From: Pseudomonadota bacterium
GTDB taxonomy: Bacteria; Pseudomonadota; Gammaproteobacteria; Steroidobacterales; Woeseiaceae
DNA: 50,063 nucleotides
Assembly (NCBI GenBank): GCA_027621915.1
Contig: JAQCAD010000022.1
Span: 1 to 50,063, forward strand
Direction of reading: 5' to 3'
A program made the position numbers and the translations under genes. Position 1 is the first letter of the stretch, and each line of letters opens with the position of its first letter. Of this stretch, positions 1 to 50,063 are shown piece by piece. The notes under the pieces were generated by a model that worked only from the letters and a program-made list of their open reading frames with translations, ran no database searches and was not told where the DNA came from.

Positions 1-309
1 GCGGTCGAGCTCCGCCTGGGCAAAAAACGCTGACGCCGTCTTCAGGATCTCATTGGCTCGCTTCAGCTCCCTGTTCTCGCGCTTCAGCGCCTTGAGCTCT
101 TCAAACTCGGTGGACGTTCGACCGGGACGCTGGCCGTCGTCGATCTCCGCCCGCTGAACCCACTTGCGTAACGTCTCCGCCGTACAGCCAATCTTCCCGG
201 CAATCGACGTCAACGCCGCCCACCTGGACTCATAGGATGGTTCTTGCTCGTGCAGCATGCGAACCGCTCGTTCCCGAACTTCCGGGGAATATCTGTTTGC
301 TTTTGTCAT
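1..309 (-). CDS. IS3-family transposase OrfA (partial, runs off the window)
   Basis: The visible 103 residues start [19 protein letters not shown] and show the usual OrfA build: an N-terminal helix-turn-helix (residues about 5-60, with [10 protein letters not shown] in the recognition region), then a leucine-zipper-like helix ([19 protein letters not shown], about 73-91) and the [12 protein letters not shown] ending that precedes the OrfA/OrfB junction in this family. OrfA binds the element ends; OrfB, made by frameshifting, carries the DDE integrase and is not in the window. The start ATG has GAGGA upstream. The reading frame is intact to the window edge, which suggests a fairly recent insertion. 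Confidence 0.88.
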
Positions 310-359
310 CGGAGTATCCTCTCAACATAAAAGGTCTCCGGCAATCCCGGGGCGGTTCA
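1..359 (-). mobile_element. IS3-family insertion sequence, terminal part
   Basis: The first 359 bases are the left end of an IS3-family element that reads leftward out of the window. On the minus strand it begins with TGAACCGCCCCGGGATTGCC (from 359 down), which looks like an IS3-family terminal inverted repeat, followed by a short leader, a GAGGA ribosome site and the OrfA transposase. The boundary at 359 is inferred from the inverted-repeat start. The other end, OrfB and the target duplication lie outside the window, so activity cannot be judged. Confidence 0.8.
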
Positions 360-398
360 GCCGATGGTCTGCAGCGACACAGTGTGAAGGCACCTGAC

Positions 399-2096
399 AT
401 GGGCATCAGCGACGAGGATCTGCTGGATCTGGCCGGGGCCGGCCCCTTTGATCGTGGCTACGATTATTATCGCGACGGTCGTGTTATCGATATCGAAACG
501 CGCGGCAACACCACGACTGCGTTGGTTGGAGGGACACAAGTTTATCGTGTGGAGCTGCATCACGATCGATCCGAACTGGACGGTGGCTGCGACTGCCCGG
601 CTTCCGAGGGCCTCGTTTTTTGCAAGCACTGCGTCGCGACCGCCCTGGAGCTTCGTGATCGTCTGGCGGAAACTGGTTTGTCCGCCGCGGCCGACGACGA
701 TGGTCTGGAATCGTATCTCGGCAAGCAGGACGCAAAGGTATTGGCATCGTACCTGGTGCAGGTTATTCACAAGGCGCCTTCGCTGCATGATCGGCTCCGG
801 CAACAGGCCGGAATCGTCGCGGACCCGGTGGATCCCAAGCAACTCAAACAGTCCATCACTCGGGTAACTCCGCTGCAGGAAATCGTTGAGCCGGGGAAGG
901 CAAGGGCCTATTTCCGTCGGCTGGAAACGACGCTCCAGAACATTTTGAGAATAGCCGAGGGTTTGCCGCCTGATGAGCTGCTCGAGGCCGCGGTGCATGG
1001 CATCGATCGCCTGAACAAAGCGCTGGAACGCATCGACGATTCCGCGGGCTACCGCGAAAGCGCTCAATCGACGCTTCGAGACCTCCATATTTGGTCGCTG
1101 CAGAGGATCGGCTGGTCCCCGGAGCGCCGTGCACAACATCTCCTGGCAATCGCGCTCAAGGACCCGTGGGATCAGTTTATTGGTGTCCCAAACGACTATG
1201 CTGAGGTCCTCGGCGCGTCAGGGTTGACCGCGTTTTACGCCGCAGTCGAGAGACGGCTGGACGCCATGCCGAGCCTTCCGAACGGCGCCAATCATGAGGA
1301 CAAGTATCCCTATTTCCGCCTGGCGAACTACTTGATGGCCCGTGCCTCAGAACGGGAGGACTACGATGAAATGATTCGGCTTGAAATACTCATGGCCACC
1401 ACGGAAATTGGCTACGAGCGGATCGCCAGGCTGTACCTGAAGAAAGGAGATGCAAATGAAGCGGCCAGGTGGCTGTCCAAAGCCGATGCCCTGGATAAAC
1501 ACGAGCGAAGCAGCCGAAAATTACTTTGGTCTTCCGTGCATGCCGAGCGGGGCGATTGGGCCGCCGCCGTTGAGGCAAATGAATCGGCGTTTCGCCGGGA
1601 CGTGAGCTACGAGAACTATCAGCAACTCGTCGAACTTGCGGGACGGGCAGGCGACGCACGTAAAGTGCGAGACTCGGTTGTCGCGTTCCTGCAATCCCCC
1701 GTCCAGCGGAGTTTCTGGAGGGACGAACGCCACGCTTTGACGCTGGCACAGATCTTTCGTGCCGAACAGGACTGGCTTGCCCTCAAAGCGATTGCCGTGG
1801 AACGCATGCAGGACCCAGATCGTCTATTGCAGGTAGCTCGATGGCTGTCGAAACCCGAATTGGCGCTAGCCCAGCCGGTCTTTGAAAAAGCCGTCGATGC
1901 ATTCATTCTCAGAAAAACAAACTTCAGTTATCAGGTTGCGGTCAGGACACTTATGGAAGCAAGACCCGCGTTCCAGGCGGTGAGCGCTACTGCCTTTGAC
2001 GATTACTTGGCCCGTCTCATGGAAACCCATAAACGAAAGCGCAACTTCATGGCGTTGCTCACGCAGGAAACTCTCGCTGGTGCGAAGGCAGGTTGA
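399..2096 (+). CDS. SWIM zinc-finger protein with long helical-repeat region
   Basis: A 565-residue protein. Residues 1-80 contain a SWIM zinc finger with the pattern C-x-C-x8-C-x-H (C64, C66, C75, H77 in CDCPASEGLVFCKHC), preceded by the FDRGYDYYRDGRV element common at the start of bacterial SWIM proteins. SWIM fingers bind DNA or protein. The rest (about 90-565) is helical and resembles TPR-like repeats (for example YLKKGDANEAARWLSKADAL). I chose ATG 399 because GAAGG lies 8 nt upstream and the homology-like region begins there; the same frame is open back to 237, but that stretch is inside the IS3 element. The IS end is only 40 bp upstream, so the native promoter has probably been displaced. 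Function unknown. Confidence 0.75.
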   Translation: MGISDEDLLDLAGAGPFDRGYDYYRDGRVIDIETRGNTTTALVGGTQVYRVELHHDRSELDGGCDCPASEGLVFCKHCVATALELRDRLAETGLSAAADDDGLESYLGKQDAKVLASYLVQVIHKAPSLHDRLRQQAGIVADPVDPKQLKQSITRVTPLQEIVEPGKARAYFRRLETTLQNILRIAEGLPPDELLEAAVHGIDRLNKALERIDDSAGYRESAQSTLRDLHIWSLQRIGWSPERRAQHLLAIALKDPWDQFIGVPNDYAEVLGASGLTAFYAAVERRLDAMPSLPNGANHEDKYPYFRLANYLMARASEREDYDEMIRLEILMATTEIGYERIARLYLKKGDANEAARWLSKADALDKHERSSRKLLWSSVHAERGDWAAAVEANESAFRRDVSYENYQQLVELAGRAGDARKVRDSVVAFLQSPVQRSFWRDERHALTLAQIFRAEQDWLALKAIAVERMQDPDRLLQVARWLSKPELALAQPVFEKAVDAFILRKTNFSYQVAVRTLMEARPAFQAVSATAFDDYLARLMETHKRKRNFMALLTQETLAGAKAG

Positions 2097-2198
2097 ATAT
2101 GCGAGCCTGTTTGGCAAACGAGATATGACCGAACTGACACGCGCCCAAGACAGGTGGATTGCCTGTAGAATTGCCGGCCAAAAATTCAACAGAAAAAC

Positions 2199-2270
2199 TG
2201 CCTCTTATTCTTAACTGCAACTCAAGAAAAACAGGTACTTATCAGCTCTAAGGACGGAAAATAAGAGGCA
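2199..2270. repeat. 11-bp perfect inverted repeat with 50-bp spacer
   Basis: TGCCTCTTATT (2199-2209) is repeated exactly in inverted form as AATAAGAGGCA (2260-2270), in an A/T-rich gap between the SWIM gene and the phosphatase gene. The repeat ends 16 bp before the phosphatase start codon, so a hairpin in the mRNA leader or a protein-binding site are both possible. No clear sigma-70 promoter was seen in this 190-bp gap. Confidence 0.5.
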
Positions 2271-2286
2271 CAAAAAAGCACTGTAA

Positions 2287-2775
2287 ATGATTGAAAATAA
2301 AGAGAAAATAGGTGTTTTATTTGTCTGCATGGGCAATATTTGCCGATCCCCGACGGCGGAGGGTGTATTTCGCAAACTGGTCAGTGACGCGGGTCTTGAC
2401 GACAGAATCTATACGGACTCGGCCGGAACACACGCATACCATAGCGGCGAGCCGCCGGATCACCGGGCGATTGCGGCAGCCGAGCGACGCGGCTTTTCAC
2501 TTGAGGACATTAGCGCGCGGCGCGTGACAGATGCCGATTTCGAAGATTTCAACTATATCCTCGCGATGGATGAGGACAACATGCTCGCATTGCGAGAGTC
2601 GTCAAAGGCCGAACACCACAGCAAAGTCAGGCTCCTTCTTGAATTCTCAGAATTCGCGCCGGAAACTGAGGTGCCGGATCCTTACTATGGCGGCCCCGCT
2701 GGATTCGAGAGAGTTCTCGATCTGGTGGAAGTGGCCTCAAGGGCGCTCCTCGAAACAATAAGAAAAGAGCTATGA
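2287..2775 (+). CDS. Low-molecular-weight protein tyrosine phosphatase
   Basis: Cytosolic phosphatase of 162 residues, the normal size for the family. The phosphate-binding loop CMGNICRS (C14 nucleophile, R20) opens the protein and the general acid is D131 in VPDPYYGG. Such enzymes remove phosphate from phosphotyrosine, for example on tyrosine kinases controlling exopolysaccharide, though no wz-type kinase is present here. In Pseudomonas a gene of this family lies next to murB, rne and rluC, so this is a core location rather than a capsule locus; murB and kdsB are absent at this spot. The ATG has no strong Shine-Dalgarno sequence. It ends facing rne, with a shared terminator between. Confidence 0.92.
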   Translation: MIENKEKIGVLFVCMGNICRSPTAEGVFRKLVSDAGLDDRIYTDSAGTHAYHSGEPPDHRAIAAAERRGFSLEDISARRVTDADFEDFNYILAMDEDNMLALRESSKAEHHSKVRLLLEFSEFAPETEVPDPYYGGPAGFERVLDLVEVASRALLETIRKEL

Positions 2776-2776
2776 C

Positions 2777-2805
2777 CCGATCGCCACTCTAGGTACGGCG
2801 ATCGG
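2777..2805. terminator. Hairpin between convergent ptp and rne
   Basis: CCGATCGCC (2777-2785) pairs with GGCGATCGG (2797-2805) around an 11-nt loop, placed exactly between the two stop codons. T-tracts are weak on either side (ATAAATTT on the plus strand), so it may act as a modest two-way terminator or a 3' end stabiliser. Confidence 0.65.
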
Positions 2806-2818
2806 ATCATAAATTTAA

Positions 2819-5560
2819 CTAATCTTTGTCGGCTGCCTGCGTGGAGTCGGCCGCTGGTTCCCATGGTAGCAGGCGAGCTGCCGGTTTCTCGCCAGCGGTC
2901 GGTATGGGTGTCTCTGCCACTAGTTCAGGCCTGACGGAGGCTTGTGATTCTCCATTGCCGGATTCCACAGATTTGGCCGGCTCAGATTTTTCCGGAACGG
3001 GTGACGATGCCTGTTGTACAACTGGCTTCGATACCGGTTTTTCCTGATCCCGGCCAGAAATCGAACTCAACACCGGTAACTCAGGCTGGGTGTCCTCATA
3101 ACCTGGCAGTCGTGCAGACTCCCGTGAATCGGGCGTTGCCGCACGCGTCGCGGTATTGCCTGGTTCGGATTCTCGTCCGGGCGGCTGTTCCAGCTTCGCG
3201 GCTGGCACCATCGTTTGCGTATTTGCGGCAATGTTTCTTTCCGGGTCCGATTGGTCCTGCCGTGGGCCAGAATCATCATTGCCTCTGACGGATTCCGTGC
3301 CGTGACCGTTTTCCGCGGACTTCTCTGATCGTTCTATCGATTCACCACTTTTCGCATCATTCGGTGTGGGCGCCGTACTCGCCGCTGCACCATTTGATGC
3401 TCTGGCACGTCGCGGTTTTCGTTCCGGTCTCTTTTCAGCAGAATTTTCGGCAGATGGCTGCTCGGTATTCTGGTCCGCCGTTGCCAGATTATCTGCGTTT
3501 TCCACCACATCGGCGTTGCGACGCCTGCGGCGGCCTCCGCGGCTACGCCGCTTGCTAGCGGCCGGGCGGTTTTCACCCTGAGCTTCCTGACGAGTTTCGT
3601 CAGCCTGTTCCTGTTTTTCACTTACCTGCGCGTCATTGCGCCGGTTCGCCTGCTGTCCTGTCCGGTCAACATCTTTATCGCCGGTTTTTTTGCCGCGTTT
3701 CTTTTTACCCTGCTGACCGGTCCTCTGCTGGCTCTTGCCGCCGGTTGGCTGACTTCCGGTCTGACGGGGTGCCTCGCCGCGTTTCTTGACTCGTTGGCCA
3801 CCTCGTTGGTTCCCGTCGGCGCTCTTGCGATTCTGACGCTGTGACGGTTTCCTGGCCTTGTCGTCAGAATCCTCAGAACTGCTGAAAAAACTGGCGATAC
3901 GCGAAAACAGACCCGGCCCGGTCTTCTTTGGCGGTGCCTTCCGCTGAGGTGCTGGAGTAGTTGCAACCATTGTCGTAACTGCGGCGATTTCGGCCGGTTT
4001 CTTGTCCTGCATCGCCTTCGGGATTTCTGGTTCGTCCTGTGTATCAACCAACGTGAAGCTGATCCCGATGTTTTCCGGCAAGTCAACCTGATCGTCGCGT
4101 ACTCTGCGAACCTGGTAATGCGGCGTTTCCAGAAGTGGATTTGCGACCAGGATGACCTGAGTGTTGTGACGCGTTTCGAGACTTTGTACCCAATCCCGTT
4201 TTTCGTTCAAGAGATAGGTTGCAACTTCGGCCGGTAACTGCGCGATCACCTTTGCAGTGCGTTCCTTCCTGGCTTCCTCCCCGATTATTCGAAGAATCGC
4301 GAGTGCAAGTGATTCGACGCTCCGGATGTTACCGATGCCCGAACATCTAGGGCAGACAAGATTACTTGACTCGCCCAGCGACGGTCGCATGCGCTGACGG
4401 GACATTTCCAGGAGACCAAAGCGACTGATTTTGCCCAGTTGCACCCGCGCCCGGTCCTGACGAACTGCATCACGAAGCCGGTTTTCGACATCGCGCTGGT
4501 TGCGTTGTGGGCCCATATCGATGAAGTCAATAACCACAAGACCGCCGAGGTCACGCAGTCGAAGTTGACGCGCAATTTCATCCGCAGCTTCCAGATTAGT
4601 GTTCAGGGCGGTTGCCTCGATGTCTCCGCCTTTGGTGGCGCGTGCAGAGTTGACGTCGATCGACACCAGCGCTTCAGTGTGATCGATCACCACACTTCCC
4701 CCCGAAGGAAGGTCGACAGAATGCGAGAAAGCTGACTCGATCTGTGATTCGATCTGGTAGCGTGTGAATAGCGGTACGGAATCTTCGTAAAGTTTCAGCT
4801 TGCGCAGGTTCTGCGGCATGACCTGCTCGACGAATTCCCGCGCCTCTTTGTAAGTGGCTTCGTCGTCGATCAGTATCTCGCCTATCTCATTGGTCAGGTA
4901 ATCGCGCAGTGCGCGAACTACAGAATCGCTTTCGCGATAAATGAGAAACGGAGCCGAATGTTCGACGACGACCTTCTTGATGGCTTCCCAGACCGCGAGC
5001 AGGTTTTCGACGTCCCAGCTCAGTTCCTCTTCGCTGCGATCGATCCCGGCTGTTCGCAGAATGACACTCATGCCATCAGGCACTTCGACATCACGCATCG
5101 ATTGACGAGCGAGATCCCGATCTTCACCAATGATTCGTCTGGAAACACCACCCGATTTCTGTTTATTGGGTTTCAGCACAATAAACCGGCCGGCCAGGCT
5201 GACAAAAGTGGTTAGCGCTGCACCCTTGTTGCCACGCTCTTCCTTGTCAATCTGCACGACAATGTCCTGTCCTTCGCGCAGGACGTCTTTGATATTAACT
5301 TTCTTGCCGGGTTCCGTAGTAGTAACAAAGTATTCGCTGGAAATCTCTTTCAACGGCAGGAAGCCGTGGCGGTCTGCGCCGTAATTCACGAAGGCCGCTT
5401 CGAGACTGGGCTCGATGCGCGTTATCTGACCTTTGTAGATATTGGCTTTTTTGCGTTCGCTTGCAGGTAGTTCAATGTTCAGGTCGTAAAGTTGCTGGCC
5501 GTCGACCATCGCCACGCGCAACTCTTCGTGCTGAGTTGCATTGATTAACATTCTTTTCAT
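2819..5560 (-). CDS. rne: Ribonuclease E
   Basis: Endoribonuclease and degradosome scaffold of 913 residues. It starts MKRMLINATQ like the E. coli enzyme. The S1 RNA-binding domain is at about 38-120, the catalytic DNase I-like domain carries the metal-binding aspartates D302 (VSIDVNSARATKG) and D345 (VVIDFIDMG), and the Zn-link CPRCSGIG gives C403 and C406, within one residue of E. coli numbering. From about residue 515 on the protein is low-complexity, rich in R, K, Q and E, with arginine-rich blocks such as KRRSRGGRRRRR that fit RNA-binding and degradosome docking. The start ATG has AAGAAGGG upstream. The long leader suggests autoregulation. Confidence 0.97.
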   Translation of the reverse strand: MKRMLINATQHEELRVAMVDGQQLYDLNIELPASERKKANIYKGQITRIEPSLEAAFVNYGADRHGFLPLKEISSEYFVTTTEPGKKVNIKDVLREGQDIVVQIDKEERGNKGAALTTFVSLAGRFIVLKPNKQKSGGVSRRIIGEDRDLARQSMRDVEVPDGMSVILRTAGIDRSEEELSWDVENLLAVWEAIKKVVVEHSAPFLIYRESDSVVRALRDYLTNEIGEILIDDEATYKEAREFVEQVMPQNLRKLKLYEDSVPLFTRYQIESQIESAFSHSVDLPSGGSVVIDHTEALVSIDVNSARATKGGDIEATALNTNLEAADEIARQLRLRDLGGLVVIDFIDMGPQRNQRDVENRLRDAVRQDRARVQLGKISRFGLLEMSRQRMRPSLGESSNLVCPRCSGIGNIRSVESLALAILRIIGEEARKERTAKVIAQLPAEVATYLLNEKRDWVQSLETRHNTQVILVANPLLETPHYQVRRVRDDQVDLPENIGISFTLVDTQDEPEIPKAMQDKKPAEIAAVTTMVATTPAPQRKAPPKKTGPGLFSRIASFFSSSEDSDDKARKPSQRQNRKSADGNQRGGQRVKKRGEAPRQTGSQPTGGKSQQRTGQQGKKKRGKKTGDKDVDRTGQQANRRNDAQVSEKQEQADETRQEAQGENRPAASKRRSRGGRRRRRNADVVENADNLATADQNTEQPSAENSAEKRPERKPRRARASNGAAASTAPTPNDAKSGESIERSEKSAENGHGTESVRGNDDSGPRQDQSDPERNIAANTQTMVPAAKLEQPPGRESEPGNTATRAATPDSRESARLPGYEDTQPELPVLSSISGRDQEKPVSKPVVQQASSPVPEKSEPAKSVESGNGESQASVRPELVAETPIPTAGEKPAARLLPWEPAADSTQAADKD

Positions 5561-5927
5561 AATGCCCTTCTTGTTGATGTATCTCGGGCGGCAAGCCAGG
5601 ACGGCTTAATGAGAGCGATGCGGCGGTGCAGAGGCAATAGAATTGATACGCGCGGTGAAAGTCACCGGCGATTGGTTTCACTAACTGTAGATGGCCCTGA
5701 TTTGCACACAGGCCCAGTAGAAAACTGACCATTTTTACCCTGCGGCCTTGCCGCGTCGGCGCTCGCCGGATTACCGTGCTTACTGCCGAGGAGTCTGGTC
5801 TCGACAAAGGCGAGGCCAGGAATGAAATAAAAACTCTTAAATTGCCCGATTGATTGACTAGCAAGAGACGGGCGGATAAGCCATTCGTGCGGTGGGTAAA
5901 AAGACCCAAATGCCGTCACGGGCAGGT
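5561..5927 (-). promoter_or_regulatory. rne 5' leader, about 360 nt, with hairpins
   Basis: The untranslated stretch between the predicted rne promoter and its ATG. A start point 7 nt after the -10 box gives a leader of about 360 nt, close to the 361-nt leader through which E. coli RNase E represses its own mRNA. Visible hairpins include GCGGC-aag-GCCGC (5742-5754) and AAGCC-gtcct-GGCTT (5593-5607), the latter about 30 nt before the start codon. No homologous structure was computed; the link to autoregulation is inference from position and length. Shadow reading frames cross this region but show no coding character. Confidence 0.5.
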
Positions 5928-5955
5928 AATATAGCATAGCTGCCGGTCCCGGCAA
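5928..5955 (-). promoter_or_regulatory. Predicted sigma-70 promoter for rne
   Basis: On the minus strand TTGCCG (5955-5950), a 16-bp spacer and TATATT (5933-5928). The -35 end overlaps the palindrome GCCGG-tc-CCGGC (5942-5953), a possible protein-binding site. The divergent rluC start is about 50 bp away. Confidence 0.5.
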
Positions 5956-6007
5956 CGCCTGACAGTACCTAATAAGTCATTGAGCCCACTAAAATAAGTC
6001 AGATTCT

Positions 6008-6988
6008 ATGAAAACCAGCCCGGCCCCAGAGAAAAGCACGCGGCAATCCGGCGTACGCAAGATTTCGGTTAACGAAGATTTCGCCGGGCAACGCATCGAC
6101 AATTTCCTCAGAAGGGAGCTGCCGGGCCTGCCGAAGAGCCGCCTGTATCGCATCATTCGGCGGGGTGAGGTGCGGGTCAATGGCGGACGCGTCAAGGCTG
6201 AATATCGTCTGGCGGTTGGTGATGAAGTCCGGATTCCGCCCGCGCGTGTTAATGACGGGCCGGGTGATGCCGCGCCGGGCCAGATCGCGAGTCTTGAAAG
6301 TCACATCATATTTGAAGACAAACGGATCCTGGTGGTCAACAAGCCGAGCGGCCTGGCCGTGCACGGCGGCAGTGGTGTCAGTCACGGTGCCATCGAGATT
6401 CTGCGTGCATCCCGTCCGGAGTTGACTGATCTTTCGCTGGTGCATCGACTGGATCGCGAAACGTCCGGATGTCTGGTCATGGCAAAACGACGCAGTGCGC
6501 TGCGCGAATTGCACGAGAGGTTCCGTCAAGGCACGGTTGAAAAAAATTATCTTGCGCTGGTCGTCGGTGACTGGCAATTCGGTGAGCACCTGGTCGATGC
6601 ACCATTGCACGTGGAACATCGCCGAAACGGGGAGCGGCATGTGGTCGTCAGCGGTGCCGGTAAACCGGCACAAACGCTGATGACACTGTCACGGACTTTC
6701 GGTCAGTACAGTTTGATGCAGTGTCAGCCGAGGACCGGCCGGACTCACCAGATTCGTGTACATGCTTTGCATACGGGTCACCCAATTGCCGGCGATGAAC
6801 GGTATGGGGACCCGGAGGCGAACGCTTCGGCGAAGAAATTGGGATTGAAGCGCTTGTTCCTGCATGCTCAATCCATCGCTTTTCCGGACGACAGCGGTAA
6901 CGAGCTGCACTTCACGGCACCGTTGCCGGATGAACTGGACAGGTTTCTGGGAAAGGTTCACGGCGGAAAAAGAAGACAGCAAAAATAA
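6008..6988 (+). CDS. rluC: 23S rRNA pseudouridine synthase RluC
   Basis: Converts uridines 955, 2504 and 2580 (E. coli numbering) of 23S rRNA to pseudouridine. Length 326 residues. An S4 RNA-binding domain covers about 28-80 (SRLYRIIRRGEVRVNGGRVK) and the RluA-type catalytic domain follows, with the catalytic aspartate D149 in HRLDRETSG and the motif GRTHQIRVH near 250. The fit to RluC rather than RluA/RluD comes from the position next to rne, as in E. coli and Pseudomonas. It diverges from rne across a 447-bp gap; no strong promoter of its own was recognised. Confidence 0.93.
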   Translation: MKTSPAPEKSTRQSGVRKISVNEDFAGQRIDNFLRRELPGLPKSRLYRIIRRGEVRVNGGRVKAEYRLAVGDEVRIPPARVNDGPGDAAPGQIASLESHIIFEDKRILVVNKPSGLAVHGGSGVSHGAIEILRASRPELTDLSLVHRLDRETSGCLVMAKRRSALRELHERFRQGTVEKNYLALVVGDWQFGEHLVDAPLHVEHRRNGERHVVVSGAGKPAQTLMTLSRTFGQYSLMQCQPRTGRTHQIRVHALHTGHPIAGDERYGDPEANASAKKLGLKRLFLHAQSIAFPDDSGNELHFTAPLPDELDRFLGKVHGGKRRQQK

Positions 6989-7137
6989 ATGAAAATCGAG
7001 TCGAATCGCAGCGTTCTACCAAATATGAGTAATTTGTAACATATTCAGCTGTATTCTGGGTTTTCCTGATGTTTGATACCGAAAAATGGTTGGGGTGCGA
7101 TGGCCGTAGAACGGCTCCTGCGGCAAGTGGATATCTG

Positions 7138-7731
7138 CTATGGAAGCAGGCAGCCCAGTTCGCGTAGTGTGCCGGCCAGCCAGATCATCGGTAATCCGAC
7201 CAGGGCGGTTGGATCATCAGTGCTTACTGACTCAAAAAGTACGAAGCCTGCACCCTCGATTTTGAAGCTGCCGGCGCAGTCGTAGGGCTCATCGTGCTTG
7301 AGATAGGCGTCCGCCAGGCGCCTGTCAAAACGTCGGAAACGGACAGTAGTTTGGTCGACATGCTCATAACGTTTTCGACTGGCGGGGTCGAGGACACAAA
7401 CGGCGGTCAGGAAAGTGACGGACTTGCCGGACGCGCCAAGCAATTGCTCAACGGCCCTTTGATGGTCGCCGGGTTTGCCAAGCACCGTGTTGTCAAGGAC
7501 GGCGAGCTGGTCGGCGCCGATGATCAGTGCATCCCGACTGGACCGGGATGCGGCTTCGGCCTTCGACCTTGCTAACCTGCCCGCCAGGGACAAAGGGTCC
7601 TCACCGGGTTCGGCCGACTCATCTATGTCCGGCGTGACGGTCTCATAATCATTCAGGAACCGGTCGAGCAGACCTTGCCGATAGCGTGACGCTGACGCCA
7701 GCAGAATCTGGGGTGCCGAAGGATTTTGCAT
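7138..7731 (-). CDS. Maf-family nucleotide pyrophosphatase (YceF type)
   Basis: A 197-residue member of the Maf/HAM1-like fold, which hydrolyses modified nucleotides; the YceF subgroup prefers 7-methyl-GTP. The N-terminal LLASASRYRQGLLDR substrate motif, the ARSKAEA helix, the IIGADQLAVLD catalytic aspartate and GKPGD are present in order. YceF identity is supported by divergence from yceD-rpmF-plsX-fabH, as in E. coli. The ATG lies at 7731 inside CATATG with no evident Shine-Dalgarno sequence. Between its stop and rluC lie 149 bp with nothing recognisable beyond a short 5-bp hairpin (7103-7115). Confidence 0.88.
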   Translation of the reverse strand: MQNPSAPQILLASASRYRQGLLDRFLNDYETVTPDIDESAEPGEDPLSLAGRLARSKAEAASRSSRDALIIGADQLAVLDNTVLGKPGDHQRAVEQLLGASGKSVTFLTAVCVLDPASRKRYEHVDQTTVRFRRFDRRLADAYLKHDEPYDCAGSFKIEGAGFVLFESVSTDDPTALVGLPMIWLAGTLRELGCLLP

Positions 7732-7822
7732 ATGTAATCAGTATGTTGTGATTCCCAGCTGAGTTAACCCCATAGCACAGGCGCAAATCAACCGATGTTC
7801 ATGCGGTTTCGCCGAACTATTT

Positions 7823-7851
7823 TTGACACAATCCTGCGACCTCCCTATCAT
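7823..7851 (+). promoter_or_regulatory. Strong sigma-70 promoter for the yceD-rpmF-plsX-fabH operon
   Basis: TTGACA (7823-7828), spacer of exactly 17 bp, TATCAT (7846-7851). This is the best consensus promoter in the window. The predicted start of transcription (7857-7859) is only a few bases before the ATG at 7861, so the message may be leaderless or nearly so. Confidence 0.75.
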
Positions 7852-7860
7852 GCGCCCGCC

Positions 7861-8430
7861 ATGACCAACCCTCTCTTTAATCCTGTCTCGCCGAAGGAAT
7901 TGGCGGAGGTTGGTCAAGTTATTGATATTAAAGAAAATATTGAGAATTTCGAACGACTTGTGGAATTCGTCGAAGCGGATCTCGAAACAGATTCTGCCGA
8001 GTCGCGACCACGGAGATGGCGGGCAGCGCCGGTTGATATTAGACTCGAATTCGCCTGGTCAGACAGCTTGCAGAAAATTCCGGTCGTGAGAGGACAAATT
8101 TCGGCGTCCATTGTGTCGGTATGCCAGCGTTGTCTGGAAGTGTTTCCGCTGCAAATTAATGCGTCGCTCAAGTGGCTGCTGTTGGAGCCAGGTGAGGAGC
8201 CCGGCGAGATGACGGATTTGGCGAGTCACGAAGTATGGGAACTTGAGCAGGAATTTGTCCGGCTGGTGGACATTGTCGAGGAGTCGCTGTTGATGGCAAT
8301 GCCACTGGCACCGAAGCATGAATCTGTGGATTCCTGTGCGACGCCGGTGAAAGAATTCGAGGTAGTCGGGGTGGAGACATCCCGTCCATTTTCCGACCTG
8401 AAGTCGCAAATGGAGAAATCGGAAAAATAA
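7861..8430 (+). CDS. yceD: YceD family (DUF177) protein, 23S rRNA accumulation
   Basis: A 189-residue DUF177 protein encoded directly before ribosomal protein L32, the position it holds across bacteria. The family is linked to 23S rRNA accumulation and plastid or bacterial ribosome assembly. The core shows the conserved CQRCLE...PLQINA element (about residues 80-90) and a second acidic block with ELEQEFVRLVDIVEESLLMAMPLAP. The frame is open back to 7795, but that would place the start upstream of a near-consensus promoter, so ATG 7861 is preferred. No Shine-Dalgarno sequence precedes it. Confidence 0.85.
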   Translation: MTNPLFNPVSPKELAEVGQVIDIKENIENFERLVEFVEADLETDSAESRPRRWRAAPVDIRLEFAWSDSLQKIPVVRGQISASIVSVCQRCLEVFPLQINASLKWLLLEPGEEPGEMTDLASHEVWELEQEFVRLVDIVEESLLMAMPLAPKHESVDSCATPVKEFEVVGVETSRPFSDLKSQMEKSEK

Positions 8431-8501
8431 GCGCCGGGTAAAACCTGGCATTTTTTGAAATTTGATGATGACCGGATGGATCATCGTTACTGGAGATCGG
8501 C

Positions 8502-8693
8502 ATGGCAGTTCAAAAAAGTCGCAGGACCCCGTCAACTCGTGGAATGCGGCGTTCGCACGATAAATTAAAAGGCCCGACTTTGTCGGTTGATCCCACCTCG
8601 GGAGAGACCCATCTGCGGCACTGTGTGACACCTGATGGCTTCTATCGTGGCAAGCAGGTTATTGCACCGCCCGAAGTAGCGGACGACGAGTAA
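8502..8693 (+). CDS. rpmF: 50S ribosomal protein L32
   Basis: Small basic protein of 63 residues beginning [20 protein letters not shown], the standard L32 N-terminus, followed by the [19 protein letters not shown] core. A component of the large ribosomal subunit. The gene has GGAGA 6 nt before its ATG and lies 71 bp after yceD. The zinc-binding cysteine pairs found in some bacterial L32 proteins are absent apart from one cysteine, as in other C-minus forms. Confidence 0.96.
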
Positions 8694-8750
8694 GCCTTCT
8701 CGGTCCTGGTTGGGCGATCTGGATAACCAGGTTGTCTGACAAAAGATTTC

Positions 8751-9761
8751 GTGGGATCAAAATCCGTCATATCACTGGATGCAATGAGCGGCGACCTTGG
8801 AGCCGACATTGTCGTGCGCGCGGCAAAGACATGCCTCGACAGACATTCGAATCTCGAGTTGATACTGGTTGGTAATGAGGATGAGCTTATAGGTCACGTT
8901 ACGCGCATTGTTGGCGACGACGCACGGCTGAAAGTCAAGAACGCGACTGAAGTCGTCGGCATGTCGGAATCGCCCGCCGACGCTCTTCGAAAGAAAAAAG
9001 ATTCCTCGATGCGAATTGCGATCGACCTCGTAAAGGATGGTGTCGCACATGCCGTCGTGAGCGCCGGCAACACCGGTGCCCTAATGGCGACCGCAAAATT
9101 CGTTCTCAAGATGCTGCCGGGAATTGACCGTCCGGCGATTCTGGCGGAGTTGCCCGCCATCGGCGGAACCGTGCACATGTTGGATCTCGGAGCCAATATC
9201 GCGAGCAGTCCTGAACAATTGTTTCAGTTTGCTGTGATGGGCTCCATCGTAACCTCTGATATTCGTCGCATTGAGCGACCACGAGTTGCGCTTCTTAATA
9301 TTGGCGTAGAAGACACCAAGGGACATGGTTCTGTTCGAGAGGCTGCGTCATTGCTCAGTGAAAGTAGTTTGAATTACGTAGGTTTCATCGAAGGTAACGA
9401 GATTTTTTCGGGCAAGGCGGATGTTGTCGTTACCGACGGCTTCACCGGGAATGTCGCCCTGAAGACGATGGAGGGCACGGTTGGTCTTGCATCGCATTAT
9501 CTTCGTCGCGCATTTACGCGTAACGTTTTTGCAAAACTTCAGGCCCTGATTGCGAGACCGGTGCTTAGAAGCCTCGCGATCGAAATGGATTCACGAAACT
9601 ACAATGGTGCGTCTTTAGTAGGTCTTAATGGTATTGTAATCAAAAGCCATGGCAGTGCAGATTCTCACGCATTTCAGCACGCGATTGAGACCGCGCTCGT
9701 CGAAGTCAGGAATCAGGTGCCGCAGAAAATCGGAATAATGCTGCAAAGGGAGGCTGCATGA
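8751..9761 (+). CDS. plsX: Phosphate acyltransferase PlsX
   Basis: Makes acyl-phosphate from acyl-ACP, the first step of phospholipid synthesis by the PlsX/PlsY route. Length 336 residues, family-typical. The N-terminus ISLDAMSGDLGADIVV matches the glycine-rich PlsX opening (MSGD in place of the common MGGD), followed by SMRIAIDLVKDG, VVSAGNTGALMA and DGFTGNVALK. The start codon appears to be GTG at 8751, with only a weak ribosome site. Its stop overlaps the fabH start by 4 nt (ATGA), indicating translational coupling. Confidence 0.96.
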   Translation: MGSKSVISLDAMSGDLGADIVVRAAKTCLDRHSNLELILVGNEDELIGHVTRIVGDDARLKVKNATEVVGMSESPADALRKKKDSSMRIAIDLVKDGVAHAVVSAGNTGALMATAKFVLKMLPGIDRPAILAELPAIGGTVHMLDLGANIASSPEQLFQFAVMGSIVTSDIRRIERPRVALLNIGVEDTKGHGSVREAASLLSESSLNYVGFIEGNEIFSGKADVVVTDGFTGNVALKTMEGTVGLASHYLRRAFTRNVFAKLQALIARPVLRSLAIEMDSRNYNGASLVGLNGIVIKSHGSADSHAFQHAIETALVEVRNQVPQKIGIMLQREAA

Positions 9762-10726
9762 TTTATTCGCGGATTGCCGGAACCGGCCGATATCTGCCCG
9801 AGCGTATCCTGACGAATGCTGACCTGGAAAAGATGGTGGATACCAGCGATGAATGGATTCGTTCGCGAACAGGCATAGAGCAACGGCACGTCGCTGGTGA
9901 AAATGAACTGACGTCTGATCTCTGCGTCAACGCCGCAAAGGTTGCCATTGAAGAAGCGGGTATCACGGTTGAAGACATCGACCTGATCGTCGTAGGTACA
10001 ACCAGCCCCGATCTGATTTTTCCAAATATAGCAACAATAATTCAACACAAAATGGGGATTCCGGCGTGCGCGGCCTTCAGCATCGAGGCTGCCTGCACGG
10101 GTTTTATTTATGCATTGAGTTCTGCCGATAAATTCATTCGATCGGGAGATACCAAGTGCGCGCTGGTCATCGGCGCGGAAATTATTACAAAACTGATCGA
10201 CTGGGATGATCGCAGTACTTGTGTGCTGTTTGGCGATGGAGCCGGTGCCGTGGTGTTACAGCCGTCTGACGAGCAAGGTATTATTTCCACGCACCTGGGC
10301 GCAGACGGGCAATACAAAGATCTTCTCTACTACCCGGTCGGCGTATCCAGCAATCTTGCTGCGGCCGGTACAGGTGATTCAAGAATCATGATGAGTGGCA
10401 ACGAGGTTTTCAAAGTTGCCGTAAAAACGCTTAGCGCAGTTGCGCAGGAGGCACTGGATGCCAACGGCCTGAGCCTCGAAGACGTAGACTGGTTGATTCC
10501 TCATCAGGCTAATCTTCGCATCATTCAGGCAACCGCGAAGCGACTTGATATGCCGATGGAAAAAATTATTCAGACCGTTCAGATTCACGGCAACACGTCG
10601 GCGGCATCAGTGCCAATGGCGCTGGATGTTGGAATTCGCGACGGCCGGATTCGGCGTGGTCAAACATTATTGCTGGAAGCATTTGGTGGTGGATTTACGT
10701 GGGGATCTGTCTTACTAAAATATTAA
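9758..10726 (+). CDS. fabH: 3-oxoacyl-ACP synthase III
   Basis: Starts fatty-acid synthesis by condensing acetyl-CoA with malonyl-ACP. Length 322 residues. The catalytic triad is complete: C113 in EAACTGF, H249 in IPHQANLRI and N279 in HGNTSAAS. The C-terminus GGGFTWGSVLLKY is typical. Its ATG overlaps the plsX stop. Unlike the E. coli cluster, fabD, fabG and acpP do not follow: the next gene is on the opposite strand and begins its stop codon one base after fabH ends. Confidence 0.97.
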   Translation: MIYSRIAGTGRYLPERILTNADLEKMVDTSDEWIRSRTGIEQRHVAGENELTSDLCVNAAKVAIEEAGITVEDIDLIVVGTTSPDLIFPNIATIIQHKMGIPACAAFSIEAACTGFIYALSSADKFIRSGDTKCALVIGAEIITKLIDWDDRSTCVLFGDGAGAVVLQPSDEQGIISTHLGADGQYKDLLYYPVGVSSNLAAAGTGDSRIMMSGNEVFKVAVKTLSAVAQEALDANGLSLEDVDWLIPHQANLRIIQATAKRLDMPMEKIIQTVQIHGNTSAASVPMALDVGIRDGRIRRGQTLLLEAFGGGFTWGSVLLKY

Positions 10727-10727
10727 A

Positions 10728-11279
10728 TTACCAGAGCGCCGTCGACTTCTTCGCGCGACGGTCTTTCAGTAACCGCCGCTTCATCCTCTGATGTAACTGC
10801 TGACGTTTCCTGTCGATTCGGTCCCGCCTCACCGCGCTGTCCTGTTTAACATCCGTGTTATTGTCGTATGCAGCACGAAAATTGCAGAAATCATCATATG
10901 CCTCACGAGCGTGCTGTAATTCAAAAATAACCAGTTCAATCATGATTATGTCGTCAAGATATCCAATGACCGGAATATGGTCCGGGACGATATCTTCCGG
11001 ATCAGCGAAATATATGAAGGCCGCCAGCAGCCGTTCACGCGCATCGTTCGGTAGCCGCCACTCATCGTCCTGCAGCATTCGAATCATTGATTCCAATTGC
11101 GGAATTCGTTTGGCGACAAAATCAGGCAGCGGCTCCTCGGTCTTTATTTCGGCAAGTACGTCTCCGATTGCCTCGATAATCTCCGGTTCTTCGGCATGGC
11201 GCACAGCCTCACGGGATTTTTTTAAAGCCTCCCGAAAAAATATGAGGTCTCGATTACTCAGCTCGATCGTAAACTTCAT
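10728..11279 (-). CDS. DUF1232 (YkvA-like) protein
   Basis: A 183-residue protein whose centre (about 90-125) carries the DUF1232 signature FADPEDIVPDHIPVIGYLDD, a hydrophobic helical hairpin found in many small bacterial proteins of unknown function. The C-terminal 40 residues are strongly basic (RRDRIDRKRQQLHQRMKRR), so it may contact nucleic acid or acidic membrane lipids. I prefer ATG 11279; an in-frame GTG at 11288 is possible, and neither has a clear ribosome site. It converges on fabH with a single base between the two stops. Function unknown. Confidence 0.8.
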   Translation of the reverse strand: MKFTIELSNRDLIFFREALKKSREAVRHAEEPEIIEAIGDVLAEIKTEEPLPDFVAKRIPQLESMIRMLQDDEWRLPNDARERLLAAFIYFADPEDIVPDHIPVIGYLDDIIMIELVIFELQHAREAYDDFCNFRAAYDNNTDVKQDSAVRRDRIDRKRQQLHQRMKRRLLKDRRAKKSTALW

Positions 11280-11409
11280 GTGGGTCACGAGTGTGAAGGT
11301 TGGCCGGCTAGGCTACCGGCACCGGGTAGGGCGGTCAACGAGGAATACCTGATTTTCCGACCGCCAGGACAGCACAGTTGATGAATCATTTGTGAAATAA
11401 TAGGCGCAA

Positions 11410-12084
11410 ATGTCAGTAAGAAGCGAACGGCCCGTGAAACTTGTAATCGGCAACAAAAACTACTCAAGCTGGTCCCTCCGGTCATGGCTACTCCTTGCGG
11501 AGGCCGGTATTGAATTCGAGGAACAGCGAGTCCTGTTGGACACCGAATCCACCGCCGCTGAACTTGCCGCAATTTCACCGGGCTGTCGGGTGCCTGTATT
11601 GATCCTTGATGACCACGTAATCTGGGATACGCTTGCTATCGCCGAGACGGTTGCAGAGCGTTGGCCGGAGAAATCGTTGTGGCCTGCTGATGCTGTGGCG
11701 CGCGCTCACGCCCGCTCAGTCTGTGCCGAAATGCACTCCGGTTTTTTTGCGTTGCGTGAATCAATGCCTATGAATTGCCGTGCGATGGGGCGTAAAGTAT
11801 CGCTCCCTGATGAGTTAACCGCCGATATCGACAGGATCTTCGAAATCTGGACGGATTGTCATCGTCGGTATTCAACATTGGGTCGCTGGCTATTTGGCGA
11901 GTTCAGCGTTGCCGACGCGATGTTTGCGCCGGTTGTGTTGCGTTTCAGAACTTATGGAATCAACCTGCCGGAATCGGCCAGCACCTACCCGGCCCGATTG
12001 CTGGAAAGCGAGTCAATGCAGGATTGGCTGGCAGAAAGCGAATCAGAGACTGAAGTTATTGAGAGTGACGAGAAAGGTCAGTGA
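11410..12084 (+). CDS. Glutathione S-transferase family protein
   Basis: Cytosolic GST-fold protein of 224 residues. The thioredoxin-like N-terminal domain opens KLVIGNKNYSSWSLRSWLLL, a form seen in the YfcF-like bacterial GST branch, with the cis-proline in RVPVLILDD (about 60-68) and the glutathione-contacting IWDTLAIAE. The C-terminal domain is all-helical with the SVADAMFAPV helix cap. The substrate cannot be read from the sequence. The last 4 bases overlap the L,D-transpeptidase start, so the two are probably co-transcribed. The 130 bp upstream separate it from the divergent DUF1232 gene; no convincing promoter was seen there. Confidence 0.88.
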   Translation: MSVRSERPVKLVIGNKNYSSWSLRSWLLLAEAGIEFEEQRVLLDTESTAAELAAISPGCRVPVLILDDHVIWDTLAIAETVAERWPEKSLWPADAVARAHARSVCAEMHSGFFALRESMPMNCRAMGRKVSLPDELTADIDRIFEIWTDCHRRYSTLGRWLFGEFSVADAMFAPVVLRFRTYGINLPESASTYPARLLESESMQDWLAESESETEVIESDEKGQ

Positions 12085-13094
12085 AAGAAATGAATCGACA
12101 AGTTGTAATTTTTTGTGTGCTGGCAGTGATGCCTGTCTGTGCACGTACAGAAGTCTATGATCTGCCACCGGACGGCAACGATGTTGTCGGTGCCTTGATG
12201 ACTGTGATCGCGCGTGCTGACGACACTCTCCTCGATATTGCACGCCGTCACGGGCTTGGTTACGAAGATATTGTTCGTGCGAATCCGAATGTTGATACCT
12301 GGTTGCCGGGCGAGGGCACAGCAGTCACATTACCGACGCGCTACGTGCTGCCCCGTGGTCCTCGGAAGGGTGTGGTACTCAATCTCGCTGAGTATCGCCT
12401 CTATTATTATCCGACGCCCGAAGAAGGTCAGCCTGCCGTGGTTATGACTTATCCGATCAGCATCGGTCGCATGGATTGGGAGACTCCTCTCGGCCTCACA
12501 AAAGTCGTAGCCAAGGTTCGAAACCCCGCCTGGTATCCGCCAGATTCCGTTCGTGCAGAACATTTAGCCGATGGTGATCCCCTGCCGCGCGTTGTGCCGC
12601 CAGGTCCGCAAAATCCATTGGGTGATTACGCGATGCGACTCGGGATTCCTGGTTACCTGATTCATGGCACCAATCGACCTGACGGCGTTGGAATGCGTGT
12701 AACCCATGGTTGTATTCGCATGTTCCCTGAGGACATCGACTATCTGTTTGACAAGATCGACGTGAGTACATCGGTACGCATCGTCAATGAGCCAGTGAAA
12801 ATGGGTTGGAACGGTGATGAGCTGCTGGTTGAAGTTCATCCGACACTGGAAGTGGCTCTGGCGGAGTCAGAGGTCGGGTCAGAATCTGGCTCTGATTCAC
12901 AAATAACGGAAGTTGCACCGCCAGTTCGCGATGCAATGACGGCATTAACCGCGCAGTTTGTTCTGGCAACTAATGATCGATCGGGAGAACTGGATTGGGA
13001 CGTCGCAGAAGTGCATCTCAAGCTCTCGAACGGTATTCCTGCAGTTGCCGGGCGCAGAATAAAAGACGCCGCGACAAGCGCGGCGTCTGAGTAA
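12081..13094 (+). CDS. Periplasmic L,D-transpeptidase (ErfK/YbiS/YcfS type)
   Basis: A 337-residue exported enzyme. An N-terminal signal peptide (about 4-21, cut after VCA) leads to a LysM-like segment (ARADDTLLDIARRHGLGYEDIVRANP, in part 44-69) and a YkuD catalytic domain with H195, then H209-G-C211 in VTHGCIRMF. The class with this layout links Lpp to diaminopimelate in peptidoglycan or forms 3-3 cross-links. The neighbouring gene encodes a candidate Lpp-type substrate. GTG 12081 has AAAGG 5 nt upstream and overlaps the GST stop; ATG 12090 is an alternative. The C-terminal 80 residues are an acidic tail with no recognised domain. Its last codons also hold the terminator of the opposite gene. 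Confidence 0.9.
   Translation: MKEMNRQVVIFCVLAVMPVCARTEVYDLPPDGNDVVGALMTVIARADDTLLDIARRHGLGYEDIVRANPNVDTWLPGEGTAVTLPTRYVLPRGPRKGVVLNLAEYRLYYYPTPEEGQPAVVMTYPISIGRMDWETPLGLTKVVAKVRNPAWYPPDSVRAEHLADGDPLPRVVPPGPQNPLGDYAMRLGIPGYLIHGTNRPDGVGMRVTHGCIRMFPEDIDYLFDKIDVSTSVRIVNEPVKMGWNGDELLVEVHPTLEVALAESEVGSESGSDSQITEVAPPVRDAMTALTAQFVLATNDRSGELDWDVAEVHLKLSNGIPAVAGRRIKDAATSAASE
13061..13087 (-). terminator. Rho-independent terminator of the lipoprotein gene, inside the ldt 3' end
   Basis: On the minus strand GACGCCGCG, loop CTTGT, CGCGGCGTC, then TTTTATT: a 9-bp GC-rich perfect stem with a T-tract, 26 bp past the lipoprotein stop. On the plus strand the same bases encode the last residues of the L,D-transpeptidase (KDAATSAAS), so coding and termination share this DNA. 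Confidence 0.85.
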
Positions 13095-13112
13095 GCCTTC
13101 TGTAGATTGTTC

Positions 13113-13415
13113 CTACTTGGCTTGTGATCTCTGGAACATGCGTTCCAGGCGGTCACGGTTTGCGTCACAGCAAGCCTGAGCTTCAGTCGCTGCTGATAAA
13201 GCCTGATCTGCAGTACTTTGAGCACTTCGAGCTGCCTGAGCGGCACTGTCAGCGGCTGCACGTGCTGCTTCGGCGGTAGATTTTGCTGCTGCTGCATCTC
13301 TTGCTGCGTTGTCTGCAGTGGCCTGTGCAGCATCAATGGCTGCCTGACTCGCGCAACCAGAGGCTACACTCAGGACGAGCACAATGGCGCCCACTTTCAA
13401 TACATTCTTAATCAT
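13113..13415 (-). CDS. Lpp/OprI-like outer-membrane lipoprotein with C-terminal lysine
   Basis: A 100-residue lipoprotein precursor. Signal peptide 1-20 ends in the lipobox VASGC (C21). The mature 80 residues are alanine-rich heptads like OprI/Lpp, expected to form a coiled-coil trimer between outer membrane and cell wall, and finish RSQAK with lysine 100 at the very C-terminus, as needed for covalent attachment to peptidoglycan. The end LERMFQRSQAK is close in form to the OprI ending. It is longer than E. coli Lpp and has an extra cysteine pair (C82, C83) before the C-terminal helix. A good ribosome site (AGAGGAAA) precedes the ATG. It converges on an L,D-transpeptidase of the Lpp-attaching class. 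Confidence 0.88.
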   Translation of the reverse strand: MIKNVLKVGAIVLVLSVASGCASQAAIDAAQATADNAARDAAAAKSTAEAARAAADSAAQAARSAQSTADQALSAATEAQACCDANRDRLERMFQRSQAK

Positions 13416-13453
13416 TGTCCAAATTTCCTCTGTTGGGATAAAACTGCCCGCGC

Positions 13454-13482
13454 ATTATTTCCTAAAGTGATCAGAGTCGCAA
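13454..13482 (-). promoter_or_regulatory. Candidate promoter of the Lpp-like gene
   Basis: On the minus strand TTGCGA (13482-13477), 17-bp spacer, AATAAT (13459-13454), giving a leader of about 30-35 nt that contains the AGAGGAAA ribosome site. The hexamers match consensus only partly. The 170 bp between here and the lexA promoter hold nothing I recognise. Confidence 0.45.
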
Positions 13483-13654
13483 TGAAATTCCTTGTTTTTC
13501 GCAGGTTTGTCGTCCTCCGGCGACATGCATCGGGCACGTTTTCGCTTTTGCGCGGCCGGGTATGGAGATTCGGACAGTGCAGGTTTCGCACTAACGATCA
13601 ATTTTCTCCAGCCAGATACGGAGCGTGGCGTGGCAGGTAAATAGGGTCACTGTA

Positions 13655-13682
13655 TTTACAAATAAAGCCAGCTGTATATAAT
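13655..13682 (+). promoter_or_regulatory. lexA operon promoter
   Basis: TTTACA (13655-13660), 16-bp spacer, TATAAT (13677-13682). The predicted start of transcription falls at about 13689, inside the LexA box, so bound LexA would block the start site directly. Confidence 0.7.
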
Positions 13683-13687
13683 ACCAC

Positions 13688-13707
13688 TACTGTTTATCCA
13701 TACAGGT
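13688..13707 (+). promoter_or_regulatory. LexA (SOS) box
   Basis: TACTGTTTATCCATACAGGT contains a perfect CTG-N10-CAG (13690-13705), the gammaproteobacterial LexA operator. It lies between the -10 box and the lexA ATG. A weaker half-match CTG-N10-CAC (13672-13687) overlaps the -10 box and could be a second, low-affinity site, as E. coli lexA also has two. Confidence 0.92.
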
Positions 13708-13715
13708 ATGCTCGA

Positions 13716-14333
13716 ATGCACCAACTGACCCCCAGGCAAAAGCAAATACTTGAATTGGTTCAAGACTTTATCAATGAATTTGGCATGCCTCCCACGCGTG
13801 CAGAGATCGCCAAAGAGCTTGGTTTCAAGTCAGCCAATGCTGCTGAAGAGCACCTTCGTGCCCTGCAAAAGAAAGGCGTTTTAGACCTTAAGCCTGGCGC
13901 TTCCAGGGGTATTCAGTTGAAAGACTCGCTGCGCGAACAACTGGGCCTGCCACTGGTTGGCAGAGTCGCTGCCGGCAGCCCGATTCTTGCTGAGGAACAT
14001 ATCGAAACACATTACCGGATCGATCCGGCGTTTTTTAATCCCAAGCCGCACTATCTCCTGCGGGTGCAGGGTATGAGTATGAAAAATGCGGGCATTCTTG
14101 ATGGCGACCTGGTCGCCGTACATCGAACGCCTGAAGTACGTAGTCGGCAGATTGTCGTTGCCCGCGTCGATGATGAGGTGACTGTCAAGCGTTACCAGCA
14201 GAAAGGGTCTGTGGTCTGGTTGCTGCCGGAGAACGAGGATTTTGAACCAATACAGGTTGATCTGAAAATACAGACGATGGTCATCGAGGGCGTCGTTGTC
14301 GGCGTTATCCGCGATGGCATGCCGCTTCACTAG
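13716..14333 (+). CDS. lexA: LexA repressor, SOS regulator
   Basis: Represses SOS genes and cleaves itself when RecA filaments form. Length 205 residues. A winged-helix DNA-binding domain occupies 1-70 ([22 protein letters not shown]). The self-cleavage bond is A86-G87 in VGRVAAGSP, and the S24-type dyad is S121 in QGMSMKNAG with K158 in VTVKRYQQ. All active residues are present. It heads an operon with imuA 17 bp downstream and is autoregulated through the box at 13688-13707. In several proteobacteria this arrangement carries a second lexA copy; whether another exists in this genome cannot be seen. Confidence 0.97.
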
Positions 14334-14350
14334 CCCGAGCCTGACTTCAG

Positions 14351-14983
14351 ATGTCCGACGCACTTCTGAACCTGCTTAAAAACCCGCACATCTGGCGGGG
14401 GCAGGCTCGGGCGGAAGACCCAAGTTGGCAGGGACTCGCCAGTGGTTACCCGAAACTTGATCAGCATCTGCCAGGCGGCGGCTGGCCGCGGCATGCCCTG
14501 ACCGAAATCCTGATGGATCACTATGGCACCGGCGAATTACAGCTCCTGATGCCGGCGCTGGCCCGTTTAAGCCAACTACGAGAGAGCAGCGAAGCTGGCT
14601 GGATTGCCTGGATAGCGCCACCTTTCGAACCCTACCCACCCGCGCTGGTACAGTGGGGCGTCAATCTTTCCCGAATATTGATCGTGCGGCCAAGGCAAGC
14701 GAAAGAGGTCTTGTGGGCAGCCGAGCAGGCGTTGTCATCAGGTAATTGTGCAGCGGTTCTTTTGTGGCCCGATGCATTCGATGATGCGGCCAGTCGACGG
14801 TTGCAGCTGGCTGCAGAAGCAGGGCAGAGCTGGGCAATTGCTTTTCGTTCCTTAAAGGCGCTGACGCAGTCGTCGGCTGCGGCTTTGCGCATTCGGTTGA
14901 GTGCAGGTGATAAAGGGACGGATCTGGGTATTCTGAAAAGTCGTGGTGGCAGGCCTGCCGTGGTACGCGACTATGCGGGTTAG
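14351..14983 (+). CDS. imuA: ImuA, RecA-like SOS mutasome protein
   Basis: A 210-residue protein related to the RecA core (SulA/RecA-like), part of the ImuA-ImuB-ImuC translesion machinery. It shows LASGYPKLDQHLPGGGWPRHALTEIL at the N-terminus, where RecA has its own dimer and nucleotide region, and AVLLWPDAFDDAASRRLQLAAE further on; the classic Walker A lysine motif is not evident. It is thought to help ImuB and the polymerase at RecA filaments. The operon order lexA-imuA-imuB-dnaE2 fixes the identity. Its TAG stop overlaps the left end of a MITE-like insertion. Confidence 0.88.
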   Translation: MSDALLNLLKNPHIWRGQARAEDPSWQGLASGYPKLDQHLPGGGWPRHALTEILMDHYGTGELQLLMPALARLSQLRESSEAGWIAWIAPPFEPYPPALVQWGVNLSRILIVRPRQAKEVLWAAEQALSSGNCAAVLLWPDAFDDAASRRLQLAAEAGQSWAIAFRSLKALTQSSAAALRIRLSAGDKGTDLGILKSRGGRPAVVRDYAG

Positions 14984-15230
14984 CAGCCTGTTGAAAAAAG
15001 TCTCATGCGGCACGATACGGCGTCAAAAGCGACCTCAAAAGCCGGGGCGCGCATTGTTTGGCAGTCACTATCAGATCTGTGCGATGCCAATTGAAACCCG
15101 GATGGCGAGAGCGGCGCTCGGCTCGTTTATTTCTTGCTTGGCGCTAAAGATCAATCCGCACCAGTCCTTGTACTGTTTTCGCGATGTCGGGCGGATTGCG
15201 CACTCGCCTGAGACTTTTTCAACAGGCTGC
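14983..15230. mobile_element. MITE-like element, 248 bp, in the imuA stop codon
   Basis: The ends are inverted repeats of 22-23 nt: GCAGCCTGTTGAAAAAAGTC... at 14983-15005 and its complement at 15209-15230, differing by one base in an A/T run. A TA dinucleotide flanks each side (14981-14982, 15231-15232), consistent with a TA target duplication. The interior encodes no transposase; the one open frame is read-through from upstream. Removing it restores imuA and imuB about 13 bp apart with the TAG stop intact. The parent transposon family is not known to me; TA targeting suggests IS630/Tc1-like or similar mobilisation. Confidence 0.82.
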
Positions 15231-15245
15231 TAGGTTGCTTTCGTC

Positions 15246-16934
15246 GTGCCCGCTTCGGATAAACCACCTGCCCGCCCTCGGGAAGCCCCCCCGACTCCCT
15301 CTGTAAGAAGCGGGCAAAGCAGGACACGCGGGCGTAAAGCGCCTGAACAGCTGTCGCTGGCACCGGCAGAGTTTACCCATCTGTCTCCAGTGCCATTTCC
15401 GGTAAGCCCACAGCGCCAGCTATGGCTTTGTATTTACCTGCCGGCATTACCGCTGGAGGCAATGGTGAGTATGGATGAAGCTGCCGCCGTTTTTGAGGAG
15501 CGGCAGGGTATTCGCAAGATTCTGCTGGCAAACGTAAAAGCCCGTGCGACAGGTATCGGACCTGGGCTGACGGTAAATGCAGCACTGGCATTGTTGCCAA
15601 CATTAAAGCTGGAGGAACGCAATCCAGCCAGAGAAGCAAGGGTTTTAAGGAGCCTGGCCAACTGGTCTGAGAAGTTCACGGCGTTCACTTCCATCGATGC
15701 ACCTTCATTGCTGCTGTTGGAAATTGCAGGTAGCCAGAGGCTTTTTGGCGGCATAAAACCATTACGTGAGCGCATCATCAGGGGACTTCAAAGCCAGGGT
15801 TTTTATGTCGAGGTGGCCATTGCACCGACACCACTTGCGGCCACCTGGCTGGCCCGCGCCGGGAAAAAGGTTTGTGTCCGTGACGCGCGAAACCTGGTTG
15901 GGAGGCTCGCCCCCTTACCCATTCATTGTCTCCGCTGGCCGGAAGCTATTTGTCATGCTCTAAAAGGTATGGGCATTACTACAGTGGGCGAAGCCTTACG
16001 TTTACCAAGACAGGGTTTTGCCAAACGTTTTAGTGCGGCTCGTTTGCTGGAACTCGATCGTGCCTTGGGTCGATTGCCGGATCCGCGCGTCAGTTACCGG
16101 TCGCCGGAGCGGTTTGTGGCGGATTTCGACCTGAACGAAGAAGAGAGCGACAGCGCTTTGCTCCTGAATGTTTGCCAGGAATTGCTGGTGAAACTCGAAC
16201 GTTTTCTCTTAAGCCGGCAAATGGCAGTGCAACAGGTCGAATTTGTTTTTTTTCACCTGCAGGCACCGGCAACGCACCTGGCGCTGGGCTGTGTGCGGGC
16301 AGATCGGGCGGTTCAACACTGGTTTGACTTAGCCGAAATCAAGCTCGATCGACTGATGTTTTCGGCACCGGTTATCGCCATCCAATTGCGTGGTGGAGAA
16401 GGACAGCGGTTTGCCGCAGAGACGGATCCACTGCCATTTTGCAAGCAGGAAAGGCCACAACGTAACACGTCGATTGTGCACCTCGCCGAGCGTTTGTCAG
16501 CTCGTATCGGTGATGAAGCCGTACATGGGGTCATGACGGTTGCTGAGCACCGACCGCAATATGCCTGGCAGCGGCGAAACGCATTCGATGACGTGCCGCA
16601 TTGTGCAAATGTGCCGGGCTATCAGGATCATCCTGATGTATCCGGATTGCTGGAAGGCATCCGGCGTACTAACAGCATCGTATTGCAGAGGCCACTATGG
16701 ATGTTGCAAGACCCTGAAAAGCTTGTAACGGAGCAGGGTATACCTTGCTACCAGGGCAGACTGAAATTGCTGGATGGGCCGGAACGCCTTGAGACGGGCT
16801 GGTGGGATGGTGACGGCATTGCCAGAGATTATTTTGTCGCTTGCAATGCCCGGGGTGCGCACCTCTGGATTTACCGCAATCGTGGCAAGGACCGGGATTG
16901 TCGCTCGTGGTATTTACACGGGATGTTCGGATGA
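15246..16934 (+). CDS. imuB: ImuB, inactive Y-family polymerase homologue
   Basis: A 562-residue Y-family-like protein that links the ImuC polymerase to the sliding clamp and ImuA in SOS mutagenesis. The Y-family fold begins at about residue 58 (QLWLCIYLPALPLEAM), where active polymerases have the first metal-binding aspartate; that residue is missing, as is normal for ImuB. The HhH and little-finger regions follow (LKGMGITTVGEALRLPRQGFAKR about 240-262). The N-terminal 55 residues are proline- and arginine-rich and include EQLSLAP (34-40), which resembles a clamp-binding motif. The GTG start at 15246 is uncertain because the MITE lies just upstream. The stop originally overlapped the dnaE2 start. 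Confidence 0.9.
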   Translation: MPASDKPPARPREAPPTPSVRSGQSRTRGRKAPEQLSLAPAEFTHLSPVPFPVSPQRQLWLCIYLPALPLEAMVSMDEAAAVFEERQGIRKILLANVKARATGIGPGLTVNAALALLPTLKLEERNPAREARVLRSLANWSEKFTAFTSIDAPSLLLLEIAGSQRLFGGIKPLRERIIRGLQSQGFYVEVAIAPTPLAATWLARAGKKVCVRDARNLVGRLAPLPIHCLRWPEAICHALKGMGITTVGEALRLPRQGFAKRFSAARLLELDRALGRLPDPRVSYRSPERFVADFDLNEEESDSALLLNVCQELLVKLERFLLSRQMAVQQVEFVFFHLQAPATHLALGCVRADRAVQHWFDLAEIKLDRLMFSAPVIAIQLRGGEGQRFAAETDPLPFCKQERPQRNTSIVHLAERLSARIGDEAVHGVMTVAEHRPQYAWQRRNAFDDVPHCANVPGYQDHPDVSGLLEGIRRTNSIVLQRPLWMLQDPEKLVTEQGIPCYQGRLKLLDGPERLETGWWDGDGIARDYFVACNARGAHLWIYRNRGKDRDCRSWYLHGMFG

Positions 16935-17031
16935 GTATGCACCCCGAATTAAGTGGGTATTTGGGTAGTGCTTTCAAGTGAATCTCTGCATTAGTGAATT
17001 GAGTACGTTCGTAGTGGGGATGTTCGGATGA
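16920..17031 (+). repeat. 82-bp insert flanked by 15-bp direct repeats at the imuB/dnaE2 junction
   Basis: GGGATGTTCGGATGA occurs at 16920-16934 (imuB stop) and again at 17017-17031 (dnaE2 start), 97 bp apart. Collapsing the two copies recreates an ATGA stop/start overlap between imuB and dnaE2, so the 82 bp in between look like a later insertion with a 15-bp target duplication, or the scar of a lost element. No inverted ends or open frame were seen in the insert. Confidence 0.75.
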
Positions 17032-20000
17032 CGGCTTATGCCGAGCTGCATGCCCTCAGCAACTTCACATTCCTGCGGGGTGCTTCTCACCCGGAAGAGC
17101 TTGTCGAAACAGCGACGAAACTTGGTTACGAAGCGCTGGCTATTACTGACGAGTGTTCCGTATCGGGAATTGTCCGCGCACATATGGCTGCAAAGGAAAG
17201 CGGCCTTAAAAAACTGATCATCGGCTCAGAATTTCGTCTTGAGAGTGCATTGAAACTTGTTGTACTTGCACAAAACCGGTCGGGGTATGCAGCGTTATGC
17301 CGGCTGATCACCCGGGGCAGGCGCGCGGCAAAGAAAGGCAGCTACAAACTGAATGCAGAGGATTTTCGTGACGGGCTGAATGATTGCCTTGTGCTGTGGG
17401 TTCCTGGCAATCAGTTGCTGCTGGGCGCAGAAGACGCGTGGATTACCGAGGTCTTTCGTGATCGTTTGTGGATAGCAGTTGAGTTGCTGGCAGATGGCCT
17501 CGAACGGTTGCGCCTCGAACGTTTGCAGCATTTGGGCCAGGCACTGAATCTCCCGCTGGTCGCCAGTGGTGACGTGCACATGCACTGTCGTGAGCGTCGT
17601 GCCTTGCAGGATACGCTGACGGCCATTCGCGAAGGTGTGACGCTGGACCGGGCCGGTTTCGCGCTCTATCCCAACGGCGAGCGATATCTAAGGTCTCAAG
17701 AGACCCTCTGCAAGAGCTATCCTCAGGAGCTGTTGCAGGAAACCATTCGCATCGCCGATTCAATCCAGTTTTCGCTCGACGAATTACATTATGAGTATCC
17801 CGATGAACTGGTGCCAAAAGGTGAAACACCGACAACCTGGTTGCGGTATCTCACTGAAACGGGCATGCGTAAACGCTGGCCGGCTGGCACACCGGATAAA
17901 GTAGCAAAGCTGGTTGAACATGAACTCGAACTGATTCGCGAGCTGAAGTACGAACCATTTTTTCTGACGGTTTATGACATCGTTTCGTTTGCCAGGAGCC
18001 AGAAAATTCTTTGCCAGGGGCGTGGTTCCGCTGCAAATTCGGCAGTCTGTTTCTGCCTTGGAATTACGGAGGTAGACCCTGATCGTATGGCGACACTGGT
18101 CGAACGTTTTATTTCCAGGGAGCGTAACGAACCGCCGGATATTGATGTCGACTTCGAACATGAGCGACGTGAAGAAGTTATCCAGTACCTCTATCAGAAG
18201 TACGGCAGGGAAAGAGCGGCGTTGGCCGCAACGGTCATTACTTACCGCCCGCGAAGCGCGCTGCGTGATATCGGCAAAGCGCTGGGGTTAAGTGGCCTGC
18301 AGGTCGACAGGCTGGCCAGATCGATGCAATGGTGGGATGGTCAGGAAGTCGATGACAGTCGCGTCCTCGAAGCGGGGCTGGATCCGGCGAGCCCGCTAAT
18401 CAGGCGTCTGTTGTATCTCGTCCGCCAGGCGATGGGTTTCCCACGACATCTCTCACAACATGTAGGCGGCTTCGTCATCTCGAACGGACCTCTGTCTGAA
18501 CTGGTGCCGGTCGAGAATGCCACGATGGCAGATCGAACGGTCATTCAGTGGGAGAAAAATGACCTGGAAGATCTGGGTTTGCTCAAGGTGGATGTACTCG
18601 GTCTTGGCATGCTCACTGCCATTCGGCGAAGTTTTGACCTGATACGGGATTACGATGGACGCGAATACACGCTGGCTACGGTACCGGCCGAGGACCCACT
18701 TGTTTACGACATGATTTGTGACGGAGACACGATGGGTGTTTTCCAGATCGAATCACGAGCACAGATGGCCATGTTGCCGCGATTGAAACCACGCTGTTAT
18801 TACGATCTGGTGATCGAGGTTGCGATCATACGGCCAGGACCGATACAGGGTGACATGGTGCACCCCTATCTTCGCCGCCGGAGTGGCGAAGAAGCCGTCG
18901 AATACCCGAGTGATGAAGTCAGAGACGTTCTGCAGCGAACCCTGGGTGTCCCCATCTTTCAGGAGCAGGTGATGCAACTGGCGGTTGTTGCAGCCGGGTT
19001 TACGCCGGGTGAAGCGGATCGCCTGCGGAGGGCGATGGCTGCCTGGAAGCGTCGTGGCGGGCTGGGTCCGTTCGAGGAAAAGCTCATCCGGGGGATGCGG
19101 GAGCGGGGCTACGAGGAAGGGTTTGCCCGGCAGATCTTTCAGCAGATCCTGGGTTTCGGCGAATACGGTTTTCCTGAGTCTCATTCCGCCAGTTTCGCGT
19201 TACTCGTTTACGTGTCGTGCTGGCTTAAGCGCCATGAGCCGGCGGCGTTTACCTGTGCATTGCTCAATAGCCAGCCAATGGGTTTTTATTCGGCATCGCA
19301 GTTAACACAGGATGCCCGGCGTCATGGTGTTCCGGTGCGGCCTGCCGATGTGAACGAAAGTGAATGGGATTCGAGCCTTGAGCGCACACAAAATGGTAAG
19401 CCGGCACTGAGGCTTGGATTGCGACAGGTCAAGGGACTGTCTGAGGCAGCCGGGCAGGTCATCGTCGTAAAGAGAGAACGTCCGTACACAAGCATTCAGC
19501 AATTGCTCGAACGGACAGCGCTCGATCGACGTGAGCTGAGTGCGCTGGCGGCTGCGGGTGCGCTGAAGTCCCTTGCGGGGCACCGGCACAAGGTTCGATG
19601 GACGGTGGCAGGTGTAGAGGAACCCACACCGCTTTTCCCGTCGCTGGACCGATATGAGGCCACGCCAATGCTCAGGCGACCGACAGAGGGCCAGGACATT
19701 GTCGCCGACTACCAAAGCCTTGGTTTGACGTTGGGGCGTCATCCTGTGGCACTCATTCGCGAATACCTGGATGCCTGGCGGTATGTTAGGGCTGCAGATC
19801 TTGCGAAACTCTCTTCAGGAAAGCTGATTCACATTGCTGGACTGGTCATTACAAAACAACGACCCGGGACCGCAAGTGGCGTCACTTTTGTCACGCTTGA
19901 AGACGAAACCGGCTGTAGCAACCTGGTTGTCTGGAAAAAGACCGCAGAAGAGCAACGTGATGTTCTGTTGAATGCTCGCCTGATGGGTGTGCAGGGAGAG

Positions 20001-20102
20001 TTACAAAAAGAAGGGAAGGTGATCCACGTGATTGCGAGAAAGCTGCTGGATCACAGTGCGTTGTTGGGAGAATTGACCGTAAAGTCGAGAAATTTCCACT
20101 GA
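17028..20102 (+). CDS. dnaE2: Error-prone DNA polymerase DnaE2 (ImuC)
   Basis: C-family polymerase of 1024 residues used for damage-induced mutagenesis. A PHP domain (about 1-200, starting YAELHALSNFTFLRGASHPEE) leads to the polymerase core with catalytic aspartates D371 and D373 in PPDIDVDFEHERREEV, the GRGSAANS motif just before it, fingers with VGGFVISNGPL, a helix-hairpin-helix region near 780-850, and a C-terminal OB-fold (LVITKQRPGTASGVTFVTLEDETG). The length and lack of a tau-binding tail fit DnaE2 rather than DnaE1. It is the last gene of the LexA-controlled operon. The ATG follows a GGGG stretch in the duplicated junction. Confidence 0.96.
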   Translation: MTAYAELHALSNFTFLRGASHPEELVETATKLGYEALAITDECSVSGIVRAHMAAKESGLKKLIIGSEFRLESALKLVVLAQNRSGYAALCRLITRGRRAAKKGSYKLNAEDFRDGLNDCLVLWVPGNQLLLGAEDAWITEVFRDRLWIAVELLADGLERLRLERLQHLGQALNLPLVASGDVHMHCRERRALQDTLTAIREGVTLDRAGFALYPNGERYLRSQETLCKSYPQELLQETIRIADSIQFSLDELHYEYPDELVPKGETPTTWLRYLTETGMRKRWPAGTPDKVAKLVEHELELIRELKYEPFFLTVYDIVSFARSQKILCQGRGSAANSAVCFCLGITEVDPDRMATLVERFISRERNEPPDIDVDFEHERREEVIQYLYQKYGRERAALAATVITYRPRSALRDIGKALGLSGLQVDRLARSMQWWDGQEVDDSRVLEAGLDPASPLIRRLLYLVRQAMGFPRHLSQHVGGFVISNGPLSELVPVENATMADRTVIQWEKNDLEDLGLLKVDVLGLGMLTAIRRSFDLIRDYDGREYTLATVPAEDPLVYDMICDGDTMGVFQIESRAQMAMLPRLKPRCYYDLVIEVAIIRPGPIQGDMVHPYLRRRSGEEAVEYPSDEVRDVLQRTLGVPIFQEQVMQLAVVAAGFTPGEADRLRRAMAAWKRRGGLGPFEEKLIRGMRERGYEEGFARQIFQQILGFGEYGFPESHSASFALLVYVSCWLKRHEPAAFTCALLNSQPMGFYSASQLTQDARRHGVPVRPADVNESEWDSSLERTQNGKPALRLGLRQVKGLSEAAGQVIVVKRERPYTSIQQLLERTALDRRELSALAAAGALKSLAGHRHKVRWTVAGVEEPTPLFPSLDRYEATPMLRRPTEGQDIVADYQSLGLTLGRHPVALIREYLDAWRYVRAADLAKLSSGKLIHIAGLVITKQRPGTASGVTFVTLEDETGCSNLVVWKKTAEEQRDVLLNARLMGVQGELQKEGKVIHVIARKLLDHSALLGELTVKSRNFH

Positions 20103-20162
20103 AAACCGGTAGGTGCGGCGCCAAAATGAACCTGGTGGAGAACGGCAAACCCGTCCGGGCTG

Positions 20163-20468
20163 TTAATCGAAATCGATGGCGTAAGTATCTTCAAACGACT
20201 TTTCTTCGGCCAACTCCTCCAGCCGACGGCGGATTTCCTTTCTACGTGCCGCGTCCTGGCTGTCAGTTTTTTCCAGCTCCGCCATCAGTCGTTCGACGTT
20301 GACTTCTGCAGTAGACCCATCTTCGTCATCGTCATCATCATCGCTATCGCTGTCCGACAGAATGACGGTATCGGTAAAGTCATCACCACCTTCGGCCTCG
20401 ATGTCTTCGCTGTCATCAGCCTCGATTGGATCATCATCCGGAATCGCTTTGTCAGCTTTGTCGCTCAT
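20163..20468 (-). CDS. Small acidic protein of unknown function
   Basis: A 101-residue protein with a very acidic first half (a run of Asp/Glu/Ser, with DSDSDDDDDDEDG in the middle) and a charged helical C-terminus, RRKEIRRRLEELAEEKSFED, ending YAIDFD. No known domain is recognised. I chose ATG 20468 because AGG lies 9 nt upstream; ATG 20474 is possible. It is codirectional with gspF but 139 bp downstream of it. The acidic tract suggests a binding partner that is basic, such as a nucleic-acid-binding protein, but this is a guess. Confidence 0.65.
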   Translation of the reverse strand: MSDKADKAIPDDDPIEADDSEDIEAEGGDDFTDTVILSDSDSDDDDDDEDGSTAEVNVERLMAELEKTDSQDAARRKEIRRRLEELAEEKSFEDTYAIDFD

Positions 20469-20631
20469 AGTCATAAACCTCAGATATGACAATTACAAGA
20501 TCCCTCTCAACGCAGTCATCCGTAACTCGTTTTGCCTGTATACCGCGAAAAAAAACAGGGTGCAAGGAGTTGATCGACACATTTCGTGGCTTTCAAAAGT
20601 AAGGAATACCAACGAGTTGCACTGGCACTGC

Positions 20632-21846
20632 TCAGCGAATCAGATTATTGATTTCGAAAATAGGCAAGAGAATGGCCAGAACGATCAGTAGCACGATACA
20701 TGCCATCACGATGACCAGCAGTGGCTGCATGATGCCAAGCAGTGTCGCAACCAGTCCATCGACTTCTCTTTCCTGGTTGGTCGCTGCGCGGGCGAGCATT
20801 TCCTCGAGCTTGCCGCTGGCCTCGCCACTGGAAATAAGATGAGTAGTCATTGGAGGAAAAAGTTTGCTGGAAGCCAGTGAGCGGCTGATCATTGCGCCTT
20901 CACGAATGCGAAGCGACGCTTCTTCAACCGCTTCTCGCATTGGCATGTTAACGACCACCTGTGACGCGATCTTCAGGGATTCAAGGATAGGAACGCCGCT
21001 ACCTGCCAAAATACTCAGAGTTTGCGTGAAGCGTGCTGTATTGATGCCGCGTGTCAGTTTCGAGACCACCGGGATCCTCAACAGCATTCGGTGGTAGCGG
21101 CGCCGTGGACCATCCTTTTTCAGAAGATATCGGATGCCGGCGACTACCATTATGACGACCGCAATGATCGCAAACCAATAACCGCGGATGAATTCGCTCG
21201 ACGCGATCATGATCCGCGTGAGCAGGGGTAGTTGCTGATCGTAGTTTTCGAAAATGTACACAACCTTTGGCACAACATAGGCGAGCATAAAACTGATAAT
21301 TGCAACTGCGGTCACAACAAGTGCAATAGGGTAAATCATCGCGTTGCGAATCTGTTGCTGCAAGATTTGCCGGGATTCGGTGAAATCGGCGAGACGGTCG
21401 AGCACCGCATCCAGGTGTCCGGATTGCTCTCCCGCTGATACTGTCGCCCTGTAAAGTTCTGGAAAGGCCTGCGGAAAATCTCCCAATCCGTCTGCCAGGG
21501 AGTGACCTTCCATTACCCGTGATCTGACTCCAAGCAATATGCTTTGCGCCCGAGGATTTTCGTTTTGCTGGCTAACCGCAAGGAGCGCCTCTTCAAGTGG
21601 TAATCCGGCTTCCGCCAGGGTCGCAAGCTGTCGCGTCAGGAGCGCGAGTTCACTGGCTGAGAGTCCCCGACGCATCGAGAAACCGGACTGGCGGCGGGAT
21701 TCCTTGCGGGCGACTTCGGTTACTTTTACCGGGAGTAAATCGCGTTCGCGCAGGATCTGACGAACATGCTTGGGCGTGTCGCCTTCAAGCAGACCCTTGG
21801 ATTCTTTTCCGGATTTATCGAGTGCAACGAATTCAAAAGCGCCCAT
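20632..21846 (-). CDS. gspF: Type II secretion inner-membrane protein GspF
   Basis: Polytopic platform protein of 404 residues that sits under the pseudopilus and contacts the GspE ATPase. Two GspF cytoplasmic domains (about 65-190 and 270-390) each precede hydrophobic segments: near 170-190 (YPIALVVTAVAIISFMLAYV), 220-240 and 375-400. The repeated signature LARQLATLAEAGLPLEEAL / FTQTLSILAGSGVPILESL is clear. It follows gspE by 34 bp on the same strand. In complete operons gspG, the major pseudopilin, comes next; here it does not. Confidence 0.93.
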   Translation of the reverse strand: MGAFEFVALDKSGKESKGLLEGDTPKHVRQILRERDLLPVKVTEVARKESRRQSGFSMRRGLSASELALLTRQLATLAEAGLPLEEALLAVSQQNENPRAQSILLGVRSRVMEGHSLADGLGDFPQAFPELYRATVSAGEQSGHLDAVLDRLADFTESRQILQQQIRNAMIYPIALVVTAVAIISFMLAYVVPKVVYIFENYDQQLPLLTRIMIASSEFIRGYWFAIIAVVIMVVAGIRYLLKKDGPRRRYHRMLLRIPVVSKLTRGINTARFTQTLSILAGSGVPILESLKIASQVVVNMPMREAVEEASLRIREGAMISRSLASSKLFPPMTTHLISSGEASGKLEEMLARAATNQEREVDGLVATLLGIMQPLLVIVMACIVLLIVLAILLPIFEINNLIR

Positions 21847-21880
21847 TAATATATCTCAGCGATTGCGAAACAATGGCCGG

Positions 21881-23416
21881 TCAATCGGCACGAGTGACCC
21901 GGAGAACCTCATCAATAGTAGTATCGCCTTCGAGGATTCTTCGTCGACCGTCGTCCCTGATACTTGGTGTCAGCGTCCGGGCATACTTTTCGAAATTCTG
22001 CTCACTCGCCCCATCATGGATCATCGTACGCATCGTGTCATTGATCGCAATCAACTCATAAATGCCGGTGCGACCGCGGAATCCGTTGGCGTCGTCATCG
22101 ACAGGCCTGTATAGCGTCGGCGGATTTGCGGAATCGAAGTCAAAAGTCTGGCACTCGGGCTCGCTCGCAACATAGGGAACCTTGGTCTTGTTATCCAGCA
22201 CGCGGACAAGTCGCTGTGCCAATACGCCTATCAGGCTCGAAGAAAGCAGAAAGGGCTCAACGCCCATATCCCTTAATCTGGTAACGGCACCCGAAGCCGT
22301 ATTGGTGTGCAGGGTGGAGAGAACCAGGTGGCCCGTCAGGCTTGCCTGAATGGCGATTTCGGCCGTTTCGAGGTCTCTGATCTCACCTACCATCACGACG
22401 TCTGGGTCCTGTCGCAAGATCGCTCGTAATCCACGGGCAAAAGTCATCTCAACTTTGGTGTTTACCTGTGTCTGACCAACACCGTCCATGAAATACTCGA
22501 TCGGATCCTCCACGGTCATGATGTTACGACTATTGTCGTTAATCCTTTCCAGGGCAGCATACAAAGTCGTAGTTTTGCCGGAGCCAGTAGGTCCGGTGAC
22601 CAGTATGATTCCATGCGGCTTGTGAATCAGGTCATCCATCAATGCCTGCGAGTCTTCATCCATGCCGAGCGACGAAAGGCTCAATCGGCCTGCCTGTTTG
22701 TCGAGCAAGCGCAATACAACTCTTTCGCCGTGCCCGGATGGCATCGTCGAGACTCGTACGTCGACCGCCCGGCCGGCAATTTTTAATGATATTCTGCCGT
22801 CCTGCGGCAATCTCTTTTCCGCTATATCCAGTTTCGACATGACTTTAATGCGTGACACAACCAGCGGAGCGAGCGCCCTGCGTGTCTGTAAAATTTCCTG
22901 GAGTATGCCGTCAATGCGAAATCTGACGCCGAGTCTGTTTTCGTAAGGTTCAATGTGAACGTCAGAGGCGTTGTCTTTTATCGCCTCAGTCAATATCGCG
23001 TTAATAAATCGAATGATCGGCGCGTCGTCAACGCTCTCCAGCAAGTCAGAGGGCTCTGGTAATTCCTGGGCAACCTGCAATAGGTCGGTACGTTCGTCCA
23101 GATCGCCGACCATTTGCATGGCCATTTGACTACCTTGTTCATAGGATTGCTGCAGCATGCTGTCGAACATGTCTGAAGTCACTCGCGTGAACTTGAGCGG
23201 GACGCCCGCGAAACGACGTGCTTCGGCGAGGCTCAGTGGCGATGCCCCTGTTCGATAGATCGCGTGGGCGACTCCATCGACAACGTCTCGTATCAGAACC
23301 CCGTGTCGCTTGGCGAAGGAAAAGGGGAGGGACCTGGTTGCGCGTTCAGTGATCTTGGAATGATCGATCGGCGCGTCTGATTCCAGTTCCAGCATTATTT
23401 CCGTATTGCTTTCCAT
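21881..23416 (-). CDS. gspE: Type II secretion ATPase GspE, lacking the zinc cysteines
   Basis: Cytoplasmic hexameric ATPase of 511 residues that powers pseudopilus assembly. N-terminal N2 domain, then the nucleotide site: Walker A GPTGSGKTTT (about 275-284), Asp box TVEDPIEY, Walker B QDPDVVMVGEIRD and His box LSTLHTNTASGA. The tetracysteine zinc motif normally found between the last two elements (CxxC about 30 residues before a second CxxC) is gone: the positions read LDNKTKVPY and DDDANGFRGRTG, with one isolated cysteine. ATG 23416 is preferred over TTG 23419. It lies 21 bp after gspD and 34 bp before gspF. Confidence 0.92.
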   Translation of the reverse strand: MESNTEIMLELESDAPIDHSKITERATRSLPFSFAKRHGVLIRDVVDGVAHAIYRTGASPLSLAEARRFAGVPLKFTRVTSDMFDSMLQQSYEQGSQMAMQMVGDLDERTDLLQVAQELPEPSDLLESVDDAPIIRFINAILTEAIKDNASDVHIEPYENRLGVRFRIDGILQEILQTRRALAPLVVSRIKVMSKLDIAEKRLPQDGRISLKIAGRAVDVRVSTMPSGHGERVVLRLLDKQAGRLSLSSLGMDEDSQALMDDLIHKPHGIILVTGPTGSGKTTTLYAALERINDNSRNIMTVEDPIEYFMDGVGQTQVNTKVEMTFARGLRAILRQDPDVVMVGEIRDLETAEIAIQASLTGHLVLSTLHTNTASGAVTRLRDMGVEPFLLSSSLIGVLAQRLVRVLDNKTKVPYVASEPECQTFDFDSANPPTLYRPVDDDANGFRGRTGIYELIAINDTMRTMIHDGASEQNFEKYARTLTPSIRDDGRRRILEGDTTIDEVLRVTRAD

Positions 23417-23437
23417 CAAACGGCGTCAGCAGTACGG

Positions 23438-25411
23438 CTACTGATCATTTTCACTGATTTCTTCCGTTTCAGGGACAGGTGTGTATTTGTAGTCCTCAAG
23501 AGGTGGCAACACCGGACGGTCTGCATCCCGCATCAGGTTAACCCGACCGCCTTGTTGCGATTGACGAATCATATTGTATTTCGAGTCAGTCTCCATTGCA
23601 GTTTGTGAGGAGTCGCGCAGGATCTTCGGTCGAATAAAGACCATCAGATTGGTCTTGACCAGGTCTGATGAGCGGCTGCGAAACAGACCGCCGAGGATTG
23701 GGATGCTGCCAAGGATGGGAACACGCTGTTCGCTTTCCCTGAGCGTGTCTTCGATTAATCCGCCAAGGACCAGGATTCCGCCATCTTCAACAATCACCGT
23801 TGTCTCAATTGTCCTTTCATTCGTAATCAGGTCCGCCGCGCCTTCAGAAGACGCCGCGATGCTGGAAACCTCCTGCGATATTTTCAAAAGGAGGGAGTCG
23901 CCGCGGTTGATCTGCGGAGTAATGGTCAGTTTGACGCCAACCTGTTCGCGTTGAATCGTCTGAAAGGGGTTGATCGCGCCGCCTACGCTACCTGTGTTGG
24001 AAAACGACCCGGAGAGGAACGGGACCTCCTGACCAACGTTGAGACTGGCTTCTTCATTGTCCGTCGTCACGATCGTCGGCGTCGAAATAATGTTGGTATT
24101 TGCGTCGCCCTGGAGTGCGCTCAGAATCGCGGCGAAACTCGTTCCTGAATCAGTGATTCGACCGACCCCAAGCGTAATGCCCTGGCCAATCAGTCCGGCC
24201 GGGTTCCCGGCCCCACCACTACCGATTGCCGTCCCCAGATCCAGAACGGATGTGCCAACACCGGAAAAGTCCGTTATTCCGATCGCACTGTTTGATCCGC
24301 TGCCGTCCGTAGCCCACGTGACGCCGAAGTCGGCCGATCGATCTGCTACCACTTCAACGATGATTGCTTCGACCAGCACCTGCGCCCGGCGAATATCGAG
24401 TTTATCGACGATGCTCATTAGCGAGCGCATCATTTTCGGCGGTGCGCTGACGATGATCGCGTTATTCTGAGTATCGGCCCAGACACTGACCTGATTGGTG
24501 GAATTTGCCGACGGTGCGCCGGCTTCGCCGGCGGCCTGCTGCGCAAAGTGTTGCTGTAATTTTGTAGATAGCTCTTCAGCGTCTGCATAGCTCAGGTAAC
24601 GAACCTGGGTGTCTCCCCCATCTTCCAGCGGCGTATCCAGATGCGTCACGAGCGCCCGTATCCGCAGCCTCTCGCTCTTGTCACCGCCGATCAAAATGCT
24701 GTTGGTTCGCGAATCGGCGACGAGTGTCGTCGTAACAGGAACGCCGTCGGCGCGAGGCGTTTGCGTTAACGCTGTCATAACCCGAACGACCTCTGACGCA
24801 GACGCATGTTCCAACCGGATGACTTCAATCTCTTCGTCGTTTGCCTGGTCGATTCTGCGAACAATCCGGAGCATTCGGTCGACGTTCGATGCCCGATCCG
24901 AAATGATCAACATATTCGACCCAGGGTGTGCAGCGAGATGGCCGTACTGCGGAATCAATGGTCTCAAAATGGGCACGAGCTGCGCTGCACCCACGTTGTC
25001 GACTCGCACGACCTGCGTCACGATATCGTCGGCCGCTGCATTTTCAGTGGTCAGCAGCCCTGAGTACTGCCTTGCGCTGGCATCCGGCACGATCTTGATA
25101 ATGTCGCCGGCCGTCATCGCAATAAAACCGTTAACCTGAAGTATCGACAGAAAGGCTTCGTAAAATGCGTCCGGGGTCATCGGTGTCGACGACAACATTG
25201 TTACTTTGGCATTCACTCGCGGATCAAGAATGAAATTTCGGCCGGTAACTTCGCCGACCGCTTCAACGATCTGGCGAATATCCGCCTCCCGATAATTGGG
25301 AGTAATTGTTGGCTCCTGACTTTTTGCCATCGGGAGCACAAAAAATACAATTAGAGCGGCCAGCCCGATCCGTCGGCTGTTCTTGCGATGCGGTCTCTGC
25401 ACGGAATACAT
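23438..25411 (-). CDS. gspD: Type II secretion outer-membrane secretin GspD
   Basis: Secretin of 657 residues forming the outer-membrane channel. A signal peptide (about 12-31, cut near KSQ) is followed by N0 (ITPNYREADIRQIVEAVGEV), N1-N3 repeats (for example VVRVDNVGAAQLVPILRPL and VIRLEHASASEVVRVMTAL) and the secretin domain with VGQEVPFLSGSF and GGLIEDTLRESEQRVPILG near the C-terminus. The final 70 residues (S-domain region) carry prolines and charged residues; a pilotin site cannot be assigned. It is 5 bp downstream of gspC and almost certainly co-transcribed. Confidence 0.95.
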   Translation of the reverse strand: MYSVQRPHRKNSRRIGLAALIVFFVLPMAKSQEPTITPNYREADIRQIVEAVGEVTGRNFILDPRVNAKVTMLSSTPMTPDAFYEAFLSILQVNGFIAMTAGDIIKIVPDASARQYSGLLTTENAAADDIVTQVVRVDNVGAAQLVPILRPLIPQYGHLAAHPGSNMLIISDRASNVDRMLRIVRRIDQANDEEIEVIRLEHASASEVVRVMTALTQTPRADGVPVTTTLVADSRTNSILIGGDKSERLRIRALVTHLDTPLEDGGDTQVRYLSYADAEELSTKLQQHFAQQAAGEAGAPSANSTNQVSVWADTQNNAIIVSAPPKMMRSLMSIVDKLDIRRAQVLVEAIIVEVVADRSADFGVTWATDGSGSNSAIGITDFSGVGTSVLDLGTAIGSGGAGNPAGLIGQGITLGVGRITDSGTSFAAILSALQGDANTNIISTPTIVTTDNEEASLNVGQEVPFLSGSFSNTGSVGGAINPFQTIQREQVGVKLTITPQINRGDSLLLKISQEVSSIAASSEGAADLITNERTIETTVIVEDGGILVLGGLIEDTLRESEQRVPILGSIPILGGLFRSRSSDLVKTNLMVFIRPKILRDSSQTAMETDSKYNMIRQSQQGGRVNLMRDADRPVLPPLEDYKYTPVPETEEISENDQ

Positions 25412-25416
25412 TTCCT

Positions 25417-26340
25417 TTATTGCGTACTATCGAGCTCGAGCTGACTCGTGCTCAATATAAGAACTTCAGGCTGGCCGTCACGCTCAACGGTGACCGATAC
25501 CTGATCTTTGTCACCAAGCCCCTGAAAAATTTCAGTGGCCTGCGCCGGGTTGGTTAGTGCGGCGCCGTCGATGTCTTTCACCAGATCGCCCGGCCTTAAT
25601 CCCAACGCCGCAAATTGTTTTCGATCTCTGCCAGGATAAACGCGAAATCCCTGCATTTCTCCGGACACGTAATATGGCGTAGGGCGGATGACATCAGCGA
25701 GTTTTGACACGTTCTCTGTGATGACACTCTGGATGCTTTGAGGATCGTCCGCGGTACGGGCCACTGTGGTTGTGTCTCGACGGATAGACGCCGCGGATTG
25801 CGGAAACTCCTTCGGTAGTTTCAGTACTTCGAGAGTGCCGCCAAGATTGAGGACCACCCGGTCCGCATAGATTGCATGCAGTGTTGCGCCCGGTGCGACT
25901 GTATCCCGGATACCGTATATTTTTTCATCTTTTCGACTGTCCGAAATAATGGCTATTGACGTGTTCTCCTCCGGCGAGGCTATTGTGCCTTTGAGGGTCA
26001 GGCTGAGCCGGGTCTCCGCAAGATTTTCATGGTCTTCCTGTGGTACGACAACGATGTCCGCGACATCCGCCTCACCGAACAGGTGCGTATTGGCAACCAT
26101 TTGAACATCTATTGAGCCCGCCGCAGATCCAGGCGATCGGGCAATCTGTACAGGCGGGGATATTGTTCGGTCGTCAACGTCAGATCCGAGCATGAGTGTG
26201 CGGATGATGAGCGCGAGTTGCCACGCGATTCCAACAACCAATGCAAGAGCCACCCATCTGGGCAGCATCCGGTTTGCTGCGGATAACGTTCGATCCACAT
26301 CTAAGTTATTGAAATAAGACAAATTTACGTCGGTTATCAT
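25417..26340 (-). CDS. gspC: Type II secretion protein GspC with C-terminal PDZ domain
   Basis: Inner-membrane protein of 307 residues that links the platform to GspD. One transmembrane segment (28-47, WVALALVVGIAWQLALII), a periplasmic homology region (about 82-176) that binds GspD N0, and a PDZ domain (about 225-300, GFRVYPGRDRKQFAALGLRP then GDLVKDIDG). PDZ-type GspC proteins occur in Vibrio, Aeromonas and Erwinia-like systems, whereas Pseudomonas XcpP has a coiled coil. It starts the operon; the ATG is at 26340 and its leader contains a 9-bp inverted repeat. Confidence 0.9.
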   Translation of the reverse strand: MITDVNLSYFNNLDVDRTLSAANRMLPRWVALALVVGIAWQLALIIRTLMLGSDVDDRTISPPVQIARSPGSAAGSIDVQMVANTHLFGEADVADIVVVPQEDHENLAETRLSLTLKGTIASPEENTSIAIISDSRKDEKIYGIRDTVAPGATLHAIYADRVVLNLGGTLEVLKLPKEFPQSAASIRRDTTTVARTADDPQSIQSVITENVSKLADVIRPTPYYVSGEMQGFRVYPGRDRKQFAALGLRPGDLVKDIDGAALTNPAQATEIFQGLGDKDQVSVTVERDGQPEVLILSTSQLELDSTQ

Positions 26341-26385
26341 GTACGATCGAACCCTCGCCTGCGACCACTACCCGATGCCAGAGAG

Positions 26386-26454
26386 ATCGGGCTTACAGCA
26401 TTTAACGCGGCAGACGGATGATAAGGTCTCACTGCAGTCAGCAACAAGCCCGAT
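26386..26454 (-). repeat. 9-bp inverted repeat in the gspC leader region
   Basis: ATCGGGCTT (26386-26394) pairs with AAGCCCGAT (26446-26454) across a 51-bp spacer, 46 bp upstream of the gspC start. It may fold as a long leader hairpin or bind a regulator. The whole 316-bp divergent gap between gspC and clpS (26341-26656) has no gene; the remainder is A/T-rich promoter-like DNA. Confidence 0.4.
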
Positions 26455-26561
26455 TCGGAAAAAAACCTATATGTGGCAAGGATATACCTATTTTTTCTAA
26501 TGCATGGTTTTAGTTTGGGCCCGAATACCGACTATAGATTAGGGAATTAATGCCTCAGGGC

Positions 26562-26593
26562 TTGGAGATTGGTGCCAAGTGCCCATATATAAT
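26562..26593 (+). promoter_or_regulatory. Candidate clpS promoter
   Basis: TTGGAG (26562-26567) with an 18-bp spacer to TATATA (26586-26591), overlapping a perfect TATAAT (26588-26593). The start of transcription would be about 57 nt before the clpS ATG. The exact -10 register is uncertain. Confidence 0.45.
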
Positions 26594-26656
26594 GCACTGG
26601 CGGATCCGGTATTTGTACCGTGAACTGAATTTACCAAACGCAAAGTACAGACAACC

Positions 26657-26998
26657 ATGAGCAATCAAGATTCAACCAAAAATACGTCGGGCCCGGGTAT
26701 GGACGATCACGAGCTGGCCGTAAAAGAAGCGAAACCCAAACTCAAGCGCCCGTCGTTGTATCGTGTCGTGCTTATTAATGACGACTTCACGCCGATGGAA
26801 TTCGTCGTCGAAGTCCTCGAGAGCATATTCGGAATGGAGCGCAGCCAGGCAACGCGTGTCATGCTTGAGGTTCATACCAAGGGAAAAGGAATTTGCGGAA
26901 CCTACGGCTTCGAAATTGCAGAAACGAAAGTAGCTCAGGTAGTCAGCATTGCTCAGCAGCAACAGCACCCGCTTATGTGTACGATGGAGGAATATTGA
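26657..26998 (+). CDS. clpS: ClpS, N-end-rule adaptor for ClpAP
   Basis: Adaptor of 113 residues that hands proteins with N-terminal Leu, Phe, Tyr or Trp to ClpAP. A flexible N-terminal tail (1-30) is followed by the ClpS core (about 33-113). The ligand-pocket motif VLINDDFTPMEFVVEVL includes the N-D-D residues that hold the substrate amino group, and HTKGKGICGTYGFEIAE follows as in the family. It lies 85 bp upstream of clpA on the same strand, the standard arrangement. Confidence 0.97.
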   Translation: MSNQDSTKNTSGPGMDDHELAVKEAKPKLKRPSLYRVVLINDDFTPMEFVVEVLESIFGMERSQATRVMLEVHTKGKGICGTYGFEIAETKVAQVVSIAQQQQHPLMCTMEEY

Positions 26999-27083
26999 CG
27001 CAACTTCTCAAGGGAATTGTGTCTGATGAATTTGACGCAATATCAACTTACGATCAATTTACTAATGGTAAGAGCTCAACGAC

Positions 27084-29357
<2,274 letters not shown>

Positions 29358-29364
29358 GCAGCTG

Positions 29365-29583
29365 CTAACGGCCGCGATAGACGATGCGGCCCTTGCTCAG
29401 ATCGTAGGGCGTTAATTCCACGGTGACGGTATCACCGGTGAGTATTCGGATGTAGTTTTTCCGCATCTTTCCCGAGATATGCGCAGTCACGACATGACCG
29501 TTTTCCAATTCGACCCGAAAGGTCGTGTTTGGAAGTGTGTCGGTCACGACGCCATCCATCTGCAGCGCTTCTTCTTTAGCCAA
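29365..29583 (-). CDS. infA: Translation initiation factor IF-1
   Basis: S1/OB-fold protein of 72 residues that occupies the ribosomal A site during initiation. The sequence [20 protein letters not shown], then [20 protein letters not shown] and ending RIVYRGR is the standard IF-1 pattern. As in E. coli it lies between clpA (convergent) and aat (codirectional, 78 bp upstream). Confidence 0.98.
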
Positions 29584-29661
29584 TTTCCTGATATCCCCGG
29601 TATGTACAGCGAGCCGAATTGTGCAGAAAGGATGTCGCTATTGCAACGTATCAGGCCGATT

Positions 29662-30393
29662 TCAATCCAGTAAATCACTGATTTTCAGGGCTTCTGACGG
29701 CCAATTCGCGAATGGCGAACAACTATCGCAGGCAATGTGCAATGCTGATGAAAACTGTGGTCGGGAAATCAGGCTCGCCCCGAGGCGCATCAGGTGGGGT
29801 GACTCGACCTGGCAGTCGAGGAAATGAACGTTGTTTTCCTGCAACATGTTGCAGAGCGCAAGCATCGCTGCCTTGGACGCATTACTCTTTCGGCTGAACA
29901 TGGATTCGCCGAAAAATACTTTTCCGATGAAAAGACCGTAGAGCCCGCCGACAAGGGTTCCTGCCGACCAGACCTCGATTGAATGCGCCCAGCCCTGCTC
30001 GTGCAATTTTCGATATGCCGCTGCCATGTCTTCGGTAATCCAGGTGCCGTCCTGGTCGTTCCTGGGTGCAGCACAACAAGCGACGACCTCATCGAACGCG
30101 GTGTTGATTCGGATTCTGAAGTCGGTTTTCTTCAGGGAGCGCCGCGTCCTCTTTGAAAGGCGAAGCGCTGTCGGAAGGAGCACGCATCGTGGGTCAGGCG
30201 ACCACCAGAGAATGGGCTGGTCTTCGTTGAACCATGGAAATATTCCGTGGCGATAGGCGTACAGCAAACGTTCCGGTGACAGATCTCCGCCAGCCGCGAG
30301 CAGGCCGTCTGGAACGGCACAGGCGAATTCAACGTCAGGAAAGGCCTCCGGTGGATCGTCGCTCCTGATCCACGCAATTGGCTGACTATTCAA
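29662..30393 (-). CDS. aat: Leucyl/phenylalanyl-tRNA-protein transferase
   Basis: Adds Leu or Phe from aminoacyl-tRNA to proteins that begin with Arg or Lys, creating N-degrons read by ClpS. Length 243 residues. Family landmarks are complete: GLLAAGGDLSPERLLYAYRHGIFPWF, ILWWSPDPRCVL, GTWITEDM, HSIEVW and the catalytic-region GESMFSRKSNASK. The start codon is TTG at 30393, overlapping the stop of the upstream GNAT/FemAB-like gene (TTGA), so translation is coupled. Confidence 0.96.
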   Translation of the reverse strand: MNSQPIAWIRSDDPPEAFPDVEFACAVPDGLLAAGGDLSPERLLYAYRHGIFPWFNEDQPILWWSPDPRCVLLPTALRLSKRTRRSLKKTDFRIRINTAFDEVVACCAAPRNDQDGTWITEDMAAAYRKLHEQGWAHSIEVWSAGTLVGGLYGLFIGKVFFGESMFSRKSNASKAAMLALCNMLQENNVHFLDCQVESPHLMRLGASLISRPQFSSALHIACDSCSPFANWPSEALKISDLLD

Positions 30394-31535
30394 TGGTCCG
30401 ATCCTGATACGGGTTGAATTTTATACGGACTGTGTGAATTGACAGCGTCTATGTATTGCTCGATATGGCGTGCTTCGAGTCTGAGATAGCTCTCAACAGC
30501 AGAGAAAAATTCGGGTCTGGCCAGCCAGTGTGCGGACCAGGTGGTGACCGGTACGAACCCACGACTGATTTTGTGCTCTCCCTGTGTGCCAGGTTCAAAA
30601 ATTCGCCGCTTGTGTTCGATGCAATACTCAATGCCCTGGTAGTAGCAGGTTTCAAAATGCAGCGCATCGTAGTGGTCGTCGGCACCCCAGTATCTGCCAT
30701 ACAGGGTATTTTCCGTATCGAAGAACACCGCAGCGGCGACAGGGGTCCGATCCTTTTCTGCGACGATGACAAGAATATTGTCAGGAAGCCGTTTTGATAC
30801 CTCGATGAAGAAATCGTAACTGAAGTACGGCATTCCACCCCGGCGCAAAAACGTGATGCTGATCAGTTCATAAACATCGTTCCACAATGCAGCATCGGTT
30901 TCATGGCCTTTGAAACGTCGAAACGTGATGCCTTGCTCGCGAACCCGCCGACGATCGCGACAGGCTTTCTTTCGTTTTGCTGAACTGAATGTGCGCAGAA
31001 AATCGTCGAAACTGACGTATTGCCGATTGTGCCAGTGAAACTGGCAATCCTTACGCACTTGCAGGCCACCGTCACGCAGATACTGCAGTTCCGATTCTTC
31101 AGGGAAAAGCACGTGCAGTGATGAAAATCCTTCGTCTGCGGCAAATTTTCCTGCAGCGTCGACCAATTCAGCTTTGTGTTGCTCTTCGGAGGCCAGTAGG
31201 CGAGTGCTGGGTGCCGGTGTAAAGGGAATCGCAGATACCAGTTTGGGATAATAGGCGAGGCCAGCCTTCTCGTAGGCTTGCGCCCAACTCCAGTCAAAGA
31301 CGAATTCACCCCAGGAATGCCGCTTCTCATACAGCGGCATGGCAGCCTGCAACTTGCCGGCCTTGTCACGAAGCCCCAGGTGGCGTGGTATCCACCCCGT
31401 TTCCGCGGATGCCGATCCCGAGGACTCGGCAGCATAAAGAAATTCGTATCTGAGAAACGGGAATTGATTTCCGACCAGCCTGTTCCATTCCGCCGCTGAG
31501 AAATCACTGAGTTTATTGGCGACTTCTATGCGCAT
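30390..31535 (-). CDS. FemAB/GNAT-like protein of the DUF482 (PF04339) family
   Basis: A 381-residue protein with two GNAT-like halves. Landmarks are NQFPFLRYEFLYAAESSGS near the N-terminus, FDWSWAQAYEKAGLAYYPKL (about 95-115), SSLHVLFPEE, and in the C-terminal half YFSYDFFIEVSKRLPDNILVI and CYYQGIEYCIEHKRRIFEPG with GEHKISRGF. The family is annotated as peptidoglycan-biosynthesis-like or acetyltransferase, but the reaction is not established. It sits between trxB (30 bp upstream) and aat (4-bp overlap). The related Fem enzymes use aminoacyl-tRNA, which makes the coupling to aat suggestive but unproven. Confidence 0.82.
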   Translation of the reverse strand: MRIEVANKLSDFSAAEWNRLVGNQFPFLRYEFLYAAESSGSASAETGWIPRHLGLRDKAGKLQAAMPLYEKRHSWGEFVFDWSWAQAYEKAGLAYYPKLVSAIPFTPAPSTRLLASEEQHKAELVDAAGKFAADEGFSSLHVLFPEESELQYLRDGGLQVRKDCQFHWHNRQYVSFDDFLRTFSSAKRKKACRDRRRVREQGITFRRFKGHETDAALWNDVYELISITFLRRGGMPYFSYDFFIEVSKRLPDNILVIVAEKDRTPVAAAVFFDTENTLYGRYWGADDHYDALHFETCYYQGIEYCIEHKRRIFEPGTQGEHKISRGFVPVTTWSAHWLARPEFFSAVESYLRLEARHIEQYIDAVNSHSPYKIQPVSGSDH

Positions 31536-31564
31536 GTATCCGGCCGACGACTACGCAAACAGTT

Positions 31565-32554
<990 letters not shown>

Positions 32555-32697
32555 CTATTTATCGGGTTGATTCCAACCTCCACAGTCCAGGTCAGTCTAT
32601 CTGCGTCCGGAAAGGTCGTTTGCAAGATCAGAAGAAATGCGAAGAGAGATGAAGCCACGGGCAAGTGTAGGGAAAACTCGTTGTGCGCGTAAAGGGC

Positions 32698-32723
32698 GCG
32701 TTCGCCGTTGACTTGGCGAACGC
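32698..32723. repeat. 9-bp hairpin in the trxB-ftsK intergenic region
   Basis: GCGTTCGCC (32698-32706), loop GTTGACTT, GGCGAACGC (32715-32723). A second, imperfect stem (CACG..ATC with GATCGTG) follows at about 32725-32750. There is no T-tract, so a terminator is unlikely; a regulator site or leader structure is possible. The full 316-bp gap (32525-32840) has no convincing gene. A 79-codon frame crosses it on the minus strand but overlaps the trxB start and shows no family resemblance. Confidence 0.4.
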
Positions 32724-32840
32724 CACGTGATCGACCGAGATCGTGGGCCAGGGAGGCCAATGTAACTTTAGCGGGACCTCGATTGCCGACATGCAGTAGA
32801 ATCAGTATGTTAGCTCCGAAACATTTCAGACCACATTAAT

Positions 32841-35168
32841 ATGGCAAGAGCGCGACAAGCACAAAAACAACCCTCGCGGCGGCACCGACTGTCGGAACAG
32901 CTCGTCGAGAACCTGCGGGAAAGTGCGCTGTGGGTGTTCGTTGCGCTCGCACTGCTTTTACTGGTCGCGCTCACTACATACGATGCTGCAGATCCGGGTT
33001 TCACGCTCGCCAATGGGGGCGGTGAAGTTCAAAACGGCATCGGCCGTATGGGCGCGATGATTGCCGATCTGCTGTTCAATCTATTCGGTCGACCGGCATA
33101 TCTTTTCGTTGCGATGGTCCTTTATTTCGGCTGGATGCTTTATCGTGAGCAGAGCACCAAGGAACACTTCACCCGAGCCGATTATGTAATCAGGTTCGGT
33201 GGATTTGTCGCTACGCTGATCACAAGTTGTGCCCTGGCGACCCTGCATTTTTCTACCGAAGGTTTTCGTGAGACCGCCGGCGGCATCATCGGCCAGGTAT
33301 TTGGCGAAAACCTGGCGGGAGTAATGAAGTTGCTGGGCGCGAGCGTACTGTTGTTCTTTGTATGGGTGGCAGCTATCTCGATATTTCTGGGAATCTCCTG
33401 GCTGACGATAATGGACCGTCTCGGTAAGTGGTGTCTTGCCGGGTATGAGAAGGCAGTTGAGAAGTTCGGTGAATTCCGTGATCGCGCCGAGGGCAAGCGA
33501 CAACTCGCCGCACGGCAGGGCGTCTTCGAAAAAGAGAAGAAGAGAACGGCAGGTCGCGCGCCGCCGAAAATCGAACCGACCATGGCGCCGCTGGAGCCGA
33601 GTGAACGGGCGGAGAAAGAGCGGCAAGTGCCTTTGTTCGATCCACCATCAGCAGGCGAATTGCCACCACTTTCACTCCTTGACGATCCCCCGAAGCAGAA
33701 TAGCGGTTACTCGGAAGAATCGCTTGAGGCAATGTCACGACTGGTTGAGCTCAAGCTGCGGGATTTCAACATCGAAGTCGAGGTCGTATCCGTTTCACCG
33801 GGCCCCATTATTACGCGGTTCGAGCTCGATCCTGCGCCGGGTGTCAAGGTCAGTCAGATCTCGAACCTGTCCAAAGACCTGGCGCGTTCTTTATCGGTTG
33901 TCAGCGTGCGTGTCGTTGAAGTCATTCCCGGCCGGTCGTATGTAGGCCTTGAAATTCCCAACGAAAATCGCGAACTGGTGACACTCGGTGAAATACTTAA
34001 AAGTAAAGCGTACGACGAGATGGCTTCGCCGCTGACACTGGCGTTGGGTAAGGACATAGGCGGAAAATCGGTGGTCGCAGACCTGTCCCGAATGCCGCAC
34101 TTGCTGATTGCAGGAACAACCGGCTCCGGAAAGTCGGTGGCGATCAACGCAATGGTCTTGAGTCTTCTTTACAAAGCGAAACCGGAACATGTCCGCCTCA
34201 TAATGATCGATCCGAAAATGCTGGAACTCTCGGTCTACGAGGGCATTCCGCATCTCTTGACTCCGGTCGTCACTGACATGAAAGAGGCGGCTAATGCGCT
34301 ACGCTGGTGCGTCGGCGAGATGGACAGGCGTTACCGGCTGATGGCGTCGTTAGGTGTTCGTAACATCGGTGGCTATAACCGCAAAGTGAAGGATGCCATT
34401 GAAGCAGGCAAACCGATCCCGGATCCAACCTGGAGGCCGCCAGAGTTCGACGACCCCGAAAAAATGGTAGAACATCCCACGCTCAAGACACTGCCATTTA
34501 TCGTTGTCATCATCGACGAACTTGCTGACATGATGATGATCGTTGGTAAGAAAGTGGAAGAACTGATAGCAAGACTGGCACAGAAGGCGCGCGCGTCGGG
34601 CATTCACATGTTGCTCGCAACGCAACGGCCTTCCGTTGATGTGATAACGGGCTTGATCAAAGCCAACATACCGACCCGTATCGCCTTCCAGGTATCAGCC
34701 AAGGTCGATTCGCGAACGATTCTCGACCAGATGGGTGCGGAGAACTTGTTGGGACACGGCGATATGCTTTACCTGCCACCGGGAACTTCGTTGCCCACTC
34801 GCGTTCACGGTGCATTTGTTGCCGATCACGAGGTTCATGCTGTTGTACGCAATCTGAAGAAAGCCGGCGCACCGCGTTACATAAATGAAATTCTTGAAGC
34901 GCCGACAAGTCCAACACCAGGTCTGGTCGGTTTGGAGCCGATGCCGGGCGACGAATTCGATGCGGAACAGGATCCGCTTTACGATCAGGCGGTCAAAATA
35001 GTGATGGATACACGAAAAGCCTCAATATCCGGCGTGCAGCGCCGCCTGAAGATCGGTTACAACCGGGCTGCCCGCATGGTAGAGACGATGGAGCAGGCAG
35101 GCCTGGTCGGCCCGCTCGAGGCCAACGGATCGCGCGAGATTCTTGTTCCTTCGCCGGCGAAGGAGTAG
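32841..35168 (+). CDS. ftsK: DNA translocase FtsK
   Basis: Division-septum motor of 775 residues that clears chromosome ends and activates XerCD at dif. Four transmembrane segments lie within about 25-195 (for example [17 protein letters not shown]). A short charged linker leads to the alpha/beta motor with Walker [10 protein letters not shown] (from about 425), Walker [13 protein letters not shown], and the C-terminal gamma winged helix (about 710-770, [20 protein letters not shown]). The linker is short compared with the 1329-residue E. coli protein, similar to many non-enteric FtsK proteins. The start ATG is 3 bp after CATTAAT; no strong ribosome site. Confidence 0.97.
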
Positions 35169-35171
35169 TTG

Positions 35172-35846
35172 ATGGGTCGAATGTGCCTACCAATAGGACT
35201 GGTCGCGTGCCTTGCTGGTGCCGCTGCCTCAGGGCAGGGCGCCATTTCAGATCATCAGGACGCTGACGGCCGCAAGCTGGTCGAGAACTTCCTGAACGAC
35301 GTTGTCACGATTTCCGCCCGATTTGAGCAGCAGCTGGTTGACGCTGACGATCTGGTTGTGGAGACGTCCTCTGGGACTCTCGACGTCCGGCGTCCCGGCC
35401 AGTTTCGTTGGTCCTATTTTGACCCGTACCAGCAGGTGCTCGTAGCGGACGGTCTGAATATCTGGAGTTACGATGTCGATCTCGAGCAGGTCACTGTCAA
35501 ATCTCAGCACGAAGCTCTCGGAAGCACACCGGCGATATTGCTTGGCGGGTCAAGCGACGTTCTTGATGATTTCGACTATATCGGCAGTTTCGAAGAACGC
35601 GGGACAGTTTGGGTAAGACTCAGGCCACGTGATACGGACAACGGCTTTAACAAGGTCGAACTCGGATTTACCGAACGTAAATTGTCGCGAATGTTATTTG
35701 TGGACAATCTTGAACAAACCACGCTCGTGGCACTTTTCGACGTCGCATACAATGAATCTGTTGATGACGCGCAGTTTGAATTCATACCCCCGCCTGGCGT
35801 CGATGTGGTGGGCACTCCGATCAGGGCATCTGCCGACAATCTTTAG
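35172..35846 (+). CDS. lolA: Outer-membrane lipoprotein carrier protein LolA
   Basis: Periplasmic chaperone of 224 residues that carries lipoproteins from LolCDE to LolB. Signal peptide (about 1-22, PIGLVACLAGAAASGQG), then the LolA fold: FLNDVVTISARFEQQLVDAD, SSGTLDVRRPGQFRWSYFDP and VADGLNIWSYDVDLEQVTVK. ATG 35172 has an ideal AAGGAG 6 nt upstream, which itself lies at the end of ftsK; gene order ftsK-lolA is as in E. coli. Several lipoproteins in this window would be its cargo. Confidence 0.95.
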   Translation: MGRMCLPIGLVACLAGAAASGQGAISDHQDADGRKLVENFLNDVVTISARFEQQLVDADDLVVETSSGTLDVRRPGQFRWSYFDPYQQVLVADGLNIWSYDVDLEQVTVKSQHEALGSTPAILLGGSSDVLDDFDYIGSFEERGTVWVRLRPRDTDNGFNKVELGFTERKLSRMLFVDNLEQTTLVALFDVAYNESVDDAQFEFIPPPGVDVVGTPIRASADNL

Positions 35847-35847
35847 A

Positions 35848-36244
35848 ATGCTGCCGTTAATTTATCCTTCACGTTGGCGACTGGCCGGCGCTCTCCTGTT
35901 GACAGCAGTACTCTGCGGCGCGATGGCGCCCGAAATCTGGCCGTGGCTGAATAAATTTGGTTCCGGTGGCCCGCGGTTCGACAAATGGCTGCATGGATTC
36001 ACCTTCGCCATGCTGGCGATATGGTACTCCGGCCAGTACGCTCGTCATTCGTACTGGTGGATTGCATCAGGACTGTTGTCGTTTGGTGTCCTGATTGAGG
36101 TATGCCAATCGATGGTCACATACAGATCGGCGAAACTGGGCGATATTACCGCTGACGTCGTGGGCATCGTTGCCGGCTTCCTGATCGCGTTGATCGGCGT
36201 CGGCGGTTGGAGTTTACGAGCAGAAGCCTGGCTGACGAAACGTC

Positions 36245-36261
<17 letters not shown>
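35848..36261 (+). CDS. VanZ-family membrane protein
   Basis: A 137-residue inner-membrane protein with four predicted transmembrane segments (about 12-30, 45-62, 68-86, 100-120). The VanZ pattern is present: DKWLHGFTFAMLAIW and LIEVCQSMVTYRSAKLGDITADVVG. The family name comes from teicoplanin resistance, but chromosomal copies have no proven role. ATG 35848 begins one base after the lolA stop and the gene overlaps rarA by 17 bp, so lolA-vanZ-rarA-serS forms one tight unit. This gene is an insertion relative to E. coli. Confidence 0.85.
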
Positions 36262-38876
<2,615 letters not shown>

Positions 38877-38880
38877 TTGC

Positions 38881-38910
38881 AAAAAAAACCGGCCAAGGCC
38901 GGTTTTTTTA
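38881..38910. terminator. Strong two-way terminator after serS
   Basis: A-tract, AACCGGCC, loop AA, GGCCGGTT, T-tract. Symmetric A/T runs make it effective on both strands, ending serS on the plus strand and the Bax-inhibitor gene on the minus strand. Confidence 0.93.
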
Positions 38911-38926
38911 TCCTGTCGCGCGGAAA

Positions 38927-39616
38927 CTAGTCTCTGTTCATGAACATTCGAAGGATGTACCAGAACATCAGAGCTATCGAGGAGAAAAGCTGCATCGACG
39001 CAGCGACATACTTATCCTGCGGGTAGTGATGCATGATGTTCGAAGTGTCATATAGCACCGCAGCGCCTGCAAAGCCGATCATGGCAACTGAAAACCAGGT
39101 ACCCATCTGGAAGCCGAAGATCATACTGGCGACGATGCCACCCATTGCAAGCATCCCGCCCCACACCAGCATACCGCGCAGGAAAGAAAAATCCCGTCCG
39201 GTGATCATTGCTGTGGCAACGAGCCCGACACAACCCAGCACTGTCACACCTGCTGCACTGTCGATCATGCCCGGTTCGATCCTGTATGCCATGTAGAGCA
39301 TTGGAGCGAATATGAGGGATTCAAATACGACAAATACGGCGAGCGCTGCGTATTGGGCACTAATCGATTGCACGCGGTGAGCGACGTGAGTTGCGCCGAA
39401 ACCGGCAAGAACGAATGCGCCCAGTACCAGGTACCAGTTGTTGAGCATAGGTGCTGCGATAGCCGCGGAAACACCTGATTGGAACAAGTAAACCTCAATT
39501 GCCGCGAAAGCGAGGATTGCACCGACAACGTGGGCGTAGCACTTCCAGATAAAACTCGAGCGATCTGTTGCAGATAACGCTGCGACGGGCGCCAAATAGT
39601 TTACTTGGTCATTCAT
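38927..39616 (-). CDS. Bax inhibitor-1 / YccA family membrane protein
   Basis: A 229-residue inner-membrane protein with about seven hydrophobic segments covering residues 30-225. The TMBIM signature appears as FESLIFAPMLYMA, ITGRDFSFLRGML and the C-terminal ASMQLFSSIALMFWYIL. E. coli YccA is a substrate and modulator of the FtsH protease; human relatives are calcium-leak channels. The C-terminal aspartate-containing tail (MFMNRD) is short. It is codirectional with the fumarylacetoacetase-family gene but 155 bp away; that gap holds a G/C-rich run and no recognisable gene. Confidence 0.9.
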   Translation of the reverse strand: MNDQVNYLAPVAALSATDRSSFIWKCYAHVVGAILAFAAIEVYLFQSGVSAAIAAPMLNNWYLVLGAFVLAGFGATHVAHRVQSISAQYAALAVFVVFESLIFAPMLYMAYRIEPGMIDSAAGVTVLGCVGLVATAMITGRDFSFLRGMLVWGGMLAMGGIVASMIFGFQMGTWFSVAMIGFAGAAVLYDTSNIMHHYPQDKYVAASMQLFSSIALMFWYILRMFMNRD

Positions 39617-39771
39617 TCCGACAACTCCTGCATTGATAATGGGGCCGATTCTACCAGTTTTGACCGCGCCGCAAGCCGTCTTGTTCCGAAATCGGCGTGA
39701 TTTCTGAGCGTTTCTTTGCCGGTTTCCTTAGCGGCGGGGGGGTAGCCGGTGGCCGAGAGCCGTTGTCGGGC

Positions 39772-40629
39772 TCAATCAACCCGCGAGACAATGCGGTTTC
39801 TCAGTATCCCGACGCCCTCGACTTCGATCTCTACGACATCGCCGGGTTTCATCGCGCTTGTGGCGCCGGGTGTGCCCGTGTAGATGATGTCGCCCGGGTA
39901 GAGTGTTACGTACTGGCTGATGTAACTCACTACCGCATGTATGTTGTGAATCTGGTCCTTTGAACTCTGGTTCTGCATTGTTTCGCCGTTCAGGCGCGTT
40001 TGCACCCGCAGGTCCAGGTAATTCAATCCGGTAACGATCGCCGGACCCAGCGGGCCAAACTTGTCGGTGCCTTTTGCGCGAAACCATTGCAGATCGTTCG
40101 CCTGCCAGGATCGTTCGCTTATGTCGTTGCCTGCTGTGACGCCAAAAATATATTCCGCCGCGTCGGCCGCTGCAACGTTACGAGCTGTTTTGCCGATGAT
40201 GACAACGAGCTCGCCCTCGAAATGTAAATCGGTGGCGTCGGCCGGGTAGGGCACTTCTGTGTCCGGACCGGTAATGGTTGTCGGCAGTTTCAGGAATATC
40301 GGCGGGTACTCGGGGATTGGACGGTTTTCCTCATGCGTCATTTCTTCCCGATGACTGATGTAGTTGTAGCCAACAGCGATTACCTTGGACGGCTCGGCCG
40401 GAGCCAGCAAGGTGACATCGGATGCGGCGACACTTATTCCGGTTCGACTGCCCTTCGCCCAGGGCGCCCCATCGAGCTGGTGAACTTCGTCGCCGTCCTC
40501 GATGCCATAGTGAATCTCATTGTCAAAACTGTAACGAACATATCTTGAGATTTCGGCCGCCATCGCTACTGCCCCGCTAAATGCAAACAAGGAAAGTGCC
40601 ATCACCGTGGCTGCCAGTCCTTTACTCAT
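39772..40629 (-). CDS. Fumarylacetoacetate hydrolase family protein with signal peptide
   Basis: A 285-residue protein. Residues 1-24 form a classical signal peptide (MSKGLAATVMALSLFAFSGA then AMAAE). The FAH domain follows: YVRYSFDNEIHYGIEDGD, VIAVGYNYISHREEM (about 82-96), the metal site HFEGELVVIIGK with its E-x-E pair, GVTAGNDISERSWQ, KGTDKFGPLGPAIVTG and GDIIYTGTPGATSAMKPGD. Family members hydrolyse or decarboxylate diketo acids with Mg or Mn and are nearly always cytosolic, so export to the periplasm is unusual. ATG 40629 follows GGGGAA; an upstream in-frame start at 40671 would hide the signal peptide. Substrate unknown. Confidence 0.88.
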   Translation of the reverse strand: MSKGLAATVMALSLFAFSGAVAMAAEISRYVRYSFDNEIHYGIEDGDEVHQLDGAPWAKGSRTGISVAASDVTLLAPAEPSKVIAVGYNYISHREEMTHEENRPIPEYPPIFLKLPTTITGPDTEVPYPADATDLHFEGELVVIIGKTARNVAAADAAEYIFGVTAGNDISERSWQANDLQWFRAKGTDKFGPLGPAIVTGLNYLDLRVQTRLNGETMQNQSSKDQIHNIHAVVSYISQYVTLYPGDIIYTGTPGATSAMKPGDVVEIEVEGVGILRNRIVSRVD

Positions 40630-40810
40630 AATTATTCCCCGAATCCCGCTGCGATCAAGCCATGATGGCATCCCGCAGCACGTTCAAATTTGACCGGGAG
40701 TCTCCGTCGGTCGGCGTCATATTGCAAGTCATGTTTCCTCGTCAGCCGCCGTTGTATTCGTCACGGAAAAACTGCATCGTTGCCGGTACCTGGATGTCGG
40801 AGCAGCTTGT

Positions 40811-42214
40811 ATGGAAGCGTTTCACTGGGGCATGTGGTCGCTGTCGCCGCTGCTGGCAACCCTCGTTCTCGCGTTCATAACCCGATCGGCATTGATCGCT
40901 ATGCTTGCTGGCACGTTCGTCGGTACGCTGATGATGGGGAGCGTTCCGGGCGTTGGATTGAACCAATTATTCCAATCGTCATTAGGTAATGGCGACTTCA
41001 TCTGGATCTGTGAAATCGTTGTACTGATTGGGATTCTTTTCGAGTTGTTCAAACGTGCAGGGGTACTCGGAACGCTCGCGCGACGATTTGCCGGTGGTTC
41101 CGGAAAGCGAAGAGCGGTCGAACTATCGGCCTGGGGTATGGGCTTCGTTATCGTCGACGACTACTTCAGCCCGCTATTAACGGGTGCGGTAATGCGGCCA
41201 TTGTCTGATCGCGTCGGAATCCCGCGTGAAAAGCTGGCCTTCATTCTGGATTCGACAACGGCTTCTGTTTGCATCCTGGTTCCATTTACTGCGTGGGGTG
41301 CATACATGGCCAGTCTAATTGCCGCCCAGGGCGGTGCGGTTGGATCGGTCGAAGAGGGCCTCGCCGTTTTTATCGGTGCAATCAAATACAACTTTTATCC
41401 GATGCTGATGTTGCTTTTCACTTTCCTGGTGTGTGCCGGAGTGATTCCTGATTTCGGTCCCATGCGAAAAGCGGAACGGCGGGCGGCGCAAACCGGTGAG
41501 TTGATTCGCCCAGGAGGGAAACCGCTCGTGTCGGATGACGGCGAGGATGTATTCACGGACGTTGGCGGGCAAAAGCCGTCGTTGCTCCTGGAGCTGTTGA
41601 CGCCAATACTGTTGCTAATCGGCGTCGGCACCTGGTCGCTGATAGCGGCAGGCGAAGTTAAAATCGTCGAAGCTTTTATGCTCGCCAACGTCTGGATGTT
41701 TGCGGCCCTGGCGGTGAAGGGACGGTTTTCAGGCGTCGGTGACGTTGGTGACATCATCGTCGCCGGCACCAGGAATGTGATGGCTGCACTGCTGATTATT
41801 GCGCTGGCCTACTCGTTGAACGCCGTTACCACCGAGCTCGGAGCAGGGCGATTTATCGTTGATCAATTTACATCAGGTTTATCTCCTAACTCGCTGGTTG
41901 TTATATGTTTTTTACTGACTGCCGCCATTTCTTTTTCGACCGGCACCTCGTGGGGCGCGTACGCAATGATGATGCCCGTCGCACTGCCGGTGACGTTTGA
42001 GGTCAGCGGTGGCGAAATTACGCCGCTGGTCTATCAGGCCATTGCGGCAATCGCCGGCGGGGGAATTTTCGGTGATCACGCGTCGCCGGTGTCCGACACC
42101 ACCGTTCTATCGTCAGTTGGGGCAGGTAGCGATCACATCGACCACGTGGTTACGCAACTTCCCTATGCGCTGCTGATAGCTGCTGTTACCACCGGCATCT
42201 ACGCATGGATCTGA
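40811..42214 (+). CDS. Na+/H+ antiporter, NhaC family
   Basis: Inner-membrane transporter of 467 residues with about eleven hydrophobic segments. Family landmarks are GIPREKLAFILDSTTASVCI, VIVDDYFSPLLTGAVMRP (about 115-132), SFSTGTSWGAYAMMMPVALP and the C-terminal GDHASPVSDTTVLSSVGAG. The D-D pair in VIVDDYF is a likely ion site. GGAGC lies 8 nt before the ATG. It overlaps the start of the aminotransferase-fold lyase gene by 10 bp, so the two are coupled, which could point to an amino-acid-linked transport role instead of simple sodium exchange. The 181 bp upstream (40630-40810) separate it from the divergent FAH gene. Confidence 0.9.
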   Translation: MEAFHWGMWSLSPLLATLVLAFITRSALIAMLAGTFVGTLMMGSVPGVGLNQLFQSSLGNGDFIWICEIVVLIGILFELFKRAGVLGTLARRFAGGSGKRRAVELSAWGMGFVIVDDYFSPLLTGAVMRPLSDRVGIPREKLAFILDSTTASVCILVPFTAWGAYMASLIAAQGGAVGSVEEGLAVFIGAIKYNFYPMLMLLFTFLVCAGVIPDFGPMRKAERRAAQTGELIRPGGKPLVSDDGEDVFTDVGGQKPSLLLELLTPILLLIGVGTWSLIAAGEVKIVEAFMLANVWMFAALAVKGRFSGVGDVGDIIVAGTRNVMAALLIIALAYSLNAVTTELGAGRFIVDQFTSGLSPNSLVVICFLLTAAISFSTGTSWGAYAMMMPVALPVTFEVSGGEITPLVYQAIAAIAGGGIFGDHASPVSDTTVLSSVGAGSDHIDHVVTQLPYALLIAAVTTGIYAWI

Positions 42215-43371
42215 CATTCGATTTCGACCAGCGAATCGATCGTCGCGGGTCGGGTTCTTACAAGTGGGATGCGAATGAGCGCCTGTTCGGGCGCGCGGAT
42301 GTGCTGCCATTCTGGGTGGCCGACATGGATTTCGCGACACCCAAACCCATCCTTGATGCGATCGGCATTCGGGTCGAGCACCCTGTTTTGGGATATGAGT
42401 TCAGATCGGAATCGTATTTTTCGGTAATACAGAATTGGCTGCGGACGCGGCACCAATGGGATGTTCCTCGCGAATGGCTTATGTTTTGTCCGCCTGGATC
42501 GATACCGGGTATCCAGGCGATGGTGGATGTTCTATCCGAACCGGGTGACTCGATCGTTGCACCGACGCCGACTTACGGTCCGCTGCTACGTTCGGCGGGT
42601 CAAAACGGGCGACGATTAATACGAAACCCGCTTCGTGAGGTCGATGGCAGGTTCGAGCTCGATCTCGACGATCTTGAAGCCAAGCTTGAACCCAGTACGC
42701 GACTGGTGATGCTGTGCAGCCCAAACAATCCCGTTGGAAAAGTATTTACCAGCAGTGAACTGCGAGGACTGGCGAAACTTGCTGAATCTCACGACCTGAT
42801 CGTCGTATCTGACGAGGTTCATTGCGACCTTGCGTTGCCGGGGCACAAACACAAACCCTATGGACAAGTTGGTGGCGAGCGTTCGATCACAATTATTTCT
42901 CCAAACAAGACCTTCAACACAGCAGGCATTCCCCAGGCAACGCTGGTCATTCCCAGCGCAGAGATTCGGGCGGAATTTCAAAAGTATCTTGATCTCATGC
43001 AACTGAACCACGACACGACTTTTGGGGCGCTCGGGATGATCGCTGCCTACAGTGAATGCGGTCCGTGGCTGGATGCGCTCATTTCTTATATGGATGCAAA
43101 CCATCGGCAGGCTGCGACGTATTTCTCAGAAAATTGCCAGTCTGTCAGTAAGGTTCCAGCGGAGGCGACTTACCTGGCGTGGCTGGACTTTCGGCGGACC
43201 GGATTCAAGCAGAATGAAATCATGGATCGGCTCGTCAACCTGGGTGGCGTCGGCCTCTACAGCGGAACTGATTTTGGCGAAGAGGGCGACGGGTTTTTTC
43301 GTATGAACCTGGCTTGTCCGAGTGCGATGCTTCAGGAAGGCCTTGAAGGGATTGCGAAAGCATTGAAATAG
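42205..43371 (+). CDS. PatB/MalY-type pyridoxal-phosphate C-S lyase
   Basis: Fold-type I PLP enzyme of 388 residues. The cofactor lysine is K235 in IISPNKTFNTAG, with LPFWVADMDF near the N-terminus, MLCSPNNPVGKVF (169-181), IVVSDEVHCDLAL (199-211, the PLP-ring aspartate) and a C-terminal FRMNLACP. This set marks the MalY/PatB group, which cleaves cystathionine and other cysteine S-conjugates to a thiol, pyruvate and ammonia. Its ATG lies inside the antiporter 3' end. A terminator hairpin and a tRNA gene on the other strand follow. Confidence 0.92.
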   Translation: MDLTFDFDQRIDRRGSGSYKWDANERLFGRADVLPFWVADMDFATPKPILDAIGIRVEHPVLGYEFRSESYFSVIQNWLRTRHQWDVPREWLMFCPPGSIPGIQAMVDVLSEPGDSIVAPTPTYGPLLRSAGQNGRRLIRNPLREVDGRFELDLDDLEAKLEPSTRLVMLCSPNNPVGKVFTSSELRGLAKLAESHDLIVVSDEVHCDLALPGHKHKPYGQVGGERSITIISPNKTFNTAGIPQATLVIPSAEIRAEFQKYLDLMQLNHDTTFGALGMIAAYSECGPWLDALISYMDANHRQAATYFSENCQSVSKVPAEATYLAWLDFRRTGFKQNEIMDRLVNLGGVGLYSGTDFGEEGDGFFRMNLACPSAMLQEGLEGIAKALK

Positions 43372-43418
43372 CAGTGATGCATCGTGTTGAGAGGCGTCGA
43401 ATGGACGTACTTACGAAA

Positions 43419-43441
43419 AAACGGGCCACCAGGGCCCGTTT
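43419..43441. terminator. Two-way terminator between patB-like gene and tRNA-Ser
   Basis: AAACGGGCC (43419-43427), loop ACCAG, GGCCCGTTT (43433-43441). The minus-strand copy is followed by six T residues and should stop tRNA-Ser transcription; the plus-strand T-tract is shorter (TTTAATT). Confidence 0.88.
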
Positions 43442-43449
43442 AATTGTGT

Positions 43450-43540
43450 TGGCGGAGAGGGTGGGATTTGAACCCACGAAGGGCTACTAACCCTTGCTGG
43501 TTTTCAAGACCAGTGCATTCAACCGCTCTGCCACCTCTCC
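43450..43540 (-). tRNA. tRNA-Ser, anticodon UGA
   Basis: Reads 5'-3' on the minus strand from GGAGAGG to CCTCTCC-G-CCA, 91 nt with the CCA tail encoded. The anticodon stem CTGGT/ACCAG holds the loop CTTGAAA, so the anticodon is TGA (UGA), decoding UCA and related serine codons. The variable arm is long (AAGGGTTAGTAGCCCTT), as in class II tRNAs, and the T arm is GTGGG-TTCAAAT-CCCAC. A terminator follows directly. Confidence 0.97.
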
Positions 43541-43562
43541 AATTTATGCCCTCGATCCAACG

Positions 43563-43675
43563 GACCAGTGCATTGACTCGCTGCGTCCCTGCAGCTCGCC
43601 CTTCGGGCGCACTCACTGCGTTCCTGCGTCCCAAATCGCTCCCGGCGAATTGGTCACCCGATCTGCCACCTGTCC
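43563..43675 (-). repeat. Split, degenerate copy of the tRNA-Ser 5' half with inner repeats
   Basis: GACCAGTGCATT (43563-43574) is identical to 43508-43519 of the tRNA gene, and TCTGCCACCTGTCC (43662-43675) matches 43527-43540 at 13 of 14 positions. The 87 bp between them contain two similar direct repeats (ACTCGCTGCGTCCCTGC and ACTCACTGCGTTCCTGC) around the hairpin GCCC-tt-CGGGC-like core. The 300-bp gap 43541-43843 otherwise holds no gene. It looks like a tRNA fragment left by an integration or duplication and then split. Confidence 0.5.
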
Positions 43676-43843
43676 ATAGATGTGCGGATTACAGAGCGGC
43701 GCATTCTGCGTGGTGGCGGCAAGCATTTCAAGAAAAAGCATTGCTGTCATTGATAGTCAGCTCTGCAGGCACTACATCTCCTCGAACGATTGCAGCAATT
43801 TTCGGTCTGAAGTCACACGATTGGTTTTTGAGAACTTGGTGAG

Positions 43844-44737
43844 ATGACCAAAAATAATATTAAAAACAATAGTTTACGATTGTTCCTGGCAACGCTGTCG
43901 CTAGCGGCCTGTTCCGTTGCACCGGTTGGCCAGTTATCCGCAGACGTATTTGATGATGTAGTGGCCGAGTTCGCCATGCTCGAAAAGAACGGCAGCAAGG
44001 CGGGACAGGACTGGTTCAATCTCGCGCAGAAAGCACGGACCTCGGGTAACTTCGAGATCGCCGCCCTGGCACTCGACCGGGCCGCCAACAATGGTGTTTC
44101 CCCGGTCGGGATCGGCATTGAGAAGTCCCGGTTGAAAATTGCTGACGATAATTCCGATGGGGCGATTGAGGAGCTTAAGATCCTGGCAGGTCAGGGATTT
44201 ACGTCTGTCGGGGCTCTGACAAGCGATGCCGTAATTGATTCGCTGGCCGGTAATGCTGAGTACGATGCGCTGATCGAATCGATGACGGTGCAGGCGTATC
44301 CGTGTCGGCATCAGCCTGGTTTCAGCGATTTCGATTTCTGGATCGGCGAGTGGGATGTGGCGGTGGCCAACGGCGTTCCCGCCGGTACTAACAGCATTCA
44401 GCCCGCAGAGCGCGGTTGTCTGCTGATTGAAAACTGGGCGAACCTCGGCGGTGGCACTGGGATGAGTATTAATTATCTCGACAAATCGACGGATCAATGG
44501 GTGCAGATATGGAATTCGGAGGGCGGTAGTCAAATCAATATTCGCGGCGGTCTGACGGACGAGGGAATGCGTATGGAGGGTTTTTTGCACACTGTCGGTA
44601 ATGGAATTACAGTACCGTTTCGTGCATTGTGGACACCGCTTCCCGATGGTCGTGTGCGACAATTTTTCGAGCAGTCAAATGATGGTGGTGAAAGCTGGAC
44701 ACCGTGGTTTGAGGGCTTCTATACACGCAAGAATTAA
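43844..44737 (+). CDS. Lipoprotein with TPR-like region and FWxGEWDV C-terminal domain
   Basis: A 297-residue putative lipoprotein. The N-terminus ends in a lipobox-like LSLAAC (C23). Residues 35-140 resemble two short helical repeats (FNLAQKARTSGNFEIAALAL, GAIEELKILAGQGF). From about 155 to the end is a beta-rich domain that begins FSDFDFWIGEWDVAVANG and includes INYLDKSTDQWVQIWN, a pattern I have seen in uncharacterised bacterial secreted proteins with a lipocalin-like look. No enzyme motif is apparent. It is followed directly by a small membrane-protein gene on the same strand. Confidence 0.7.
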   Translation: MTKNNIKNNSLRLFLATLSLAACSVAPVGQLSADVFDDVVAEFAMLEKNGSKAGQDWFNLAQKARTSGNFEIAALALDRAANNGVSPVGIGIEKSRLKIADDNSDGAIEELKILAGQGFTSVGALTSDAVIDSLAGNAEYDALIESMTVQAYPCRHQPGFSDFDFWIGEWDVAVANGVPAGTNSIQPAERGCLLIENWANLGGGTGMSINYLDKSTDQWVQIWNSEGGSQINIRGGLTDEGMRMEGFLHTVGNGITVPFRALWTPLPDGRVRQFFEQSNDGGESWTPWFEGFYTRKN

Positions 44738-44752
44738 TTGGGTGAATCTTTC

Positions 44753-45064
44753 TTGAACCAGTATTTTCGAAACAGACAACTTCCGGCTGGCAATCCGCTT
44801 GCAAATGCAATCGTCGTCATCGTCGGCATAGTCGTTATCTCGCTGTCGTTGGCATTGGGCTTCGTCGTATTCCTGGCAATCGCCGGATTTATGCTGGTCA
44901 TGGCGGCGATCGTCAGCGTACGTACCTGGTGGTTAAAAAGGAGATTCGGCGCTCAGTCTCAAAGTGAACCCGTTCCAAAACGTGACCGGCGGGAGACTCA
45001 CCACGTGATCGAAGGCGAATATCGTGAAGTGACGTACCGCGAATCAGACGGTGACGATCGCTAG
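44753..45064 (+). CDS. Small two-helix membrane protein, unknown function
   Basis: About 103 residues with two adjacent hydrophobic helices (NAIVVIVGIVVISLSLALGF and VVFLAIAGFMLVMAAIVSV), a basic turn (WWLKRRFG) and a cytosolic tail ending HHVIEGEYREVTYRESDGD. The VIEGEYREV tail recurs in uncharacterised gammaproteobacterial proteins. TTG 44753 has GGTGAA 7 nt upstream and is preferred over TTG 44738, which directly follows the stop of the previous gene; no ATG is available. Function unknown. Confidence 0.65.
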   Translation: MNQYFRNRQLPAGNPLANAIVVIVGIVVISLSLALGFVVFLAIAGFMLVMAAIVSVRTWWLKRRFGAQSQSEPVPKRDRRETHHVIEGEYREVTYRESDGDDR

Positions 45065-45107
45065 AGATTGTAGTCAAAACAGCTAAAAACTCGTAAGCTC
45101 GCCCACC

Positions 45108-45731
45108 ATGGGAAAAGGGAAATCAGATCTGGAGCGCCGCCAGAAGCGCCATCGCCGCCGTATTCAGGCAATCATCATTTACACCGCAATCGCGCTCGGG
45201 CTTGCCTGGTTCTTCGAGTCTCAGGCAACCACGACGATGATCTTTGTTCGTCATGCGGAAAGAGTATTAACGCCAGTTGATAATCCTTCTTTGTCGCCGG
45301 CGGGGCAGGATCGAGCTGCAGAGCTCGCCCGACAGCTCGTTGACGCAGATGTGGTGGCGGGTGTAGATGCGATTTACTCAACCAACTACCGACGTACAGT
45401 AGAAACGGCAGAGCCCGTCGCCAGATTACTTGACCTGGAAATACAGCTTTATGATCCCGGTGATGGTGAGGCGGAGCTGGAGCGCATCCTCAAAAAGCAC
45501 AAAGGCAAGATAATTCTGATCGTCGGGCACAGCAATACAGTGCCGGAACTGATCGCGCAACTGGGTGCTAGCAAGGTTGTGCCGGCAATCGCTGAATTCG
45601 AGTACGACAATATATACCTCGTTTCCATTCCGTGGTTTGGAAAAACCAAAACTATTCGACTTCGTTATGGTGCGCCCTACACGGGTGAGCCGGCCGAAGA
45701 AGAATATCCTGGTTTATCAATGACGCAATGA
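45108..45731 (+). CDS. Membrane-anchored histidine phosphatase (phosphoglycerate-mutase superfamily)
   Basis: A 207-residue protein with a very basic N-terminus (RRQKRHRRR, 10-18), one membrane segment (about 19-36) and a histidine-phosphatase domain outside the cytoplasm by the positive-inside rule. The catalytic RHAE motif is at 48-51 and the second histidine is H141 in IVGHSNTVPEL. The compact size resembles SixA. The substrate is unknown. It stands in a run of plus-strand genes with yjbQ 19 bp downstream. Confidence 0.85.
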   Translation: MGKGKSDLERRQKRHRRRIQAIIIYTAIALGLAWFFESQATTTMIFVRHAERVLTPVDNPSLSPAGQDRAAELARQLVDADVVAGVDAIYSTNYRRTVETAEPVARLLDLEIQLYDPGDGEAELERILKKHKGKIILIVGHSNTVPELIAQLGASKVVPAIAEFEYDNIYLVSIPWFGKTKTIRLRYGAPYTGEPAEEEYPGLSMTQ

Positions 45732-45750
45732 ACGTCCGGTTGGCATCTGA

Positions 45751-46167
45751 ATGATCAGGCAGGAAGAGCTCCATGTTTCGACGTCAGGACGCGGAACTTA
45801 CGATCTTAGCGATCGGATTCAACAACTGGTGGCTTCATCGGGCATTGTGACCGGCCTTTGTCACATCTTTATTCGCCATACGAGTGCGTCGTTGATGCTG
45901 TGCGAGAACGCTGACCCGTCTGTGATGGTTGACCTCGAAAGCTTTATGCAACGCCAGGTGCCGGACGGCGATTCAATGTTCACCCACACAGCGGAAGGTC
46001 CTGATGACATGTCTGCGCATGTCCGCAGCATCCTGACTCAGTCGGACCTGAATATTCCTGTTACGAATGGACGTTGTGCGCTCGGTACGTGGCAAGGTGT
46101 TTATCTGTGGGAGCATCGTCTCGCGTCGCATGAACGGAAAGTGACGGTGACGATGACCGGCGAGTAA
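45751..46167 (+). CDS. YjbQ family (UPF0047) protein
   Basis: A 138-residue single-domain protein. The UPF0047 signature histidines are present: HIFIRHTSASLMLCENADP (38-56), FTHTAEGPDDMSAHVRSIL (about 76-94), and LGTWQGVYLWEHR near the end. YjbQ has been reported to have weak thiamine-phosphate synthase activity, but its normal role is not settled. It converges on the bcp-like gene with two bases between stops. Confidence 0.9.
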   Translation: MIRQEELHVSTSGRGTYDLSDRIQQLVASSGIVTGLCHIFIRHTSASLMLCENADPSVMVDLESFMQRQVPDGDSMFTHTAEGPDDMSAHVRSILTQSDLNIPVTNGRCALGTWQGVYLWEHRLASHERKVTVTMTGE

Positions 46168-46169
46168 GG

Positions 46170-46655
46170 CTAGTCGCTTGCAGATCGTACTTTTATGCCC
46201 GCGGTCTCGCGAAGCATGACGGCCTTTTTGATGAATTCTGTGTGTTGACCGATAAGCAAATTTGCCTGCGTGGCCGCTTGAATTTTCTGACCCTGATTAA
46301 CAAGGTAGGTTATGCGACGAACGCCGAAACCGAGTGGTCCGTCCGCATCGTACATCCGAATCGCGACTTTCTCGGTGTCGCAAACAAGCGTAAATGGTAA
46401 ATCGTGCTCGTCCTTAAAGCGCCGGTGGCTTTCCCCATCCTGTGGACTGACTCCAATGACGCTAAGGCCCACCGACAAGATTTCATCATGCATATCGCGT
46501 ATTGCGCAGGCTTCTTTCGTGCATCCAGGTGTGAAATCGGCGGGGTAGAAATAAAGAATTACAGCGCTTTCGTGCAATAATTTGGTCAGGGAAATGTCGT
46601 TTCCATTCTCATCCGGCAGAATAAATTCAGGTGCTACGTCACCTACCTTAAGCAT
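46170..46655 (-). CDS. Peroxiredoxin, Bcp/PrxQ type
   Basis: Thiol peroxidase of 161 residues that reduces hydrogen peroxide and organic peroxides with thioredoxin. Peroxidatic C45 in YPADFTPGCTKEAC and resolving C50 five residues later form the classical PrxQ pair. VIGVSPQDGESHRRFKDEHD follows. The acetyltransferase gene ends 9 bp upstream on the same strand, so the two are probably co-transcribed. trxB in the same window would supply its reductant through thioredoxin. Confidence 0.93.
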   Translation of the reverse strand: MLKVGDVAPEFILPDENGNDISLTKLLHESAVILYFYPADFTPGCTKEACAIRDMHDEILSVGLSVIGVSPQDGESHRRFKDEHDLPFTLVCDTEKVAIRMYDADGPLGFGVRRITYLVNQGQKIQAATQANLLIGQHTEFIKKAVMLRETAGIKVRSASD

Positions 46656-46664
46656 TGTTCCCCC

Positions 46665-47126
46665 TCACTTGCCAGGCAAGATTGATTCCATCACTTCGTA
46701 GCCTGGTTTGATCATACCCAGGTTCCGATACGTATCCTGCGCGTGAAGGTTACTTTTTTCAACGTACAAGCGTATTCCGCAAGCGTCTTTGTCTGCCCTG
46801 ACCAGGGATGCTACATGTTCATACATTGCGGAAAAAACACCTCTTCGCCTGAATTTTGCAGGCACGTAGACGCTCTGAATCCACCAGAGCATGCCGTTGC
46901 GCCAGTCACTCCATTCATAGGTCACCATCATTTGTCCGGCGATTTGTCCGTCAATGTCTGCCAGCCAGTAACGGCCTTTCGTCCGATCGGCCAGAAGCGC
47001 CGCTACACCGTGTCCTATGAGTTCCTCATCCAATATTTTGCCCTCGGTTTCCGCCGCCAATCGTGAATTGAAGCTGGCAATAACGGGTTGGTCCGCAGGG
47101 GTTGCGTCACGTATATGAATGTCCAA
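46665..47126 (-). CDS. GNAT-family acetyltransferase
   Basis: A 153-residue N-acetyltransferase. It begins IHIRDATPADQPVIASF after the start; the acetyl-CoA loop reads VPAKFRRRGVFSAMYEHV (about 93-110), and YVEKSNLHAQDTYRNLGM forms the C-terminal strand-helix region. The start is probably TTG 47126, since GNAT homology begins one residue later; the frame continues to a TTG at 47210 but that part has no family likeness. Substrate unknown. Confidence 0.8.
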   Translation of the reverse strand: MDIHIRDATPADQPVIASFNSRLAAETEGKILDEELIGHGVAALLADRTKGRYWLADIDGQIAGQMMVTYEWSDWRNGMLWWIQSVYVPAKFRRRGVFSAMYEHVASLVRADKDACGIRLYVEKSNLHAQDTYRNLGMIKPGYEVMESILPGK

Positions 47127-47296
47127 AATCTGATCTGCTCCCGATTTGTGCCCAACTGGTTTACGAATCAGGCATCGACGTGCGCCTGAAGTGCATTTTA
47201 TAATCGACAATCGGACGAAAATCCCGATGACCGCAAGTCCAAAAAATTAATCCGGTAAGCAACCGGTTCACTGTATTACTCCCAGAGGCTTAAGCT

Positions 47297-49219
47297 ATGC
47301 ATAACATCAGACCAGTTATTTTGCTCGCCGTGTCATGCGCGTTCCTGACATCCTGCGCGAAAAGTCCTGAGCCAAAGTCTGTTCCTAAGTATAGCGCTGA
47401 AACTTTTTTTGCGACGACAAGCTATGGTCTGGTTGGCTCCACGGCACATGCATTTTCCCCGGACGGAATGTCCTTGCTGATTTCGTCCGACTCGACTGGC
47501 GTTTTCAATGCTTATGCACTGCCGTTGAGCGGTGGTGACCCGAAGCCATTGACTACCTCAGATGACAACGCCGTATTTGCGGTCAGCTGGTTTCCGCATG
47601 ATGAAAGAATTCTTTATACCTACGATGGCGGCGGCGATGAATTGAATCATATTGTCGTCCGCGAGACAGACGGTACCAATAGGGATATCACGCCGGGCGA
47701 TGCGCTAAAGGCCAGCTTTGTTGGCTGGGCGTCGGATGGCAGCAGTTTTTATCTGACGACAACTGAACGCAATCAGCAAAGCTTCGATCTCTATCGATAC
47801 TCGTCGGAGGACTACACCCGGGAACTTGTTTTCGAGAACCCTGGTTTTGAAATCAACGGTGTTAGTCCGGATGGTCGCTGGATGGCATTGGATAAGCCCC
47901 GAACCAGTGCGGACTCCGATGTCTATGTTGTCGACTTAACGACTGTTGAAAAAGATCCAATATTAATTACGCAGCACGTTGGTAACATTTCGTATGGAAC
48001 CTATGGGTTCACGCCTGACAGTAAATCGTTGGTTTATGCTACCGATGAGTACGGTGAGTTCAATCAGGCATGGACGCATAACCTGGAATCGGGTGAGAAA
48101 GCGCTATTAGTCGATGCTGCCTGGGACGTCAGTTATGTATCTTATTCCAGACCTGGCCGTTACCAGGTGATTGGAATCAACGCTGACGCACGCACCGAAG
48201 TCACTGTAAGAGATTTGAAGGCGGGTGAATCCGTTGAGTTGCCGACGTTGCCTGAAGGCGACCTTGGGAGCGTTCGATTTTCGGCCAACGAGGGTCACAT
48301 CGCTCTGATTATCGATGCAGACAACTCGCCGTCGAACATACATATCATTGATCTTGCAGCCGGAACCGCCCGGCAAATGACAGACGCGCTCAATCCGGAG
48401 ATCGATCAAAGTCATCTTGTCGTCAGCGAAGTGATTCGATACAAGAGTTTTGACGGGCTGGAAATTCCATCAATTCTTTACAAGCCCCACGGTGCGAGCG
48501 CCGAGAGACCGGTACCGGGCCTGGTGTTGGTTCATGGCGGCCCGGGTGGTCAGACGCGAACCGGTTATCGGGCGATGGTGCAGCACCTCGTCAATCATGG
48601 TTACGCGGTGCTCGGCGCGAATAATCGCGGTTCATCAGGCTATGGAAAAACTTTCTTTCATCTCGACGACAGGCGTCACGGAGAGGAAGATTTGCAGGAC
48701 ATCGTTTATGGAAGAAAATATCTTGAATCGCTCGACTGGATTGATGGTGAGAAGGTCGGGGTCATTGGTGGCTCGTACGGTGGATATATGGTTGCGGCAG
48801 CACTGGCGTTTGAGCCTGAGGCGTTTGATGTCGGGATCGATATTTTCGGCGTAACGAACTGGGTTCGTACGCTTGAAAGCATTCCGCCGTGGTGGGAATC
48901 CTTCAAGGAGTCGTTGTACGATGAGATGGGTGATCCGGCGATCGATGCACAACGGCATCGCAGAATTTCGCCGCTGTTTCACACCGAGAGTATTGTAAAG
49001 CCGACTTTGGTTATTCAGGGTGCGAACGATCCGCGCGTTTTGCAGATTGAAAGCGATGAGTTGGTGGCCGCAATCCAAGCGAATGAAGTGCCAGTCGAGT
49101 ACATCGTGTTTCCGGATGAAGGTCATGGGTTTCGAAAGAAGATAAACCAGGTATCGGCTTCGAACGCTTACGTCAAATTCCTGGATACCTATCTAAAAGG
49201 CGATGGGACACACCGTTAG
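47297..49219 (+). CDS. S9 (prolyl oligopeptidase) family serine peptidase, putative lipoprotein
   Basis: A 640-residue enzyme with an N-terminal lipobox (AFLTSC, C20), so likely anchored in an envelope membrane. A seven-bladed beta-propeller (about 45-385, repeats such as AHAFSPDGMSLLISS and TYGFTPDSKSLVYATD) precedes the alpha/beta-hydrolase domain. Catalytic S493 is in GGSYGGYM, D578 in GANDPRVLQ and H610 in DEGHGFRK; the oxyanion region is VLVHGGPGGQTR. Such enzymes release dipeptides or acylated residues from peptides. Its end faces the broken GGDEF gene. Confidence 0.93.
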   Translation: MHNIRPVILLAVSCAFLTSCAKSPEPKSVPKYSAETFFATTSYGLVGSTAHAFSPDGMSLLISSDSTGVFNAYALPLSGGDPKPLTTSDDNAVFAVSWFPHDERILYTYDGGGDELNHIVVRETDGTNRDITPGDALKASFVGWASDGSSFYLTTTERNQQSFDLYRYSSEDYTRELVFENPGFEINGVSPDGRWMALDKPRTSADSDVYVVDLTTVEKDPILITQHVGNISYGTYGFTPDSKSLVYATDEYGEFNQAWTHNLESGEKALLVDAAWDVSYVSYSRPGRYQVIGINADARTEVTVRDLKAGESVELPTLPEGDLGSVRFSANEGHIALIIDADNSPSNIHIIDLAAGTARQMTDALNPEIDQSHLVVSEVIRYKSFDGLEIPSILYKPHGASAERPVPGLVLVHGGPGGQTRTGYRAMVQHLVNHGYAVLGANNRGSSGYGKTFFHLDDRRHGEEDLQDIVYGRKYLESLDWIDGEKVGVIGGSYGGYMVAAALAFEPEAFDVGIDIFGVTNWVRTLESIPPWWESFKESLYDEMGDPAIDAQRHRRISPLFHTESIVKPTLVIQGANDPRVLQIESDELVAAIQANEVPVEYIVFPDEGHGFRKKINQVSASNAYVKFLDTYLKGDGTHR

Positions 49220-49262
49220 CAATTCAACACGCTGGCGCGCGACGTGGAATACGAAGCCGGGC

Positions 49263-50003
49263 TTAATTCAAATCCAAGCGCGCCTGATTCGAGTTGGGCT
49301 CAGGATACGTATCGTACAGGATGGAATTCTGGCCGCTGTTTTTAACTTCGTACATCAGTTTATCGGCCATAGCCACGAGGGAGTCAGTCGACAATGGCGC
49401 ATCTGTACATGTCAAGACACCAACGCTAAACGTAACTGGCCAACTACTGCTCAGCATTTCTTCGCTTAGCTCCGAACGAATCAATGGCAACACTACGCGA
49501 GCGGTTGGATGGTCCGTTTCGGGCAAGAGCAGGGCAAATTCGTCGCCGCCCAGGCGGGCGATCTGATCAGTACTGCGAATGTGCTATCTTAAAACGTTGA
49601 CGACACTCCTTAGAACCTGGTCCCCAACGATGTGCCCGAAGTTATCGTTAATAAACTTGAAGTTGTCGATGTCGATATAAGCAAGTGTGAAAGGATGCCT
49701 ATATCGCTGACAACGATCCATTTCGGAATGCGCGAGATAGCTGAAGAATCGCTTATTGACAGCACCAGTCAGATGATCAGTCTGAGCCAACGCGGTCTCG
49801 CGCCGCATCGCGCGTCGCAACGCTGTTAACAGCACCGTAATGATCACGAAAAACGTCAGCCTGATGGCCGCATTCCACACGGGAATCAGCGAGTGCGAGT
49901 AAGGCTCGCGCATCGCGATGTCTGCAGAAAACCAGACAACCGCGCTCCCGATGGATGCCCCTATGCCGTGCCGCCAGCCGACACGCCATGTGTCCGTCTT
50001 CAA
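49263..50003 (-). pseudogene. Diguanylate cyclase gene interrupted by an in-frame TAG
   Basis: Read on the minus strand, one frame carries two or more membrane-like segments (VWNAAIRLTFFVIITVLLTA), then ALAQTDHLTGAVNKRFF and AYIDIDNFKFINDNFGH of a GGDEF domain, up to VLRSVVNVLR. A TAG (49586-49584) follows, and the same frame continues HIRSTDQIARLGGDEFALLL to the C-terminus LMYEVKNSG. So the catalytic GGDEF motif lies just after the stop. The flanks show no other damage, which suggests a recent nonsense change or a sequencing error. The only start in this frame is TTG 50003 after an upstream stop, so the N-terminus may also be damaged. Confidence 0.82.
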
Positions 50004-50063
50004 ACAAATGGGACAGATGTGTTGTCAGGTTAAGCGAGTGTTTTGCTCATCATTTTCATATTA

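Follow-up and report, generated by a model that had tools for sequence, protein, structure and literature searches.

The analyzed stretch (hereafter the window, 50,063 nt of a Woeseiaceae genome) carries lexA, imuA, imuB and dnaE2 in a single shared direction, with an additional segment between imuA and imuB (Table 1). For this segment, the initial annotation had described a 248-bp element with terminal inverted repeats of 22 to 23 nt lying between TA dinucleotides, and both its coordinates and its sequence are as claimed, the left and right ends being one A apart. The length of the element stands, but its unity does not, given that a separate 55-bp repeat, named here H, is nested inside the MITE. 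Moreover, the stop codon of imuA, TAG (14981-14983), is made up of the left TA together with the initial G of the insert, as had been proposed.

The long self-complementary stretch foreseen for this junction is borne out by the folding of the molecule both as DNA and as RNA. The single-stranded DNA fold of 14981-15234 has a z of -4.8, and the RNA fold of 14975-15260 reaches -116 kcal/mol with a z of -3.7, none of 200 shuffles being as good in either case. The ORF list contains no frame of 100 aa inside the 248 bp, and Rfam over 14800-15400 gave a single match, below the threshold and outside the element. Short, devoid of a transposase gene and ending in terminal inverted repeats, the imuA-imuB element has the general build of a MITE.

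Table 1. Features of the lexA-imuA-imuB-dnaE2 region and of the insert at the imuA-imuB junction (window coordinates)
Feature	Position	Strand	Remarks
LexA-box-like site, exact CTGT-N8-ACAG	13690-13705	+	Upstream of lexA
lexA	13716-14333	+	NCBIfam TIGR00498
imuA	14351-14983	+	NCBIfam NF033429; ends at the element; C-terminal residues RDYAG, shared with G007
Target duplication, left TA	14981-14982		Supplies the TA of the imuA stop codon; empty site in G007
Whole insert, 248 bp	14983-15230		CTAG-targeting MITE of ~193 bp plus nested H repeat
Left terminal inverted repeat, 23 nt	14983-15005	+	First G completes TAG; GCAGCCTGTTGAAAAAAGTCTCA; family alignment
Nested H repeat, 55 bp	15144-15198	+	CTAAAGATCAATCCGC - 31 nt - GCGGATTG
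Right terminal inverted repeat, 22 nt	15209-15230	-	Reverse complement GCAGCCTGTTGAAAAAGTCTCA; family alignment
Right TA of the target duplication	15231-15232		
imuB	15246-16934	+	GTG start; named from position and Pfam IMS domain
Extra imuB-dnaE2 spacer	16935-17027	+	Bounded by the 15-bp direct repeat GGGATGTTCGGATGA
dnaE2	17028-20102	+	NCBIfam NF004225

Empty site, family members and candidate parents

A comparison with the congener G007, whose ImuB is 77% identical to that of the window, reveals a junction made of both window flanks with one TA (...GCGGGC TAG GTTGCTTTCATCGTG...), which up to the imuB start reads GCGGGC TAG GTTGCTTTCATC GTG. Also, the imuA-imuB junctions of G008, G002 and G006 lack the element. 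Because G007 holds the empty site, the spacer is an insertion that left ImuA unchanged, and the stop without the element is likewise TAG, as the initial annotation had anticipated. The distance between the imuA stop and the imuB start goes from 12 nt in G007 to 262 nt in the window, so that two tightly linked genes are indeed parted by the element. Moreover, the usual end of ImuA is kept, since the DYAG* of the window also finishes the protein in five of the 11 relatives in which the imuA end was located (among 29 relatives' loci examined), the remaining six being different; this end is RDYAG in G007, G002, G019 and G022, and QDYAG in G008. The initial annotation had named, as an outcome that would speak against it, relatives carrying the same spacer without any empty site; the comparison of the junction yielded an empty site instead. 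With a TA on both sides in the window and a single one in G007, the target-site duplication and the empty site expected of a MITE are both present.

A blastn search with the element gave matches in 30 of the 99 genomes searched, some of them to the nested H only, and full-length family members were found at other sites in other genomes. An alignment of 13 members, window included (130-252 bp as cut with their TAs), displays common TAGCAGSSTGTTGAAAAAGYCTCA-like ends and a common core, most of the members being of ~144 bp, some of 182-197 bp and one, decayed, of 130 bp. H is missing from all 12 other aligned members, and the window element minus H has exactly the length of the L108 copy (193 bp without TAs). 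Also, a scan of the genome contigs for the right end recovered 14 stretches, one of them in a Woeseiaceae MAG. Plasmid and phage collections gave no match, and one end pattern searched in viral contigs gave 0 matches. A second subfamily of ~165 bp with the same outer ends is present in G013, G043, G019 and G006 (L129-L145, L233-L260), several of its members having a 39-bp hairpin at one end; the end matches in G013 are 23 forward and 22 reverse.

The further copies that the initial annotation had proposed to search for are thus dispersed across other genomes, as in a MITE family, so that the second outcome named there as adverse, a lack of any other copy combined with a lack of polymorphism at the site, was not borne out. 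The genome of the window itself (G000, 95% complete) holds just one relative of the element, which is decayed (G000:C43:85672-85801). No second intact copy was found in it, and the exact 16-nt end had no match in this genome beyond the two ends of the element. When two mismatches are allowed, this end appears at eight places in G000 and its reversed control at three.

Regarding the source of mobility, a 1285-bp insertion sequence (IS) of G043 shares the outer ends of the element and contains two transposase pieces with DUF772 and DDE_Tnp_1, and in G080 such ends are found beside transposase fragments at contig edges. G079 carries an IS with a 370-aa IS5-family transposase (NF033581), whose left end, TTAACAGGCTGTTGAAAAAG, provides the TAA that terminates a frame of 457 codons. 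The likeness between the element ends and the IS or IS fragments of G043 and G080 extends only over ~17-22 bp. Based on these candidates, an IS5-type DDE transposase would move the MITE. The element is a member of a family of short MITEs, probably of IS5 type, that are present within the bacterial order of the window. A parent transposase in the genome of the window, for which the initial annotation had also proposed a search, did not appear: the N-terminus of the G043 transposase (L126) found no match in G000. The MITE-like reading is nonetheless backed by the empty site, by the full-length relatives elsewhere and by a candidate parent IS with similar outer ends.

Target duplication and stop-codon insertion

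For the analysis of the targets, 95 loci picked from hit lists (window, L106-L145, L168-L181, L233-L272) provided 65 non-redundant elements with paired ends, which are a sample and not all copies. CTAG is present on both sides in 43 of these 65 elements, and TA is missing at one or both ends in 12, either decayed or mis-set. The other 10 have YTAN on both sides without being CTAG/CTAG; eight of them differ only at the outer base, one has an inner-base difference and one has CTAA on both sides (L141). Because eight of the 10 informative elements differ at the outer base only, a TA duplication is favored over a 4-bp one, the G and C at the termini then being part of the element itself. A preference for TA within CTAG is a known property of IS630. 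L141, on the other hand, fits the 4-bp duplication model. Also, since the base before the target TA is T in the window and C in G007, the window copy may have originated from a duplication of all four bases of CTAG, with a synonymous change occurring later.

The history that we hold to be highly probable is that of a non-autonomous MITE, probably moved by an IS5-type enzyme, inserted into the stop codon of imuA. The MITE would enter at TA, CTAG being strongly preferred, in this case at the TA of the imuA stop; the TA would then be duplicated and the terminal G of the element would restore TAG, leaving ImuA intact. H, as a repeat of another kind, would have arrived later inside the MITE.

The position of the window element is shared by many of its relatives. 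Targets were classed after joining the flanks, using a simple ORF caller, and the background consisted of 222 CTAG sites in 450,063 bp (the window plus 20 stretches of 20 kb). Among the 65 elements, 38 targets correspond to a stop codon, 17 are inside a frame and 10 are intergenic, whereas the background CTAG sites distribute as 29, 132 and 61, respectively. For stop codons versus intergenic sites, this gives an odds ratio of 8.0 (p=1.3e-7). The ratio stays between 7.1 and 10.9 whether the minimum gene length is set at 60, 100 or 150 aa, and whichever of four element sets is taken (the full set, the clean-ended, the window-type or the non-G013 elements); in the window-type subset, 18 of 25 are at stop codons. 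Moreover, an open frame of at least 150 codons stops exactly at the TAG in 55 of 113 element ends, compared with 16 of 224 control CTAG sites. Of 10 tested flanking frames that end at an element, nine have Pfam domains and one has none; they include sirohaem synthase, aldehyde dehydrogenase, HemD and a CheA-like kinase. Four of the 38 stop-codon targets are common to two convergent genes, and one target is common to the convergent genes of a methionine sulfoxide reductase and a uracil-DNA glycosylase. Insertion at stop codons is therefore a habit of the family in the sample of 65. In addition, the TAG that closes an integron integrase gene of G013 lies at the border of a family member (L122, G013:C3).

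A TAA or TAG stop survives the insertion because the element supplies a G after TA at either end; then, under the TA duplication model, a TAA or TAG hit at its TA becomes TAG in either orientation. The excess of stop codons is best explained by the combination of TA/CTAG targeting, this automatic rescue of TAA and TAG, and selection against insertions in coding frames, and selection against insertions in promoters probably also contributes. From sequence alone, targeting and selection are inseparable as the cause of the excess.

A possible, although doubtful, explanation is that the stop-codon position is a matter of chance, CTAG being rare in genes and the surviving copies falling where CTAG is tolerated. 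This would agree with CTAG as the preferred target (the 43 of 65 mentioned above), with the expectation that selection purges insertions in coding frames and with a background of intergenic CTAG sites that includes promoter regions, where an insertion may be harmful. However, stop codons are still eightfold over-represented when compared with intergenic CTAG alone, and a comparison with CTAG sites at no more than 60 nt from a gene 3' end maintains an odds ratio of 7.9 (p=9e-4), albeit on small numbers (three elements and 18 sites).

The nested H repeat

The 16-mer at the head of H occurs exactly 13 times in G000, whereas its reversed control gives 0, and it is present in 23 of 60 genomes. A middle of 31-33 nt, variable in sequence, is found in 57 of the 59 unique copies that have both ends. 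A tRNA lies within 300 bp of 17 of the 59 copies, compared with 0.7% of background positions (the background has five tRNAs), and 17 of the 59 show a direct repeat of upstream sequence that starts 0-2 bases past the base after GCGGATTG, a situation found at four of 3000 random places; these H rates may run high, given that part of the places was fetched and that one selection favored paired copies. The edge-anchored 12-mer is found again upstream in 18 H copies, whereas if the anchor is set five bases earlier, this occurs in three. In an earlier control with the anchor moved by 40-48 bp, 14 of 65 were positive versus 24 of 65, a poor control given that the shift falls inside the same repeats. 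By eye, the repeated sequence beside H is often a tRNA or the 3' end of a gene, and tandem arrays occur (H loci include L033, L038, L194, L204, L214, L215 and L228). The copy of the window has no edge-anchored upstream repeat.

With regard to gene orientation, the nearest upstream neighbor faces H with its 3' end in 31 of 51 cases and with its 5' end in 20, and the downstream neighbors are divided 26 versus 27. Gene 3' ends in general are thus favored by H at most modestly, the strong signals being limited to the excess of tRNAs and to the repeats anchored at the edge. By eye, an H repeat lies after rpsJ in G000, and after it the 3' end of rpsJ appears a second time (L309, L311, L310, L352 set). 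Also by eye, rpsJ of G008 is followed by H and a decayed-looking 3' copy, rpsJ of G011 is followed by a decayed-looking copy, and G032 has an H with a 3' end resembling that of rpsJ after it. The H 16-mer is also found in eight stretches of viral contigs, possibly by chance.

Two other identities for H were considered and rejected. A large cargo was looked for in 24 H copies at 20 further loci (1.5-20 kb); 16 had no second right flank upstream, and the second right-flank copy seen upstream of H in eight of 24 was in all cases within 37-201 bp. An integron attC site was rejected on co-occurrence with the integron integrase: the H-rich G004, G002, G020, G022 and G032 have no match over the TIGR02249 cut-off, G013 and G018 have an integrase match and no exact H, and G000, G014, G024 and G068 have both.

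H may represent a minute unit capable of integration, or else a site prone to local duplication. As a tentative proposal, of which we are far from convinced, the insert could bring together two undescribed strategies. In the first one, the mover of the MITE would seek the CTAG or TAA of stop codons, with ends that rebuild the stop both ways. In the second one, H, as a unit of 55-57 bp with fixed ends and a variable middle of 31-33 nt, would integrate between T and GG (by eye) in the 3' ends of tRNAs and genes and would leave, directly from its right edge onward, a copy of that 3' end, sometimes in tandem.

Possible consequences for the mutasome operon and relation to known elements

In the operon, the translational coupling between imuA and imuB would be lost and the output of imuB-dnaE2 would be lowered, because the junction of 12 nt has given way to 262 nt of RNA that folds strongly, in which neither a new promoter nor an exact LexA box was found. 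A search of 14900-15300 gave no site resembling a promoter or a terminator, and the only exact CTGT-N8-ACAG of the window other than the one upstream of lexA, a motif which we take to be the LexA box, is at 30430.

A second spacer lies before dnaE2, and it is present as a single copy in the genome of the window. The copies of its bounding direct repeat, GGGATGTTCGGATGA, are located at 16920-16934 and 17017-17031. From the imuB stop to the YAELH codon of dnaE2 there are 102 nt in the window and five in five congeners, the extra 97 nt being bounded by a repeat of the imuB end that restores the overlapping start of dnaE2.

Sequences of the family are also seen in this operon in other genomes. In G019, a member occupies the TAG stop of imuB, before dnaE2 (L112 1783-1978, G019:C64), and G014 has a left-end-like 17-mer with one mismatch at the imuA stop. 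These two cases are suggestive of a hot spot in the operon, although this reading is post hoc. It would go further to propose that the element was co-opted to tune the operon and that the repeated hits (window, G019 and G014) reflect selection, which we consider improbable: these ends do occur at imuA or imuB stops in three genera, but the count was made after the fact, the G014 match is limited to that imperfect 17-mer, and target availability accounts for the hits too. That the mutasome operon instead had this spacer from the start, as a regulatory RNA or an attenuator and with no insertion at all, would agree with the strong folding of the spacer but is hardly credible in view of the congeners' junctions without the spacer, the clean TA-bounded empty site, the same ends at unrelated loci and the lack of any Rfam family in 14800-15400.

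For the insertion of a stop-codon MITE, the nearest described relatives in a literature search of partial coverage are MITEPsy1 and IS5, and no report of a stop-codon preference in a MITE was found in that search. According to the passages on it, MITEPsy1 from Pseudomonas syringae pv. phaseolicola is an element of 100 nt that inserts at CTAG or YTAA with a 4-nt duplication and is proposed as a derivative of ISPsy2 (PMC3189936). It resembles the present element in being short, in its terminal inverted repeats, in its CTAG target and in its proposed derivation from an IS; however, it has other ends and the 4-nt duplication, and those same passages describe no preference for stop codons, a term that the article uses a single time, with regard to transposase genes. 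As regards IS5, the candidate parents described here score as members of this family (NF033581), for which the sections consulted give a CTAG/CTAA target, although E. coli IS5 usually makes a 4-bp repeat whereas the present pattern favors a TA duplication (PMC11677980). In the part of the literature covered, a further comparison is offered by the pneumococcal RUP, described together with IS630-Spn1 as a 107-bp element at TA sites with ends common to the parent IS (PMC2229807). It is like the present element in being short, in its TA sites and in having a parent IS with the same ends, and unlike it in its IS630-type parent and its length of 107 bp.

Finally, by hitting the TA of a stop codon and carrying the third base of the stop, an element of this kind would have a harmless route into dense operons and convergent junctions. 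If the targeting is active and not purely selective, stop codons would constitute a safe harbor for a transposase. At this locus, the presence of the element predicts an altered ratio of ImuA to ImuB-DnaE2, which is testable. Moreover, the nested H points to a second kind of very small insertion which, in this bacterial family, is located close to tRNAs and to the ends of genes.
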